A DNA stretch of 45,582 nt from Gammaproteobacteria bacterium (GTDB lineage: Bacteria; Pseudomonadota; Gammaproteobacteria; Steroidobacterales; Woeseiaceae). Positions 1-45,582 of the stretch are shown here, piece by piece. Every line of letters starts with the position of its first letter. Position 1 is the first letter of the stretch. The notes under the pieces were generated by a model that was not told the DNA's origin, searched no databases, and saw only the letters and a program-made list of their open reading frames with translations. The stretch is from positions 1 to 45,582 of the forward strand of contig JAACFB010000031.1 in the NCBI GenBank assembly GCA_009937615.1. The letters run 5' to 3'. The translations under genes were made by a program, and so were the position numbers.

Positions 1-10
1 ACGAAGAAAA

Positions 11-29
11 TGGCGCGCCCGACAGGATT
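11..29 (-). repeat. Copy of the tRNA-Arg 3' end (att-like direct repeat)
   Basis: These 19 bases are identical to 181-199, which encode the CCA end, discriminator, acceptor strand and part of the T arm of the tRNA-Arg gene. Identity stops sharply on both sides. A short exact copy of a tRNA 3' end in the same orientation is the usual footprint of site-specific integration by a tyrosine recombinase, or the relic of a duplicated tRNA. No integrase is visible inside the window, so the cause is inferred. Confidence 0.6.
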
Positions 30-57
30 GATTCAGATCGCCTGAGGGCGATCTTCA

Positions 58-131
58 CCCCTTCGGGGCGCCTTCGGCGTCCAAAACGCTAGCGCGTTTT
101 GTCGAACAACGTCCGCCTCCTTGGGCGGGAC
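58..131. other. Cluster of four short hairpins
   Basis: Consecutive short inverted repeats lie between the att-like repeat and the tRNA terminator: a CCC/GGG stem on a TTCG loop (59-68), CGCC/GGCG (69-79), a perfect 7-bp AAAACGC/GCGTTTT stem (83-100), and GTCCGCC pairing with GGCGGGAC with one bulge (111-131). No open reading frame of note is present. It could be a 3' end or small RNA of a gene left of the window, or the edge of a mobile element; I cannot assign it. Confidence 0.4.
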
Positions 132-146
132 ACACCAGATAATAAG

Positions 147-177
147 AAAAGGGGCCCCTTTGGGACCCCTTTTTTAT
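147..177 (-). terminator. Intrinsic terminator of tRNA-Arg (probably bidirectional)
   Basis: AAAAGGGG (147-154) pairs with CCCCTTTT (166-173), with an inner CCC/GGG stem. Read on the minus strand, the stem is followed by TTTTCTTATT, and it begins a few bases past the tRNA 3' end. The opposite strand also ends in a T run, so it may stop transcription both ways. Confidence 0.75.
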
Positions 178-180
178 TAC

Positions 181-257
181 TGGCGCGCCCGACAGGATTC
201 GAACCTGTGACCCCTGCCTTCGGAGGGCAGTACTCTATCCAGCTGAGCTACGGGCGC
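181..257 (-). tRNA. tRNA-Arg (anticodon CCG), CCA encoded
   Basis: The minus strand folds as a complete cloverleaf. The acceptor stem GCGCCCG/CGGGCGC pairs 251-257 with 185-191. The anticodon stem is CTGCC/GGCAG around the loop CTCCGAA, giving anticodon CCG (codon CGG, Arg). The T loop is GGTTCGAATCC. The discriminator is G and CCA is encoded at 183-181. The gene is single, with its own terminator downstream. A TACAAT -10-like box lies about 16 nt upstream (273-278). Its last 19 bases recur at 11-29. Confidence 0.95.
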
Positions 258-258
258 A

Positions 259-584
259 TTGAGGACGTCAAAGCGGCGGGTATTGTACTAGCAACGCGCG
301 CGTGCGCGCCATGTTCATTGGTGTATCAGCAGGTTGGGCCGATACCCAGTCGACTTCATGCCATCACTCGACCGTCCGATCAGGTGGCATGATGCGCCAG
401 TGCACGTCTGAACGACGCGACCAGTTCGAAGTCCCGGGTGTCCGTAAGTATCAACCACGATTCCGGGGGCAGCGCGCCGTGGGCACGATGGGGCCACTGC
501 GTGCGTCGGCATCACAGCCGGAGCCACTGCGACACATTGCTGAATCTGTCGGCGCCCGTCGCACGCCATGCCGAGTAGTTCCCG
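259..584. other. Intergenic region, no gene recognised
   Basis: This 326-bp gap separates the tRNA from hypA. It contains only overlapping low-quality reading frames on both strands with no recognisable protein. A minus-strand TACAAT at 278-273 may be the tRNA -10 box. No convincing promoter or ribosome site for hypA was found. Confidence 0.5.
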
Positions 585-932
585 ATGCATGAAATGTCCG
601 TTTGTCTCTCGCTCCTGCAGCAGGTCGAGCAAATTGCCGCCGAACACGAGGCTACGGCTGTAACGCGCATCGTTATTAGAGTCGGTCCGCTGTCCGGCGT
701 CGAAGCCGATTTACTGAGGCGCGCTTACCCGCTTGCTGTCGCCGGCTCTATCGCGGAAGGCGCCGAACTGGTTCTCGACACGGCTGACGTCGTGGTCCGG
801 TGTAGCGAGTGCGGCGCCGAATCGACAGTGCCGCCCAATCGCTTGCTGTGCGGCCAGTGCGGCGAGTTTCGCACGCGCATCGTCACGGGCGACGAGATGA
901 CGCTGCAAAGCGTCGAGCTCGACAGGGCCTGA
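585..932 (+). CDS. hypA: HypA/HybF-type nickel metallochaperone, orphan
   Basis: This 115-residue protein matches the HypA family in length and layout. It starts with Met-His-Glu; the N-terminal amine and His2 bind nickel in the family. A zinc site is formed by C73-x2-C76 and C89-x2-C92. HypA delivers Ni to [NiFe]-hydrogenase precursors together with HypB, and in some bacteria also serves urease. The start at MHE is fixed by the nickel motif. No hypB, other hyp gene, hydrogenase or urease gene is in the window; the neighbours are a tRNA and the convergent htpX. Its client is therefore unknown. The ribosome site is weak. Confidence 0.85.
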   Translation: MHEMSVCLSLLQQVEQIAAEHEATAVTRIVIRVGPLSGVEADLLRRAYPLAVAGSIAEGAELVLDTADVVVRCSECGAESTVPPNRLLCGQCGEFRTRIVTGDEMTLQSVELDRA

Positions 933-953
933 ACGCGGCCGCTTACGCTGCCT

Positions 954-1838
954 TCAGAGACCCCGACGCAGCGCTTCAATCCTCTCCGGGATCGGCGGGT
1001 GACTCATGAACAGGCGCATCATGCTGCGCTTGGCACCGCCGGATATGCCGAAGGCCTGCAGAGCCTCGGGGAGCTGGCCAGGCATGCCTCGCTCGAGTCG
1101 CGACAACGCGCGGATCATCGGCTCGCGGCCGTTCAGCTCCGCCGAACCTGAATCAGCCCGGAATTCCCGCTGTCGGGATACCCACATGACGATGATGCTC
1201 GCAAGGATACCGAGCAGCAGCTGCGCGACGATGACCGCAGCGAAGTATCCGAGGCCATAGCCACGTTCGTTTTTCAGAATAACGCGATCGACAAAGTGTC
1301 CAATGATTCGAGAGAGAAAAATGACGAACGTGTTCACGACGCCCTGCACGAGAGCCAGTGTCACCATGTCGCCATTCGCGACGTGCGATATTTCGTGCGC
1401 CAGCACCGCCTCGACTTCGTCTTTCGGCATGCTGCGGAGCAATCCAGTGCTGACGGCAACCAGTGCCGCATTGCGGCGTGCGCCGGTTGCAAAGGCGTTC
1501 ATGTCCGGCGCGTCATAGACTGCGACCTCAGGCATTTCGATCCCTGCCTGGCGCGCCTGGCGCTCGACCGTGGCCAGCAACCAGGATTCCGCGGCGTTGG
1601 CCGGCTGGGTTATGACGCGGGCACCCGTGCTGCGCTTCGCCATCCACTTCGACAGTGCAAGCGAGATGAACGAGCCGCCGAAACCGATGACCAGCGACAG
1701 TATCAACAGGGCGTTATAGTCAATGCCTGCGCCTCTCTCGTCGAGGATGCTGTCCACGCCGAGCAGCCTCAAGACAATGCTGAGGACCAGCAGCACAGCC
1801 AGGTTAGTGGCTATAAACAGCGCCACGCGTTTGATCAT
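954..1838 (-). CDS. htpX: HtpX, membrane-bound M48 zinc metalloprotease
   Basis: This 294-residue inner-membrane protease degrades misfolded membrane proteins as part of the envelope/heat-shock response. Two N-terminal membrane segments (about residues 3-27 and 43-63) are followed by the zinc motif HEISH (148-152), further hydrophobic segments (about 160-215), and REFRAD, which holds the glutamate ligand. The ATG at 1838 is chosen because GGAG sits 8 nt upstream; a GTG three codons earlier would overlap that ribosome site. CTTGAAA, a perfect sigma-32 -35 box, lies at 1896-1890 upstream, but the expected CCCCAT -10 at normal spacing is absent. It is convergent with hypA. Confidence 0.95.
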
Positions 1839-1955
1839 CTTGTGCACTCCAATTTAGAACCAGTCCTAGGGTGTGTCCTTTTGAGAGGTTTTCAAGGTGC
1901 CGGGGTTCCTGGTTTGGCGCCGAGGACGATCCGGCGTGGGTTTAAGCGGCCGACC

Positions 1956-3095
1956 TCAAGGTTGGGTTTCCTGTCGGCGTCCCGGCCAGTCACCGAACTG
2001 CATTTCGAGCTCGATGCCCACACCCCAGTTGCTCTCACGCACCTCTTCGAGGAATTCGCGCGGCCAGGACAGGCTTGTCGACAATTCGAGATACAGGTAG
2101 TCACGCGCGATCCGCTTGCGGTAGCGGAGTTCGACCCCGTAATCCTGCAGTTTGACCGCATTCTCGGTTTCGCCGGCGGCGAAGACGCTATAGGAGAGCG
2201 CGTCTTTACTGCCAACAGCCTGGTAGGCCGTAAATTTCTGGGTCCATCCCAGGCCCTCGACATCATCTTCTGCAAGCAGGATGCTCCAGGACCGCAACAG
2301 CCACGTTGAACTGACGGCGTAGTCGAGGATATTCGTCACTGACGTTCCCAAGCCGCGCTGGTTTTGCAAAAACACGACCGGGCGCACACGCCACCACCAG
2401 GAATCGCCATACGTGCGGCCCCAACGATAGGTCGCACGAATGTATGGCTCCAGCGGCGTGGCCAGCTTTATGCCAGCACCGAAATCCCATCCCGTGGCTA
2501 TGGTCCGATCGCGTGAATAGCCGATCCCGAACAGCCAGTCTTCGTCCTCGTAATCGTTGAAGCGGCCGGGCAGCGTGTCGATGTTGTCATTGGCTCTGCC
2601 GTCAACAAAATCGTCAATGTCGCCTCGGCCGAAAACGAGCCGCGATCTTTCCTTCAAAGCCGTCAGCGGGACGCGCGCTTTCAGACGCAGGCGCTTTTTG
2701 AAACCGTCGCGCTGATCCCATTGACCGCCGACCGACACGCGGCCTCTTGACACGTTCTCACCCTCACTGACATCACTCGACCCGAACAGCCCATCGAACC
2801 AATGCGCACTGCCATTGACGACGCTGAAAACCGTGCGCTGTGTTTTATCGATTAGCGGGGTCTCTTCGGGATTCTCGGCCGGCAATTCGCCTTCAACGTT
2901 CGCTGCATTGTTACTTGTCACCGCATCGCCAGCGGCCGGAGAGACGCCCGGCGCCAGGTCCGGAGCGGACGCTGTCGCCGACTGAGTCGACCCGGCCGCG
3001 ATCGGGTCTTCCTCCACAGCCGCGGGCGGACCGCTGGCCGCGCAGGCAGCGAGCCAGGGAACGATGAAACACGTTAAGGGTCGGTATAAGGTCAC
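1956..3095 (-). CDS. Predicted outer-membrane lipoprotein, family not recognised
   Basis: This 379-residue protein begins with a short signal peptide ending in a lipobox, LAAC (lipid-modified Cys18). Next comes an approximately 80-residue Pro/Ala/Glu-rich linker. The rest (about 130-379) alternates aromatic and polar strands typical of a beta-barrel, ending in strands rich in Trp, Tyr and Glu. I do not recognise the family. The GTG at 3095 is the only start giving the full signal peptide, but it lacks a good ribosome site, so the start is uncertain. It lies upstream of htpX in the same direction, with a 117-bp gap. An anchored barrel with an extended N-terminal linker suggests a surface or cell-wall-spanning role, which is inference. 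Confidence 0.65.
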   Translation of the reverse strand: MTLYRPLTCFIVPWLAACAASGPPAAVEEDPIAAGSTQSATASAPDLAPGVSPAAGDAVTSNNAANVEGELPAENPEETPLIDKTQRTVFSVVNGSAHWFDGLFGSSDVSEGENVSRGRVSVGGQWDQRDGFKKRLRLKARVPLTALKERSRLVFGRGDIDDFVDGRANDNIDTLPGRFNDYEDEDWLFGIGYSRDRTIATGWDFGAGIKLATPLEPYIRATYRWGRTYGDSWWWRVRPVVFLQNQRGLGTSVTNILDYAVSSTWLLRSWSILLAEDDVEGLGWTQKFTAYQAVGSKDALSYSVFAAGETENAVKLQDYGVELRYRKRIARDYLYLELSTSLSWPREFLEEVRESNWGVGIELEMQFGDWPGRRQETQP

Positions 3096-3323
3096 GGAGG
3101 CCGGATCGCGGGTTCTTCGAACGGGATCGATGTTAGCACCGCTAAGTCGGGGAAGAACGCCGGGACGACAATTCCACGCGGAACCTATTCCCCTGAATTC
3201 CTCTCATGTTTCTGGCGCGGACCTGGCATCAACCGAGGGTCACGTCATGCCGGCAGTTGCAACTTCCGTGCTCAGCCTTAATCATAGCCTCGGTATGGTT
3301 GAGGCAATATCAAGGATTTCTCG

Positions 3324-3791
3324 ATGATCAAACGACTTCTCGACAGGGTATCCGAGGCGATTGCTGCGCCGGATGCGACAGCGACAAGCAGCGAGAACCG
3401 TGAGGCAGCACTGCGCATGGCCGCTGCCGTGCTCATGATCGACGTCGCTCGGGCCGACCATGTCTTCGAGGAAAGCGAGTTCGACCGCGTGCTGCAACTC
3501 GTCGAGGCGCACTTCGAACTGACGCCCGATCAAGCCGCAGAGCTCGTCAACATGGCCAGCGAAAGAGCTGAAGACTTGACCTCGCTGCATGACTTCACGC
3601 AGCTACTTCACAGGCACCTGGATGAAGCGGAAAAAGCACGAATCATCGGGCTGCTGTGGCAAATCGCCTATGCGGACGGCCGGCTCGACAAGTATGAAGA
3701 CTCGCTCGTTCGCAAGATCAGCGACCTGTTGCATGTCAGCCGAGGCCGCGTCATGCGCCTGAAGCATGACGCCGAACAGGCGGCGGGTTAG
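3324..3791 (+). CDS. TerB-like family protein
   Basis: This 155-residue, all-helical protein resembles the TerB/DjlA N-terminal family. It has two similar halves: residues 28-55 with a MAAAVLMIDVARADHVFEE stretch, and 110-125 with LLWQIAYADGRLDKYE. Both carry the acidic (A/Y)D..(F/L) loop seen in TerB-like domains, which may bind metal. There is no signal peptide, so it is cytoplasmic. These proteins are found beside tellurite-resistance genes but are also common as isolated genes of unknown role. The 3' end overlaps the next reading frame if that gene uses its upstream ATG. Confidence 0.8.
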   Translation: MIKRLLDRVSEAIAAPDATATSSENREAALRMAAAVLMIDVARADHVFEESEFDRVLQLVEAHFELTPDQAAELVNMASERAEDLTSLHDFTQLLHRHLDEAEKARIIGLLWQIAYADGRLDKYEDSLVRKISDLLHVSRGRVMRLKHDAEQAAG

Positions 3792-4617
3792 GTCGGTGTC
3801 GAGTCACAGCATCCCGCGGTTTTTTAAACGACATCTATGGCGACGCTCGGTCCTGCCGGTCATTGCAGCGGGCGTCGCGGCTCTCTTCATAGCGGCCTGC
3901 GGCGCGCCTCAGCCGGACGCCGCGGCCCGCGAGCCCGGGCAGGGACCGACGTCAGGGACCGGGTATGAATTCCGCAGGGCGAGCCCGGACGGCATCGGCA
4001 AGTTCTACATGGGCCGCGAGATCTCGCACGTCATGGGGCATCGGGGGGCCGCCTGGCTCGAGCGCCCGGCACGAGAGCGTGAGGAGCGTACCGACCTGCT
4101 GATCGAAAACCTGCCACTGCAGGCAAACAGCATTATCGCGGATATCGGCGCCGGTACGGGCTATTTCAGTTTTTCTATCGCTGAGCGCATACCCGATGGC
4201 AAGGTCCTTGCTGTCGACATTCAGCAGGAAATGCTCGACATCATTGCGGCACGCAAGGTTTCTACAGGCGTCGATAATGTCGAGCCGGTTCTTGGCGACG
4301 AGCTTGATCCCGGCCTTCCCGATTCAGCGGTCGATCTCATCCTGATTGTCGATGCTTACCACGAATTTTCCTTTCCTCGGGAGATGGGCGATGCCATGGC
4401 ACGTTCACTCAAGCCGGGCGGAAGGCTCATATTGATCGAGTATCGCGCCGAAGACCCTGGCGTCTTCATCAAGCCTCTGCATAAGATGTCTGAGGCGCAA
4501 GCGATCGCCGAAATGCGCGCAGCTGGCCTCGCCTGGGAGCGCACGGAATCGTTCCTGCCGCAGCAGCATTTCCTGGTTTTTCGGCGCCCGGGGCAAAGCA
4601 GCGGCGTCACAAACTAG
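3766..4617 (+). CDS. Class I SAM-dependent methyltransferase with lipoprotein signal
   Basis: This 283-residue protein has a basic N-terminus, a hydrophobic stretch and a lipobox FIAAC (Cys45), followed by a Pro/Gly-rich linker and a class I methyltransferase domain. Motif I is DIGAGTG (126-132), motif II contains VLAVD, and the post-motif region reads LKPGGRLILIEY. The product would be exported and lipid-anchored, although SAM is cytoplasmic, so the site of action is puzzling. The ATG at 3766 overlaps the TerB-like gene by 26 nt. A GTG at 3796, 4 nt after that gene's stop, keeps the whole signal and is equally plausible. The substrate is unknown. Such signal-bearing methyltransferases recur in proteobacteria, but their role is not established to my knowledge. 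Confidence 0.8.
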   Translation: MTPNRRRVRSVSSHSIPRFFKRHLWRRSVLPVIAAGVAALFIAACGAPQPDAAAREPGQGPTSGTGYEFRRASPDGIGKFYMGREISHVMGHRGAAWLERPAREREERTDLLIENLPLQANSIIADIGAGTGYFSFSIAERIPDGKVLAVDIQQEMLDIIAARKVSTGVDNVEPVLGDELDPGLPDSAVDLILIVDAYHEFSFPREMGDAMARSLKPGGRLILIEYRAEDPGVFIKPLHKMSEAQAIAEMRAAGLAWERTESFLPQQHFLVFRRPGQSSGVTN

Positions 4618-4644
4618 TCGCGGCGAGCCGGATCCATCCGGCGA

Positions 4645-5037
4645 CTACATTGCGGCAAGAACCCGCTGCAGCCGTTCTTTGACCTCAGCAGCCAGGGGTT
4701 CGACGTCGGGGTTTTTTACCAGCGACAGCACCGCTTGCGGATCCATGAAGCTGACCGACACCTGGCCCTCTTCGTTTTCACGGACCAGCACATTACAGGG
4801 CAGCAGCAAGCCGATCTCGGGTACCGCACTCACTGCCTGGTAGGCCAGCGGCGGATTGCAGGCGCCGAGAATCCGATAACGCGGCATGTCCTTATCGAGT
4901 TTTTCCTTGATCTTTGCAGCAACGTCGATATCGGAGAGCACACCGAAGCCTTCCGTCTGCAACTCTGCCGTTACCTTCTCGATTGCGGCGTCGAAATCAT
5001 GATCAACGATCTTGCCAAATCCAAAATTGGTTTCCAT
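4645..5037 (-). CDS. DUF302 domain protein
   Basis: This 130-residue cytoplasmic protein matches the DUF302 family across its length: an N-terminal strand/helix (GFGKIVDHDFDAAIEKV), a central GACNPPLAYQAVSAVPEIG segment and LLPCNVLVRE, the usual family signature. The biochemical function is unknown; family members are often found in sulfur or redox gene neighbourhoods. The start ATG overlaps the stop of the upstream ArsR gene by one base (TAATG), so the two are co-transcribed and translationally coupled. That makes it a candidate effector or accessory of the ArsR regulon. Confidence 0.9.
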   Translation of the reverse strand: METNFGFGKIVDHDFDAAIEKVTAELQTEGFGVLSDIDVAAKIKEKLDKDMPRYRILGACNPPLAYQAVSAVPEIGLLLPCNVLVRENEEGQVSVSFMDPQAVLSLVKNPDVEPLAAEVKERLQRVLAAM

Positions 5038-5396
5038 TAGCCCTGCACCTCCTTAACGTAGTTACGGCTCCCGCAGTAGATGTCGTGTAACAGATGGATA
5101 ACCCGGTCCGCCGGGCCCTCTGCGAGTGAATAGAAGATCATCTGAGACTCGCGCCGGGTTTTGACCAGGCCCTGTTGTCGCAATCGGGCAAGCTGCTGGG
5201 AGAGCGCCGACTGGCTGAGTGGAACGAGTTCGTTGAGGTCGCCCACCGATCGCTCACCTTCGGCCAGCAGACACAGGATTATCAGCCGGCTTTCGTTGCC
5301 GAGCGCTTTCATCAGGCCCGCCGCGTCCACCGCGTGCTCGCGCATCAGCTCGGATACCGGGGGCTTGGCCGCCTGCCCTTTGCTTTCACTATTCAT
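5037..5396 (-). CDS. ArsR-family repressor, BigR/SqrR/YgaV-like persulfide sensor
   Basis: This 119-residue winged-helix repressor has the ArsR DNA-reading helix around 61-76 (SQSALSQQLARLRQQG). Two cysteines, C42 in helix 2 (LCLLAEGE) and C108 near the C-terminus (DIYCGS), coincide with the positions that form the reversible tetrasulfide/disulfide switch in BigR and SqrR. The metal-binding CxCxxC of true ArsR proteins is absent. It probably represses its own promoter and the divergent exporter genes, with sulfide/persulfide or another thiol oxidant as inducer; the inducer is inferred. The gene is first in a two-gene operon with DUF302. Confidence 0.88.
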   Translation of the reverse strand: MNSESKGQAAKPPVSELMREHAVDAAGLMKALGNESRLIILCLLAEGERSVGDLNELVPLSQSALSQQLARLRQQGLVKTRRESQMIFYSLAEGPADRVIHLLHDIYCGSRNYVKEVQG

Positions 5397-5451
5397 TGCG
5401 ACTTCCAGTTATATCAATATCTTACGGTAAATCCGTATCGCCTCTGACGTT

Positions 5452-5480
5452 AATATAGTCCATAATATATTAGATGTCTA
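5452..5480 (-). promoter_or_regulatory. Promoter of the ArsR-DUF302 operon
   Basis: On the minus strand TAGACA (5480-5475) and TATATT (5457-5452) each match the sigma-70 hexamers at five of six bases, with an ideal 17-bp spacer. The predicted start is near 5445, about 49 nt before the ArsR ATG. The leader contains a TACGG/CCGTA stem (5423-5437). The palindrome at 5463-5484 fills the spacer and -35 box. Confidence 0.6.
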
Positions 5481-5484
5481 TAAT
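5463..5484. promoter_or_regulatory. Predicted ArsR/BigR operator
   Basis: Two overlapping dyads are visible: a perfect palindrome TAATATATTA (5463-5472), and TAGA-TG-TCTA extending to an 18-bp imperfect dyad (5467-5484, six of eight arm positions paired). They lie across the -35/spacer of the ArsR promoter and just upstream of the exporter -35 box. BigR-type repressors bind AT-rich palindromes in such positions. Assignment rests on location and symmetry only. Confidence 0.55.
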
Positions 5485-5490
5485 TTATTC

Positions 5491-5520
5491 TTTACTAATT
5501 TAGTTTATTGCAATATATTG
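5491..5520 (+). promoter_or_regulatory. Promoter of the RND exporter operon, with palindromic -10
   Basis: TTTACT (5491-5496), a 17-bp spacer and TATATT (5514-5519) form a strong sigma-70 promoter, with the start predicted near 5526. The -10 lies inside a perfect palindrome CAATATATTG (5511-5520). That palindrome shares the eight-base core AATATATT with the one at 5463-5472, 48 bp upstream, suggesting a second repressor site. Confidence 0.6.
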
Positions 5521-5554
5521 CTCGCCACCCGTTACTGCAGCAGGCAAAACCCTC

Positions 5555-8146
5555 ATGAAAAATACCGTCATCCGACTCGCAATCGAACGTCCGCGCAGCA
5601 TTTATGCAGCGGTCATGCTGCTCGTCGTCGCGACGGCGGCGCTGATGACGAGGATAGAGATCGACACGGATCCTGAAAACATGCTGCCAGCCGAGCAGGC
5701 TGATCGCCTGTTTCATAACGCCGTCGAGAAAACGTATACCTACCACGACGCCATCGTCGTTGGCGTCGTCAACGAGCAGCACCCGAACGGCATTTATAAC
5801 GTCCGTTCACTGACAGCGCTGCACAGCCTGAGCAACTCGATACTCGCTCTCGATGGCGTGATCGCACCCGACCTGGCATCGCTGGCATCGGTCGACAACA
5901 TCGAGCAGGAAGGCTCGGGCGCAATTCGGTTCGAGTGGCTCATGCGCGCAGCGCCCGTTACCGAGCAACAGGCTACCGACATTCGGGACAAGGTCAATCG
6001 CCTGCCGCTGCTCAAGGACTCACTGGTTTCGGGCGACGGCAGAGCAGCGACGATCTACGTACCGATCGCAAGCAAGGACCTGAGCTATCCCCTGTCGCGG
6101 GAGATCCAGGCACTGATCGACGAACTCGATTCGGAGGACGCTTATCACATAACCGGGCTGCCCGTTGCAGAAGACACGTTCGGCCACGACATGTTCGTGC
6201 AGATGGGTATCTCGGCACCGCTAGCCGGCCTGATGCTCTTTGTGCTGATGCTGTACTTCTTCCGCAGCGCACAGCTCGTGATTGCACCGATGCTCGTTGC
6301 AATGGCGACCGTCATCATCAGCATGGGACTGATGATTGGTCTCGGGTTCACCGTGCACATCATGAGCTCTATGATTCCGATTTTCCTGATGCCGATCGCA
6401 GTCGTCGACTCCGTGCACATCATGTCCGAGTTCGCAGATTCCTATGGCCGCGGCGGCAACGTAAAAATCATAATCTCCCGAGTTGTCGACCACTTATTCA
6501 GGCCGATGCTGTTTACGTCGCTCACGTCTGCCGTCGGTTTTCTGTCGTTACTCCTGACGCCCATACCGCCCGTGCAGATATTCGGCGCGATCGTCGCGTT
6601 CGGAATTCTGCTCGCTTTCATATTAACGATACTCCTGATTCCCGCCTACGTGATCCGGATGAGTCCCGCCGCTCTCGACAAGCTCACCTCGGAAAAACGA
6701 AAGGCGCATACCGATACCCTCCTCGCACGGGCGCTGCGCCGGACCGGCCGTTTTGCAATGCGGCGCGGTAAATTGGTCACGGGTATCGCGGTCCTGGCCA
6801 TCGCGTTCAGTATCGCCGGCATCTACCGGATCGAGATCAACGACAACCCGGTACGCTGGTTCAAGGCGAGCCATCCGATCCGGATTGCCGACGACGTTCT
6901 CAACGAACACTTTGCTGGCACGTACGACGCGTTCGTCGTGTTAACTCATGATGGCGCGGTTGCGCGCGCCGAGTACATCAGGAATGCCAACAAACTGCTG
7001 GTCGATATCGACGCCGCGTATGCAGTCGGCATTCGGGAACAACTGAATGCTGATCCAGTGGACAGCGGCGCCTACTACGGCAACCTGATCGCGACGATTG
7101 ACGACGCACTATTCGATGCCGTCGGCCCGGCGACCGTCGATTCGCTCGAGCGGCTGATGGAGTTGGCCGAACAGGCCCAGGTGACTTCCAAGTACTTTCA
7201 GCATCCTGAAGCGCTTGAGTACATCAGCGATATCCAAGATGCGCTGAATAACTCGGGCTACGTCGGCAAATCCAACGCATTAAGCGATGTTGTCAAGGTA
7301 GTCAACCGCGAGCTCCGCGGCGGCGCCGACAGCGAGTATCGGATTCCGGGTTCCGAAGCGGGTGTTGCACAGGCCTTGATGCAGTACCAGTCTTCGCACC
7401 GGCCGCATGACCTCTGGCACATAGTGACACCGGATTTCTCGTCGACGGTCATCTGGCTGCAGCTCAAGAGCGGCGACAACCAGGACATGAGCCTCGCGAT
7501 GAATTTTCTGGACGAGTACCTGGCCGCACATCCTCTGCCGGCAGACGTCGAAATGCGCTGGGCGGGCAAGACATTTATCAACGTCGTCTGGCAGAACGTG
7601 ATGGTCGCCGGGATGCTCAAGAGCCTGTTGGGCGCATTCGTCGTCGTCTTCCTGATGATGGCATTCCTGTTCCGTAGCGCGCGGCTCGGCCTGCTGGCCA
7701 TGGTCCCGCTGTCGGTTACGATACTCGGCGTATACGGCATCATCGGCTGGGCCGGCAAGGACTACGACATGCCTATCGCCGTGTTGTCGTCCCTGACGCT
7801 CGGGCTTTCCGTCGACTTCGCAATTCACTTCATCGAAAGGACCCGTTCCTTCCTGCGGAGCAGCGGTTCGTTTGCGGCAGCGGAGAAACAGATGTTCGAA
7901 GAACCAGCCCGGGCAATTGCGCGTAACGCGATCGTTATCGCGATCGGGTTTACGCCGCTGTTGTTTGCCCCACTCGTGCCCTACATCACGGTCGGAATCT
8001 TCATGGCTGCCATCATGGCGCTGTCTGGCGTAACCACCCTGGTACTGCTGCCTGCGCTGATGTCCTGCGCAGGGCCGTGGCTGTTTCCTGAGATGAAAAA
8101 ACGAGGCGCTTTCGCCGCGGTTTCCGGAGAGCCTGCAACCGCATGA
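5555..8146 (+). CDS. RND superfamily exporter, MMPL/HAE3 type
   Basis: This 863-residue inner-membrane transporter has the duplicated RND layout: one N-terminal membrane helix (about 13-32), a periplasmic domain to about 210, five helices clustered at 215-365, a helix near 410-425, a second periplasmic domain, and a final five-helix cluster at about 685-845. The length fits HAE3/MMPL proteins, which move lipids or hydrophobic compounds, rather than the 1000-1050-residue HAE1 drug pumps, and no membrane fusion protein gene accompanies it. It begins a same-strand trio with a LolA-like and a beta-barrel protein, and is divergent from the ArsR gene. The substrate is unknown; lipid or hydrophobe export between the two membranes is inferred from its partners. 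Confidence 0.88.
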   Translation: MKNTVIRLAIERPRSIYAAVMLLVVATAALMTRIEIDTDPENMLPAEQADRLFHNAVEKTYTYHDAIVVGVVNEQHPNGIYNVRSLTALHSLSNSILALDGVIAPDLASLASVDNIEQEGSGAIRFEWLMRAAPVTEQQATDIRDKVNRLPLLKDSLVSGDGRAATIYVPIASKDLSYPLSREIQALIDELDSEDAYHITGLPVAEDTFGHDMFVQMGISAPLAGLMLFVLMLYFFRSAQLVIAPMLVAMATVIISMGLMIGLGFTVHIMSSMIPIFLMPIAVVDSVHIMSEFADSYGRGGNVKIIISRVVDHLFRPMLFTSLTSAVGFLSLLLTPIPPVQIFGAIVAFGILLAFILTILLIPAYVIRMSPAALDKLTSEKRKAHTDTLLARALRRTGRFAMRRGKLVTGIAVLAIAFSIAGIYRIEINDNPVRWFKASHPIRIADDVLNEHFAGTYDAFVVLTHDGAVARAEYIRNANKLLVDIDAAYAVGIREQLNADPVDSGAYYGNLIATIDDALFDAVGPATVDSLERLMELAEQAQVTSKYFQHPEALEYISDIQDALNNSGYVGKSNALSDVVKVVNRELRGGADSEYRIPGSEAGVAQALMQYQSSHRPHDLWHIVTPDFSSTVIWLQLKSGDNQDMSLAMNFLDEYLAAHPLPADVEMRWAGKTFINVVWQNVMVAGMLKSLLGAFVVVFLMMAFLFRSARLGLLAMVPLSVTILGVYGIIGWAGKDYDMPIAVLSSLTLGLSVDFAIHFIERTRSFLRSSGSFAAAEKQMFEEPARAIARNAIVIAIGFTPLLFAPLVPYITVGIFMAAIMALSGVTTLVLLPALMSCAGPWLFPEMKKRGAFAAVSGEPATA

Positions 8147-8165
8147 CATGAAAGGAGATACTGCA

Positions 8166-8966
8166 ATGCCCCGAAATCTTATGTTGGCGCTGGCTGCACT
8201 TTCGCTCAGCACGGGCATTCATGCCGAAGTCTTGACGGACGCGGACGAAGTCATCGCGCGTGCAGATCTTGCGGCATACTACGGTGGCACAGACGGCCGC
8301 TCCGAAGTGCGGATGATCATCACCGACGCACAGGACAGGCAGCAGCGGCGCCAGTTCACGGTACTGCGTCGCGATGTGGAAGACGCTGGTGACCAACAGT
8401 TCCTGGTCGTGTTCAGCCAACCCTCGGATGTGCGCAATACCGTGTTTCTCGTCGACAAACATATCGATCGCGACGACGATCGCTGGCTGTACCTGCCAGG
8501 TCTCGACCTGGTCAAACGCATATCTGCCGGAGACAAGCGAACAAGTTTTGTCGGCGCACATTATTTTTACGAGGATGTATCCGGACGCCGCCCTTCCGAC
8601 GACTCGCACGAATTTGTCGAGACGACCGACGCGTTCTACGTGCTGAGGCACACGCCGATCGATCCGCAGAGCGTCGAGTTCACGAGCTACATAACCTGGA
8701 TCGATCGCAACACCTTCCTGCCGATGAAGATCGAGTACACCAATCCGGCAGGTAACGTCTATCGACGCGTAGAGGTGTTCGGGGTCGAGAATGTCGATGG
8801 CCACCCGACCGTTACAACGAGCCGCGTATCCGATTTGCTGACCGGCGGAAGAACCGACATGCAGTTTCGTTACATCCAGTACGACGTCGGGCTCCCAGAA
8901 TCGGTGTTCACCGAGCGCTCTCTGCGGAACCCGCCGCGGGAATGGCTGCAGCGTCCGGAGAATTAG
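8166..8966 (+). CDS. LolA-like periplasmic protein (outer membrane lipoprotein-sorting family)
   Basis: This 266-residue protein has a cleavable signal peptide (cleavage after GIHA, about residue 20) and the single-domain half-barrel fold family called outer membrane lipoprotein-sorting protein. Recognisable stretches are RWLYLPGLDLVKRIS, FVGAHYFYEDVSGR and TYITWID-like strands. Relatives accompany MMPL exporters and are thought to carry hydrophobic cargo in the periplasm. The ATG at 8166 is chosen because AAAGGAG lies 8 nt upstream (8151-8157); the ATG at 8148 precedes that site. The gene follows the exporter by 19 nt and clearly belongs to the same operon. Confidence 0.88.
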   Translation: MPRNLMLALAALSLSTGIHAEVLTDADEVIARADLAAYYGGTDGRSEVRMIITDAQDRQQRRQFTVLRRDVEDAGDQQFLVVFSQPSDVRNTVFLVDKHIDRDDDRWLYLPGLDLVKRISAGDKRTSFVGAHYFYEDVSGRRPSDDSHEFVETTDAFYVLRHTPIDPQSVEFTSYITWIDRNTFLPMKIEYTNPAGNVYRRVEVFGVENVDGHPTVTTSRVSDLLTGGRTDMQFRYIQYDVGLPESVFTERSLRNPPREWLQRPEN

Positions 8967-8980
8967 ACGCGACAGCTGTC

Positions 8981-10249
8981 ATGAAACCCTGGCCTTTGCT
9001 TTTGCTGCTACCCATCACGCTCCTGGCGCAGGATGACCCATGGGATGACGAGGACTGGGGTGACGATGATGAAGCCGCAGCGTGGGCCGGATTCATAGAG
9101 GCCGGGCTGGGCACGCGATTGCACAGCGACCCGCTGCTCGACGAACGCAACACGCTCGAGGAAGTACGCTGGCGTATCGAGTCGGAGTGGCAGCCCGGTG
9201 CGGCGACGGTCAGCTTCAAAGCCGACGCCGCGTACGACGGTATCGAGGCCGGCTGGGATGCGGAGATTCGGGACCTGACGGCCGCGTTTACGCTCGCCGA
9301 AGACTACGACATCAAGCTCGGCCGGCAGGTGCAGACCTGGGGCACGGGCGACCTGCTGTTCCTCAATGACCTGTTCCCCAAAGACTTCGTATCCTTTTTC
9401 GCGGGACGGGACGACGAGTACCTGAAAGCCGCCGGCAATGCGATTCGCGTCACGCGCTTTTCGGAGATGATCAACGTCGACTTCGCCTGGACACCAGTCT
9501 TTGAGCCGGACGTTTATCTTACGGGCGAGCGGTACTCGTTCTTTTCGCCGCTGGCTGGCGAAAACATCGCGCCACGGCCGCCGCTCACCGCCGTCGAGCC
9601 TGACGAAAAACCTGCAAACGGGGAATTCGCACTGCGCCTGTTTCGCACCTTCGAAAGCCGCGAAATCGCTCTTTATGCGTACCGCGGGTTTTTCAAGCAG
9701 CCGACGGCGTTGACCGCCAACCTCGAGCCCACCTTCGCACCGCTCACCGCGATCGGCGCCAGCCTGCGCCAGCCGCTGGGGCCCGGCCTGCTCAACGTGG
9801 AAGGGTCGTATTACCGGTCACGCGACGACCGCGATGGCTCGGATCCTTTCGTCCCCAACGATCAGCTCCGCATGCTGGCCGGTTACGAATGGGAGGCCAG
9901 GCCAAATTTCACAGTTGGGTTGCAGTACTACCTGGAATGGACCGGCGATCATAGCCGGCTCATCGATAACTCACCGTCTCCCGAGTTCGAGCCCGACGAA
10001 TTTCGACACCTGCTAACGAACCGGCTGACTTATCGCGCCGGTCGCGACAAGCACACGCTGTCGTTGTTCACGTTTTTTTCGCCGAGCGACAGCGACTTTT
10101 ACCTGCGACCGAGCTACAGCTATCGTCACAGCGACGAGTGGTCGCTGACCGCGGGCGGCAACCTGTTCGGCGGCAGCGACGCGCATACCTTTTTCAGCCA
10201 GCTGCAGGACGCGAGCAACCTATACCTGCGCGTCCGCTACCATTACTAA
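8981..10249 (+). CDS. Outer-membrane beta-barrel protein of the MMPL/LolA-like trio
   Basis: From the ATG at 8981 the product is 422 residues, with a signal peptide ending near residue 16 (ITLLA) and a strongly acidic Asp/Trp-rich start of the mature chain. The rest alternates strands and turns to a C-terminal YLRVRYHY, an aromatic end typical of Bam-assembled barrels. GRQVQTWGTGDLLFLNDLFPKD resembles the motif in DUF1302-like barrels that travel with MMPL exporters. An in-frame start at 8942 would overlap the previous gene and put 13 polar residues before the signal, so it is rejected. It probably provides the outer-membrane end of the export route; direction and cargo are unknown. Confidence 0.82.
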   Translation: MKPWPLLLLLPITLLAQDDPWDDEDWGDDDEAAAWAGFIEAGLGTRLHSDPLLDERNTLEEVRWRIESEWQPGAATVSFKADAAYDGIEAGWDAEIRDLTAAFTLAEDYDIKLGRQVQTWGTGDLLFLNDLFPKDFVSFFAGRDDEYLKAAGNAIRVTRFSEMINVDFAWTPVFEPDVYLTGERYSFFSPLAGENIAPRPPLTAVEPDEKPANGEFALRLFRTFESREIALYAYRGFFKQPTALTANLEPTFAPLTAIGASLRQPLGPGLLNVEGSYYRSRDDRDGSDPFVPNDQLRMLAGYEWEARPNFTVGLQYYLEWTGDHSRLIDNSPSPEFEPDEFRHLLTNRLTYRAGRDKHTLSLFTFFSPSDSDFYLRPSYSYRHSDEWSLTAGGNLFGGSDAHTFFSQLQDASNLYLRVRYHY

Positions 10250-10516
10250 TCAGTCTTCGGTCAGCGCGTCCCGGATCCGCCCGTAACCCAGCTTGATTTC
10301 GCGGCCCAGCTGCCCGAGCGCCTTGCCGAGGCCTTCACCGGTTTCCCTGAGCCCGGCATCATCCGCGAATTCCTTCGCCTTGTCGGAGAACTCCTCCATC
10401 TTTTCCTCGAGCTCCTCCCATTCGTCTCGAGCCTCCTTGGTCGCAAGATGCATCTGAACTCTCAGTTCGTCGCGCTTCTGCTTGAGTTCCTCAAAGAGAT
10501 CATCGATATCGGCCAT
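10250..10516 (-). CDS. Small coiled-coil protein, unknown function
   Basis: This 88-residue acidic protein is almost entirely helical, with heptad-like spacing (ELKQKRDELRVQMHLATKEA, then EELEEKMEEFSDKAKEFADD) and no signal peptide or membrane segment. A strong ribosome site, AGGAGG, lies 6 nt before the ATG at 10516, which supports a real gene. Its stop codon abuts that of the convergent beta-barrel gene with no gap and no terminator between them. No family is recognised; it is reminiscent of small stress or scaffold proteins, but nothing shows function. Confidence 0.7.
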   Translation of the reverse strand: MADIDDLFEELKQKRDELRVQMHLATKEARDEWEELEEKMEEFSDKAKEFADDAGLRETGEGLGKALGQLGREIKLGYGRIRDALTED

Positions 10517-10602
10517 GTCTGCCTCCTGTCGAATCCACCCCTAGTTTATTGGGCCAAACTCCCAAAAAGAAATCGGGGAAATACCTACGCCGGTATCGAC
10601 CG

Positions 10603-10639
10603 ATGCGTGCGTGTCCACGCATAACTGATGTTATATAAT
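10603..10639 (+). promoter_or_regulatory. Probable promoter of the cytochrome c gene with overlapping inverted repeat
   Basis: A perfect TATAAT (10634-10639) lies 62 nt upstream of the cytochrome start codon. No good -35 box is present. Instead, a 7-bp inverted repeat ATGCGTG/CACGCAT (10603-10609 and 10616-10622) covers the -35 region, suggesting activator-dependent or repressor-controlled transcription. Confidence 0.45.
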
Positions 10640-10700
10640 CGCTCGCCACCGCCGGCGCGCAGCCGTGGCCACGTAAAGAAACAACCTCAGGAGCAGTACA

Positions 10701-11225
10701 TTGAGCAAGGACCATAAACTCTTCGACTTGCCTTCGTTGGTGATCGGTACCCTCGTTGCATTTGGGCTGGCGATTCTCATCCTCATGCTCAAGATGCCCG
10801 ACCTGACCGAAAGCATGCGTAAGCCTGATGCCGACCAATACCAGGCCGCCGTCGCCGAGCGAATTCGGCCGCTGGGGCAGGTAACAAGGCCAGAAGAGAA
10901 GCAGCAGGCCGCCGCACCAACGGCCGAGACCGTTGCCGAAGCCGCGGCCGAGACCGAACCGGTAGCCGCGGCAATCACGGGAGCGGAGGTCTACAACGGC
11001 GCCTGCCTGGCCTGTCATGGCAATGGCGTTGGCGGTGCACCCGTTGTCGGCGACGTGGCTGCCTGGGAATCCAGAGTCGCGCAGGGTGCTGACGTACTCA
11101 ACGACCATGCCATCAATGGTTACCAGGGTGTCGGCTACATGCCGCCCAAGGGCGGGCGGCTCGATCTCTCCGACCAGGAGGTCATCGACGCCGTTGCTTA
11201 CATGGTTGCCGAGTCAACGCAGTAA
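10701..11225 (+). CDS. Membrane-anchored cytochrome c5-family protein
   Basis: This 174-residue protein has one N-terminal membrane helix (about 12-31), an Ala/Glu-rich linker (about 60-92) and a C-terminal class I cytochrome c domain. CLACH (about residues 102-106) binds heme covalently, and Met in GYMPPKGG is the likely sixth ligand. It would act in the periplasm as an electron carrier, probably between the bc1 complex and terminal oxidases. The start is TTG at 10701, preceded by AGGAG 7 nt upstream. It is monocistronic and convergent with the YifB/ComM gene. Confidence 0.9.
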   Translation: MSKDHKLFDLPSLVIGTLVAFGLAILILMLKMPDLTESMRKPDADQYQAAVAERIRPLGQVTRPEEKQQAAAPTAETVAEAAAETEPVAAAITGAEVYNGACLACHGNGVGGAPVVGDVAAWESRVAQGADVLNDHAINGYQGVGYMPPKGGRLDLSDQEVIDAVAYMVAESTQ

Positions 11226-11235
11226 CGACCGGCGC

Positions 11236-12741
11236 TTACAGTCTCTTCCTGTCCAGCTGGCGCAAGGTCAACGCTTCCGCAATATGCGGCGGCGCAAGCT
11301 CGCCATCCCCGGCCAAATCAGCAATCGTGCGCGCGACGCACAGTACCCGCTGATACGCGCGCGCTGACAGCCTGAATTTATCTACCGCGGCTGCCAGCAG
11401 AACCAGGCAGTCCGCATCCGGGCGGCAATGGGCATCCACGGAGCCGCTTCCGAGCCGCGCGTTGCACCGACCGCTGCGCCTTAGCTGGGTCTCGCGGGCC
11501 TCATGCACCCGTCGCGCCACGACCTCGCTGGATTCTCCGCACGGGCCGGTCTTCTGCAGGGCATGTTTACCAGGCCGGCCGACGCCAACGTGCAGGTCGA
11601 TGCGATCGAGCAGCGGCCCCGAAATCCTGCCCCGATAGGCCGCAACCCGTTCGGCACTGCAGCGGCAGCTACCGTGCTCGTCCCCGAGGTAACCGCAGGG
11701 GCATGGGTTCATTGCGGCAACGAGCTGAAATGCGGCCGGAAACACGACCTGCCGGTTTGCCCGCGAGATCGTGATGCTACCCGCCTCGAGCGGCTCGCGA
11801 AGAACTTCGAGCACATTGCGACTGAACTCCGGCAATTCATCCAGAAACAGCACGCCGTTGTGAGCTCTCGATATTTCTCCTGGCTTCGGACCGTGCCCGC
11901 CGCCGACCAGTGCCGGCGCCGTGGCGGTGTGATGCGGCGCGCGAAAACGCCGCCGCCGCCACTGCCCCAGGTCGAGCGGACTGCCGAGCGCCGACTCGAC
12001 CGCCGCGATCTGCAATGCCTCGGTGAGTGACATCGGCGGCAAAATGCCCGGGAGCCTGCGTGCAAGCATGCTTTTGCCGGTTCCCGGAGGGCCGACAAAC
12101 AGCAGGTTGTGTCCTCCGGCGGCGGCAATCTCCAGCGCCCGTTTCGCCTGGTCCTGCCCCCTGACCTCGCTGAGATCCGGCTCGACGAGAAGACTCGAGG
12201 GCGGGCGGACAGGCGTCAGCGGCGGAATGTCCACCCGTCCATGCAGGTAAGCGGAAACCTCCAGCAGGCTTCCCGACGGCCGGACATCGGTGTTTGCAAG
12301 CACGGCCTCTGCACCGTTTGGCGCCGGCACGACCATGCCGTGACCCGCAGTCTGCGCCTGCATTGCCGACGGTAAAATTCCGGGCACCGGCCGGATTGCA
12401 CCGTCCAGCGAGAGCTCGCCATAAAACTCCGTGTCCCGGGCTTTCTCGATCGGTACCTGCCGGCTTGCCGCCAGGATCCCGAGCGCTACGGCAAGATCGA
12501 ACCGACCACCGGACTTGCGCATGTCCGCCGGCCCGAGGCTCACCGTAATTCGCTCCTGCGGAAACCGGAAGCCCGAGCTGATCAGCGCGCTGCGAACCCG
12601 GTCCTTGCTTTCGCGCACCGCGGTCTCGGCCAGGCCGACAATCGAAAACGCCGGGAGCCCGCCCGACAGAAACACCTCGATCGTGACCGGCGGGGCATCA
12701 ACGCCCAGCTGGGCGCGACTCTTTATAATTGCGAGACTCAC
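11236..12741 (-). CDS. comM: YifB/ComM family Mg-chelatase-like AAA+ ATPase
   Basis: This protein of about 501 residues has an N-terminal ChlI-like domain, a Walker A GPPGTGKS, the ChlI Walker B region (GVLFLDELPEF), the conserved Cys cluster NPCPCGYLGD and a C-terminal Mg-chelatase subunit domain. ComM is a DNA branch-migration helicase that aids integration of incoming DNA during natural transformation. The GTG at 12741 is preferred because GGAGG lies 8 nt upstream and the product then begins MSLAIIKSRAQ as in relatives; TTG at 12768 and ATG at 12756 are also in frame. It is transcribed in the same direction as ubiK. No other competence gene is in the window. Confidence 0.93.
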   Translation of the reverse strand: MSLAIIKSRAQLGVDAPPVTIEVFLSGGLPAFSIVGLAETAVRESKDRVRSALISSGFRFPQERITVSLGPADMRKSGGRFDLAVALGILAASRQVPIEKARDTEFYGELSLDGAIRPVPGILPSAMQAQTAGHGMVVPAPNGAEAVLANTDVRPSGSLLEVSAYLHGRVDIPPLTPVRPPSSLLVEPDLSEVRGQDQAKRALEIAAAGGHNLLFVGPPGTGKSMLARRLPGILPPMSLTEALQIAAVESALGSPLDLGQWRRRRFRAPHHTATAPALVGGGHGPKPGEISRAHNGVLFLDELPEFSRNVLEVLREPLEAGSITISRANRQVVFPAAFQLVAAMNPCPCGYLGDEHGSCRCSAERVAAYRGRISGPLLDRIDLHVGVGRPGKHALQKTGPCGESSEVVARRVHEARETQLRRSGRCNARLGSGSVDAHCRPDADCLVLLAAAVDKFRLSARAYQRVLCVARTIADLAGDGELAPPHIAEALTLRQLDRKRL

Positions 12742-12814
12742 GACTAGGCCCTCCATGGCCGTTCTCAATTTCGTCGTAGCGGTTCATGGCCGCGATTGCC
12801 GTGCGAATCCGCCG

Positions 12815-13054
12815 CTAAAGCTGCTGCTCGTACTCAGCCAATCGCTGTTCGAGTGCCTCGAGTTTTTCACGCGTTCGCGCCAGGACGGCTTCCTGCACCT
12901 CGAATTCCTCGCGGCTTACGAGATCAAGTTTGCCGAGCCCGGCATCAAGGACGGAGCGAAAATTCTGCTCCAGGTCCTTTTGCATCGCCCGCAGGCCCTC
13001 GGGAACTGTCTCAGCGAGTTTTCTCGCCAGGTCTTGTATCGAATCATTACTCAT
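12815..13054 (-). CDS. ubiK: UbiK, ubiquinone biosynthesis accessory factor (BMFP family)
   Basis: This 79-residue protein has an amphipathic N-terminal helix (about 5-35) and a C-terminal coiled coil (about 48-79, REEFEVQEAVLARTREKLEAL), the hallmark of the YqiC/BMFP family. UbiK interacts with UbiJ and supports the cytosolic Ubi complex that makes ubiquinone. UbiJ, UbiE and UbiB are encoded about 16 kb downstream. A GCGAATCG/CGATTCGC inverted repeat (13093-13121) lies upstream. Confidence 0.9.
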   Translation of the reverse strand: MSNDSIQDLARKLAETVPEGLRAMQKDLEQNFRSVLDAGLGKLDLVSREEFEVQEAVLARTREKLEALEQRLAEYEQQL

Positions 13055-13092
13055 TGCGGCTTGATACCGCAGGGCAGGTCAAAAAACCAGTC

Positions 13093-13121
13093 GCGAATCG
13101 GTGCATCTCCACTCGATTCGC
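13093..13121. promoter_or_regulatory. 8-bp perfect inverted repeat in the ubiK-torF gap
   Basis: GCGAATCG (13093-13100) and CGATTCGC (13114-13121) are exact inverted copies separated by 13 nt that include a lone GGTGCA half-site. The repeat lies 39 nt upstream of ubiK on the minus strand and just upstream of the NtrC sites. It could be an operator or leader hairpin for ubiK; its role is not known. Confidence 0.35.
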
Positions 13122-13129
13122 CCGGCGCC

Positions 13130-13144
13130 TCACCAGATCGGTGC
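13130..13144. promoter_or_regulatory. NtrC-binding site, distal
   Basis: TCACC-N5-GGTGC matches the NtrC dyad GCACC-N5-GGTGC at nine of ten positions. Its centre (13137) is 32 bp from the centre of the proximal site, three helical turns, the same spacing as the paired strong sites upstream of enterobacterial glnA. The centre is at about -120 from the predicted sigma-54 start. Confidence 0.75.
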
Positions 13145-13161
13145 AATCGATCCCGGTCCAC

Positions 13162-13176
13162 GCACCTCATCGGTGC
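13162..13176. promoter_or_regulatory. NtrC-binding site, proximal
   Basis: GCACC-TCATC-GGTGC is a perfect NtrC dyad centred at 13169, about -88 from the predicted sigma-54 start. With the distal site it forms an enhancer for nitrogen-starvation activation of torF-glnK-amtB. Confidence 0.82.
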
Positions 13177-13230
13177 GCGCCCGTATTCGGAAAATCGTTA
13201 AGTAATTGTTAACTAGCGTGTTTTTCTACA

Positions 13231-13246
13231 TGGCACGAAAACTGCT
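13231..13246 (+). promoter_or_regulatory. Sigma-54 promoter of torF-glnK-amtB
   Basis: TGGCACG-AAAA-CTGCT matches the -24/-12 consensus TGGCACG-N4-TTGCW, with the invariant GG and GC exactly 10 bases apart (13232-13233 and 13244-13245). Transcription should start near 13257, about 34 nt before the torF ATG. It depends on RpoN and, given the two upstream dyads, on NtrC. Confidence 0.9.
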
Positions 13247-13290
13247 CTGTAGACAGGGACAGCAACTTACTCTTCTACGGAGCACTACAC

Positions 13291-14335
<1,045 letters not shown>

Positions 14336-14365
14336 AGAAACCCATTTCAAGCAGAGGAACTTCTC

Positions 14366-15649
14366 GTGGATGAAGTAACGCAAATATCGGCACAGGTCAC
14401 CGAACTGGCCTATGCCCTGGATACCTTCTATTTTCTCGTCATGGGGGCGCTGGTCATGTGGATGGCCGCCGGCTTCACGATGCTGGAGTCCGGCCTCGTT
14501 CGTGCCAAGAACACGGCCGAAATCCTGACCAAGAACGTCGGCCTGTATTCGATCGCCTGCATCATGTACATGCTGTGCGGCTATACGATCATGTACCCGG
14601 GGACCTACGAGGGCGGGGTGTTTCAAAGCCTGGCTACACTCGGCAGCGGCCTGCTCACCTCGAGTGACAATGCGGCCGCCGACGTCATCGCGAGCGGCGG
14701 CGACACCTACTACTCCGGGCTGTCTGACTTTTTCTTCCAGGTCGTGTTCGTCGCCACCGCGATGTCCATCGTTTCGGGCGCGGTTGCCGAACGCATGAAG
14801 CTGTGGTCATTCTTCCTGTTCGCCGTGATCCTGACCGGCTTTATCTATCCGGTGCAGGGGTTCTGGAAGTGGGGCGGCGGCTTCCTCAACGAAATGGGCT
14901 TTCTCGATTTTGCGGGGTCCGGCGTCGTGCATCTCTGCGGCGCGGCGGCGGCTCTCGCCGGCGTGCTCCTGCTAGGCGCACGAAAGGGGAAGTATGGGCC
15001 CGGCGGCCAAATCAACGCGATACCGGGCTGCAACCTGCCGCTCGCGACCCTCGGAACCCTGATCCTCTGGCTTGGCTGGTTCGGTTTCAACGGCGGGTCG
15101 GAACTCAAGGTCTCCGATGTCGGCGAAGCAAACGCCGTCGCGCTCGTGTTCGTCAATACGAACATGGCTGCCGCGGGCGGGCTGGTCTTCGCATTGTTGC
15201 TGGCTCGCTTGTGGTTCGGCAAAGCCGACCTCACGATGGCGCTGAACGGTGCGCTGGCCGGGCTCGTGGCAATAACGGCCGAACCCCTGACTCCGGAGCC
15301 CATCGCAGCGACGATGATCGGCGCTGTGGGCGGCCTGCTCGTTGTGGCCTCGATTGTCACGCTGGACAAACTCAAGATCGATGACCCGGTCGGCGCCATC
15401 TCGGTCCACGGGGTGGTCGGAATGTGGGGCCTGATCGCGGTTTGCTTCACTAACGAGGAGGCAAAGCTTTGGGTCCAGCTCCTCGGCCTGCTGACGATTT
15501 TTGCCTGGGTCTTCATCACGAGCTTCATCGCCTGGATCATTATCAAGATGACCCTCGGCATTCGCGTCGGCGAAGAGGAAGAGTATGAAGGCGTCGACAT
15601 ATCGGAATGCGGGCTGGAAGCCTATCCGGAGTTCACCTCGGCAGAGTAA
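14366..15649 (+). CDS. amtB: Ammonium transporter AmtB
   Basis: This 427-residue inner-membrane channel has about 11 membrane helices. The twin pore histidines are H189 (VVHLCGA) and H348 (ISVHGVVG), and the conserved aspartate of LDFAGSG is D181. The C-terminal cytoplasmic tail GVDISECGLEAYPEF carries the GlnK-docking and gating elements. It conducts ammonia/ammonium as a trimer. Translation starts at GTG 14366, with AGAGGA upstream. No cleavable signal peptide is seen. It is the last gene of the torF-glnK-amtB operon, followed by a clear terminator. Confidence 0.97.
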   Translation: MDEVTQISAQVTELAYALDTFYFLVMGALVMWMAAGFTMLESGLVRAKNTAEILTKNVGLYSIACIMYMLCGYTIMYPGTYEGGVFQSLATLGSGLLTSSDNAAADVIASGGDTYYSGLSDFFFQVVFVATAMSIVSGAVAERMKLWSFFLFAVILTGFIYPVQGFWKWGGGFLNEMGFLDFAGSGVVHLCGAAAALAGVLLLGARKGKYGPGGQINAIPGCNLPLATLGTLILWLGWFGFNGGSELKVSDVGEANAVALVFVNTNMAAAGGLVFALLLARLWFGKADLTMALNGALAGLVAITAEPLTPEPIAATMIGAVGGLLVVASIVTLDKLKIDDPVGAISVHGVVGMWGLIAVCFTNEEAKLWVQLLGLLTIFAWVFITSFIAWIIIKMTLGIRVGEEEEYEGVDISECGLEAYPEFTSAE

Positions 15650-15743
15650 ATCCCATGTCGGCCCGCGGTACTGCGGCACAGTCAGCACCGCGGGCCAACC
15701 CCGAGCTCCAGAAAGCTACTTATCCCCCTTGGAGCAATAGCTT

Positions 15744-15768
15744 AGCGGGCCTTCGGGCCCGCTTTTTT
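15744..15768 (+). terminator. Terminator after amtB
   Basis: A perfect 8-bp stem AGCGGGCC/GGCCCGCT on a TTCG tetraloop is followed by TTTTTT. It lies about 95 nt past the amtB stop. Confidence 0.93.
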
Positions 15769-15801
15769 ATGCCGCCGGGAATCAGAAGGCCGCGGACCGG
15801 C

Positions 15802-15817
15802 TGTGACTGATGTCACA
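15802..15817. promoter_or_regulatory. CRP/Vfr-type palindrome TGTGA-N6-TCACA
   Basis: Both five-base half-sites match the CRP consensus perfectly with the correct six-base spacer. The site lies 72 bp upstream of the DUF4124 start codon. A -10-like TATAGT (15849-15854) would place the site centre near -51. No CRP-family gene is in the window. Confidence 0.6.
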
Positions 15818-15880
15818 TCAATGCCTCCGATTCCATGCTTCAATGCGTTATAGTTCAATGCCTTATACGGAAGGATACCG

Positions 15881-16336
15881 ATGTCTCGCTGCCTGCTCAT
15901 GATCATCGCTATCGTCGCCGCGGCCGGGAACGTCGTTGCGGGCGAGATCTACAAGTGGATCGATGCCGACGGAAACGTCCACTACGTCGATCGTCCGACC
16001 GGCGATCCAACCGAGGAGAGAGTCGACGTTATCTCGAACCGCACCGACAATGCGGCGGTCCGGGCCAGCGTTCAGGCGCGGCTCGACCGGCAGGCGGAAC
16101 GAGAGGAGGCACTGAACAAGGCTGCTGAAGACGAACAAAGCGCTGCTGCGGCCCAGTCGGAGCGCGAGCAGCGCGAGAGGCAGTGCGCGTCCTACCGCGA
16201 GCGCCTCGAAAGTTACCTGCAGTCGCGCCGGCTCTATCGAGAGAACGAGTCCGGTGAACGCGTTTATCTTGACGAAGACGAAATGATGACGGCGCGCGCG
16301 GAGCTGCAGAAGAAAATCCAGGAAACCTGCGACTGA
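15881..16336 (+). CDS. DUF4124 domain protein, exported
   Basis: This 151-residue protein has a signal peptide (cleavage after NVVA, residue 20). A DUF4124 domain follows directly (EIYKWIDADGNVHYVDRPT), and then a charged helical region rich in Arg, Glu and Gln. Two Cys near positions 107 and 150 could pair in the periplasm. Function is unknown. AAGGA lies upstream of the ATG. It is transcribed alone after the amtB terminator, with a CRP-like site upstream, and shares its domain with the gene at 36913. Confidence 0.87.
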   Translation: MSRCLLMIIAIVAAAGNVVAGEIYKWIDADGNVHYVDRPTGDPTEERVDVISNRTDNAAVRASVQARLDRQAEREEALNKAAEDEQSAAAAQSEREQRERQCASYRERLESYLQSRRLYRENESGERVYLDEDEMMTARAELQKKIQETCD

Positions 16337-16362
16337 TACAGCCTGTCTTTGTCGACCGTCAC

Positions 16363-16394
16363 CCGCGAGCGCCCGCTGAGAGCGCTCCTACAGG
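16363..16394. repeat. REP-like palindromic sequence
   Basis: GAGCGC (16367-16372) and GCGCTC (16382-16387) form a hairpin flanked by CTCCTACAGG. This resembles extragenic REP elements of pseudomonads and relatives (GTAGGAGC plus a short palindrome). It sits in the 95-bp gap before algZ. It is the only copy I noticed in the window. Confidence 0.5.
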
Positions 16395-16431
16395 TACAAT
16401 CCCGACTACCGTCCGTTCAGGAGCTGTCGGC

Positions 16432-17493
16432 TTGGCCGCGCAACCGGATTCCAATAACAGCGAAACCCAGGCATACCTGCCCGATTTTTGCGCCGCAGGG
16501 ACTGTCTTTGTCGTTGTCCTGATTGCCGAGCTGGTCGCGATCCTGCTCACGCTTGCCGCCGATGCGGAACCCGGCATGTTCCTGATCGAACTCTCCAAGA
16601 ATTCCCTGTTCATTCTTTGGCTGGCTATCCTCAGCGCCGTCGTGATGTGCCTGTTTCGCAGCCGACTCGAAAGCAGCGGCAAGACCCGCGCTTTCGTTCT
16701 AAGCTTCATCATCCTCGAGCTGCTCTGCGTGGCGCTCGCGGAAGTCGCCTATCAGTTGACGCGAGTGTTTGGCGAATCACTGATCATCACCGACTCGCAC
16801 GGTGGTTTTATCTTTCGCACGTTCGCAATCAGCTCCATCGTCATCGCGCTAGCAATGCGTTACCTGTACGTGTCCAGCGAGTGGCGCCGCAGCATCGTGC
16901 TCGAGGCACAGGCCCGGATCAGCGCGCTGCAGGCGTTGATCCGGCCGCACTTCCTGTTCAACAGCATGAATACGATTGCGTCGCTGACGCGCAGCGACCC
17001 GAAGCAGGCGGAGGAGGCCGTTGAGGACTTGTCCGATTTGTTGCGCGCGAACCTGGGCGGCTCGGGCAACCGTACGACACTCAAAGAAGAGCTCGAGGTT
17101 GCGGCCATCTATCAGCGCATCGAAAAATTACGGCTGGGCAATAGACTGCAGGTGCGGTGGAATCTGGGCGACCTGCCGATGCGCGCATTAATACCCAGCC
17201 TGGTCATTCAACCGCTGCTGGAAAATGCCATCTACCATGGCATCGAATTGCTTCCCGACGGTGGCGAGGTAACGGTCACCGGCAAACGCGACGGTAAGTT
17301 CCTCGTGATCACCATCGCCAATCCGGTTGCCGTGGATGCCAAGCGTGCAACGGACGGCAACAAGATGGCGCTCGCGAACATCCGTCAGCGATTCGAGCTT
17401 GCCTACGACAGTCGCGCGACAGTGGATGTCGTGGACGATGGGACCGAGTACTCGGTCAGTCTGCGCTTCCCGCACGACGAGGGCAGTGTATGA
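16432..17493 (+). CDS. algZ: AlgZ/FimS-type sensor histidine kinase
   Basis: This 353-residue membrane sensor has four predicted helices (about 22-44, 56-76, 87-110 and 129-145), then a His_kinase domain of the LytS/AlgZ type. RPHFLFNSMN holds the usual histidine (H173), and an HATPase domain with ENAIYHG follows. In pseudomonads the pair with AlgR controls alginate, pili and virulence genes. Some AlgZ-type kinases lack usual autokinase features; here the ATP-binding N box is present. The start is TTG with AGGAG 8 nt upstream. It overlaps algR by 4 nt (ATGA). Confidence 0.88.
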   Translation: MAAQPDSNNSETQAYLPDFCAAGTVFVVVLIAELVAILLTLAADAEPGMFLIELSKNSLFILWLAILSAVVMCLFRSRLESSGKTRAFVLSFIILELLCVALAEVAYQLTRVFGESLIITDSHGGFIFRTFAISSIVIALAMRYLYVSSEWRRSIVLEAQARISALQALIRPHFLFNSMNTIASLTRSDPKQAEEAVEDLSDLLRANLGGSGNRTTLKEELEVAAIYQRIEKLRLGNRLQVRWNLGDLPMRALIPSLVIQPLLENAIYHGIELLPDGGEVTVTGKRDGKFLVITIANPVAVDAKRATDGNKMALANIRQRFELAYDSRATVDVVDDGTEYSVSLRFPHDEGSV

Positions 17494-18236
17494 AAGTGCT
17501 GATCGTCGACGACGAGAAACCGGCGCGCGACCGGTTGCGGCAACTGGTCGGTGACTTCGGCGAGCACGAAGTCGTTGGCGAAGCCGGCAATGGCCAGCAA
17601 GCGCTGGCGCTCGCATCGACTCTGAATCCCGACGTCGTGCTGCTGGATATCCGAATGCCCGGGGTTGACGGCATCGAAACTGCACACCATCTGAATGCAC
17701 TGGATTCGCCACCCGCGGTCGTGTTCACGACCGCCTACGACCAGTACGCGATCGACGCGTTCGAGGCGCGTGCCATCGGCTACGTTCTCAAGCCGGTTCG
17801 CCGCGAGCGGCTCGAGCGGGCGCTCGATCATGCCGCCAGGGTCTCGGGTGCGCTGCTGAATCAGATTACGGCCGAGACAAACCTCAAGAATCGCCGCAAG
17901 CATGTATGCGCGCGTGCGCAGGATGAGCTGCTGCTGATCCCGATCGGCAATGTCCACTATTTCACCGCTGATCAAAAATACGTGTGTGTCCATCACGACG
18001 ACGGTCAGGACCTGATCGACGATTCACTCAAGACGCTCGAGGACGAGTTCGCGGACGACTTCGTGCGCATTCATCGCAGCGCACTCGTCGCCGTGGACAG
18101 GATCGAGCGGCTTGAAAAGACAGCAGACGGCAAGACCCATATCATCCTGCGCCCGGGTGCACGAACGGATGACCGTGAGCTGTCCGTGAGCCGCCGCCAT
18201 GTCGCCGAAGTTCGCCGACGGTTGAAAGGACAGTAA
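17490..18236 (+). CDS. algR: AlgR-type LytTR response regulator
   Basis: This 248-residue regulator has a receiver domain (1-120) with acidic pocket residues D7 and D8, phospho-acceptor D53 (VLLDIRMPG), the conserved threonine in FTTAYD, and lysine in YVLKPV. A C-terminal LytTR DNA-binding domain spans about 138-246. It overlaps algZ by 4 nt and sits 7 nt before hemC, as in Pseudomonas, where algZ-algR are joined to hemCD. Confidence 0.93.
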   Translation: MKVLIVDDEKPARDRLRQLVGDFGEHEVVGEAGNGQQALALASTLNPDVVLLDIRMPGVDGIETAHHLNALDSPPAVVFTTAYDQYAIDAFEARAIGYVLKPVRRERLERALDHAARVSGALLNQITAETNLKNRRKHVCARAQDELLLIPIGNVHYFTADQKYVCVHHDDGQDLIDDSLKTLEDEFADDFVRIHRSALVAVDRIERLEKTADGKTHIILRPGARTDDRELSVSRRHVAEVRRRLKGQ

Positions 18237-18243
18237 AACCGCT

Positions 18244-19182
18244 ATGGATATTCGTATTGCAACTCGAAAAAGCGCCCTCGCGCTCTGGCAGGCCGAGCAT
18301 GTGGCTGCGGCACTGCGGGAGCTGCCCGAAGTCACGTCGGTCGACCTCGTCCCGCTGACGACGCGCGGCGATGAGGTGCTCGATCGCAGCCTGCAAAAAA
18401 TCGGTGGCAAGGGACTGTTTATCAAGGAACTCGAGATCGCCATGCAGAACGGGGATGCCGATATCGCGGTCCACTCGATGAAGGACGTACCGGCGGACAT
18501 GCCCGCCGGCTTCTGTATCGCCGCTGTGATGCAGCGCGCCAATTATGCGGACGCACTGGTCGGGCCCACGAATACGACGATCGATACCCTGGACAACGGC
18601 GCACGGGTCGGCAGTTCGAGCCTGCGCCGCGCCGCCCAGCTAAAAATGCTGCGCCCGGACATCGTCATCGCGCCACTTCGCGGCAACGTCAATACACGCC
18701 TCGCCAAGCTCGATAACGGGGATTATGACGCGATCGTGCTTGCTGCTGCCGGACTGGAGCGCCTGGGCCTCCAGGGTTACATCAGCCAGCAGTTTTCCGC
18801 CGATGAAATGCTGCCCGCAGCGGCGCAGGGCGTCGTTGGTATCGAATGTCTTACGAACAACGCCGCGTTACAGGCCATTCTGAAAAAACTGCAGCACGAT
18901 GCGACGGCGCTGACGACGCTCGCCGAGCGGGCAATCGCTCGCCATTTGCAGGCAAGCTGTCACTCGCCGGTCGCCGCGCATGCTCTGCTCGATGGCGAGC
19001 ATATGACCGCAACGGCCCTCGTCGCATTGCCGGACGGGAGCCGGTCGATTCGCCGCAAGATCAGCGGCCCGGCGGCTGCCGCCGAACGGCTGGGACAAAA
19101 CCTCGCGGAGGAACTCCTTGAAGCCGGAGCGGGCGAGATACTGGCCGCAACGGCGGCCGCGGACGGATCGGCGGATGAGTGA
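18244..19182 (+). CDS. hemC: Hydroxymethylbilane synthase HemC
   Basis: This 312-residue enzyme polymerises four porphobilinogens to hydroxymethylbilane in tetrapyrrole synthesis. Landmarks are RIATRKSALALWQ (4-16), the catalytic aspartate in HSMKDVP, LRGNVNTRL, and the cysteine that carries the dipyrromethane cofactor, C239 (QASCHSPVAAHA). The usual GGC around that cysteine is replaced by ASC, a mild variation. It is in an operon with algR upstream and hemD overlapping by 8 nt. Confidence 0.97.
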   Translation: MDIRIATRKSALALWQAEHVAAALRELPEVTSVDLVPLTTRGDEVLDRSLQKIGGKGLFIKELEIAMQNGDADIAVHSMKDVPADMPAGFCIAAVMQRANYADALVGPTNTTIDTLDNGARVGSSSLRRAAQLKMLRPDIVIAPLRGNVNTRLAKLDNGDYDAIVLAAAGLERLGLQGYISQQFSADEMLPAAAQGVVGIECLTNNAALQAILKKLQHDATALTTLAERAIARHLQASCHSPVAAHALLDGEHMTATALVALPDGSRSIRRKISGPAAAAERLGQNLAEELLEAGAGEILAATAAADGSADE

Positions 19183-19951
19183 TCCTTCGCTCGCGGGCGT
19201 CGGCATACTCGTTACCCGGCCTCTTCACCAGGCCGGTGAAGTGACTGCGGCCATCGAGTCGCTGGGGGGGAACGCGTTTTGCCTGCCGTGCATCGATATC
19301 CTGCCGCGCCCGGCTGCCGAGGTCACTGCGGCAGTGAGCGAGCTCAGCCCGCCGGATTTCGCCATATTCGTGAGTCCAAACGCCGTGCGTCATGGCCTGA
19401 TCCACGCCGGAGGCGGGAGGATAGCCGCCGTAGGCCCGGCGACCGCGGCCGCGATCATTGCCGCCGGCTCGATCGTCGATATCGTTCCTGCCGCGGGTTA
19501 TGACAGCGAGCATCTGCTCGCGGAGCCCGCGCTCACCGACGTCGCCGGCAAGGTTGTCCGGATCATTCGCGGCAACCAGGGGCGCGAGTTGCTTGCGGAC
19601 ACGCTGAGGCGCCGCGGGGCAACGGTCGAGTATCTCTCGGTATACGATCGCGTTGTGCCGTCATACACCCCGGAGGAGCTATCGGCCGTGGAAGCGAACT
19701 TTCACTCCGGCCGAATCAACGCCGTTGTCGTCATGAGCGTCGAGACGCTCCTGAATCTCATCGATATACTGCCCGCCTCGTGCCACGATGAACTCGCGCG
19801 TACCCCGCTGGTGACCCCTGCGCCACGTGTGATAAAAGAAGCTGTGGACCGATTTCCCCGCATACCGACAACCCTGGCTGAAGGGCCGCAGACAGCCAAC
19901 ATCGTCAACGCGATCCTTACGCTTTCGCCAACCGCACCCGGACAATCCTGA
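19175..19951 (+). CDS. hemD: Uroporphyrinogen-III synthase HemD
   Basis: This 258-residue protein cyclises hydroxymethylbilane to uroporphyrinogen III. It shows the weakly conserved HemD pattern: GILVTRPLHQAGEVTAAIESLGG, IFVSPNAVRHGL, VGPATAAAI and IRGNQGRELLADTLRRRGA. The ATG at 19175 lies inside the hemC 3' end; upstream in-frame codons would extend further into hemC and are not family-like. The stop overlaps the hemX ATG by one base. Confidence 0.93.
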   Translation: MSDPSLAGVGILVTRPLHQAGEVTAAIESLGGNAFCLPCIDILPRPAAEVTAAVSELSPPDFAIFVSPNAVRHGLIHAGGGRIAAVGPATAAAIIAAGSIVDIVPAAGYDSEHLLAEPALTDVAGKVVRIIRGNQGRELLADTLRRRGATVEYLSVYDRVVPSYTPEELSAVEANFHSGRINAVVVMSVETLLNLIDILPASCHDELARTPLVTPAPRVIKEAVDRFPRIPTTLAEGPQTANIVNAILTLSPTAPGQS

Positions 19952-21180
19952 TGAGCAACAACGACAAGAACGAGGCAACCGAGCCGTCCGAAAAGGCGCC
20001 GGACGCCGTCGAAACGGCGACCCCGGGGCCGGATACCGACACCGGGGCGGAGGCCGGGCACATTGAAACGCCTGCAACGGACCCGCTCGAAAAACCGCGC
20101 TCCGAGCCGGAACCGGAGGCAAAACCGGCCAGGAAGGGTGGCGGAGTCGCCTGGCTCGCGCTGCTCCTGGCGCTCATCGCGCTCGCTTCAGGCGGTTACC
20201 TGGTCGTCGAGGACTGGCGCCAGGGACGCCTCGCGGACGCAAGCAGCAATACGCTCTCCAGCGCGATTGCCCAGCTGGAGAGTCGCGTCGATGCGTCGGC
20301 CGAGACGCTGGCCAATCTCGATCGTAACCTCGGCGAGCTCGCCGCCGCGAACGGCGAGGCGGTAGCCGAACTCGATACGCTGCAGCAGAACCTCGGCAAT
20401 CGCCTGAACCTGCTCGATTCGCTCGCTCCGCGCCTGTCCACGGTTGAAAACTCGCTCGCATCGCTGCAGGGCATCTCGACCGGGGCGCGCGACACCTGGC
20501 TGGTTGCAGAAGCCGAGTACTACATGCAGATCGCAAACGCGCAGCTGCAGCTTGCCGGTAACCCGGATCTCGCGGCGCTGGCGCTCGGTATGGCCGACGA
20601 GCGCGTCGCCCAGCTTGCGGATCCGGCGCTGACCGAGGTCCGGCGAACGATCGCCGACGAACTGGCGGCACTCGAGGTCATGGACAAACCGGACATCGAG
20701 GGCGTAACGCTGACGCTGGCCAGCCTCGCCCGCGTTGTAGGCTCTCTGCCGCTGCGTCACGGGGACGCTGACGACCCCGAAGAAGAGCCGGCGCAAGCGC
20801 CGTCCAGCGGCATGGAACGGGCATGGAACTCGGTGAAGGATGCGGTTTCCGGGCTTATCAAGGTCACGCCTCCGGACCAGGCAAGCCTGCCGCTAGTCCC
20901 GCCCGAGGCCGCCTACTTCCTGCGCACCAACCTGGCACTGCAGCTGCAGTCGGCAAGGCTGTCGCTGCTGCGCGGCGAGCAAGCTGTGTTCGAGCAAAGC
21001 CTGGACGATGCAAGCGCGTGGTTGACCGACTACTTCGATACCGACAGTGCGCAGGTCTCGGGCGCCCTGCAGACGATCAGCGAGATTCGCGGCGGCTTTT
21101 TTTCCGTGACGGCGCCGGATATTTCGGTGTCGCTGCGACTGCTCCGTCAATACAAAACGCTGGCAGAGACTAGCCGGTGA
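19951..21180 (+). CDS. hemX: HemX-family inner-membrane protein
   Basis: This 409-residue protein begins with an approximately 63-residue Pro/Glu/Thr-rich cytoplasmic tail, one membrane helix (about 66-86) and a periplasmic coiled coil (about 95-170) followed by the HemX helical domain (YYMQIANAQLQLAGN). It is annotated as uroporphyrin-III C-methyltransferase in some databases but lacks a SAM-binding domain, so that name should not be used. Its exact role is unsettled; it always travels with hemCD and hemY. It overlaps both neighbours. Confidence 0.92.
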   Translation: MSNNDKNEATEPSEKAPDAVETATPGPDTDTGAEAGHIETPATDPLEKPRSEPEPEAKPARKGGGVAWLALLLALIALASGGYLVVEDWRQGRLADASSNTLSSAIAQLESRVDASAETLANLDRNLGELAAANGEAVAELDTLQQNLGNRLNLLDSLAPRLSTVENSLASLQGISTGARDTWLVAEAEYYMQIANAQLQLAGNPDLAALALGMADERVAQLADPALTEVRRTIADELAALEVMDKPDIEGVTLTLASLARVVGSLPLRHGDADDPEEEPAQAPSSGMERAWNSVKDAVSGLIKVTPPDQASLPLVPPEAAYFLRTNLALQLQSARLSLLRGEQAVFEQSLDDASAWLTDYFDTDSAQVSGALQTISEIRGGFFSVTAPDISVSLRLLRQYKTLAETSR

Positions 21181-22379
21181 TTTTCGCGGTCATCGTTGTC
21201 GTCGCGACGATCGTGAGCGCATTTGCTGCGCATTTCCTGCTGGGCGATCCCGGCTATGTCGTCATCGAGTTTCGCGGCTACCTGATAGAAATGTCGGTCC
21301 CCGTGCTCGTGGGATTGGCTGCCCTGCTGGTTTTTGCCGCCTGGCTCGTCCGGCGGCTTATCCAGGCACCGCGCAGGCTGGGACAGGCGGCCGGACGTTA
21401 CCGGGCGGGACGCGCCGGGCAAAAACTCACGCGAGGAATGATCGAGGTCGCGGAGGGCAATTTCGCCCGTGGCGAAAAACTCTTGGCCAGGTCGGCAAGC
21501 ACGAGCGACGCGCCGCTTTTTAACTACCTGCAGGCAGCACGAGCCGCGCACCTGCAGGGTCAGGACGCACGCCGCGACGACTGGCTCAGGCTGGCCTATG
21601 AGCAAACGCCCGAAGCATCGAACGCGGTGCTGCTTACCCAGGCCGAGCTGCAGCTCGATCGCAGACAGGACGAACAGGCCCTTGCCACACTGCGGCGCCT
21701 GGACGCTAATTCGCGCAACCACGGCTATGCGCTGGCCCTGCTGGGACGCCTCTATTACAGGCTCGAGGACTGGGACAGCCTGCAGCAGCTGCTTCCGCGT
21801 GTCTCAAAGCATGGGCGTGTCGATCAGGCCACGATCGATAAATGGGCGATTCGCGTGCATCGGCATAATCTGGATCAGGCGAAAGACGGCGATGCCGTCA
21901 TCGCGGAATGGAAACGAATCCCGAAACGGCTCAAGGCCGAAGTTCCGTTGCTCGAATCTTACTACCTGGGCCTGATGCGCACCGGCCTGAGCGAAAAGGC
22001 GGAAAAAGAACTTGCTGCGGCCCTGAAGTCCGAGTGGCGGGGGCCCCTGGTGCGGCTGTTCGGCATGGTCGAGGGACCCGACTCGACAAAACAGTTGAAG
22101 CGCGCCGAGGGCTGGCTCGCAAGACACCCGGACGACGCCGACCTGCTCCTCGCGGCAGCGCGCCTGTGCCTGCGCAACGAACTATGGGGCAAGGCCCGAA
22201 GCTATCTCGAGACCGTCATCAGCCTGCGGCCGACGCCCGAGGCCTACCAGGTCTATGGCCGGCTGCTCAATCGACTCGGCGACACGGACGCGGCGGCGGA
22301 AGCCTATCGTTCCGGGCTCGGCATGGTGGCCGATGAGCCGCTGGCGGCCATACCCCACCTGTCGCCGGACGGCGAGTGA
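21177..22379 (+). CDS. hemY: HemY-family TPR membrane protein
   Basis: This 400-residue protein has two N-terminal membrane helices (about 1-22 and 39-60) and a C-terminal set of tetratricopeptide-like repeats (about 90-390). It starts MIFAVIVVVATIVSAFAAHF at GTG 21177, overlapping hemX by 4 nt. It is linked to heme synthesis by operon position and is unrelated to the Bacillus protoporphyrinogen oxidase of the same name. It overlaps the next gene by 4 nt. Confidence 0.92.
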   Translation: MIFAVIVVVATIVSAFAAHFLLGDPGYVVIEFRGYLIEMSVPVLVGLAALLVFAAWLVRRLIQAPRRLGQAAGRYRAGRAGQKLTRGMIEVAEGNFARGEKLLARSASTSDAPLFNYLQAARAAHLQGQDARRDDWLRLAYEQTPEASNAVLLTQAELQLDRRQDEQALATLRRLDANSRNHGYALALLGRLYYRLEDWDSLQQLLPRVSKHGRVDQATIDKWAIRVHRHNLDQAKDGDAVIAEWKRIPKRLKAEVPLLESYYLGLMRTGLSEKAEKELAAALKSEWRGPLVRLFGMVEGPDSTKQLKRAEGWLARHPDDADLLLAAARLCLRNELWGKARSYLETVISLRPTPEAYQVYGRLLNRLGDTDAAAEAYRSGLGMVADEPLAAIPHLSPDGE

Positions 22380-23257
22380 GCGGCGAAGCGCACCCGGACG
22401 ACACGCTGCTGGTCGTCGGAACGGGGTACGTCGGCCTGCGTTGTTTGTCGCAAAACCCGGAGCGCACAAGCATCGGTCTGAGTCGCTCCCCGGTTAGCGC
22501 CGCCCAGCCGATACATGTTTATGACCTGGATGCGGCGGACTCGCTACCGATTACCCTGCCCAATCGATACCGTGTCCTGTATACGGTGCCGCCTCCGGCG
22601 ACTTCGGATCAGGACGATCGGCTGCAACGTTTGCTCGATGCATTGCGGCCCGCGCCGGACTGTTTTGTCTACATCAGCACGACGGGGGTCTACGGCGATT
22701 GCGGCGGCGCGCTTGTTGATGAGCAAAGAGAACCGAACCCAACCACGGCGCGCGCCAGGCGCCGGGTGGCAGCCGAGCGGCAGCTGCTGGAATGGAGCCA
22801 GACCCCCGGCATTCGGCTGTGCACACTGCGCGCGCCCGGAATCTATGGGCCGGGGCGGCTCGGCATCGAGCGGATCCGTGCCGGGCTGCCGGTCATTCGT
22901 GAATCGGAAGCCGGTCCGGGTAACCGCATCCATGTCGATGACCTCGTGACCTGCTGCCAGGCCGCGGTATCAAGCGAAGCCGCGAGCGGGGTTTTTAATG
23001 TCGGGGACGGGGACAACCGCTCATCGACATGGTTCGCCCAGGAGGTTGCCCGCCAGTGCGGCCTGCCGCTGCCGCCCGAAATCAGTCGCAAAGAGGCGGC
23101 CCGGCAATTCTCCCCGCAGCGCATGTCGTTTCTCGGAGAGTCGCGCCGCATCGATACGCGGAAAATGCGGGAGGTTCTCGGCGTCATACCACGCTACGGG
23201 AACGCCGCTGACGGCATCCGCGCAAGCCTTGCCGCGCAGGACGAGATCGAGCCGTAA
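22376..23257 (+). CDS. NAD(P)-dependent epimerase/SDR-like protein (YeeZ-like)
   Basis: This 293-residue protein has an N-terminal Rossmann motif in degenerate form (VVGTGYVG, about residues 13-20) and a YISTTGVYGD segment with the extended-SDR catalytic Ser/Thr-Tyr arrangement. The lysine expected four residues after Tyr is missing, and RAPGIYGPGRLG follows. The GTG start overlaps hemY by 4 nt, so it ends the hem operon. The substrate is unknown. Confidence 0.83.
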   Translation: MSGEAHPDDTLLVVGTGYVGLRCLSQNPERTSIGLSRSPVSAAQPIHVYDLDAADSLPITLPNRYRVLYTVPPPATSDQDDRLQRLLDALRPAPDCFVYISTTGVYGDCGGALVDEQREPNPTTARARRRVAAERQLLEWSQTPGIRLCTLRAPGIYGPGRLGIERIRAGLPVIRESEAGPGNRIHVDDLVTCCQAAVSSEAASGVFNVGDGDNRSSTWFAQEVARQCGLPLPPEISRKEAARQFSPQRMSFLGESRRIDTRKMREVLGVIPRYGNAADGIRASLAAQDEIEP

Positions 23258-23319
23258 ACGAGGCCAGCACGAACGGTCAGCCGCTTGCTTTGCCCGCGAA
23301 CTCCGGCGCGCCTGGCAGG

Positions 23320-23958
23320 CTAGGGCTGGCTGCGCTTGCTGCGCAACCAGGCCGTCAATGGCTCCCACTCCGCCCAGTCAGGCCACGCAAGATATTCCGG
23401 CAGCTCGAAAATGCCGAGGCCGCGGGTGTAGGCGCGCACATAATTCTGTGCCTCCCTGAGCGCGGCAATATACGGCACTCTCGCTCTCGTCAGGTACTCA
23501 TCGAGATCATCGAAAATGAGCGTGTTGTCGCGCACGCGATTCGCCAACGCACCAATTTTGACCTGTTTGCGCTCGACCCTGCCGACATCCTTGAGTTCTT
23601 TTAAAAAGGACGTAGTAGCCTGCATGTCGATGGTCGACGGCAGCACCGGAACGACGATCGTCTCGGCGTGGTTGACCAGGTCGGTGAGTTCGGGCCCATG
23701 CGAACGGGCCGGTGCGTCGCTGACGACGATATCGGCCGAACGCGGAAGGTGCCGGAGCCCATCTTCGAATGCCGCCAAACCTGCGATTCGCGGTCGGCTT
23801 TCAGGCCGCCGCTCCAGCCAGTCCAGGCTCGAGCGCTGCGGGTCGTAATCCGCGAGAGCGACGCTCGCGCCTTCGGAGACAAAGTAGGCGGCGATATTGG
23901 TCGCAATAGTGCTTTTGCCGCAACCACCCTTTGCGTTTAAAACCATAATGTGGCGCAT
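23320..23958 (-). CDS. ParA-family ATPase, orphan
   Basis: This 212-residue protein has the deviant Walker A KGGCGKST (10-17) with both signature lysines, a Walker A' DYDPQ and a Walker B-like IVVSDAPA. It resembles the short ParA/MinD-type ATPases that position cargo, but no parB, chemotaxis or partition gene is adjacent. The ATG at 23958 is chosen from GGGAG upstream; the open frame continues upstream antisense to dapF without being coding. It is divergent from dapF, with an 84-bp gap. It may position an unidentified complex on the nucleoid, which is inference. Confidence 0.88.
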   Translation of the reverse strand: MRHIMVLNAKGGCGKSTIATNIAAYFVSEGASVALADYDPQRSSLDWLERRPESRPRIAGLAAFEDGLRHLPRSADIVVSDAPARSHGPELTDLVNHAETIVVPVLPSTIDMQATTSFLKELKDVGRVERKQVKIGALANRVRDNTLIFDDLDEYLTRARVPYIAALREAQNYVRAYTRGLGIFELPEYLAWPDWAEWEPLTAWLRSKRSQP

Positions 23959-24042
23959 GTCCACTCCCAAGGGCACTGGTATTCGATCGATTTGTAACTT
24001 ATGTAAACTACAGCCGCCAACATCAAATGTCCATTGAGTGCA

Positions 24043-24873
24043 ATGCAACTCGCGTATCTTAAAATGCAGGGCGCCGGCAACCAGATCGTTGTCGTCGACC
24101 AGCGCCACACAGGAACTCTGCCGCCGCCGCCGGAGGTGCTGCGACGGCTGGCCAGCGCGCAGACAGGGCCGGGGTTCGACCAACTCATGTGGCTCAGCAG
24201 CGCCGAGGATTCTCTGGCGGCCGCGAGTTACAGGGTATTCAATGCGGACGGCACCGAGGTCGAGCAGTGCGGCAACGGCATTCGCTGCATTGTATGGATG
24301 CTTGCCCGGGAAAATCCGGGCCAACAGCAGTTTCGCCTGGAGGGCCCGGCAGGGCCTGTCGACGCCAGCGTGCGCGACGACGGTCTCGTAGCGGTCAACA
24401 TGGGCCCGCCGCAGTTCGACCCGGCCTGCGTGCCGTTCGTCACCGGGGCCGAGGCCGAGCGCTATTCCCTGGAGGTCGGCGAGGAGACATTTGACGTCGC
24501 CGTGTTGTCGATGGGCAACCCGCACTGCGTACTTGAGGTCGACGACGTGGCAACCGCGAACGTCGAGCGGCTCGGGCCGCTGATCGAGCGGCACCCGCGA
24601 TTTCCGGCGCGCGCCAATGTCGGCTTCATGGCGTACCGCGACCGTACCCGGATCGACCTGCGCGTTCACGAGCGGGGCGTTGGCGAGACGCAGGCCTGCG
24701 GCACAGGCGCGTGCGCCGCCGTGGTCGCCGGCCGCCGCGCCGGGCGACTCGACGACGGCGTCCGGGTACAGCTGCCCGGGGGGCAACTCGTGGTAAGCTG
24801 GCCCGGCGGCACCGAAGCGGTGTGGCTTACCGGCAACGCCGAGTTGATTAGCGAGGGGACGGTCGATCTATGA
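24043..24873 (+). CDS. dapF: Diaminopimelate epimerase DapF
   Basis: This 276-residue enzyme interconverts LL- and meso-diaminopimelate for lysine and peptidoglycan. The two catalytic cysteines are in EQCGNGIRC and QACGTGACAA. Other signatures are MGNPHCV and NVGFM. The start ATG at 24043 gives MQLAYLKMQGAGN; a TTG three codons upstream is in frame but less likely. The usual Gly-Asn-Asp at the N-terminus reads Gly-Asn-Gln. It overlaps DUF484 by 4 nt (ATGA). Confidence 0.96.
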   Translation: MQLAYLKMQGAGNQIVVVDQRHTGTLPPPPEVLRRLASAQTGPGFDQLMWLSSAEDSLAAASYRVFNADGTEVEQCGNGIRCIVWMLARENPGQQQFRLEGPAGPVDASVRDDGLVAVNMGPPQFDPACVPFVTGAEAERYSLEVGEETFDVAVLSMGNPHCVLEVDDVATANVERLGPLIERHPRFPARANVGFMAYRDRTRIDLRVHERGVGETQACGTGACAAVVAGRRAGRLDDGVRVQLPGGQLVVSWPGGTEAVWLTGNAELISEGTVDL

Positions 24874-25574
24874 GCACACAACGCAAGCCGGATTTCATCG
24901 AAGAAACGATCTCCGAGCAGGCTGTGCAGGAGTACCTGCAGGCAAACCCCGACTTTTTCGAACGCAACGACGCGCTGCTCGGCGCATTACGCGTGCCGCA
25001 TGGCAGCGGTGAGGCCGTATCGCTCGTCGAGCGCCAGGTGTCCATGCTTCGGCAGAAAGAACTCAAGCTCCAGCGTCAGCTCAAGGACCTGATCGAGGTC
25101 GCCCGCGCCAATGACCGGCTTGCCACCAAGATCCACGAGCTGACCCTGCAGCTGCTGGCTGCTAAGGACCTTGCCGCGACGATTGCCGCCGTTGAAGCGG
25201 CGATGCGCGTCGGGTTTAACGCCGACCAGGCCGTCCTTGTGCTGTTCGGCGACCCGGAAGTATTCGACGACGTCGACGCCGGCCGCTTCTTCCGGGTTCT
25301 CAGGCGCGACGATTCGGCGCTGCAGCCCTTCGCAACCTTCCTCAAGGGACGCGGCCCGCGTTGCGGCCAGGTTCGGGATTCGCAGCGCAGCTTTCTATTC
25401 CAGGATGACGCCGAGGAAATCGGCTCGGTTGCGCTCGTTCCGCTCGGCAAGAAAGCCCAGCTCGGTTTCGTCGCCATCGGCAGCGCCGACGCTGATCGCT
25501 TTCATCCGGGAATGAGTATCGATTTCCTGGCGCGAGTCGGTGACCTCGTCGCCAGGGCTCTAGAGCGCTACTGA
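24870..25574 (+). CDS. DUF484 family protein
   Basis: This 234-residue protein shows the DUF484 layout: VQEYLQANPDFFERNDALL near the N-terminus, a coiled segment (VERQVSMLRQKELKLQRQL), and a GAF-like C-terminal domain (FLFQDDAEEIGSVALVPL). It has no known activity but is conserved between dapF and xerC in many gammaproteobacteria, as here. Confidence 0.93.
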   Translation: MSTQRKPDFIEETISEQAVQEYLQANPDFFERNDALLGALRVPHGSGEAVSLVERQVSMLRQKELKLQRQLKDLIEVARANDRLATKIHELTLQLLAAKDLAATIAAVEAAMRVGFNADQAVLVLFGDPEVFDDVDAGRFFRVLRRDDSALQPFATFLKGRGPRCGQVRDSQRSFLFQDDAEEIGSVALVPLGKKAQLGFVAIGSADADRFHPGMSIDFLARVGDLVARALERY

Positions 25575-25592
25575 CGCACGGGAGTCCATCCT

Positions 25593-26513
25593 GTGGACGG
25601 CACGGAGAAGGACTGGATCGGCAAGTTTATCGGCCACCTCGAATACGAGCGCCGGTTGTCCCACCTGACCTGCAAGCACTACCGCCGCGATCTCGTTGCG
25701 CTGGCGGCATATTGCGACGAAATCGGCGTCACTCGCTGGTCCGACATTGACAGCGAACATATCCGGGCGTTTTCCAGCAGCTGCTACCGGCGGGGCCTGT
25801 CGGCGCGCAGCATTCAGCGCCGCCTTTCCGCCGCACGAACTTTCTACCGCTATCTGCTGCGAGAGGGCCATGTCAATCGCAACCCGGTCGACGCCGTGCC
25901 TGCACCAAAGTCGGGCAAGCGGCTGCCCGGGAACCTCGACGCCGACCGCATGGCCCGGCTGCTCGATATCCCGGGCGACTCACCCATTGTCGACCGGGAT
26001 CGCGCCATACTCGAACTGCTGTACTCGTCCGGTCTGCGCCTCGCGGAATTAACTGACCTCGATTGCGGCGATATCGATGCGCAGGATGCAACGGTCAGGG
26101 TCACGGGCAAAGGCAACAAAGACCGGATTGTCCCGGTAGGGCGCATGGCGCTCAACGCGCTCGCCCGCTGGCACAAATCACGCCCGGAACTTGCGGCGGC
26201 CGATGAAAAAGCGCTGTTCGTCAGCAATCGGGGCACCCGGCTGAGTCCGCGCTCGGTGCAGGCGCGCGTGGCGCACTGGGCGCGCCGGCAGGGAATCGAC
26301 TCGACTGTTTCCCCGCACCTGTTTCGACACTCATTCGCCACGCATCTGCTCGAGTCTAGCCACGATCTGCGCGGCGTCCAGGAACTCCTGGGCCACGCCA
26401 ACATCGCGACGACGCAGGTATACACACACCTTGACTTTCAGCACCTCGCCCAGATATACGACAGAACGCATCCGCGCGCCCGGGCCAAGGACAAAGACAA
26501 AGACAAAGCCTGA
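25593..26513 (+). CDS. xerC: Tyrosine recombinase XerC
   Basis: This 306-residue recombinase resolves chromosome dimers at dif with XerD. Its N-terminal core-binding SAM-like domain spans about 1-95, and the catalytic domain carries Arg (SGLRLAEL), Lys (GKGNKDR), HLFRHS, LGHANI and the nucleophilic Tyr in TTQVYTH. The start is GTG 25593. The C-terminus is unusual: after the family end it runs [10 protein letters not shown], encoded by repeated GACAAA units. Because it lies in the dapF-DUF484-xerC order, it is the housekeeping enzyme and not a phage integrase. Confidence 0.95.
26430..26459 (+). promoter_or_regulatory. Possible hslVU promoter inside xerC
   Basis: CTTGACT (26430-26436) followed after 12 nt by CCCAGATA resembles a sigma-32 promoter (CTTGAAA...CCCCATNT), though the spacer is 1 nt short and three bases differ. 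The same stretch reads as TTGACT-N16-GATATA for sigma-70. It is about 110 bp upstream of hslV, a classical heat-shock operon. Confidence 0.35.
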
Positions 26514-26566
26514 GCGAAAGCGCGCAGCCGTCCGTCGCAGCGGGCATCAATCGCAGGACCCACATC

Positions 26567-27097
26567 ATGAAACAGTTTCGAGGCACAACGATTGTCTCCG
26601 TGCGCCGCGGCGGCAAAGTCGCAATCGCCGGAGACGGCCAGGTCAGCATGGGTAACACCGTGATGAAGGGCAATGCGCGCAAGGTCCGGCCGCTGGCGGG
26701 TGGACGGGTAATCGCCGGCTTCGCTGGCGGCACTGCCGATGCGTTTACGCTGTTCGAGCTTTTTGAAAGCAAACTCGAGCAGTACGGAAACCTGACGCGA
26801 GCCGCAATCGAGCTCGCCAAGGACTGGCGCACGGACCGGCGTTTGCGGCGACTCGAAGCTTTGCTTTGTGTCGCTGACACCGAAAATTCTTTCATCATCT
26901 CGGGCAACGGCGACGTGATCGAACCTGAACATGATCTCATGGCGATCGGCTCCGGCGGCCCTTATGCTCAGGCGGCGGCCCTGGCGCTGCTGCAGAACAC
27001 GGATCTCGACGCAAAAACGATCGCAGAGAAAGCACTGAACATAGCCGGCGATATCTGCGTGTTCACCAACCACAATATTGCCATTGAAGAACTGTAG
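26567..27097 (+). CDS. hslV: HslV (ClpQ) protease subunit
   Basis: This 176-residue N-terminal nucleophile peptidase starts MKQFRG, a short propeptide; cleavage would expose catalytic Thr7 (GTTIVSVRR). [13 protein letters not shown] and [11 protein letters not shown] are typical. Enteric HslV has only Met before Thr; the six-residue propeptide is common in other proteobacteria. It forms a dodecamer capped by HslU hexamers and degrades heat-shock substrates. It is followed by hslU after 57 nt. Confidence 0.97.
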
Positions 27098-27154
27098 GCC
27101 CGGTCGCCAGCCGGCAAGGTCCGCCAGTCGGCCGCCTGCAACAGGAACCAATCT

Positions 27155-28492
27155 ATGTCACAGATGACGCCAAGAGAAATTGTCCAGGAACTGGACAAGC
27201 ACATCGTCGGCCAGGACGAGGCTAAACGCGCTGTCGCCATTGCGCTGCGTAATCGCTGGCGGCGCGTCCAGGTCGACGAACCGTTGCGCAGTGAAATTAC
27301 GCCAAAGAATATTCTGATGATCGGGCCGACGGGTGTCGGTAAAACCGAAATTTCACGACGCCTTGCCAAACTTGCGAAAGCTCCTTTCATCAAGGTCGAG
27401 GCAACCAAGTTCACCGAGGTTGGCTACGTCGGCCGCGAAGTCGACAGCATAATTCGCGACCTGATGGACGTCGCGATCAAGCTAATCCGCGAAACGGCGA
27501 TGGCCAAGGTTCGACATCGCGCCGAGGATGCGGCGGAAGAACGTGCACTGGACGCACTGCTGCCACCGCCATCGCAGGGGGTTGGCTTTACGGCCGGCAG
27601 CGAAGCACCTGCCGATAGCGACACCCGCCAGAAATTTCGCAAGATGTTGCGCGAGGGCAAGCTCGACGACAAGGAAATCGAGATCGAGATCCAGGCGATG
27701 CCGATTGGCGTCGAGATCATGGCGCCGCCCGGCATGGAAGAGATGACAAGCCAGCTCCAGGGCATGTTCCAGAACCTGGGCGGAAGCCGCCGCAAGACGC
27801 GCAAGCTCAAGGTCAGCGACGCATTGCGGCTGCTGACCGACGAAGAAGCCGCGAAGATGATTGACGAAGAAGAGCTCAAGGCACAGTCACTTGAAGCCGT
27901 CGAGCAGCACGGCATTGTTTTTCTCGACGAGATCGACAAGGTGGCGCGGCGTTCCGAAACGCAGGGCGCTGACGTATCCCGGGAAGGGGTACAGCGCGAC
28001 CTCCTGCCCCTGGTCGAGGGCTCGACCGTCACCACCAAGTACGGCATGGTACGAACCGATCACATACTTTTTATCGCCTCGGGCGCGTTCAATGTCTCCA
28101 AGCCGTCGGACCTGATTCCCGAACTGCAGGGCCGGTTCCCGATCCGCGTCGAACTGAAATCATTGTCGACCGATGACTTCGTCCGGATCCTGACCGAGCC
28201 GGACGCGTCGCTGACGTTGCAATACCGCGCCTTGCTTAACACCGAAGAGGTCACGATCGAATTTACCGACAGCGGCGTGCGCCGGATAGCCGAAGTCGCT
28301 TTCCAGGTTAACGAGAACACCGAGAACATCGGTGCTCGAAGACTGCACACGGTCATGGAGCGGCTTCTGGAGACTATTTCCTTCGAAGCGTCCGATAAAA
28401 GTGGCGCTCATCTGCAGATCGATGCAGGCTATGTCGACGATCATCTCGCCGAACTTTCGAAAGACGAGGATCTGAGCCGGTATATTCTATAG
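27155..28492 (+). CDS. hslU: HslU (ClpY) AAA+ unfoldase
   Basis: This 445-residue ATPase has Walker A GPTGVGKT (57-64), an intermediate I domain (about 105-240, rich in Glu/Lys), Walker [10 protein letters not shown] and the C-terminal SRYIL tail, which inserts into HslV to activate it. The pore signature GYVG (about 90-93) is present. It is co-transcribed with hslV, and its stop lies directly against the next start codon. Confidence 0.98.
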
Positions 28493-28855
28493 ATGTCGCC
28501 CAAACCCACAGAAATCAGGCTGAGACAGAATTCGAAGCTGCTTGCCATCAGTTTCGACAACGGCAGCGAATTCGAGTATCCGTTCGAATATTTGCGCGTT
28601 TACTCGCCGAGCGCCGAGGTCAGGGGACACGGGGCCGGCCAGGAGATCCTGCAGACCGGCAAGGATGATGTGGCCATCACGGCCATCGATCCGGTCGGCC
28701 ACTATGCCGTACGACTCACGTTCGATGATGGCCACGATACAGGACTGTATACCTGGGAATACCTTTACGAGCTTGGCAACGACAAGGCCGCCAACTGGCT
28801 GCGCTACCTCGACCGCCTCGCAGCGGCAGGGTATGCTCGCAAAAAGCCCGAATAA
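28493..28855 (+). CDS. DUF971 domain protein
   Basis: This 120-residue protein consists of a DUF971 domain, the small iron-binding fold found at the N-terminus of gamma-butyrobetaine hydroxylases. It shows FDNGSEFEYPFEYLRVYSPSAEV and FDDGHDTGLYTWEYLYEL. Stand-alone versions are linked to iron-sulfur cluster handling. The ATG begins at the base after the hslU stop. It lies between hslU and ubiE, a common gammaproteobacterial order. Confidence 0.93.
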   Translation: MSPKPTEIRLRQNSKLLAISFDNGSEFEYPFEYLRVYSPSAEVRGHGAGQEILQTGKDDVAITAIDPVGHYAVRLTFDDGHDTGLYTWEYLYELGNDKAANWLRYLDRLAAAGYARKKPE

Positions 28856-28864
28856 CTCTCCATC

Positions 28865-29623
28865 ATGTCCAAATCCGATACATCGTCCGGAACGACGCAT
28901 TTCGGTTACAAGGAAGTGCCCGTTGACACGAAGGCCGATCTCGTAAGGGGTGTCTTCGACTCCGTCGCGACACGTTACGACATCATGAACGACCTGATGT
29001 CCGCCGGCATGCATCGCCTTTGGAAACGGCACACGATCGAACAGGCCGGCTTACGAGCGGGTCATTGCGTTCTCGATCTTGCGGGCGGTACAGGCGACCT
29101 TGCGCGCGCATTCGCCCGGCGCGTTGGCGCAACCGGACACGTTGTGCTGGCCGATATCAATGCGGCGATGCTCGAACAGGGCCGCCGCCGGCTCGTAGAC
29201 GCGGGCGTTGCCGGTAATCTGTCGATCGCCCAGGTCGATGCCCAAAACCTGCCGTTCGCGGATGGATGCTTCGACCGGATCGCGATAGCGTTCGGGCTGC
29301 GAAACGTCACCGACAAGGCCGCCGCGCTGCGCTCGATGTACCGGGTACTGAAACCCGGTGGCAAGCTGCTGATACTCGAGTTCTCGACGCCGGTCGACGC
29401 GATCAGGCCGGTCTACGATCTTTACTCTTTCCAGGTGCTCCCGGTTATTGGCAAATACATCGCCGACGACGAAGACAGCTATCGGTACCTCGCCGAGTCA
29501 ATCCGGGTGCATCCCGACCAGGAAACGCTGCTCGGCATGATGCAGGAAGCCGGCTTCGAGCGCTGCACTTACCGGAACCTCGCCGGCGGAATCGTTGCGC
29601 TGCACGCCGGCTACCGTATCTAG
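28865..29623 (+). CDS. ubiE: UbiE C-methyltransferase (ubiquinone/menaquinone)
   Basis: This 252-residue class I methyltransferase starts with [17 protein letters not shown] and [20 protein letters not shown], the UbiE signatures. Motif I is [12 protein letters not shown], and a later signature is FGLRNVTDK. It methylates the benzoquinone ring in ubiquinone synthesis. It is followed by ubiJ and ubiB, forming the standard ubiEJB operon. Confidence 0.98.
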
Positions 29624-29632
29624 GCTGCGACG

Positions 29633-30241
29633 ATGGCGAATCCTCTCGAAGCACTGCTGCGCCCGGCCGCGGATCTGCTCAACCGGAATATAGCGGCTTC
29701 GACGCCGGCCCGGAGACTGGCGGGCAGGCTGAATGGCCGGACCGTGGCGATTCGCGTTCGCGACACGGCGCTGGCGATGGTTTTCGAGTTCAATGACGAC
29801 CGCGTTGCGCTGTCGACCGACATCGAACCTGAGCCCGATGTCGCTATCACGGGGTCGCTGCTGACGCTCGCCCGCCTCATTGCCGCCCCCGGCGACGATG
29901 CATTGTCCCTCGGGGGCATCGACCTTACAGGAGACGCGCGCAGCGCCAAGGCGTTTCAGGACCTGCTCGGCTACGCGAAACCGGACGTCGAGGAAGAGGT
30001 GTCACGCTATATCGGCGACGTGGCCGCTCATCGGCTGGGTAATATTGCCCGTGGATTCCGCGACTGGTCGGACCAGGCCCGGGCGACAATGCACGACAAT
30101 ATCCGGGAATACCTGCAGGAAGAGAGCCGTGCTCTGCCGAGCCGTTACGAGGTGGAGCAATTCACAAATCGCGTCGACGCGCTGCGCGACGATGTTGCAC
30201 GGTTCGAAGCGCGACTCCGTAGACTCGAGAGCAAAAGCTGA
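29633..30241 (+). CDS. ubiJ: UbiJ, SCP2-domain ubiquinone factor
   Basis: This 202-residue protein has an SCP2 lipid-binding domain (about 12-110; DVAITGSLLTLARLIA, LSLGGIDLTGDA) and a C-terminal coiled coil (about 165-202). UbiJ binds quinone intermediates and scaffolds the soluble Ubi complex with UbiK, whose gene lies at 12815. It sits 9 nt after ubiE and 2 nt before ubiB. Confidence 0.94.
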   Translation: MANPLEALLRPAADLLNRNIAASTPARRLAGRLNGRTVAIRVRDTALAMVFEFNDDRVALSTDIEPEPDVAITGSLLTLARLIAAPGDDALSLGGIDLTGDARSAKAFQDLLGYAKPDVEEEVSRYIGDVAAHRLGNIARGFRDWSDQARATMHDNIREYLQEESRALPSRYEVEQFTNRVDALRDDVARFEARLRRLESKS

Positions 30242-30243
30242 AA

Positions 30244-31821
30244 ATGCGGCGGCGGACCATAGCGCGAATAATCGGTATCCAGCGCGTCCTGGTCAGGTAC
30301 GGCCTCGATGAATTCATCAAGGAAACGCATTTGCTGCGGCCGATGCGGTTCCTGTTCTATGCGCTGCCAAGACGGCGTGATACCTCTGCGCCGATCGGTG
30401 AACGGATACGGCTGGCGCTCGAAGAACTCGGGCCGATCTTCGTCAAATTCGGCCAGGCGATTTCGACGCGCCGCGATCTGCTGCCGCTGGATATCGCTGA
30501 CGAACTGGCGAAGCTGCAGGATACGGTGCCGCCGTTCCCGGCCGAGGAGGCAATCCGGATTCTCGAAGGCGCCTATGGCGGCCCGCTCGACACGATTTTC
30601 AAGCGGTTCGATACGGAACCTTTCGCGGCAGCGTCGATCGCGCAGGTGCACACCGCGCAGCTGCCGGATGGCACCGAGGTCATCGTCAAGCTGCTTCGGC
30701 CCGGCGTGCAGCAGCAGATCGAGCGTGACATCGAGGTCATGCGCATGGTCGCAGGCCTTGCGGACCGATACTGGCGCCTCGCTGACCGGCTGAAACCGCG
30801 CGAGATCGTGTCCGAATACGAGCGCACGATCATTGACGAGCTGGACCTGATGCGCGAGGCCGCGAACACGGCGCAGCTGAAACGCAACTTTGCGGGTTCG
30901 GACATGCTCTACGTGCCGGAGATCTACTGGGACTTCTGCCGCCCGGAGGTATTGGTGCAGGAGCGCATCTACGGGATCCCGATCAGCGACATGGACGCGC
31001 TGCGCGCGGCCGGCACCAATATTCAGCTGCTTGCCGAGAACGGCGTCGAGATCTTTTTTACGCAGGTTTTCCGCCACAACTTTTTTCACGCGGATATGCA
31101 TCCGGGCAATATTTTCGTCATCGTCACCGATCCCGACCGGCCCATGTACGCGGCCGTTGACTTCGGCATCATCGGCACGCTGAGTCCCAGCGACCAGCGC
31201 TATCTCGCGGAAAACTTCCTCGCGTTTTTCGACCAGGACTATCACCGCATCGCCAAGTTGCACATCGACTCCGGCTGGGTTCCCGAAGGCACCCGGGTCG
31301 ACCAGCTCGAGATGGCGGTACGCACGGTTTGCGAGCCTATTTTCAACAAGCCGCTGTCTGAAATATCGTTCGCGCAGGTTCTCATGCGCTTGTTTCGGGT
31401 GGCGCAGCGCTTCGACGTGGAAATTCAGCCGCAGATGATTCTGCTGCACAAGACCCTGTTCAATATCGAGGGCCTCGGGCGTGAACTTTATCCGGAGCTC
31501 GACCTGTGGAAGACCGCTCACCCCGTGCTCAAGCGCTGGATGAGCGAGCAGCTCGGGCCGCGCGCGATGCTCGACGACCTGCGTGAAAACCTGCCGCAGC
31601 TGCGGCAGACGCTGCGGGAGCTGCCGGCCGTGATCGACTACCTGGCCCGGAAAGCGGCGGCGCCCGCAAACGAGCCGGAACGGCAGGCCGCCGCAATCGA
31701 ACAAAGCCGCATTGCCATTGCGGCTCTGCGCCGACAGCGCAACCTGCTGATAGCGGCCGTTCTGGTCGCAGCGGCGAGCGCGCTCGTCGCCGTTGCAGTG
31801 CTGCTGGCGGGAAACGGTTAA
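30244..31821 (+). CDS. ubiB: UbiB, ABC1/ADCK-type atypical kinase
   Basis: This 525-residue protein has the KxGQ motif (FVKFGQAISTRRDLL), the Ala-rich loop AAASIAQVH, the ADCK catalytic stretch HADMHPGN and a DFG triad. Two hydrophobic C-terminal segments (about 490-525) anchor it to the inner membrane, although the membrane region is short. UbiB is an ATPase needed for ubiquinone synthesis, probably in extracting lipid intermediates. It is the third gene of ubiEJB. Confidence 0.97.
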   Translation: MRRRTIARIIGIQRVLVRYGLDEFIKETHLLRPMRFLFYALPRRRDTSAPIGERIRLALEELGPIFVKFGQAISTRRDLLPLDIADELAKLQDTVPPFPAEEAIRILEGAYGGPLDTIFKRFDTEPFAAASIAQVHTAQLPDGTEVIVKLLRPGVQQQIERDIEVMRMVAGLADRYWRLADRLKPREIVSEYERTIIDELDLMREAANTAQLKRNFAGSDMLYVPEIYWDFCRPEVLVQERIYGIPISDMDALRAAGTNIQLLAENGVEIFFTQVFRHNFFHADMHPGNIFVIVTDPDRPMYAAVDFGIIGTLSPSDQRYLAENFLAFFDQDYHRIAKLHIDSGWVPEGTRVDQLEMAVRTVCEPIFNKPLSEISFAQVLMRLFRVAQRFDVEIQPQMILLHKTLFNIEGLGRELYPELDLWKTAHPVLKRWMSEQLGPRAMLDDLRENLPQLRQTLRELPAVIDYLARKAAAPANEPERQAAAIEQSRIAIAALRRQRNLLIAAVLVAAASALVAVAVLLAGNG

Positions 31822-31822
31822 G

Positions 31823-32398
31823 GTGTTCTGGCCCCGAGTAGCCCGGCTTATCCTGCGTCTCGGCGGCTGGACCGTTGTCGGCGGTCCGCCCGACGTCCAA
31901 AAGGCGGTTCTGATTGCAGCGCCGCACACCTCGAACTGGGACGGCTTCTGGGCGCTCGTCTACAAAGTCGCCCTGGGTCTCGAGGTAAAACTTTTCGTCA
32001 AGAAGTCCCTGTTCTGGTTTCCGCTGAGCCTGCTGCTTCGTGGCCTTGGCGGCATCCCGCTGAACCGTAGCGACGCCCGGATGGCCGTTGAAAAGGCCAT
32101 CGACGCCTTCAACAACGAAGATCGCTTCTTCTTCGGTCTTGCCCCAGAAGGCACGCGTGGCAAAACGACCGGCTGGAAAACAGGCTTTTATCGCATCGCC
32201 GAGGGCGCTGGCGTGCCTGTCATTCTTGGCTTCTTCGACTATCGCAGCAAACGCCTGGGCCTGGGCCCCATGATCACGCTGACCGGTGACATGCAGGCTG
32301 ATTTCAAGATTATCCGCTCGTTTTATTCATCTGTTGAGGGCCGGCGGCCCGAAAAGACCGGTCCGATCACCTTCAACGCCAGAAATGGACGCTCCTGA
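31823..32398 (+). CDS. Lysophospholipid acyltransferase family protein
   Basis: This 191-residue membrane-associated protein belongs to the PlsC-like family. The catalytic HX4D is PHTSNWD, followed by a family motif around PEGTRGK. It is short and lacks additional membrane segments, resembling stand-alone 1-acylglycerol-phosphate or lysophospholipid acyltransferases. GTG at 31823 follows the ubiB stop by 1 nt; an ATG at 31793 would overlap ubiB and adds a family-foreign stretch. The acyl acceptor is unknown. Confidence 0.85.
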   Translation: MFWPRVARLILRLGGWTVVGGPPDVQKAVLIAAPHTSNWDGFWALVYKVALGLEVKLFVKKSLFWFPLSLLLRGLGGIPLNRSDARMAVEKAIDAFNNEDRFFFGLAPEGTRGKTTGWKTGFYRIAEGAGVPVILGFFDYRSKRLGLGPMITLTGDMQADFKIIRSFYSSVEGRRPEKTGPITFNARNGRS

Positions 32399-32563
32399 GT
32401 CACGCTGACGCGCCGGGGCGGCCGCACGATGTCCGGCCACCCGCCCGGACCCGCTGCGCCGGCCTTCATAATGACGGCCGCGGTTCAAGTAGTATGATGC
32501 ACAGCTCAAGTCCCCTGTCACTCCGGATAGCGGCCGAATCAAGGCAAGCGAACAAACACCGCC

Positions 32564-33271
32564 ATGGGACCAGAACCAGAAAAAGACAGCCCTGTAAGGC
32601 GGCGCCAGGTACGCAGTTTCGTGCGCCGGGCCGGCCGTATGACGCCCTCGCAGCAGCGAGCACTTGACGAACTATGGCCCGTATTCGGGCTGGACCTCGA
32701 GCCCGGGGAACAGGACCTGGACAACGTGTTTGGCCGGCAAGCGCCGCGCGTTCTCGAAATCGGCTTCGGCAATGGTGACACGCTTGTACAACAGGCCAGT
32801 GAAGACCCGGAAACTGATTACCTGGGCATAGAGGTGCACGAGCCCGGCGTGGGCCATTGCCTGATCGCGGCCCGCGAGGCCGGGGTGACGAACCTGAGGC
32901 TGATCGCCGAGGATGCGATCGAGGCTCTTGAGTCCCGAATCCCGCGGCACTCGATCAGCCGCATCAACCTCTACTTTCCTGATCCCTGGCCAAAGAAACG
33001 TCATCACAAACGACGCATCGTTCAGCCGGCGTTCCTTGACCTGTGCGCGGATTGCCTGGAGCCGCAGGGATCGCTTCACATTGCGACGGACTGGGCCAAT
33101 TACGCCGAACACATCGATGCCGTATTCGCCGAATCGCCTCGATTTACCTGCGTCGAGCGGCGGGAACATGACGGTGACCGGCCGCTTGACCGTCCCGGCA
33201 CCAAGTTCGAGCGGCGCGGGCTAAAACTCGGCCACCGCATATGGGACTGGCGTTTCGATCGCGTCTGCTGA
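32564..33271 (+). CDS. trmB: tRNA (guanine46-N7)-methyltransferase TrmB
   Basis: This 235-residue enzyme makes m7G46 in tRNA variable loops. It shows VRRRQVRSFVRRAGRMTPSQ, the SAM motif EIGFGNGD and the diagnostic NLYFPDPWPKKRHHKRRI stretch, followed by the C-terminal TKFERRG. It is preceded by a 165-bp gap without recognisable genes, so it is probably transcribed from its own promoter. Confidence 0.97.
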   Translation: MGPEPEKDSPVRRRQVRSFVRRAGRMTPSQQRALDELWPVFGLDLEPGEQDLDNVFGRQAPRVLEIGFGNGDTLVQQASEDPETDYLGIEVHEPGVGHCLIAAREAGVTNLRLIAEDAIEALESRIPRHSISRINLYFPDPWPKKRHHKRRIVQPAFLDLCADCLEPQGSLHIATDWANYAEHIDAVFAESPRFTCVERREHDGDRPLDRPGTKFERRGLKLGHRIWDWRFDRVC

Positions 33272-33283
33272 TTTGTCGCAACC

Positions 33284-33311
33284 TTGCGCATCGCTCCTGT
33301 TGCTCTATAAC
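33284..33311 (+). promoter_or_regulatory. Promoter of the small DUF6763-like gene
   Basis: TTGCGC (33284-33289), a 16-bp spacer and TATAAC (33306-33311) form a reasonable sigma-70 promoter about 40 nt upstream of the start codon. A short AGAGA/TCTCT dyad follows. Confidence 0.5.
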
Positions 33312-33352
33312 TAATAGAGAAGGTCTCTTTTAACGAACGGAGCAGATGAAGC

Positions 33353-33646
33353 ATGGCTAACGCCTATCCGGTCATCGGCAAGTGGTTTCGCCGTCCAAAC
33401 GGCGTGTCGTTCGAGGTTGTCGCGTCCGACGAGGAGGAAGGCACGATCGAGATTCAGTATTTCGACGGTACGATCGATGAAATCGAGATCGACGCCTGGC
33501 CCGGGATGCTGCACGTCGAGGTCAATGCGCCGGAGGACTGGTCAGGCTCATTGGATATGGATCCAGATGACTACGTGGGCCGCAGCGGCAATGAAATGCC
33601 GCCCGGGTTTCACGACCCATTCGAGTTTATCGATAAACCCAAGTAG
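33353..33646 (+). CDS. Small acidic protein, DUF6763-like
   Basis: This 97-residue acidic protein has no signal or membrane segment. GKWFRRPNGVSFEVVASDEE, TIEIQYFDGTIDEIEIDAW and PEDWSGSLDMDPDDYV recall the DUF6763 proteins of marine gammaproteobacteria; the family name is from memory and should be checked. Function is unknown. It has its own promoter, and converges on the Rieske gene. Confidence 0.72.
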   Translation: MANAYPVIGKWFRRPNGVSFEVVASDEEEGTIEIQYFDGTIDEIEIDAWPGMLHVEVNAPEDWSGSLDMDPDDYVGRSGNEMPPGFHDPFEFIDKPK

Positions 33647-33664
33647 CGGTCCGGTGACCCCGCC

Positions 33665-34030
33665 TCACCGCTGCGACATGCTGACCGGGCCCGTGACGTA
33701 AACGACCCCGTCCCGCACCTGAACGTCTACCTTGCGCAAAGCTTTACCCTTGCACGGCCCGGCAAAACACTGGCCGGATTCAATCGTGTAAAGCGCTCCG
33801 TGCGATGCACAAATAATCGCCGCGTTGTCCTTGGTCAGGAACCTGTCCGGCACCCAGTTCAGCGGGTGGCCAACGTGCATGCAGAAGTTCTGGTAGGCAA
33901 AGACACTGTCACCCTGACGAACAACAAACCCCCGAAAAGGCCAGTCACCATCGCCGATCTGGAATTCCCGGCAGCCGGGGTCATCGATCTCGGTGATCAT
34001 CCCGACCGCGACTTCCGCCGTGCTACTCAT
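33665..34030 (-). CDS. Rieske 2Fe-2S domain protein
   Basis: This 121-residue protein is a single small Rieske domain: cluster ligands come from FCMHVGH and ICASHG, matching CxHx(n)CxxH. It has no signal or membrane helix, so it resembles cytosolic Rieske ferredoxins, such as those of ring-hydroxylating oxygenases, but no oxygenase is nearby. The ATG at 34030 overlaps the AmpG-like stop by 8 nt; a longer in-frame extension to 34141 lies inside that gene and is not credible. Its redox partner is unknown. Confidence 0.9.
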   Translation of the reverse strand: MSSTAEVAVGMITEIDDPGCREFQIGDGDWPFRGFVVRQGDSVFAYQNFCMHVGHPLNWVPDRFLTKDNAAIICASHGALYTIESGQCFAGPCKGKALRKVDVQVRDGVVYVTGPVSMSQR

Positions 34031-35294
34031 CGCCCGTGGCTCCCCACGGTGCGATCTTGAACAACAGCAGCATGCCCGGCACCGCGAGAACGGTGCACAG
34101 CACGAAGAAACTCGTCCAGCCGACCTGCTCGACGATGACACCCGTTACAGCGTTTGCCAGCGTCCGCGGTACAGCGGTCAGCGCCGTGAACAACGCAAAC
34201 TGCGTTGCGGCAAAAACCGGATTCGTCGTACGGGCGATAAACGCCGTAAACGCGGCGGTACCCAGTCCGACTCCGAGGTATTCAAGCGCTACGACCGTGC
34301 CCAGCACCCAGGGATTGGCGCCCACCTCGGCCAGGACCGCAAACCCCAGTATGCTGACCACCTGGACGACACCGAAAAGCCACAGTGAGCGGTTGATTCC
34401 GAGCTTGATCATCATCACACCGCCAACCAGGCCACCGATAATGACTGCGACCAGCGAGGCGAACTTCGCGATCGAACCGATCTGCGTAAGGGTGAAGCCG
34501 ACATCGACATAAAACGGCGTCGAAAGCGCCGTGGCCATGTTATCGCCGAGCTTGTAAAAAAACAGGAAGGCCAGGATCAAAGCCGCCGAGCCGACCCCCT
34601 TACGCTGCAGAAACTCTCTGAACGGCTCCACGATGGCTTCGCGCAGTGTTTTCGGCGGACTCGGCTCCGCGATCGCTTCCTGGATAAGCAAGGTCAATAT
34701 CAAGCCGATACCCATGAACGCCGCGACGACGACAAATACGATATGCCAGGGCAGAAAGTCAGCGAGAATCAGCGCCAGCGACCCGGGCACCAGGCCGGCC
34801 AGCCGGTAGGTTTGCACATGAATGGCGTTACCGAGCCCGAGCTCCAGGTCCGGCAACAGCTCGCGCCGGTAAGCGTCGAGAACGATGTCCTGGCTCGCGC
34901 TAAAAAATGCAACGGCCGCCGCCAGGTAGGCGACGGTCCAGATCGACAAATCGGGCTTGATGAATCCCATGGCGCCGATCGAGACGAGCAGCGCCAACTG
35001 GGTGATGAACATCCACCCTCGGCGGCGACCCAGGAACGGCAGCGTGTAGCGATCCATGACGGGCGACCACAGAAACTTCCAGGTGTAGGGAAAGCCAACG
35101 AGCGCAAAAAAGCCGATCTCGGCGAGGCCCACCCCCTCGACGCGCAGCCAGGCGGGCACGAGCTGAATCAGAACATAGAGCGGCAGCCCGGACGTAAAGC
35201 CCGTAAACAGGCAGATCAGCATTCGCCGGTTGAGAATCGCCTCTTTGACCGTCTCTTTGGGAACGCGTTTCTCTGCCTTGGTGTCAGTCACCAT
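34023..35294 (-). CDS. MFS transporter, AmpG-like
   Basis: This 423-residue permease has about 12-14 membrane helices. Start and sequence features (GFTSGLPLYVLIQLVPAWLR, EIGFFALVGFPYTWKFLWSP, SQDIVLDAYRRELLP) fit the AmpG family, which imports anhydro-muropeptides from cell-wall recycling. It overlaps xthA by 11 nt and the Rieske gene by 8 nt. The exact substrate is not certain. Confidence 0.9.
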   Translation of the reverse strand: MVTDTKAEKRVPKETVKEAILNRRMLICLFTGFTSGLPLYVLIQLVPAWLRVEGVGLAEIGFFALVGFPYTWKFLWSPVMDRYTLPFLGRRRGWMFITQLALLVSIGAMGFIKPDLSIWTVAYLAAAVAFFSASQDIVLDAYRRELLPDLELGLGNAIHVQTYRLAGLVPGSLALILADFLPWHIVFVVVAAFMGIGLILTLLIQEAIAEPSPPKTLREAIVEPFREFLQRKGVGSAALILAFLFFYKLGDNMATALSTPFYVDVGFTLTQIGSIAKFASLVAVIIGGLVGGVMMIKLGINRSLWLFGVVQVVSILGFAVLAEVGANPWVLGTVVALEYLGVGLGTAAFTAFIARTTNPVFAATQFALFTALTAVPRTLANAVTGVIVEQVGWTSFFVLCTVLAVPGMLLLFKIAPWGATGDE

Positions 35295-36066
35295 GTTTCC
35301 AATCGTAGTCCATGATCAGCGGCGCGTGATCGGAAAATCGCTCGTCCTTGTAGATTTCGGTCCGCAGCACCTTGTCTGCCAGGCCCTCGGTCACGACGTG
35401 ATAGTCGATGCGCCAGCCGACGTTCTTGGCCCACGCCTGGCCGCGATTCGACCACCATGTGTATTGATCCGGTTCCTGCTCGATGGCCCGGAACGCGTCT
35501 ATGAACCGGTACTCGCCGAACACCTTGTCCATCCACGCCCGCTCCTCGGGCGTAAAACCCGAGTTCTTGCGATTTGCCCGCCAGTTCTTGAGGTCGATCT
35601 CTTTGTGCGCAATGTTCCAGTCCCCGCAAATAATCGATTGCGATCGCCGCCGCCTCACCTTGTGCAGGTGCTCGGTGAACGTATCGAGACAGCGAAATTT
35701 AGCTGCCTGCCGCTCGTCGCTCGAAGATCCGGATGGCAGATACACCGAGATCACGGACAGGCCATCGAGCTGTACTTCCAGGTAACGCCCCTCCGCGTCG
35801 AACTCGGGGTCACCGTAACCGCGGATGACTTTCCTTGGCTCATGTCGCGAGAACACGGCGACGCCACTGTAACCCTTCTTGACCGCATCCTCGTAATAGC
35901 AGTGATAGCCGCCCGGGCGGAAACAATCGTCGATGAGCTGATGTTCCTGGGCCTTGGTTTCCTGTATGCAGATCACATCCGCGTCCTGCTTCGGCAACCA
36001 GTCAAAAAATCCCTTGCGGGCGGCGGCCCGGATGCCGTTGGCGTTCAGGCTGATTACTCGAAACAA
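35284..36066 (-). CDS. xthA: Exodeoxyribonuclease III (XthA-type AP endonuclease)
   Basis: This enzyme of about 260 residues carries the ExoIII motifs SLNANGIRAA, ICIQETKAQ, YSGVAVFSR, CGDWNIAH and SDHAPLIMDY. It incises abasic sites and removes 3' blocks. TTG at 36066 is chosen because GGGAG lies about 8 nt upstream and the product then begins MFRVISLNANGIR like relatives; an ATG at 36093 is an alternative. It is divergent from pyrE, with the start regions close together, and overlaps the AmpG gene by 11 nt. Confidence 0.94.
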   Translation of the reverse strand: MFRVISLNANGIRAAARKGFFDWLPKQDADVICIQETKAQEHQLIDDCFRPGGYHCYYEDAVKKGYSGVAVFSRHEPRKVIRGYGDPEFDAEGRYLEVQLDGLSVISVYLPSGSSSDERQAAKFRCLDTFTEHLHKVRRRRSQSIICGDWNIAHKEIDLKNWRANRKNSGFTPEERAWMDKVFGEYRFIDAFRAIEQEPDQYTWWSNRGQAWAKNVGWRIDYHVVTEGLADKVLRTEIYKDERFSDHAPLIMDYDWKHGD

Positions 36067-36149
36067 TCCATTTCTCCCTCGGGCGTGTGTCATACTGCGC
36101 AACGCGAAACGACCGCCATCATACGTGAGCTTCACGAAAGACCAACAAC

Positions 36150-36797
36150 GTGCAGGCATATAAGAGAGAATTCGTCGACCTGGCGCTCGAACTCGGCGTT
36201 TTGCGCTTTGGCGAGTTCACACTCAAATCCGGTCGAGTCAGCCCCTACTTTTTCAATGCGGGCCTGTTCAACACGGGTTACGCGGCCGCCAAGCTTGGCC
36301 GCTATTATGCCGCCGCCATTGCGGACTCCGGCGTGCAATTCGACATGCTGTTCGGCCCGGCTTACAAGGGAATTCCGCTCGCGACGCTTGCGGCCGCGGC
36401 ACTGGCGGAACACCAGGACATCGACGTACCGTTCGCGTTCAATCGCAAGGAGGCGAAAGCGCATGGCGAGGGCGGCAATATTGTCGGCGCACCACTGGAA
36501 GGCCGCGTGCTGATTGTCGACGATGTCATCACTGCCGGGACCGCCGTGCGTGAAGCCTACCGAATCATTTCCGCCGCAGGCGCCGACGTCGCCGGGCTCG
36601 TCATCTCGCTCGACAGGCAGGAACGCGGTCAGGGCGCGTTATCGGCAGTGCAGGAACTCCGGCAGTCATTCGATATTGCCGTAGTCAGCATCATCAAACT
36701 CGACGACCTGATCGGCATCATGGAGGAGTCAAGCCAGTACGAGGCTCACCTCGAACCAATGCTCGAATACCGCAAGAAATATGGCGTTGTCACATAA
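36150..36797 (+). CDS. pyrE: Orotate phosphoribosyltransferase PyrE
   Basis: This 215-residue enzyme converts orotate and PRPP to OMP in pyrimidine synthesis. It shows [27 protein letters not shown], the [13 protein letters not shown] loop and the PRPP motif [13 protein letters not shown]. Translation starts at GTG 36150. It is transcribed alone, divergent from xthA. The 115 bp after it contain no terminator I can defend. Confidence 0.96.
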
Positions 36798-36912
36798 TTT
36801 ATTGTTTTAATGGACATTACCGCCCTGTTTACAGATCACGGCGGCCACATTAAGCTTTTGTTTCGCGAACCAGTCCCGTTTTTTTTGCCGCCAGTAATGG
36901 CATAGTTATGTT

Positions 36913-37533
36913 ATGCGATTAAAACTTTTTGCATTTGCTCTATTTCTGCTGCCGCCCCTGGTCGCCGGTGCCCAGCAGTCCAAGCTATACCGCTGGGTGG
37001 ACGCCGACGGTGTCGTTCACTACGGCGACAAAGTGCCGGCCGAATACTCCGAACTGCCCAAGCAGGTCGTCAACGATCACGGCGTGGCGGTGGAGCAACT
37101 CGCGGGCAAAAAAACCGAGGAAGAGATCGAAGCCGACCGGGTTGCGGCCGAACTCGAGATGCAAAAGGAACTGCAGCGGCGCGCCGACCAGACGCTCATG
37201 GTCACTTATCAGACCGTCGATGAAATCGAAATGCACCGCGACCGGCGGGTCGAGTTATTCCAGGCGCAGTCGCGTGTCACCGAGCTCTACCTGAGTAATC
37301 AGCGGCGTGCGCTGGACATGATGCAGCGCGAGGCGTCCCGCTTTAAACCCTATAACGCGGATCCGAATGCGCCCATGGTCGATCCTGATCTCGTCAAGGC
37401 GATCAATGAAACGAAATCCACGATTGCGCGTCACGAGGACAACCTGCTCAATTACAGAGCCGAGGAACGGCAGATCATTGCCCGCTTCGAGGGCGACATC
37501 AACCGCTTCAAGGTTCTCAAAGGTATCGACTAG
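36913..37533 (+). CDS. DUF4124 domain protein, exported
   Basis: This 206-residue protein has a signal peptide (cleavage near VAGA, residue 20) and a DUF4124 domain (KLYRWVDADGVVHYGDKVP), followed by a long charged helical region with heptad-like spacing. Function is unknown. It is the second DUF4124 protein of the window but shares only the domain with the one at 15881. No good ribosome site precedes the ATG. It converges on dut. Confidence 0.86.
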   Translation: MRLKLFAFALFLLPPLVAGAQQSKLYRWVDADGVVHYGDKVPAEYSELPKQVVNDHGVAVEQLAGKKTEEEIEADRVAAELEMQKELQRRADQTLMVTYQTVDEIEMHRDRRVELFQAQSRVTELYLSNQRRALDMMQREASRFKPYNADPNAPMVDPDLVKAINETKSTIARHEDNLLNYRAEERQIIARFEGDINRFKVLKGID

Positions 37534-37540
37534 CCTGGCT

Positions 37541-37996
37541 TCAGCCCGTGCCTGAGTGACCGAACCCGCCTGCCCCACGATCGCTGCCGTCGAATTCCTC
37601 GACAACACTGAACTGAACCTGCTCGACAGGGATGAAAACCATCTGCGCGATTCGCTCGCCCGGCTGAACCTCGTAACTGTCTGAAGCCCGATTCCAGCAC
37701 GAAATAAACACCTGGCCCTGGTAGTCGGAGTCGATGAGGCCCGTCAGGTTACCGAGGACGAGCCCGTGCTTGTGGCCCAGTCCGGAGCGTGGCAGCAGCA
37801 CCGCGGCCAATCCCGCATCGCCGATATGGATGGCAAGCCCGGTCGGGACGAGTACGGTTGCTCCCGGCTCGACGATCAGCGGCTCGTCGATACAGGCCCG
37901 CATGTCGAGGCCCGCCGAGCCGTCGGTCGCATAGTGAGGCAGCGGAACGGTGTCGCCGATGCGCGGATCGAGAATCTTCAGTTCGATGGAACGCAC
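37541..37996 (-). CDS. dut: dUTP pyrophosphatase Dut
   Basis: This 151-residue enzyme hydrolyses dUTP to dUMP. All five motifs are visible: [42 protein letters not shown] and GAGGFGHSG. It follows coaBC by 2 nt in the same direction, the standard coaBC-dut arrangement. Confidence 0.97.
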
Positions 37997-37998
37997 GG

Positions 37999-39249
37999 TC
38001 AGGACTTCACTTGCATCGGTGTGATGACCGACAACTCGGGCTGCGTATCGTCACCCGTGCTGACGGCGTAACGCTCGGCAACGTGGCGCATGATCTGCCG
38101 CGCGAGTTCCACTTTCGGCGCTTTCGGGAACGCCCGCTCGCCGTCGCGCCAGAAAACATCGACCGCATTTTCATCGAGATCGAATCCGCAGTCGTCGCCC
38201 ACCCGGTTCGCCACAATCATGTCGAGATTCTTGCTATCGAGCTTGGCAAGCGCATAGTCGCGGACGTTTTCCGTCTCGGCCGCGAATCCGACCGTGAACG
38301 GCGGACTATCGAGCGCAGCGACCGACGCGAGAATGTCACGTGACCTCACCAGGTCTAAGCTCATCGTCTCGGCATTTTTTTTCATTTTCTGCGCACGAAT
38401 CTCGACGGGCCGGTAGTCGGAAACCGCGGCCGCGGCAATAAAGATATCGACGTTATCGATCTGATCATGCGTCTCCCGGTACATTTCCTCGGCTGTCTGC
38501 ACATTCCGGACCGTTGCTCCAGGCGGGGCGGGCAGCGAGACCGGCCCGCTGACGAGGATCACGTTCGCACCCTGCTCGATGGCGGCGGCGGCGATCGCGT
38601 AGCCCATCTTCCCGGAGCTGCGGTTGCTGATGTAGCGGACCGGGTCGATCGGTTCGCGCGTTGGCCCGGCCGTCACCATTACGGTCTTGCCTTCGAGCAG
38701 GCGCTCGCTCGCCGCGCCTGCCAGCTGCGGGCCGCAAACAATGGCCGCGATTTGGTCGGGCTCCAGCATGCGCCCGGCGCCCGTTTCACCGCAGGCCTGC
38801 GAACCATGTTCGGGGCCGAGGATCCGAACCCCCCGTTCTTCAAGTGTCTGCCGGTTCGCCTGCACGGCCGGGTTGCTCCACATGACCCGGTTCATTGCCG
38901 GCGCAATCACGAGCGGCGCCTCGGTTGCGAGACACAGCGTCGTCAGCAGATCCGGCGCAGCACCGCCTGCCAGGCGCGCCATGATTTCGGCGGTCGCCGG
39001 CGCAATCAGAACGACGTCGGCCCAGCGCGCGAGTTCGATATGGCTCATCGATGCCTCGGCCTCTTTGTCCCAGAGATTCGAGCGAATCGGCCGTCCCGAC
39101 ACAGCCTGGAGCGCGGTCGAGGTCACGAATTCCTCGGCCGATGCCGTCATCACGATCTGTACGTCGGCGCCACGCTCGCGCAACCGCCGCACGAGCTCCG
39201 GCGTCTTGTACGCCGCGATTCCGCCACTGATGCCCAGAACAACGTTCAT
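37999..39249 (-). CDS. coaBC: CoaBC bifunctional enzyme of coenzyme A synthesis
   Basis: This 416-residue fusion has an N-terminal flavin decarboxylase domain (CoaC) beginning [20 protein letters not shown] with the catalytic cysteine in [12 protein letters not shown], and a C-terminal phosphopantothenoylcysteine synthetase domain (CoaB) with [18 protein letters not shown]. It makes 4'-phosphopantetheine from phosphopantothenate and cysteine. The ATG at 39249 starts the family-matching sequence; the open frame upstream is not coding. It is divergent from radC. Confidence 0.97.
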
Positions 39250-39385
39250 GACTGCGAGCTTAGCCTGTAGCCTGCCGGCATTTCCACCGAATCCGGTCAA
39301 CAACACCCGATTGTCACATTGAGTTGCAACCCTCCATCGGCGCAATCTGGGTGCCTTTTGCGACGCCGCATACCGAGGTTTTTCC

Positions 39386-40012
39386 ATGCGCCAAAGAGGC
39401 CGGATCGAGCCGCCGGTAATGAGCGACATCGAGCTGCTGGCCGCCATTCTGGGCGGCGCCGATGCCTGCGCGACTGCCCGCCGACTGCTGGCTCGATTCG
39501 GCGGGCTGCGCCCGCTGCTGGAAACAGACCCGGATCGGTTCACCGGGCTGAAAGGCGTCGGCGAGGCCCGGGCGGCGATGCTGATGGCTCTGCCCGAATT
39601 CGCGCGCCGGTATTTTTCGGAAGCCCTGCCACCCGGGAAGAGCATCCGTTGCCCCGCGGATACCCGTGATTTCCTGCATGCGAGGATTCGTCACCTGGAG
39701 CACGAGATTTTCTGCTGCCTCTACCTGGACAACAGACACCGGGTCCTCCGCTTTGACGAGTTGTTCCGGGGCACGATCGACGGCACGAGCGTCTACCCGC
39801 GGGAGGTCGTCAAGGAGGCGCTGGCAGTCAACGCGGCCGCCGTGATACTCGCCCACAATCATCCTTCCGGCGTCGCTGAACCCAGCCAGGCCGACGAACG
39901 CATTACGAAGCGCATCAAATCGGCGCTCGATCTGGTGGACATCCGTCTGCTGGATCACTTTATAATAGGGGACGCCGAGACAACGTCGCTCGCAAGCCGT
40001 GGTATGTTGTAA
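39386..40012 (+). CDS. radC: RadC-family JAB-domain protein
   Basis: This 208-residue protein has an N-terminal HhH-like region (LKGVGEARAAML) and a C-terminal JAB metal-binding domain with the motif HNHPSG and a downstream Asp (SQADERI). The early historical link to recombination repair is not supported by more recent work, and the function is open. It is a little shorter than the usual 220-230 residues, the missing part being at the N-terminus. GAGG lies upstream of the start. Confidence 0.93.
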   Translation: MRQRGRIEPPVMSDIELLAAILGGADACATARRLLARFGGLRPLLETDPDRFTGLKGVGEARAAMLMALPEFARRYFSEALPPGKSIRCPADTRDFLHARIRHLEHEIFCCLYLDNRHRVLRFDELFRGTIDGTSVYPREVVKEALAVNAAAVILAHNHPSGVAEPSQADERITKRIKSALDLVDIRLLDHFIIGDAETTSLASRGML

Positions 40013-40088
40013 GCAGGTGGCAATACCTCTGTGTGAATGCCGCCAGCGAGCGGCCCCGCGGCGCTTGTAATGTGACGGTCAGGCTGGT

Positions 40089-40138
40089 ATAAAGTTGCGC
40101 TCTTTGCCCGCCAGCCGCGGGCAACTTTATTGTAAAAT
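40089..40138 (+). promoter_or_regulatory. Structured leader of rpmB-rpmG with two competing hairpins
   Basis: A perfect 10-bp inverted repeat ATAAAGTTGC (40089-40098)/GCAACTTTAT (40121-40130) brackets a second stem TTGCCCG (40104-40110)/CGGGCAA (40118-40124). Both use 40121-40124, so only one can form at a time. A -10-like TAAAAT (40133-40138) follows at the distal end, so the repeats may instead be DNA operators. Confidence 0.45.
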
Positions 40139-40154
40139 CAGAGACTTAAGTGCC

Positions 40155-40391
40155 ATGTCCAAGGTATGCCAGGTGACGGGGAAGCGCCCGCAGAGCGGAA
40201 ACAACGTTTCTCACGCCAACAATAGAACCCGCCGCCGTTTTTTGCCCAACCTGCAGAACAAGCGGTTCTGGCTCGAATCCGAGCGGCGCTGGGTGCGCCT
40301 GCGGATTTCGCATAAGGGCATGCGTATTATCGACAAGCACGGCATCGACAAGGTCGTCGCCGACCTGCGTGCGCAGGGTCAGCGCGTTTAA
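40155..40391 (+). CDS. rpmB: 50S ribosomal protein L28
   Basis: The 78-residue protein starts [20 protein letters not shown] and has the L28 length and signature. ATG 40155 is chosen because it gives the exact family N-terminus; the ORF continues upstream without meaning. It lies 17 nt before rpmG, the usual pair, and after the structured leader at 40089-40138. Confidence 0.97.
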
Positions 40392-40408
40392 ACGCGGAGG
40401 ACTGACAA

Positions 40409-40576
40409 ATGGCCAAGAGTAATCGCGAAAAAATCCGTCTCGTCTCGAGCGCTGGAACCGGTCACTTCTACACGACCGCCAAGAACAAGAAGCTGCACCC
40501 CGAGAAAATGGAGACGAAGAAGTACGATCCGACGATTCGCAAGCACGTGATCTATAAGGAAGCCAAGATCAAGTAG
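40409..40576 (+). CDS. rpmG: 50S ribosomal protein L33
   Basis: This short 55-residue gene starts with ATG 40409 after GGAGG at 40396-40400. Its translation begins [20 protein letters not shown] and ends YKEAKIK, a clear L33. It lacks the CxxC pairs of zinc-binding L33, so it is the zinc-free C- form. Confidence 0.97.
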
Positions 40577-40600
40577 CCGGATCGCACACCAGAACGTTCG

Positions 40601-40628
40601 AAAACCCGCCTGGCGCGGGTTTTCTTTT
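40601..40628 (+). terminator. Terminator after rpmG
   Basis: AAAACCCGC (40601-40609) pairs with GCGGGTTTT (40615-40623) around a 5-nt loop, followed by CTTTT. It lies 24 nt after the rpmG stop and separates rpmBG from mutM. Confidence 0.9.
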
Positions 40629-40676
40629 GTCGGCGAGAAAGTCCTCACAGCAGGCGCCGACAAGTACAATCCAAAC

Positions 40677-41489
40677 ATGCCCGAACTCCCTGAAGTCGAA
40701 ACCAGCCGGCGCGGCATCGAGCCGTATGTCGTCGGCGAGCGTGTTACGGGTGTCGTGATTCGCGACCGGCGCCTTCGCTGGCCGGTGAGCACCGACATCG
40801 ACGACTGCTTGCCGGGACAGACGGTGCGATCGATTGACCGGCGCGCAAAATACCTGCTGATCAATACCGACAGCGGTACCGCAATCATTCATCTGGGCAT
40901 GTCGGGCAGCGTCAGCATCGTCGAGCACGACACGCCCGCCGCTGTGCACGATCATTTCGATATCGCACTCGGTTCCGGCCGGTCGTTACGCTATCGCGAC
41001 CCGCGCCGATTTGGCTCGTTGCACTGGAGCATCGATCCGGCCGCGCACTGGCTACTCAAGGATCTTGGCCCCGAACCGCTCGGCGAGGCGTTTTCGGGTG
41101 AATACCTATGGTCACGGTCGCGCGGGCGCCGCGTCAGCGTCAAGCCCTTTATCATGAATGCGGCCATCGTGGTCGGCGTCGGCAATATTTACGCCAGTGA
41201 GGCGCTGTTCATGGCGGGTATTCACCCGCGCCGGGCTGCCGGCCGTATCGCAAAGCGGCGCTATGACGATCTCGCCGCCGCGATCAAGACAGTGCTGAAA
41301 AAAGCGATTAAGGCCGGGGGCACAACGCTAAGGGACTTCTACGGATTCAATGGAGAGGCCGGTTACTTCCAGCAGCAGCTGGAGGTATATGGCCGCGAGG
41401 ACGAGCCGTGCCGAAGCTGCGGGCGGCCCGTGTCCGCGATCGTGCTGGGACAGAGAGCGACGTACTACTGCAAGAATTGCCAGACCTGA
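40677..41489 (+). CDS. mutM: Formamidopyrimidine-DNA glycosylase MutM
   Basis: This 270-residue glycosylase/AP lyase removes 8-oxoguanine and FaPy lesions. Its start MPELPEVET supplies the catalytic Pro2 and Glu3 (after Met removal), Lys follows in RRAKYLLI, and the C-terminal zinc finger is CRSCGRPV...YYCKNC. It is transcribed alone and converges on coaD. Confidence 0.97.
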
Positions 41490-41498
41490 ATAACGTCG

Positions 41499-41987
41499 TC
41501 AGGTCCGGCCGCAGCGCTCGAGCAGCGCGAGTCCGACCTGGGTCGAGACAAACTCGGACACGTTTCCGCCCAGCTCGGCAACCTCGCGAACCAGGCTGGA
41601 TGATATGAACGTGTACTTCTCGGTCGGCGTCAGGAAAGCCGTCTCTACCTCATCGGTCAGGTGCCGGTTCATATTGGCGAGCTGAAACTCGTACTCGAAG
41701 TCGGACACCGCGCGCAGACCTCGAACAATCACCCTGAGGCCGTTCTCACGCGCAAAATCGACGGTGAGGCCTTCATACCCAGTGACTTCCACATTATCGA
41801 TATCGGCCAGCGCGTTGGCCGCCATCGCCACGCGTTCCTCGCTCGTGAACATCGGCGCCTTGCTGCCCGTATTCGTGGCAATGGCAACAACCACACGATC
41901 AAACAGCACGGCCGCGCGGCGGACGAGATGTTCGTGTCCCAGCGTGATCGGGTCGAACGTGCCCGGGTACATCGCGGCTACGGTCAT
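41499..41987 (-). CDS. coaD: Phosphopantetheine adenylyltransferase CoaD
   Basis: This 162-residue enzyme makes dephospho-CoA. It shows [14 protein letters not shown] with the HxGH-like nucleotidyl-transfer motif and the C-terminal [10 protein letters not shown]. It sits 12 nt after rsmD in the same direction, a standard pair. CoaBC is encoded in the same window. Confidence 0.97.
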
Positions 41988-41999
41988 CGACTGACTCCT

Positions 42000-42599
42000 C
42001 TAATCATCAGCGGCAGCTTCCAGAAGCGAATATCTCACATTGCCGGCAGTTTTTGTTTTCAGAACTCTCCAGCCCTCGGGGAGCGTCACGCTCGGGCTCC
42101 CGCGATCTTCCTCGACATACACCCGGGCGCCTTTGGCGAGCAGTGAACCCTCGGCAAGCAGTCTACACAATTCATCGAGGCTATCGGCCGCGAACGGCGG
42201 ATCGAGGAACACGATGTCAAAAGGACCATCAGTCGTTCGGCGGAGATAGTCGAACGCGTCCGCCTCCGATATCAACGCGTCAGTCGCCCCAAGTGTCTCT
42301 ACATTCTTCCGCAATGCGGCCGCGGCCCGCGCAGAGGATTCGACGAAAACAACCCCGGAGGCACCGCGCGATAATGCTTCCAGGCCGAGTGCACCGGTGC
42401 CGGCGAACAGGTCCAGGCAGCGCGCGCCCCCGATCCGCGGTGTCAGCCAGTTGAACAGCGTTTCTCGAACCCGCTCCGACGTCGGCCGAAGCCCCGGAAC
42501 GTCGGCAATATCCAACAGACGACTGCGCCAGTTTCCCGCTACAATACGCAGCCGTCCCGGCTGGGATTTTTTACTGGCCTTCGCGCTTCGCTTTACCAT
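42000..42599 (-). CDS. rsmD: 16S rRNA (guanine966-N2)-methyltransferase RsmD
   Basis: This 199-residue enzyme has SAM motif I CLDLFAGTGALGLEALSRGA and the catalytic FLDPPF. ATG 42599 begins a Lys/Ser-rich tail before the conserved GRLRIVAGNWRSR; upstream in-frame codons run antisense to ftsY. It is co-directional with coaD and divergent from ftsY. Confidence 0.95.
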   Translation of the reverse strand: MVKRSAKASKKSQPGRLRIVAGNWRSRLLDIADVPGLRPTSERVRETLFNWLTPRIGGARCLDLFAGTGALGLEALSRGASGVVFVESSARAAAALRKNVETLGATDALISEADAFDYLRRTTDGPFDIVFLDPPFAADSLDELCRLLAEGSLLAKGARVYVEEDRGSPSVTLPEGWRVLKTKTAGNVRYSLLEAAADD

Positions 42600-42683
42600 T
42601 GTCTTCCGCTTGCGAGTCGAATGGTTGCATCGTGACCCGACTAGTGTAGGTGATTCATCGCTGACAGGTGACTTTGAATAACG

Positions 42684-43643
42684 ATGTTCGCAAAAAAGGA
42701 AACACCGGCGCCTCGCGACAGCTTTTTCAAGCGCCTGCGCGCGCGTCTCAATAAAGGCGACAGCTGGCTCACCTACGATCTGGCCAATCTCGCTCCGGGC
42801 GGCAAAATAGACGAAGACGTTCTCGAGGAACTCGAGTCTCTGCTCGTCATGGCCGACGTCGGCGTCGAGACTGCTGAGCGAATCGTCGGTCAGCTGCAGA
42901 AGAGCCTCGCGCGAAAACAACTCAAGGATATCGATGCGCTGCACGCCGGGCTCCGCGCGGCCATTCTTGAGATCCTGGAACCCGTCGCCGTTCCGCTGGA
43001 AATTCCCGCACAGGACGCACCTTTCGTCATCCTGATGGTCGGCGTTAATGGCGCCGGCAAGACAACCACGATCGGCAAGCTTGCGCGGCGCTTTCGTGAC
43101 CAGGGGCTATCGGTCATGCTGGCCGCCGGCGACACATTTCGCGCTGCCGCGGTCGAGCAGCTGCAGGCCTGGGGCGAGCGAAACGAAGTGCCCGTCATCG
43201 CCCAGCAGGCCGGCGCCGATCCGGCCGCGGTGATATTCGACGCATGGGAAGCAGCGAATGCACGTTCGATCGACGTGCTGCTCGCCGACACCGCGGGCCG
43301 GCTGCAAAATCAGCAGGGCCTGATGGATGAGCTCGGCAAAATCCGGCGGGTTATCGCACGGCGTGACGAGGCTGCCCCCCACGAGATAATGCTCGTTCTG
43401 GACGCGAGCCAGGGGCAGAACGCGCTCGTGCAGGCCGAAAAGTTTCATGAGGCGCTGGGCCTGACGGGAATCACGGTGACCAAGCTGGACGGCAGCGCCA
43501 AGGGCGGCATACTGCTTGCCATCGCCAATCGGCTCCAGGTGCCGGTTCGGTTTATCGGTGTCGGCGAGTCGGCCGAGGATATGCAACCTTTTGCAGCTGA
43601 CGATTTCACCGATGCCTTGCTCGCAGGTAGCGACCCGCGATGA
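42684..43643 (+). CDS. ftsY: Signal recognition particle receptor FtsY
   Basis: This 319-residue GTPase docks ribosome-nascent chain-SRP complexes at the membrane. The NG domain is complete: GVNGAGKTTTIGKLA, DTFRAAAVEQLQ, DTAGRLQNQ and TKLDGSAKGG. The acidic N-terminal A domain of enteric FtsY is absent; only a short basic stretch (FFKRLRARLNKG) precedes the N domain. It heads ftsY-ftsE-ftsX-rpoH. Confidence 0.97.
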   Translation: MFAKKETPAPRDSFFKRLRARLNKGDSWLTYDLANLAPGGKIDEDVLEELESLLVMADVGVETAERIVGQLQKSLARKQLKDIDALHAGLRAAILEILEPVAVPLEIPAQDAPFVILMVGVNGAGKTTTIGKLARRFRDQGLSVMLAAGDTFRAAAVEQLQAWGERNEVPVIAQQAGADPAAVIFDAWEAANARSIDVLLADTAGRLQNQQGLMDELGKIRRVIARRDEAAPHEIMLVLDASQGQNALVQAEKFHEALGLTGITVTKLDGSAKGGILLAIANRLQVPVRFIGVGESAEDMQPFAADDFTDALLAGSDPR

Positions 43644-44368
43644 TAAGACTCGAGGATGTGACCAAGCGGTACCCGGGCGGCCAGGAAGCGCTATCGGGAT
43701 TGAGTCTCTCGATCGACAAAGGGGAGATGGTGTTCGTGACGGGCCACTCGGGCGCGGGCAAAAGTACCCTGCTGAGGCTCATCGCTTTGATAGAGCGGCC
43801 AACGCGCGGCCAGGTCATCGTCGACGGGCAGAATACCCGCCGGGTGAAACGGCGCAAGATACCGGCCTACCGGCGGCAGATCGGCATGGTCTTCCAGGAT
43901 CATAAGCTGCTATACGACCGCCCGGTTTTCGACAACGTTGCGCTGCCGCTGATCATTGCCGGCGTCGGCTATCGCGATGCGGGCCGTCGCGTCCGGCCCG
44001 CGCTCGAGCAGGTCGGCCTGCTGCACAAGGAAAAGCAGAATCCCGAAACGCTGTCGGCCGGCGAGCAGCAGCGCGTTGGAATTGCCAGGGCGATCGTGAC
44101 CCGGCCCAAGCTGCTGATTGCCGACGAGCCTACCGGTAATCTTGACCCTGACTTGTCGCTCGAGGTCATGCGCATCTTTCGTCGATTCAATGAAGTCGGC
44201 GTCACCTTACTCATTGCGAGCCACGATATTTCCCTGATCGACCGGCTGGGCTGCCGGCGCGTCGACCTCGAGGATGGCCGCCGCGTCGAGGACGCGTTCG
44301 AAGACGATGAGTTCGTTGCCGACGAATCCGTCCCCGCAGCTACCGGCGAGCCTCCCCGATGGCCGTGA
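43640..44368 (+). CDS. ftsE: Cell-division ABC ATPase FtsE
   Basis: This 242-residue ATPase has Walker A GHSGAGKST, signature LSAGEQQRVGIARAI and Walker B LLIADEPTGNLD. With FtsX it controls amidase activation at the septum. It carries an acidic C-terminal tail of about 20 residues beyond the usual end (EDDEFVADESVPAA). It overlaps ftsY by 4 nt and ftsX by 10 nt. Confidence 0.97.
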   Translation: MIRLEDVTKRYPGGQEALSGLSLSIDKGEMVFVTGHSGAGKSTLLRLIALIERPTRGQVIVDGQNTRRVKRRKIPAYRRQIGMVFQDHKLLYDRPVFDNVALPLIIAGVGYRDAGRRVRPALEQVGLLHKEKQNPETLSAGEQQRVGIARAIVTRPKLLIADEPTGNLDPDLSLEVMRIFRRFNEVGVTLLIASHDISLIDRLGCRRVDLEDGRRVEDAFEDDEFVADESVPAATGEPPRWP

Positions 44369-45324
44369 CGCGGCATTCGGATGCGGTCGCACCGGTGCGT
44401 TCATCGGGGCCGTTCACCTCATGGCTGGCCCGCCACTTTCGTACCGCGATCGGGTCGTTCGGCCGCCTGCTGCGGCAGCCGTTTGCAAGCCTGATGATCG
44501 TGCTCGTGATCGCGGTGACGCTTGCGATACCGGCCGCTTTGAACCTGATCGTCAAGAACGTCCAATCGGTCAGCGCCGGCTGGGACAACGCGCTCGACTT
44601 TTCGATTTTTCTGAGACGCGATGTGTCGGAGACCGACGCCGAAAAACTCGCCGAGATTATCGGTCAACGCGCCGACGTCGAGCTGGTGCGCCTCATAACC
44701 GCCGATGAGGCCCTGGAGGAATTCAAACGACAGTCCGGTTTCGGTCCGTCGCTTGACCAGCTTCGCGATAATCCGCTGCCGCAGACGATCGTCGTCCGGC
44801 CTGGCGCGGCCAACACCAGCCAGTCGATGATCCTGCTGCACGAGGAACTCGGCAATCTACCCGAAGCCGATGCGGTGCAGGTCGACACGGAATGGGTGCA
44901 GCGATTCCATGCCATCCTCGACATCGTCAGGCAGGCTATTACGATCGGCGCCGCGCTGCTCGGGATCGCAATCATCGTCATCATCGGTAATACGATCCGG
45001 CTGGATATTCAAAACCGTCGCGAAGAAATTGAGGTGACCAAGCTCATCGGCGCCAGTAATGCGTTCGTGCGTCGGCCTTTCCTTTGGTCTGGCTTCTGGT
45101 ATGGCCTGTTTGGTGGCCTGCTGGCGCTGACGCTCGTTCAGTACGGCCTGTTTCTGCTCGAGCAGCCCGTAGCCCGGCTTGCAGGGCTTTACCAGGCCGG
45201 CATCGTCGTAAAGAACCTGTCTGCCGGCGAAATGCTGTCCATTCTCGGCATCGGCGTTGCCCTCGGGCTTGCCGGCTCGTGGTTGGCGGCGGCGCGCCAC
45301 ATGCGGCGGATCGAGCCGCGCTAA
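44359..45324 (+). CDS. ftsX: Cell-division permease FtsX
   Basis: This 321-residue membrane protein has the FtsX layout: a cytoplasmic N-terminus, a first membrane helix (about 45-66), a periplasmic domain (about 67-190) that binds amidase activators, and three C-terminal helices (about 192-212, 240-262 and 288-308). It overlaps ftsE by 10 nt and precedes rpoH as in many gammaproteobacteria. Confidence 0.95.
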   Translation: MAVTRHSDAVAPVRSSGPFTSWLARHFRTAIGSFGRLLRQPFASLMIVLVIAVTLAIPAALNLIVKNVQSVSAGWDNALDFSIFLRRDVSETDAEKLAEIIGQRADVELVRLITADEALEEFKRQSGFGPSLDQLRDNPLPQTIVVRPGAANTSQSMILLHEELGNLPEADAVQVDTEWVQRFHAILDIVRQAITIGAALLGIAIIVIIGNTIRLDIQNRREEIEVTKLIGASNAFVRRPFLWSGFWYGLFGGLLALTLVQYGLFLLEQPVARLAGLYQAGIVVKNLSAGEMLSILGIGVALGLAGSWLAAARHMRRIEPR

Positions 45325-45362
45325 ACCCTGCCTTGCGGCCGCCCCTGGACCGCTGAATACAC

Positions 45363-45390
45363 ATAACTTGTTGTTTTTAAAAGTTATAAT
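45363..45390 (+). promoter_or_regulatory. Predicted rpoH promoter with inverted repeat
   Basis: A perfect TATAAT (45385-45390) lies downstream of a weak -35. A perfect 7-bp inverted repeat ATAACTT (45363-45369)/AAGTTAT (45381-45387) covers the -35 to -10 region. The predicted start is near 45397, so the CIRCE element falls at about +24 to +50. Confidence 0.5.
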
Positions 45391-45420
45391 GATTTCGGCA
45401 CGATGGAACCTTAGGTACTG

Positions 45421-45447
45421 TTAGCACTCTAAATTGCCGAGTGCTAA
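45421..45447 (+). promoter_or_regulatory. CIRCE element (HrcA operator) in the rpoH leader
   Basis: TTAGCACTC-N9-GAGTGCTAA is a perfect match to the CIRCE consensus, including the nine-base spacer. It lies 26 nt upstream of the rpoH start and ahead of the ribosome site (GGAGGT at 45463-45468). HrcA binds CIRCE at DNA level, and the dyad can also form an mRNA hairpin. hrcA itself is not in the window. Confidence 0.95.
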
Positions 45448-45473
45448 AATTGGGCCCTGAACGGAGGTACCGA

Positions 45474-45582
45474 ATGACAACTGCAGTTGCCACTTTGAGT
45501 CGAGACATTATGCTGGCCGGACCGGTCGGTAGCCTCGATAACTACATCCATGCCGTAGGCGCTATCCCGGTTTTGAGCCAGG
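45474..45582 (+). CDS. rpoH: RNA polymerase sigma-32 factor RpoH (5' end only)
   Basis: The frame from ATG 45474 runs off the window edge after 36 codons. The visible product starts MTTAVATLSRDIM and contains GPVGSLDNYIHAV and IPVLSQ, the conserved RpoH N-terminus. GGAGGT lies upstream. Position after ftsY-ftsE-ftsX is the standard gammaproteobacterial place for rpoH. Expression is probably under HrcA through the CIRCE element in its leader. Confidence 0.92.
   Translation, partial: MTTAVATLSRDIMLAGPVGSLDNYIHAVGAIPVLSQ

Follow-up and report, generated by a model that had tools for sequence, protein, structure and literature searches.

In the window analysed here, a stretch of 45,582 nucleotides (positions 1 to 45,582 of contig JAACFB010000031.1, assembly GCA_009937615.1) from a gammaproteobacterium of the family Woeseiaceae, the HrcA operator CIRCE in the rpoH leader shares bases with a sigma-E-like promoter and with an extended -10 element. 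Because operator bases are shared with both -10 elements, HrcA bound to CIRCE would probably block the two putative promoters alike. What the sequences themselves show are the operator, the promoter-like elements with their fixed spacing and conservation, and the genes hrcA, groESL and rpoE. The feature is real, broadly conserved and known in kind; the anatomy of the interlocked promoters looks new.

The operator occupies positions 45421-45447 of the forward strand and is an exact CIRCE (TTAGCACTC-TAAATTGCC-GAGTGCTAA, 0 mismatches), as an earlier, sequence-only reading of this DNA had claimed; none of 100 shuffles produced a match at 3 mismatches or fewer. The same reading had placed it between a TATAAT box and the rpoH ribosome binding site, and both were found where it had put them, at 45385-45390 and as GGAGG at 45463-45467 (Table 1). 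The gene 3' of CIRCE, which starts with the ATG at 45474, is very likely rpoH, since ftsY-ftsE-ftsX lies directly upstream and GSLDNYIHAVGAIPVLSQ resembles the full-length RpoH of relatives. A full rpoH was not found elsewhere in the assembly, in which two TIGR02392 matches (frames of 305 and 626 aa) stayed below the cut-off. Drafts of two relatives of the same genus, G006 and G033, likewise contain no RpoH over cut-off.

Table 1. Features of the rpoH leader and its surroundings, in positions of the window.
Feature	Position	Strand	Basis or remark
ftsX, last gene of ftsY-ftsE-ftsX, before rpoH	44359-45324	+	TIGR00439, E 1.5e-100
TATAAT of the sequence-only reading, not conserved	45385-45390	+	read directly
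sigma-E-like -35, GGAACCT	45405-45411	+	GAAC kept in 54/58 rpoH leaders
CIRCE, the known HrcA operator	arms 45421-45429 and 45439-45447	+	exact consensus TTAGCACTC-N9-GAGTGCTAA
sigma-E-like -10, TCTAA (TC is the end of the CIRCE left arm, TAA lies in N9)	45428-45432	+	16-nt spacer
extended -10, TGC-TAAAAT (CIRCE right arm plus AAT)	45442-45450	+	final T in 58/58
ribosome binding site, GGAGG	45463-45467	+	read directly
rpoH, first 36 codons, cut by contig end	45474-45582	+	N-terminus resembles relatives' RpoH; downstream of ftsY-ftsE-ftsX

Both promoter-like elements interlocked with CIRCE had been missed in the sequence-only reading. An extended -10 element of sigma-70 promoters reads TGnTAnnnT and makes the -35 optional, and sigma-E promoters have a spacer of about 15-17 nt. 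The TGC-TAAAAT of the rpoH leader fits the first of these forms, and a promoter scanner pairs its TAAAAT and TG with a -35-like TTAGCA at 45421-45426 (spacer 18). GGAACCT-N16-TCTAA fits the sigma-E promoter form, each element being one base off the canonical -35 GGAACTT and -10 TCAAA as given in one report (PMC4890791). Across the genome of the window the strict sigma-E pattern had 3 matches, the rpoH leader included, and the reversed-pattern control 4; as this is no enrichment, we do not claim a sigma-E regulon.

The genome carries the partners that such an arrangement would call upon. The sequence-only reading had proposed a search for hrcA and for CIRCE at groESL, and both are there: hrcA lies within hrcA-grpE-dnaK-dnaJ (TIGR00331, E 4.9e-100; PF01628, E 6.9e-63), and an exact CIRCE precedes groES-groEL, itself preceded by a sigma-32-like CTTGAAA-N13-CCCTATTA. 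This copy and that of the rpoH leader, both exact, are the only two CIRCEs of the whole assembly when up to 3 mismatches are allowed; hrcA-grpE-dnaK-dnaJ is without one at this threshold. RpoE is encoded as well (TIGR02939, E 7.2e-89, over cut-off), with an RseB-like gene two places after rpoE (E 1.8e-41, under the curated cut-off) and a gene without family hit between them. GAACTT-N16-TCTAT lies upstream of this rpoE, and a sigma-E-like motif was found at 20 of 30 rpoE loci of relatives, 19 times at much the same distance and once elsewhere; among the 10 loci without the motif are three in which the start was not located. Since rpoE loci carry the motif, the RpoE of this lineage plausibly recognises it. 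We do not claim a feedback from sigma-32 to HrcA, as no match to a sigma-32 promoter was found before hrcA in any of the 24 relatives' loci that could be anchored (30 tried, six not anchorable). CIRCE (up to 3 mismatches) lies near hrcA in 2 of these 24 loci. As for htpX, hslV and hslU, named by the sequence-only reading as likely sigma-32 targets, the genes are indeed in the window (regions 954-1847 and 26567-28492) but their control by sigma-32 is unsupported: the strict sigma-32 pattern has no match anywhere in the window, htpX is preceded by a CTTGAAA without a good -10, and by eye no sigma-32 promoter was seen in the region upstream of hslV.

The conservation of the arrangement was followed in 60 genomes, consisting of the window genome and 59 relatives. 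A CIRCE match (up to 3 mismatches) is present in 59 of them and an RpoH over cut-off in 57. From these, 60 rpoH leaders were compared, that of the window included and two each coming from G015 and G024. CIRCE (at most one mismatch) precedes rpoH at 58 of the 60 loci, 56 times exactly and twice with one mismatch, and these 58 leaders come from 57 genomes. With hrcA present and CIRCE found before rpoH in relatives as well, neither of the two absences that the sequence-only reading had named as fatal to its proposal was encountered. The two leaders without CIRCE are those of G047 and of the second rpoH of G015 (L084), a copy whose product is over cut-off. In G047 (L066), the rpoH leader carries a sigma-32-like CTTGAAA-N13-CCCCAATTA plus a TGGTAAAAT; CIRCE matches are lacking throughout this genome, neither hrcA nor an RpoE over cut-off was detected, and rpoH looks as though it had passed to another regulator.

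What is conserved around the rpoH CIRCE becomes clear by comparison with the groESL CIRCEs of the same genomes. This control was a subset of the listed sites, the 33 loci given being reduced to 31 by two not recognised as groES, and its CIRCEs are exact in 21 cases, with one mismatch in 8 and with two in 2. GAAC ending 10-12 nt 5' of CIRCE was found in 54/58 rpoH leaders versus 1/31 at groESL, AA at positions 2-3 of N9 in 48/58 versus 1/31, and T at the third base 3' of CIRCE in 58/58 versus 2/31. Fisher values for these comparisons are all below 1e-13, a significance that is overstated because the relatives are not independent; counted by family (n=15), GAAC is present in 13, N9-AA in 11 and T in 15. 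The spacers of the sigma-E-like promoter in the 54 leaders with GAAC are of 16 nt (34 leaders), 17 nt (18) or 15 nt (2). Conversely, the 50 nt before CIRCE contain the CTTGA of a sigma-32-like -35 at 26 of the 31 groESL loci versus 2 of the 58 rpoH loci. The groESL CIRCE is the same operator with the same predicted repressor, but it differs in its sigma-32-like promoter and in the rarity of GAAC, N9-AA and T.

These data bear on the promoter that the sequence-only reading had taken as the relevant one. If rpoH were transcribed from the upstream TATAAT, CIRCE would be an ordinary operator in the leader of that transcript, HrcA would act as a roadblock and sigma-E would be uninvolved. The TATAAT is there, and the 58 leaders are A/T-rich before CIRCE (AT content 0.58-0.68 at 31-60 nt, falling to 0.39-0.41 at 91-120 nt), which would suit such a promoter; yet TATAAT (at most one mismatch) occurs in 16/58 leaders, no more often than in shuffles (15.9). 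A start at TATAAT also leaves unexplained why GAAC keeps its spacing, why the letters of TCTAA recur and why the T never varies, features that groESL CIRCEs seldom show. TATAAT was consequently dropped as the main rpoH promoter, and we regard the roadblock explanation as unlikely.

A second possibility is that the inverted repeat works at the mRNA level, by forming a hairpin or thermometer. Given a transcription start upstream, the predicted fold of the leader RNA would join the CIRCE arms in a stem of 8 pairs, but the stability of this fold is not out of the ordinary (z -1.21; matched by 25 of 200 shuffles). Moreover, both starts predicted from the interlocked promoters fall within or 3' of CIRCE, and a near-invariant arm sequence is what we would expect of a protein operator. 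A role in the mRNA therefore seems extremely improbable to us.

The distribution of the regulators among the relatives was also compared with that of their putative sites. hrcA was undetected in 7 of the 60 genomes, six of which (G019, G030, G032, G039, G048 and G054) retain the rpoH CIRCE, as would be the case if it were a functionless relic. The drafts of these six are 79-100% complete, so gaps may explain some of the missing genes, not surely all. Against a relic stand the arms themselves, exact or one mismatch away at all but two of the rpoH loci, and the seventh genome, G047, where the only complete absence of CIRCE matches among the 60 coincides with an undetected hrcA; we find this explanation very hard to credit. 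RpoE over cut-off is missing in 9/60 genomes. GGAAC is retained at rpoH in G004, G011 and G042, in which the RpoE match is absent or weak, and at least GAAC in G036, G044 and G054, which have partial RpoE matches. GAAC is absent from four of the 58 CIRCE-bearing rpoH leaders (G007, G041, G048 and G055), and the RpoE matches of G041 and G048 are likewise weak.

The arrangement extends beyond the relatives of the window genome. The class sampled was taken as Gammaproteobacteria in the broad sense, for the named layout records bear titles of Gamma- and Betaproteobacteria and of their members. A composite pattern made of GGAAC, CIRCE and N9-AA, in which rpoH was no part of the query, matched at least 118 named contig stretches. 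rpoH lies downstream in 114 of the 118 listed, 113 of these having the T after CIRCE; of the other 4 listed, three have too little downstream DNA and one (L182) looks like chance. Three metagenome bins (L186, L188 and L196), under the titles Bordetella parapertussis or Klebsiella pneumoniae, also show the composite before rpoH. To our knowledge HrcA and CIRCE are not expected in Klebsiella, and the Klebsiella titles are therefore probably wrong.

A survey of 369 genomes of the class found an exact CIRCE in 210 and GAAC-CIRCE in 88, while the reversed pattern was found in none. rpoH adjoins GAAC-CIRCE in 79 of the 83 tested of these 88, and was not adjacent in the remaining four (G127, G147, G216 and G380). 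From the matches listed, 20 CIRCEs lacking an overlapping GAAC were also taken; 8 belong to rpoH, 7 to groES, and 5 were left unassigned by the script. All 8 of these rpoH CIRCEs are followed by the T, and in 3 of them a sigma-E-like promoter is found further upstream (0.04 expected). In some lineages (L306, L323 and L324) the sigma-E-like promoter starts 32-43 nt before CIRCE, without overlap.

For a sample independent of CIRCE, 114 genomes of the class were searched for RpoH, which gave 102 loci in 101 genomes. Eighty leaders from 80 families were taken, namely the best 81 of the 102 rows minus one of the two of G088, with the 21 lowest-scoring left out. CIRCE (at most 2 mismatches) is present in 59 of these 80 leaders. 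Among the 59, GAAC overlaps in 39 and the sigma-E-like promoter is displaced in 8, and the pattern used found neither form in 12; 55 have the T after CIRCE. The sigma-E-like pattern itself was found in 50 of the 80 leaders, against 1.4 expected from shuffled letters, and in 5 of the 21 leaders without CIRCE. One leader, L385 (G067), has an additional CIRCE with one mismatch immediately 5' of the main one.

The 8 displaced promoters also help to decide whether the conserved flanks could be an enlarged HrcA operator rather than promoters. That the flanks are conserved together with CIRCE would fit an operator of larger size. The flanks are, however, rare at groESL CIRCEs (1, 1 and 2 of 31 for GAAC, N9-AA and T). 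The sigma-E-like motif keeps its 15-17 nt spacer in the 8 of 59 class leaders where it stands apart from CIRCE, and it is carried by rpoE loci as well. An enlarged operator is accordingly a very improbable explanation, and we retain the reading of the flanks as promoters interlocked with CIRCE.

Parts of this arrangement are known from other bacteria. A comparative study of 2004 lists, as a candidate HrcA site, an exact CIRCE located at -51 relative to the start of Geobacter sulfurreducens rpoH, and names groESL as the only constant HrcA target (PMC545781). Rarity of the wiring is not supported: it has been known in kind since that prediction (PMC545781), and CIRCE precedes rpoH in 59 of 80 sampled families. 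G. sulfurreducens resembles the genome of the window in having CIRCE at both rpoH and groESL, but it is a delta-proteobacterium and a single one of the genomes which that study covered, has a CIRCE at hrcA-grpE-dnaKJ unlike the window genome, and the accessible text mentions no sigma-E overlap or extended -10 at its rpoH CIRCE (PMC545781). As for the other half of the arrangement, RpoE of Vibrio alginolyticus was assayed for binding to the rpoH promoter (PMC4890791). RpoE acting at this promoter lets envelope stress feed the heat-shock sigma factor; unlike in the window, the accessible part of that report describes no overlap with CIRCE (PMC4890791). HrcA and CIRCE are absent from E. coli according to the 2004 study (PMC545781), and E. 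coli was not among the control matches of our hrcA profile search. Neither the interlocked arrangement nor its breadth was met in the titles and abstract beginnings surveyed in the open literature; a 2003 comparison of beta-, gamma- and epsilon-proteobacteria, the likeliest earlier source, lies outside this coverage. In E. coli itself, rpoH has a sigma-E-dependent promoter, P3, by which envelope stress likewise feeds the heat-shock sigma factor.

We propose that RNA polymerase with sigma-E and with sigma-70 would start at the elements interlocked with CIRCE, both predicted starts lying inside the operator or 3' of it. HrcA on CIRCE would cover the sigma-E -10 as well as the extended -10, so that rpoH would stay low until the repressor is released. 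Titration of GroE, or heat, would inactivate HrcA, as is reported for this repressor in other bacteria. In Campylobacter jejuni, GroE makes HrcA bind more strongly, and the same report cites comparable modulation in Bacillus subtilis and Chlamydia trachomatis (PMC8533110). Misfolded protein occupying GroE would thus make HrcA fail and free groESL and rpoH, while newly made GroE would restore HrcA and close the loop. Envelope stress would add sigma-E activity, whose full reach to rpoH would be attained only with HrcA off. If GroE modulates HrcA in this lineage too, the supply of GroE would govern rpoH as well as groESL.

Gammaproteobacterial heat shock is taught on the model of E. coli, where translation, chaperones and proteolysis are the main controls on sigma-32. 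Gating of rpoH by HrcA, through an operator fused to sigma-E and housekeeping promoters, could instead be the usual design of Gammaproteobacteria and the HrcA-less state of E. coli a derived one, a tentative generalisation to which we give somewhat less than an even chance. Should it hold, cells that have retained the gate would adjust sigma-32 transcriptionally, according to their supply of chaperonin. If HrcA vetoes rpoH transcription in many families, the two circuits usually held to be alternatives would form one loop, in which GroE supply would act on its own operon as well as on the sigma factor that makes GroE. The shared bases would, in addition, offer a clean and testable example of a single operator shared by two promoters that different sigma factors read.
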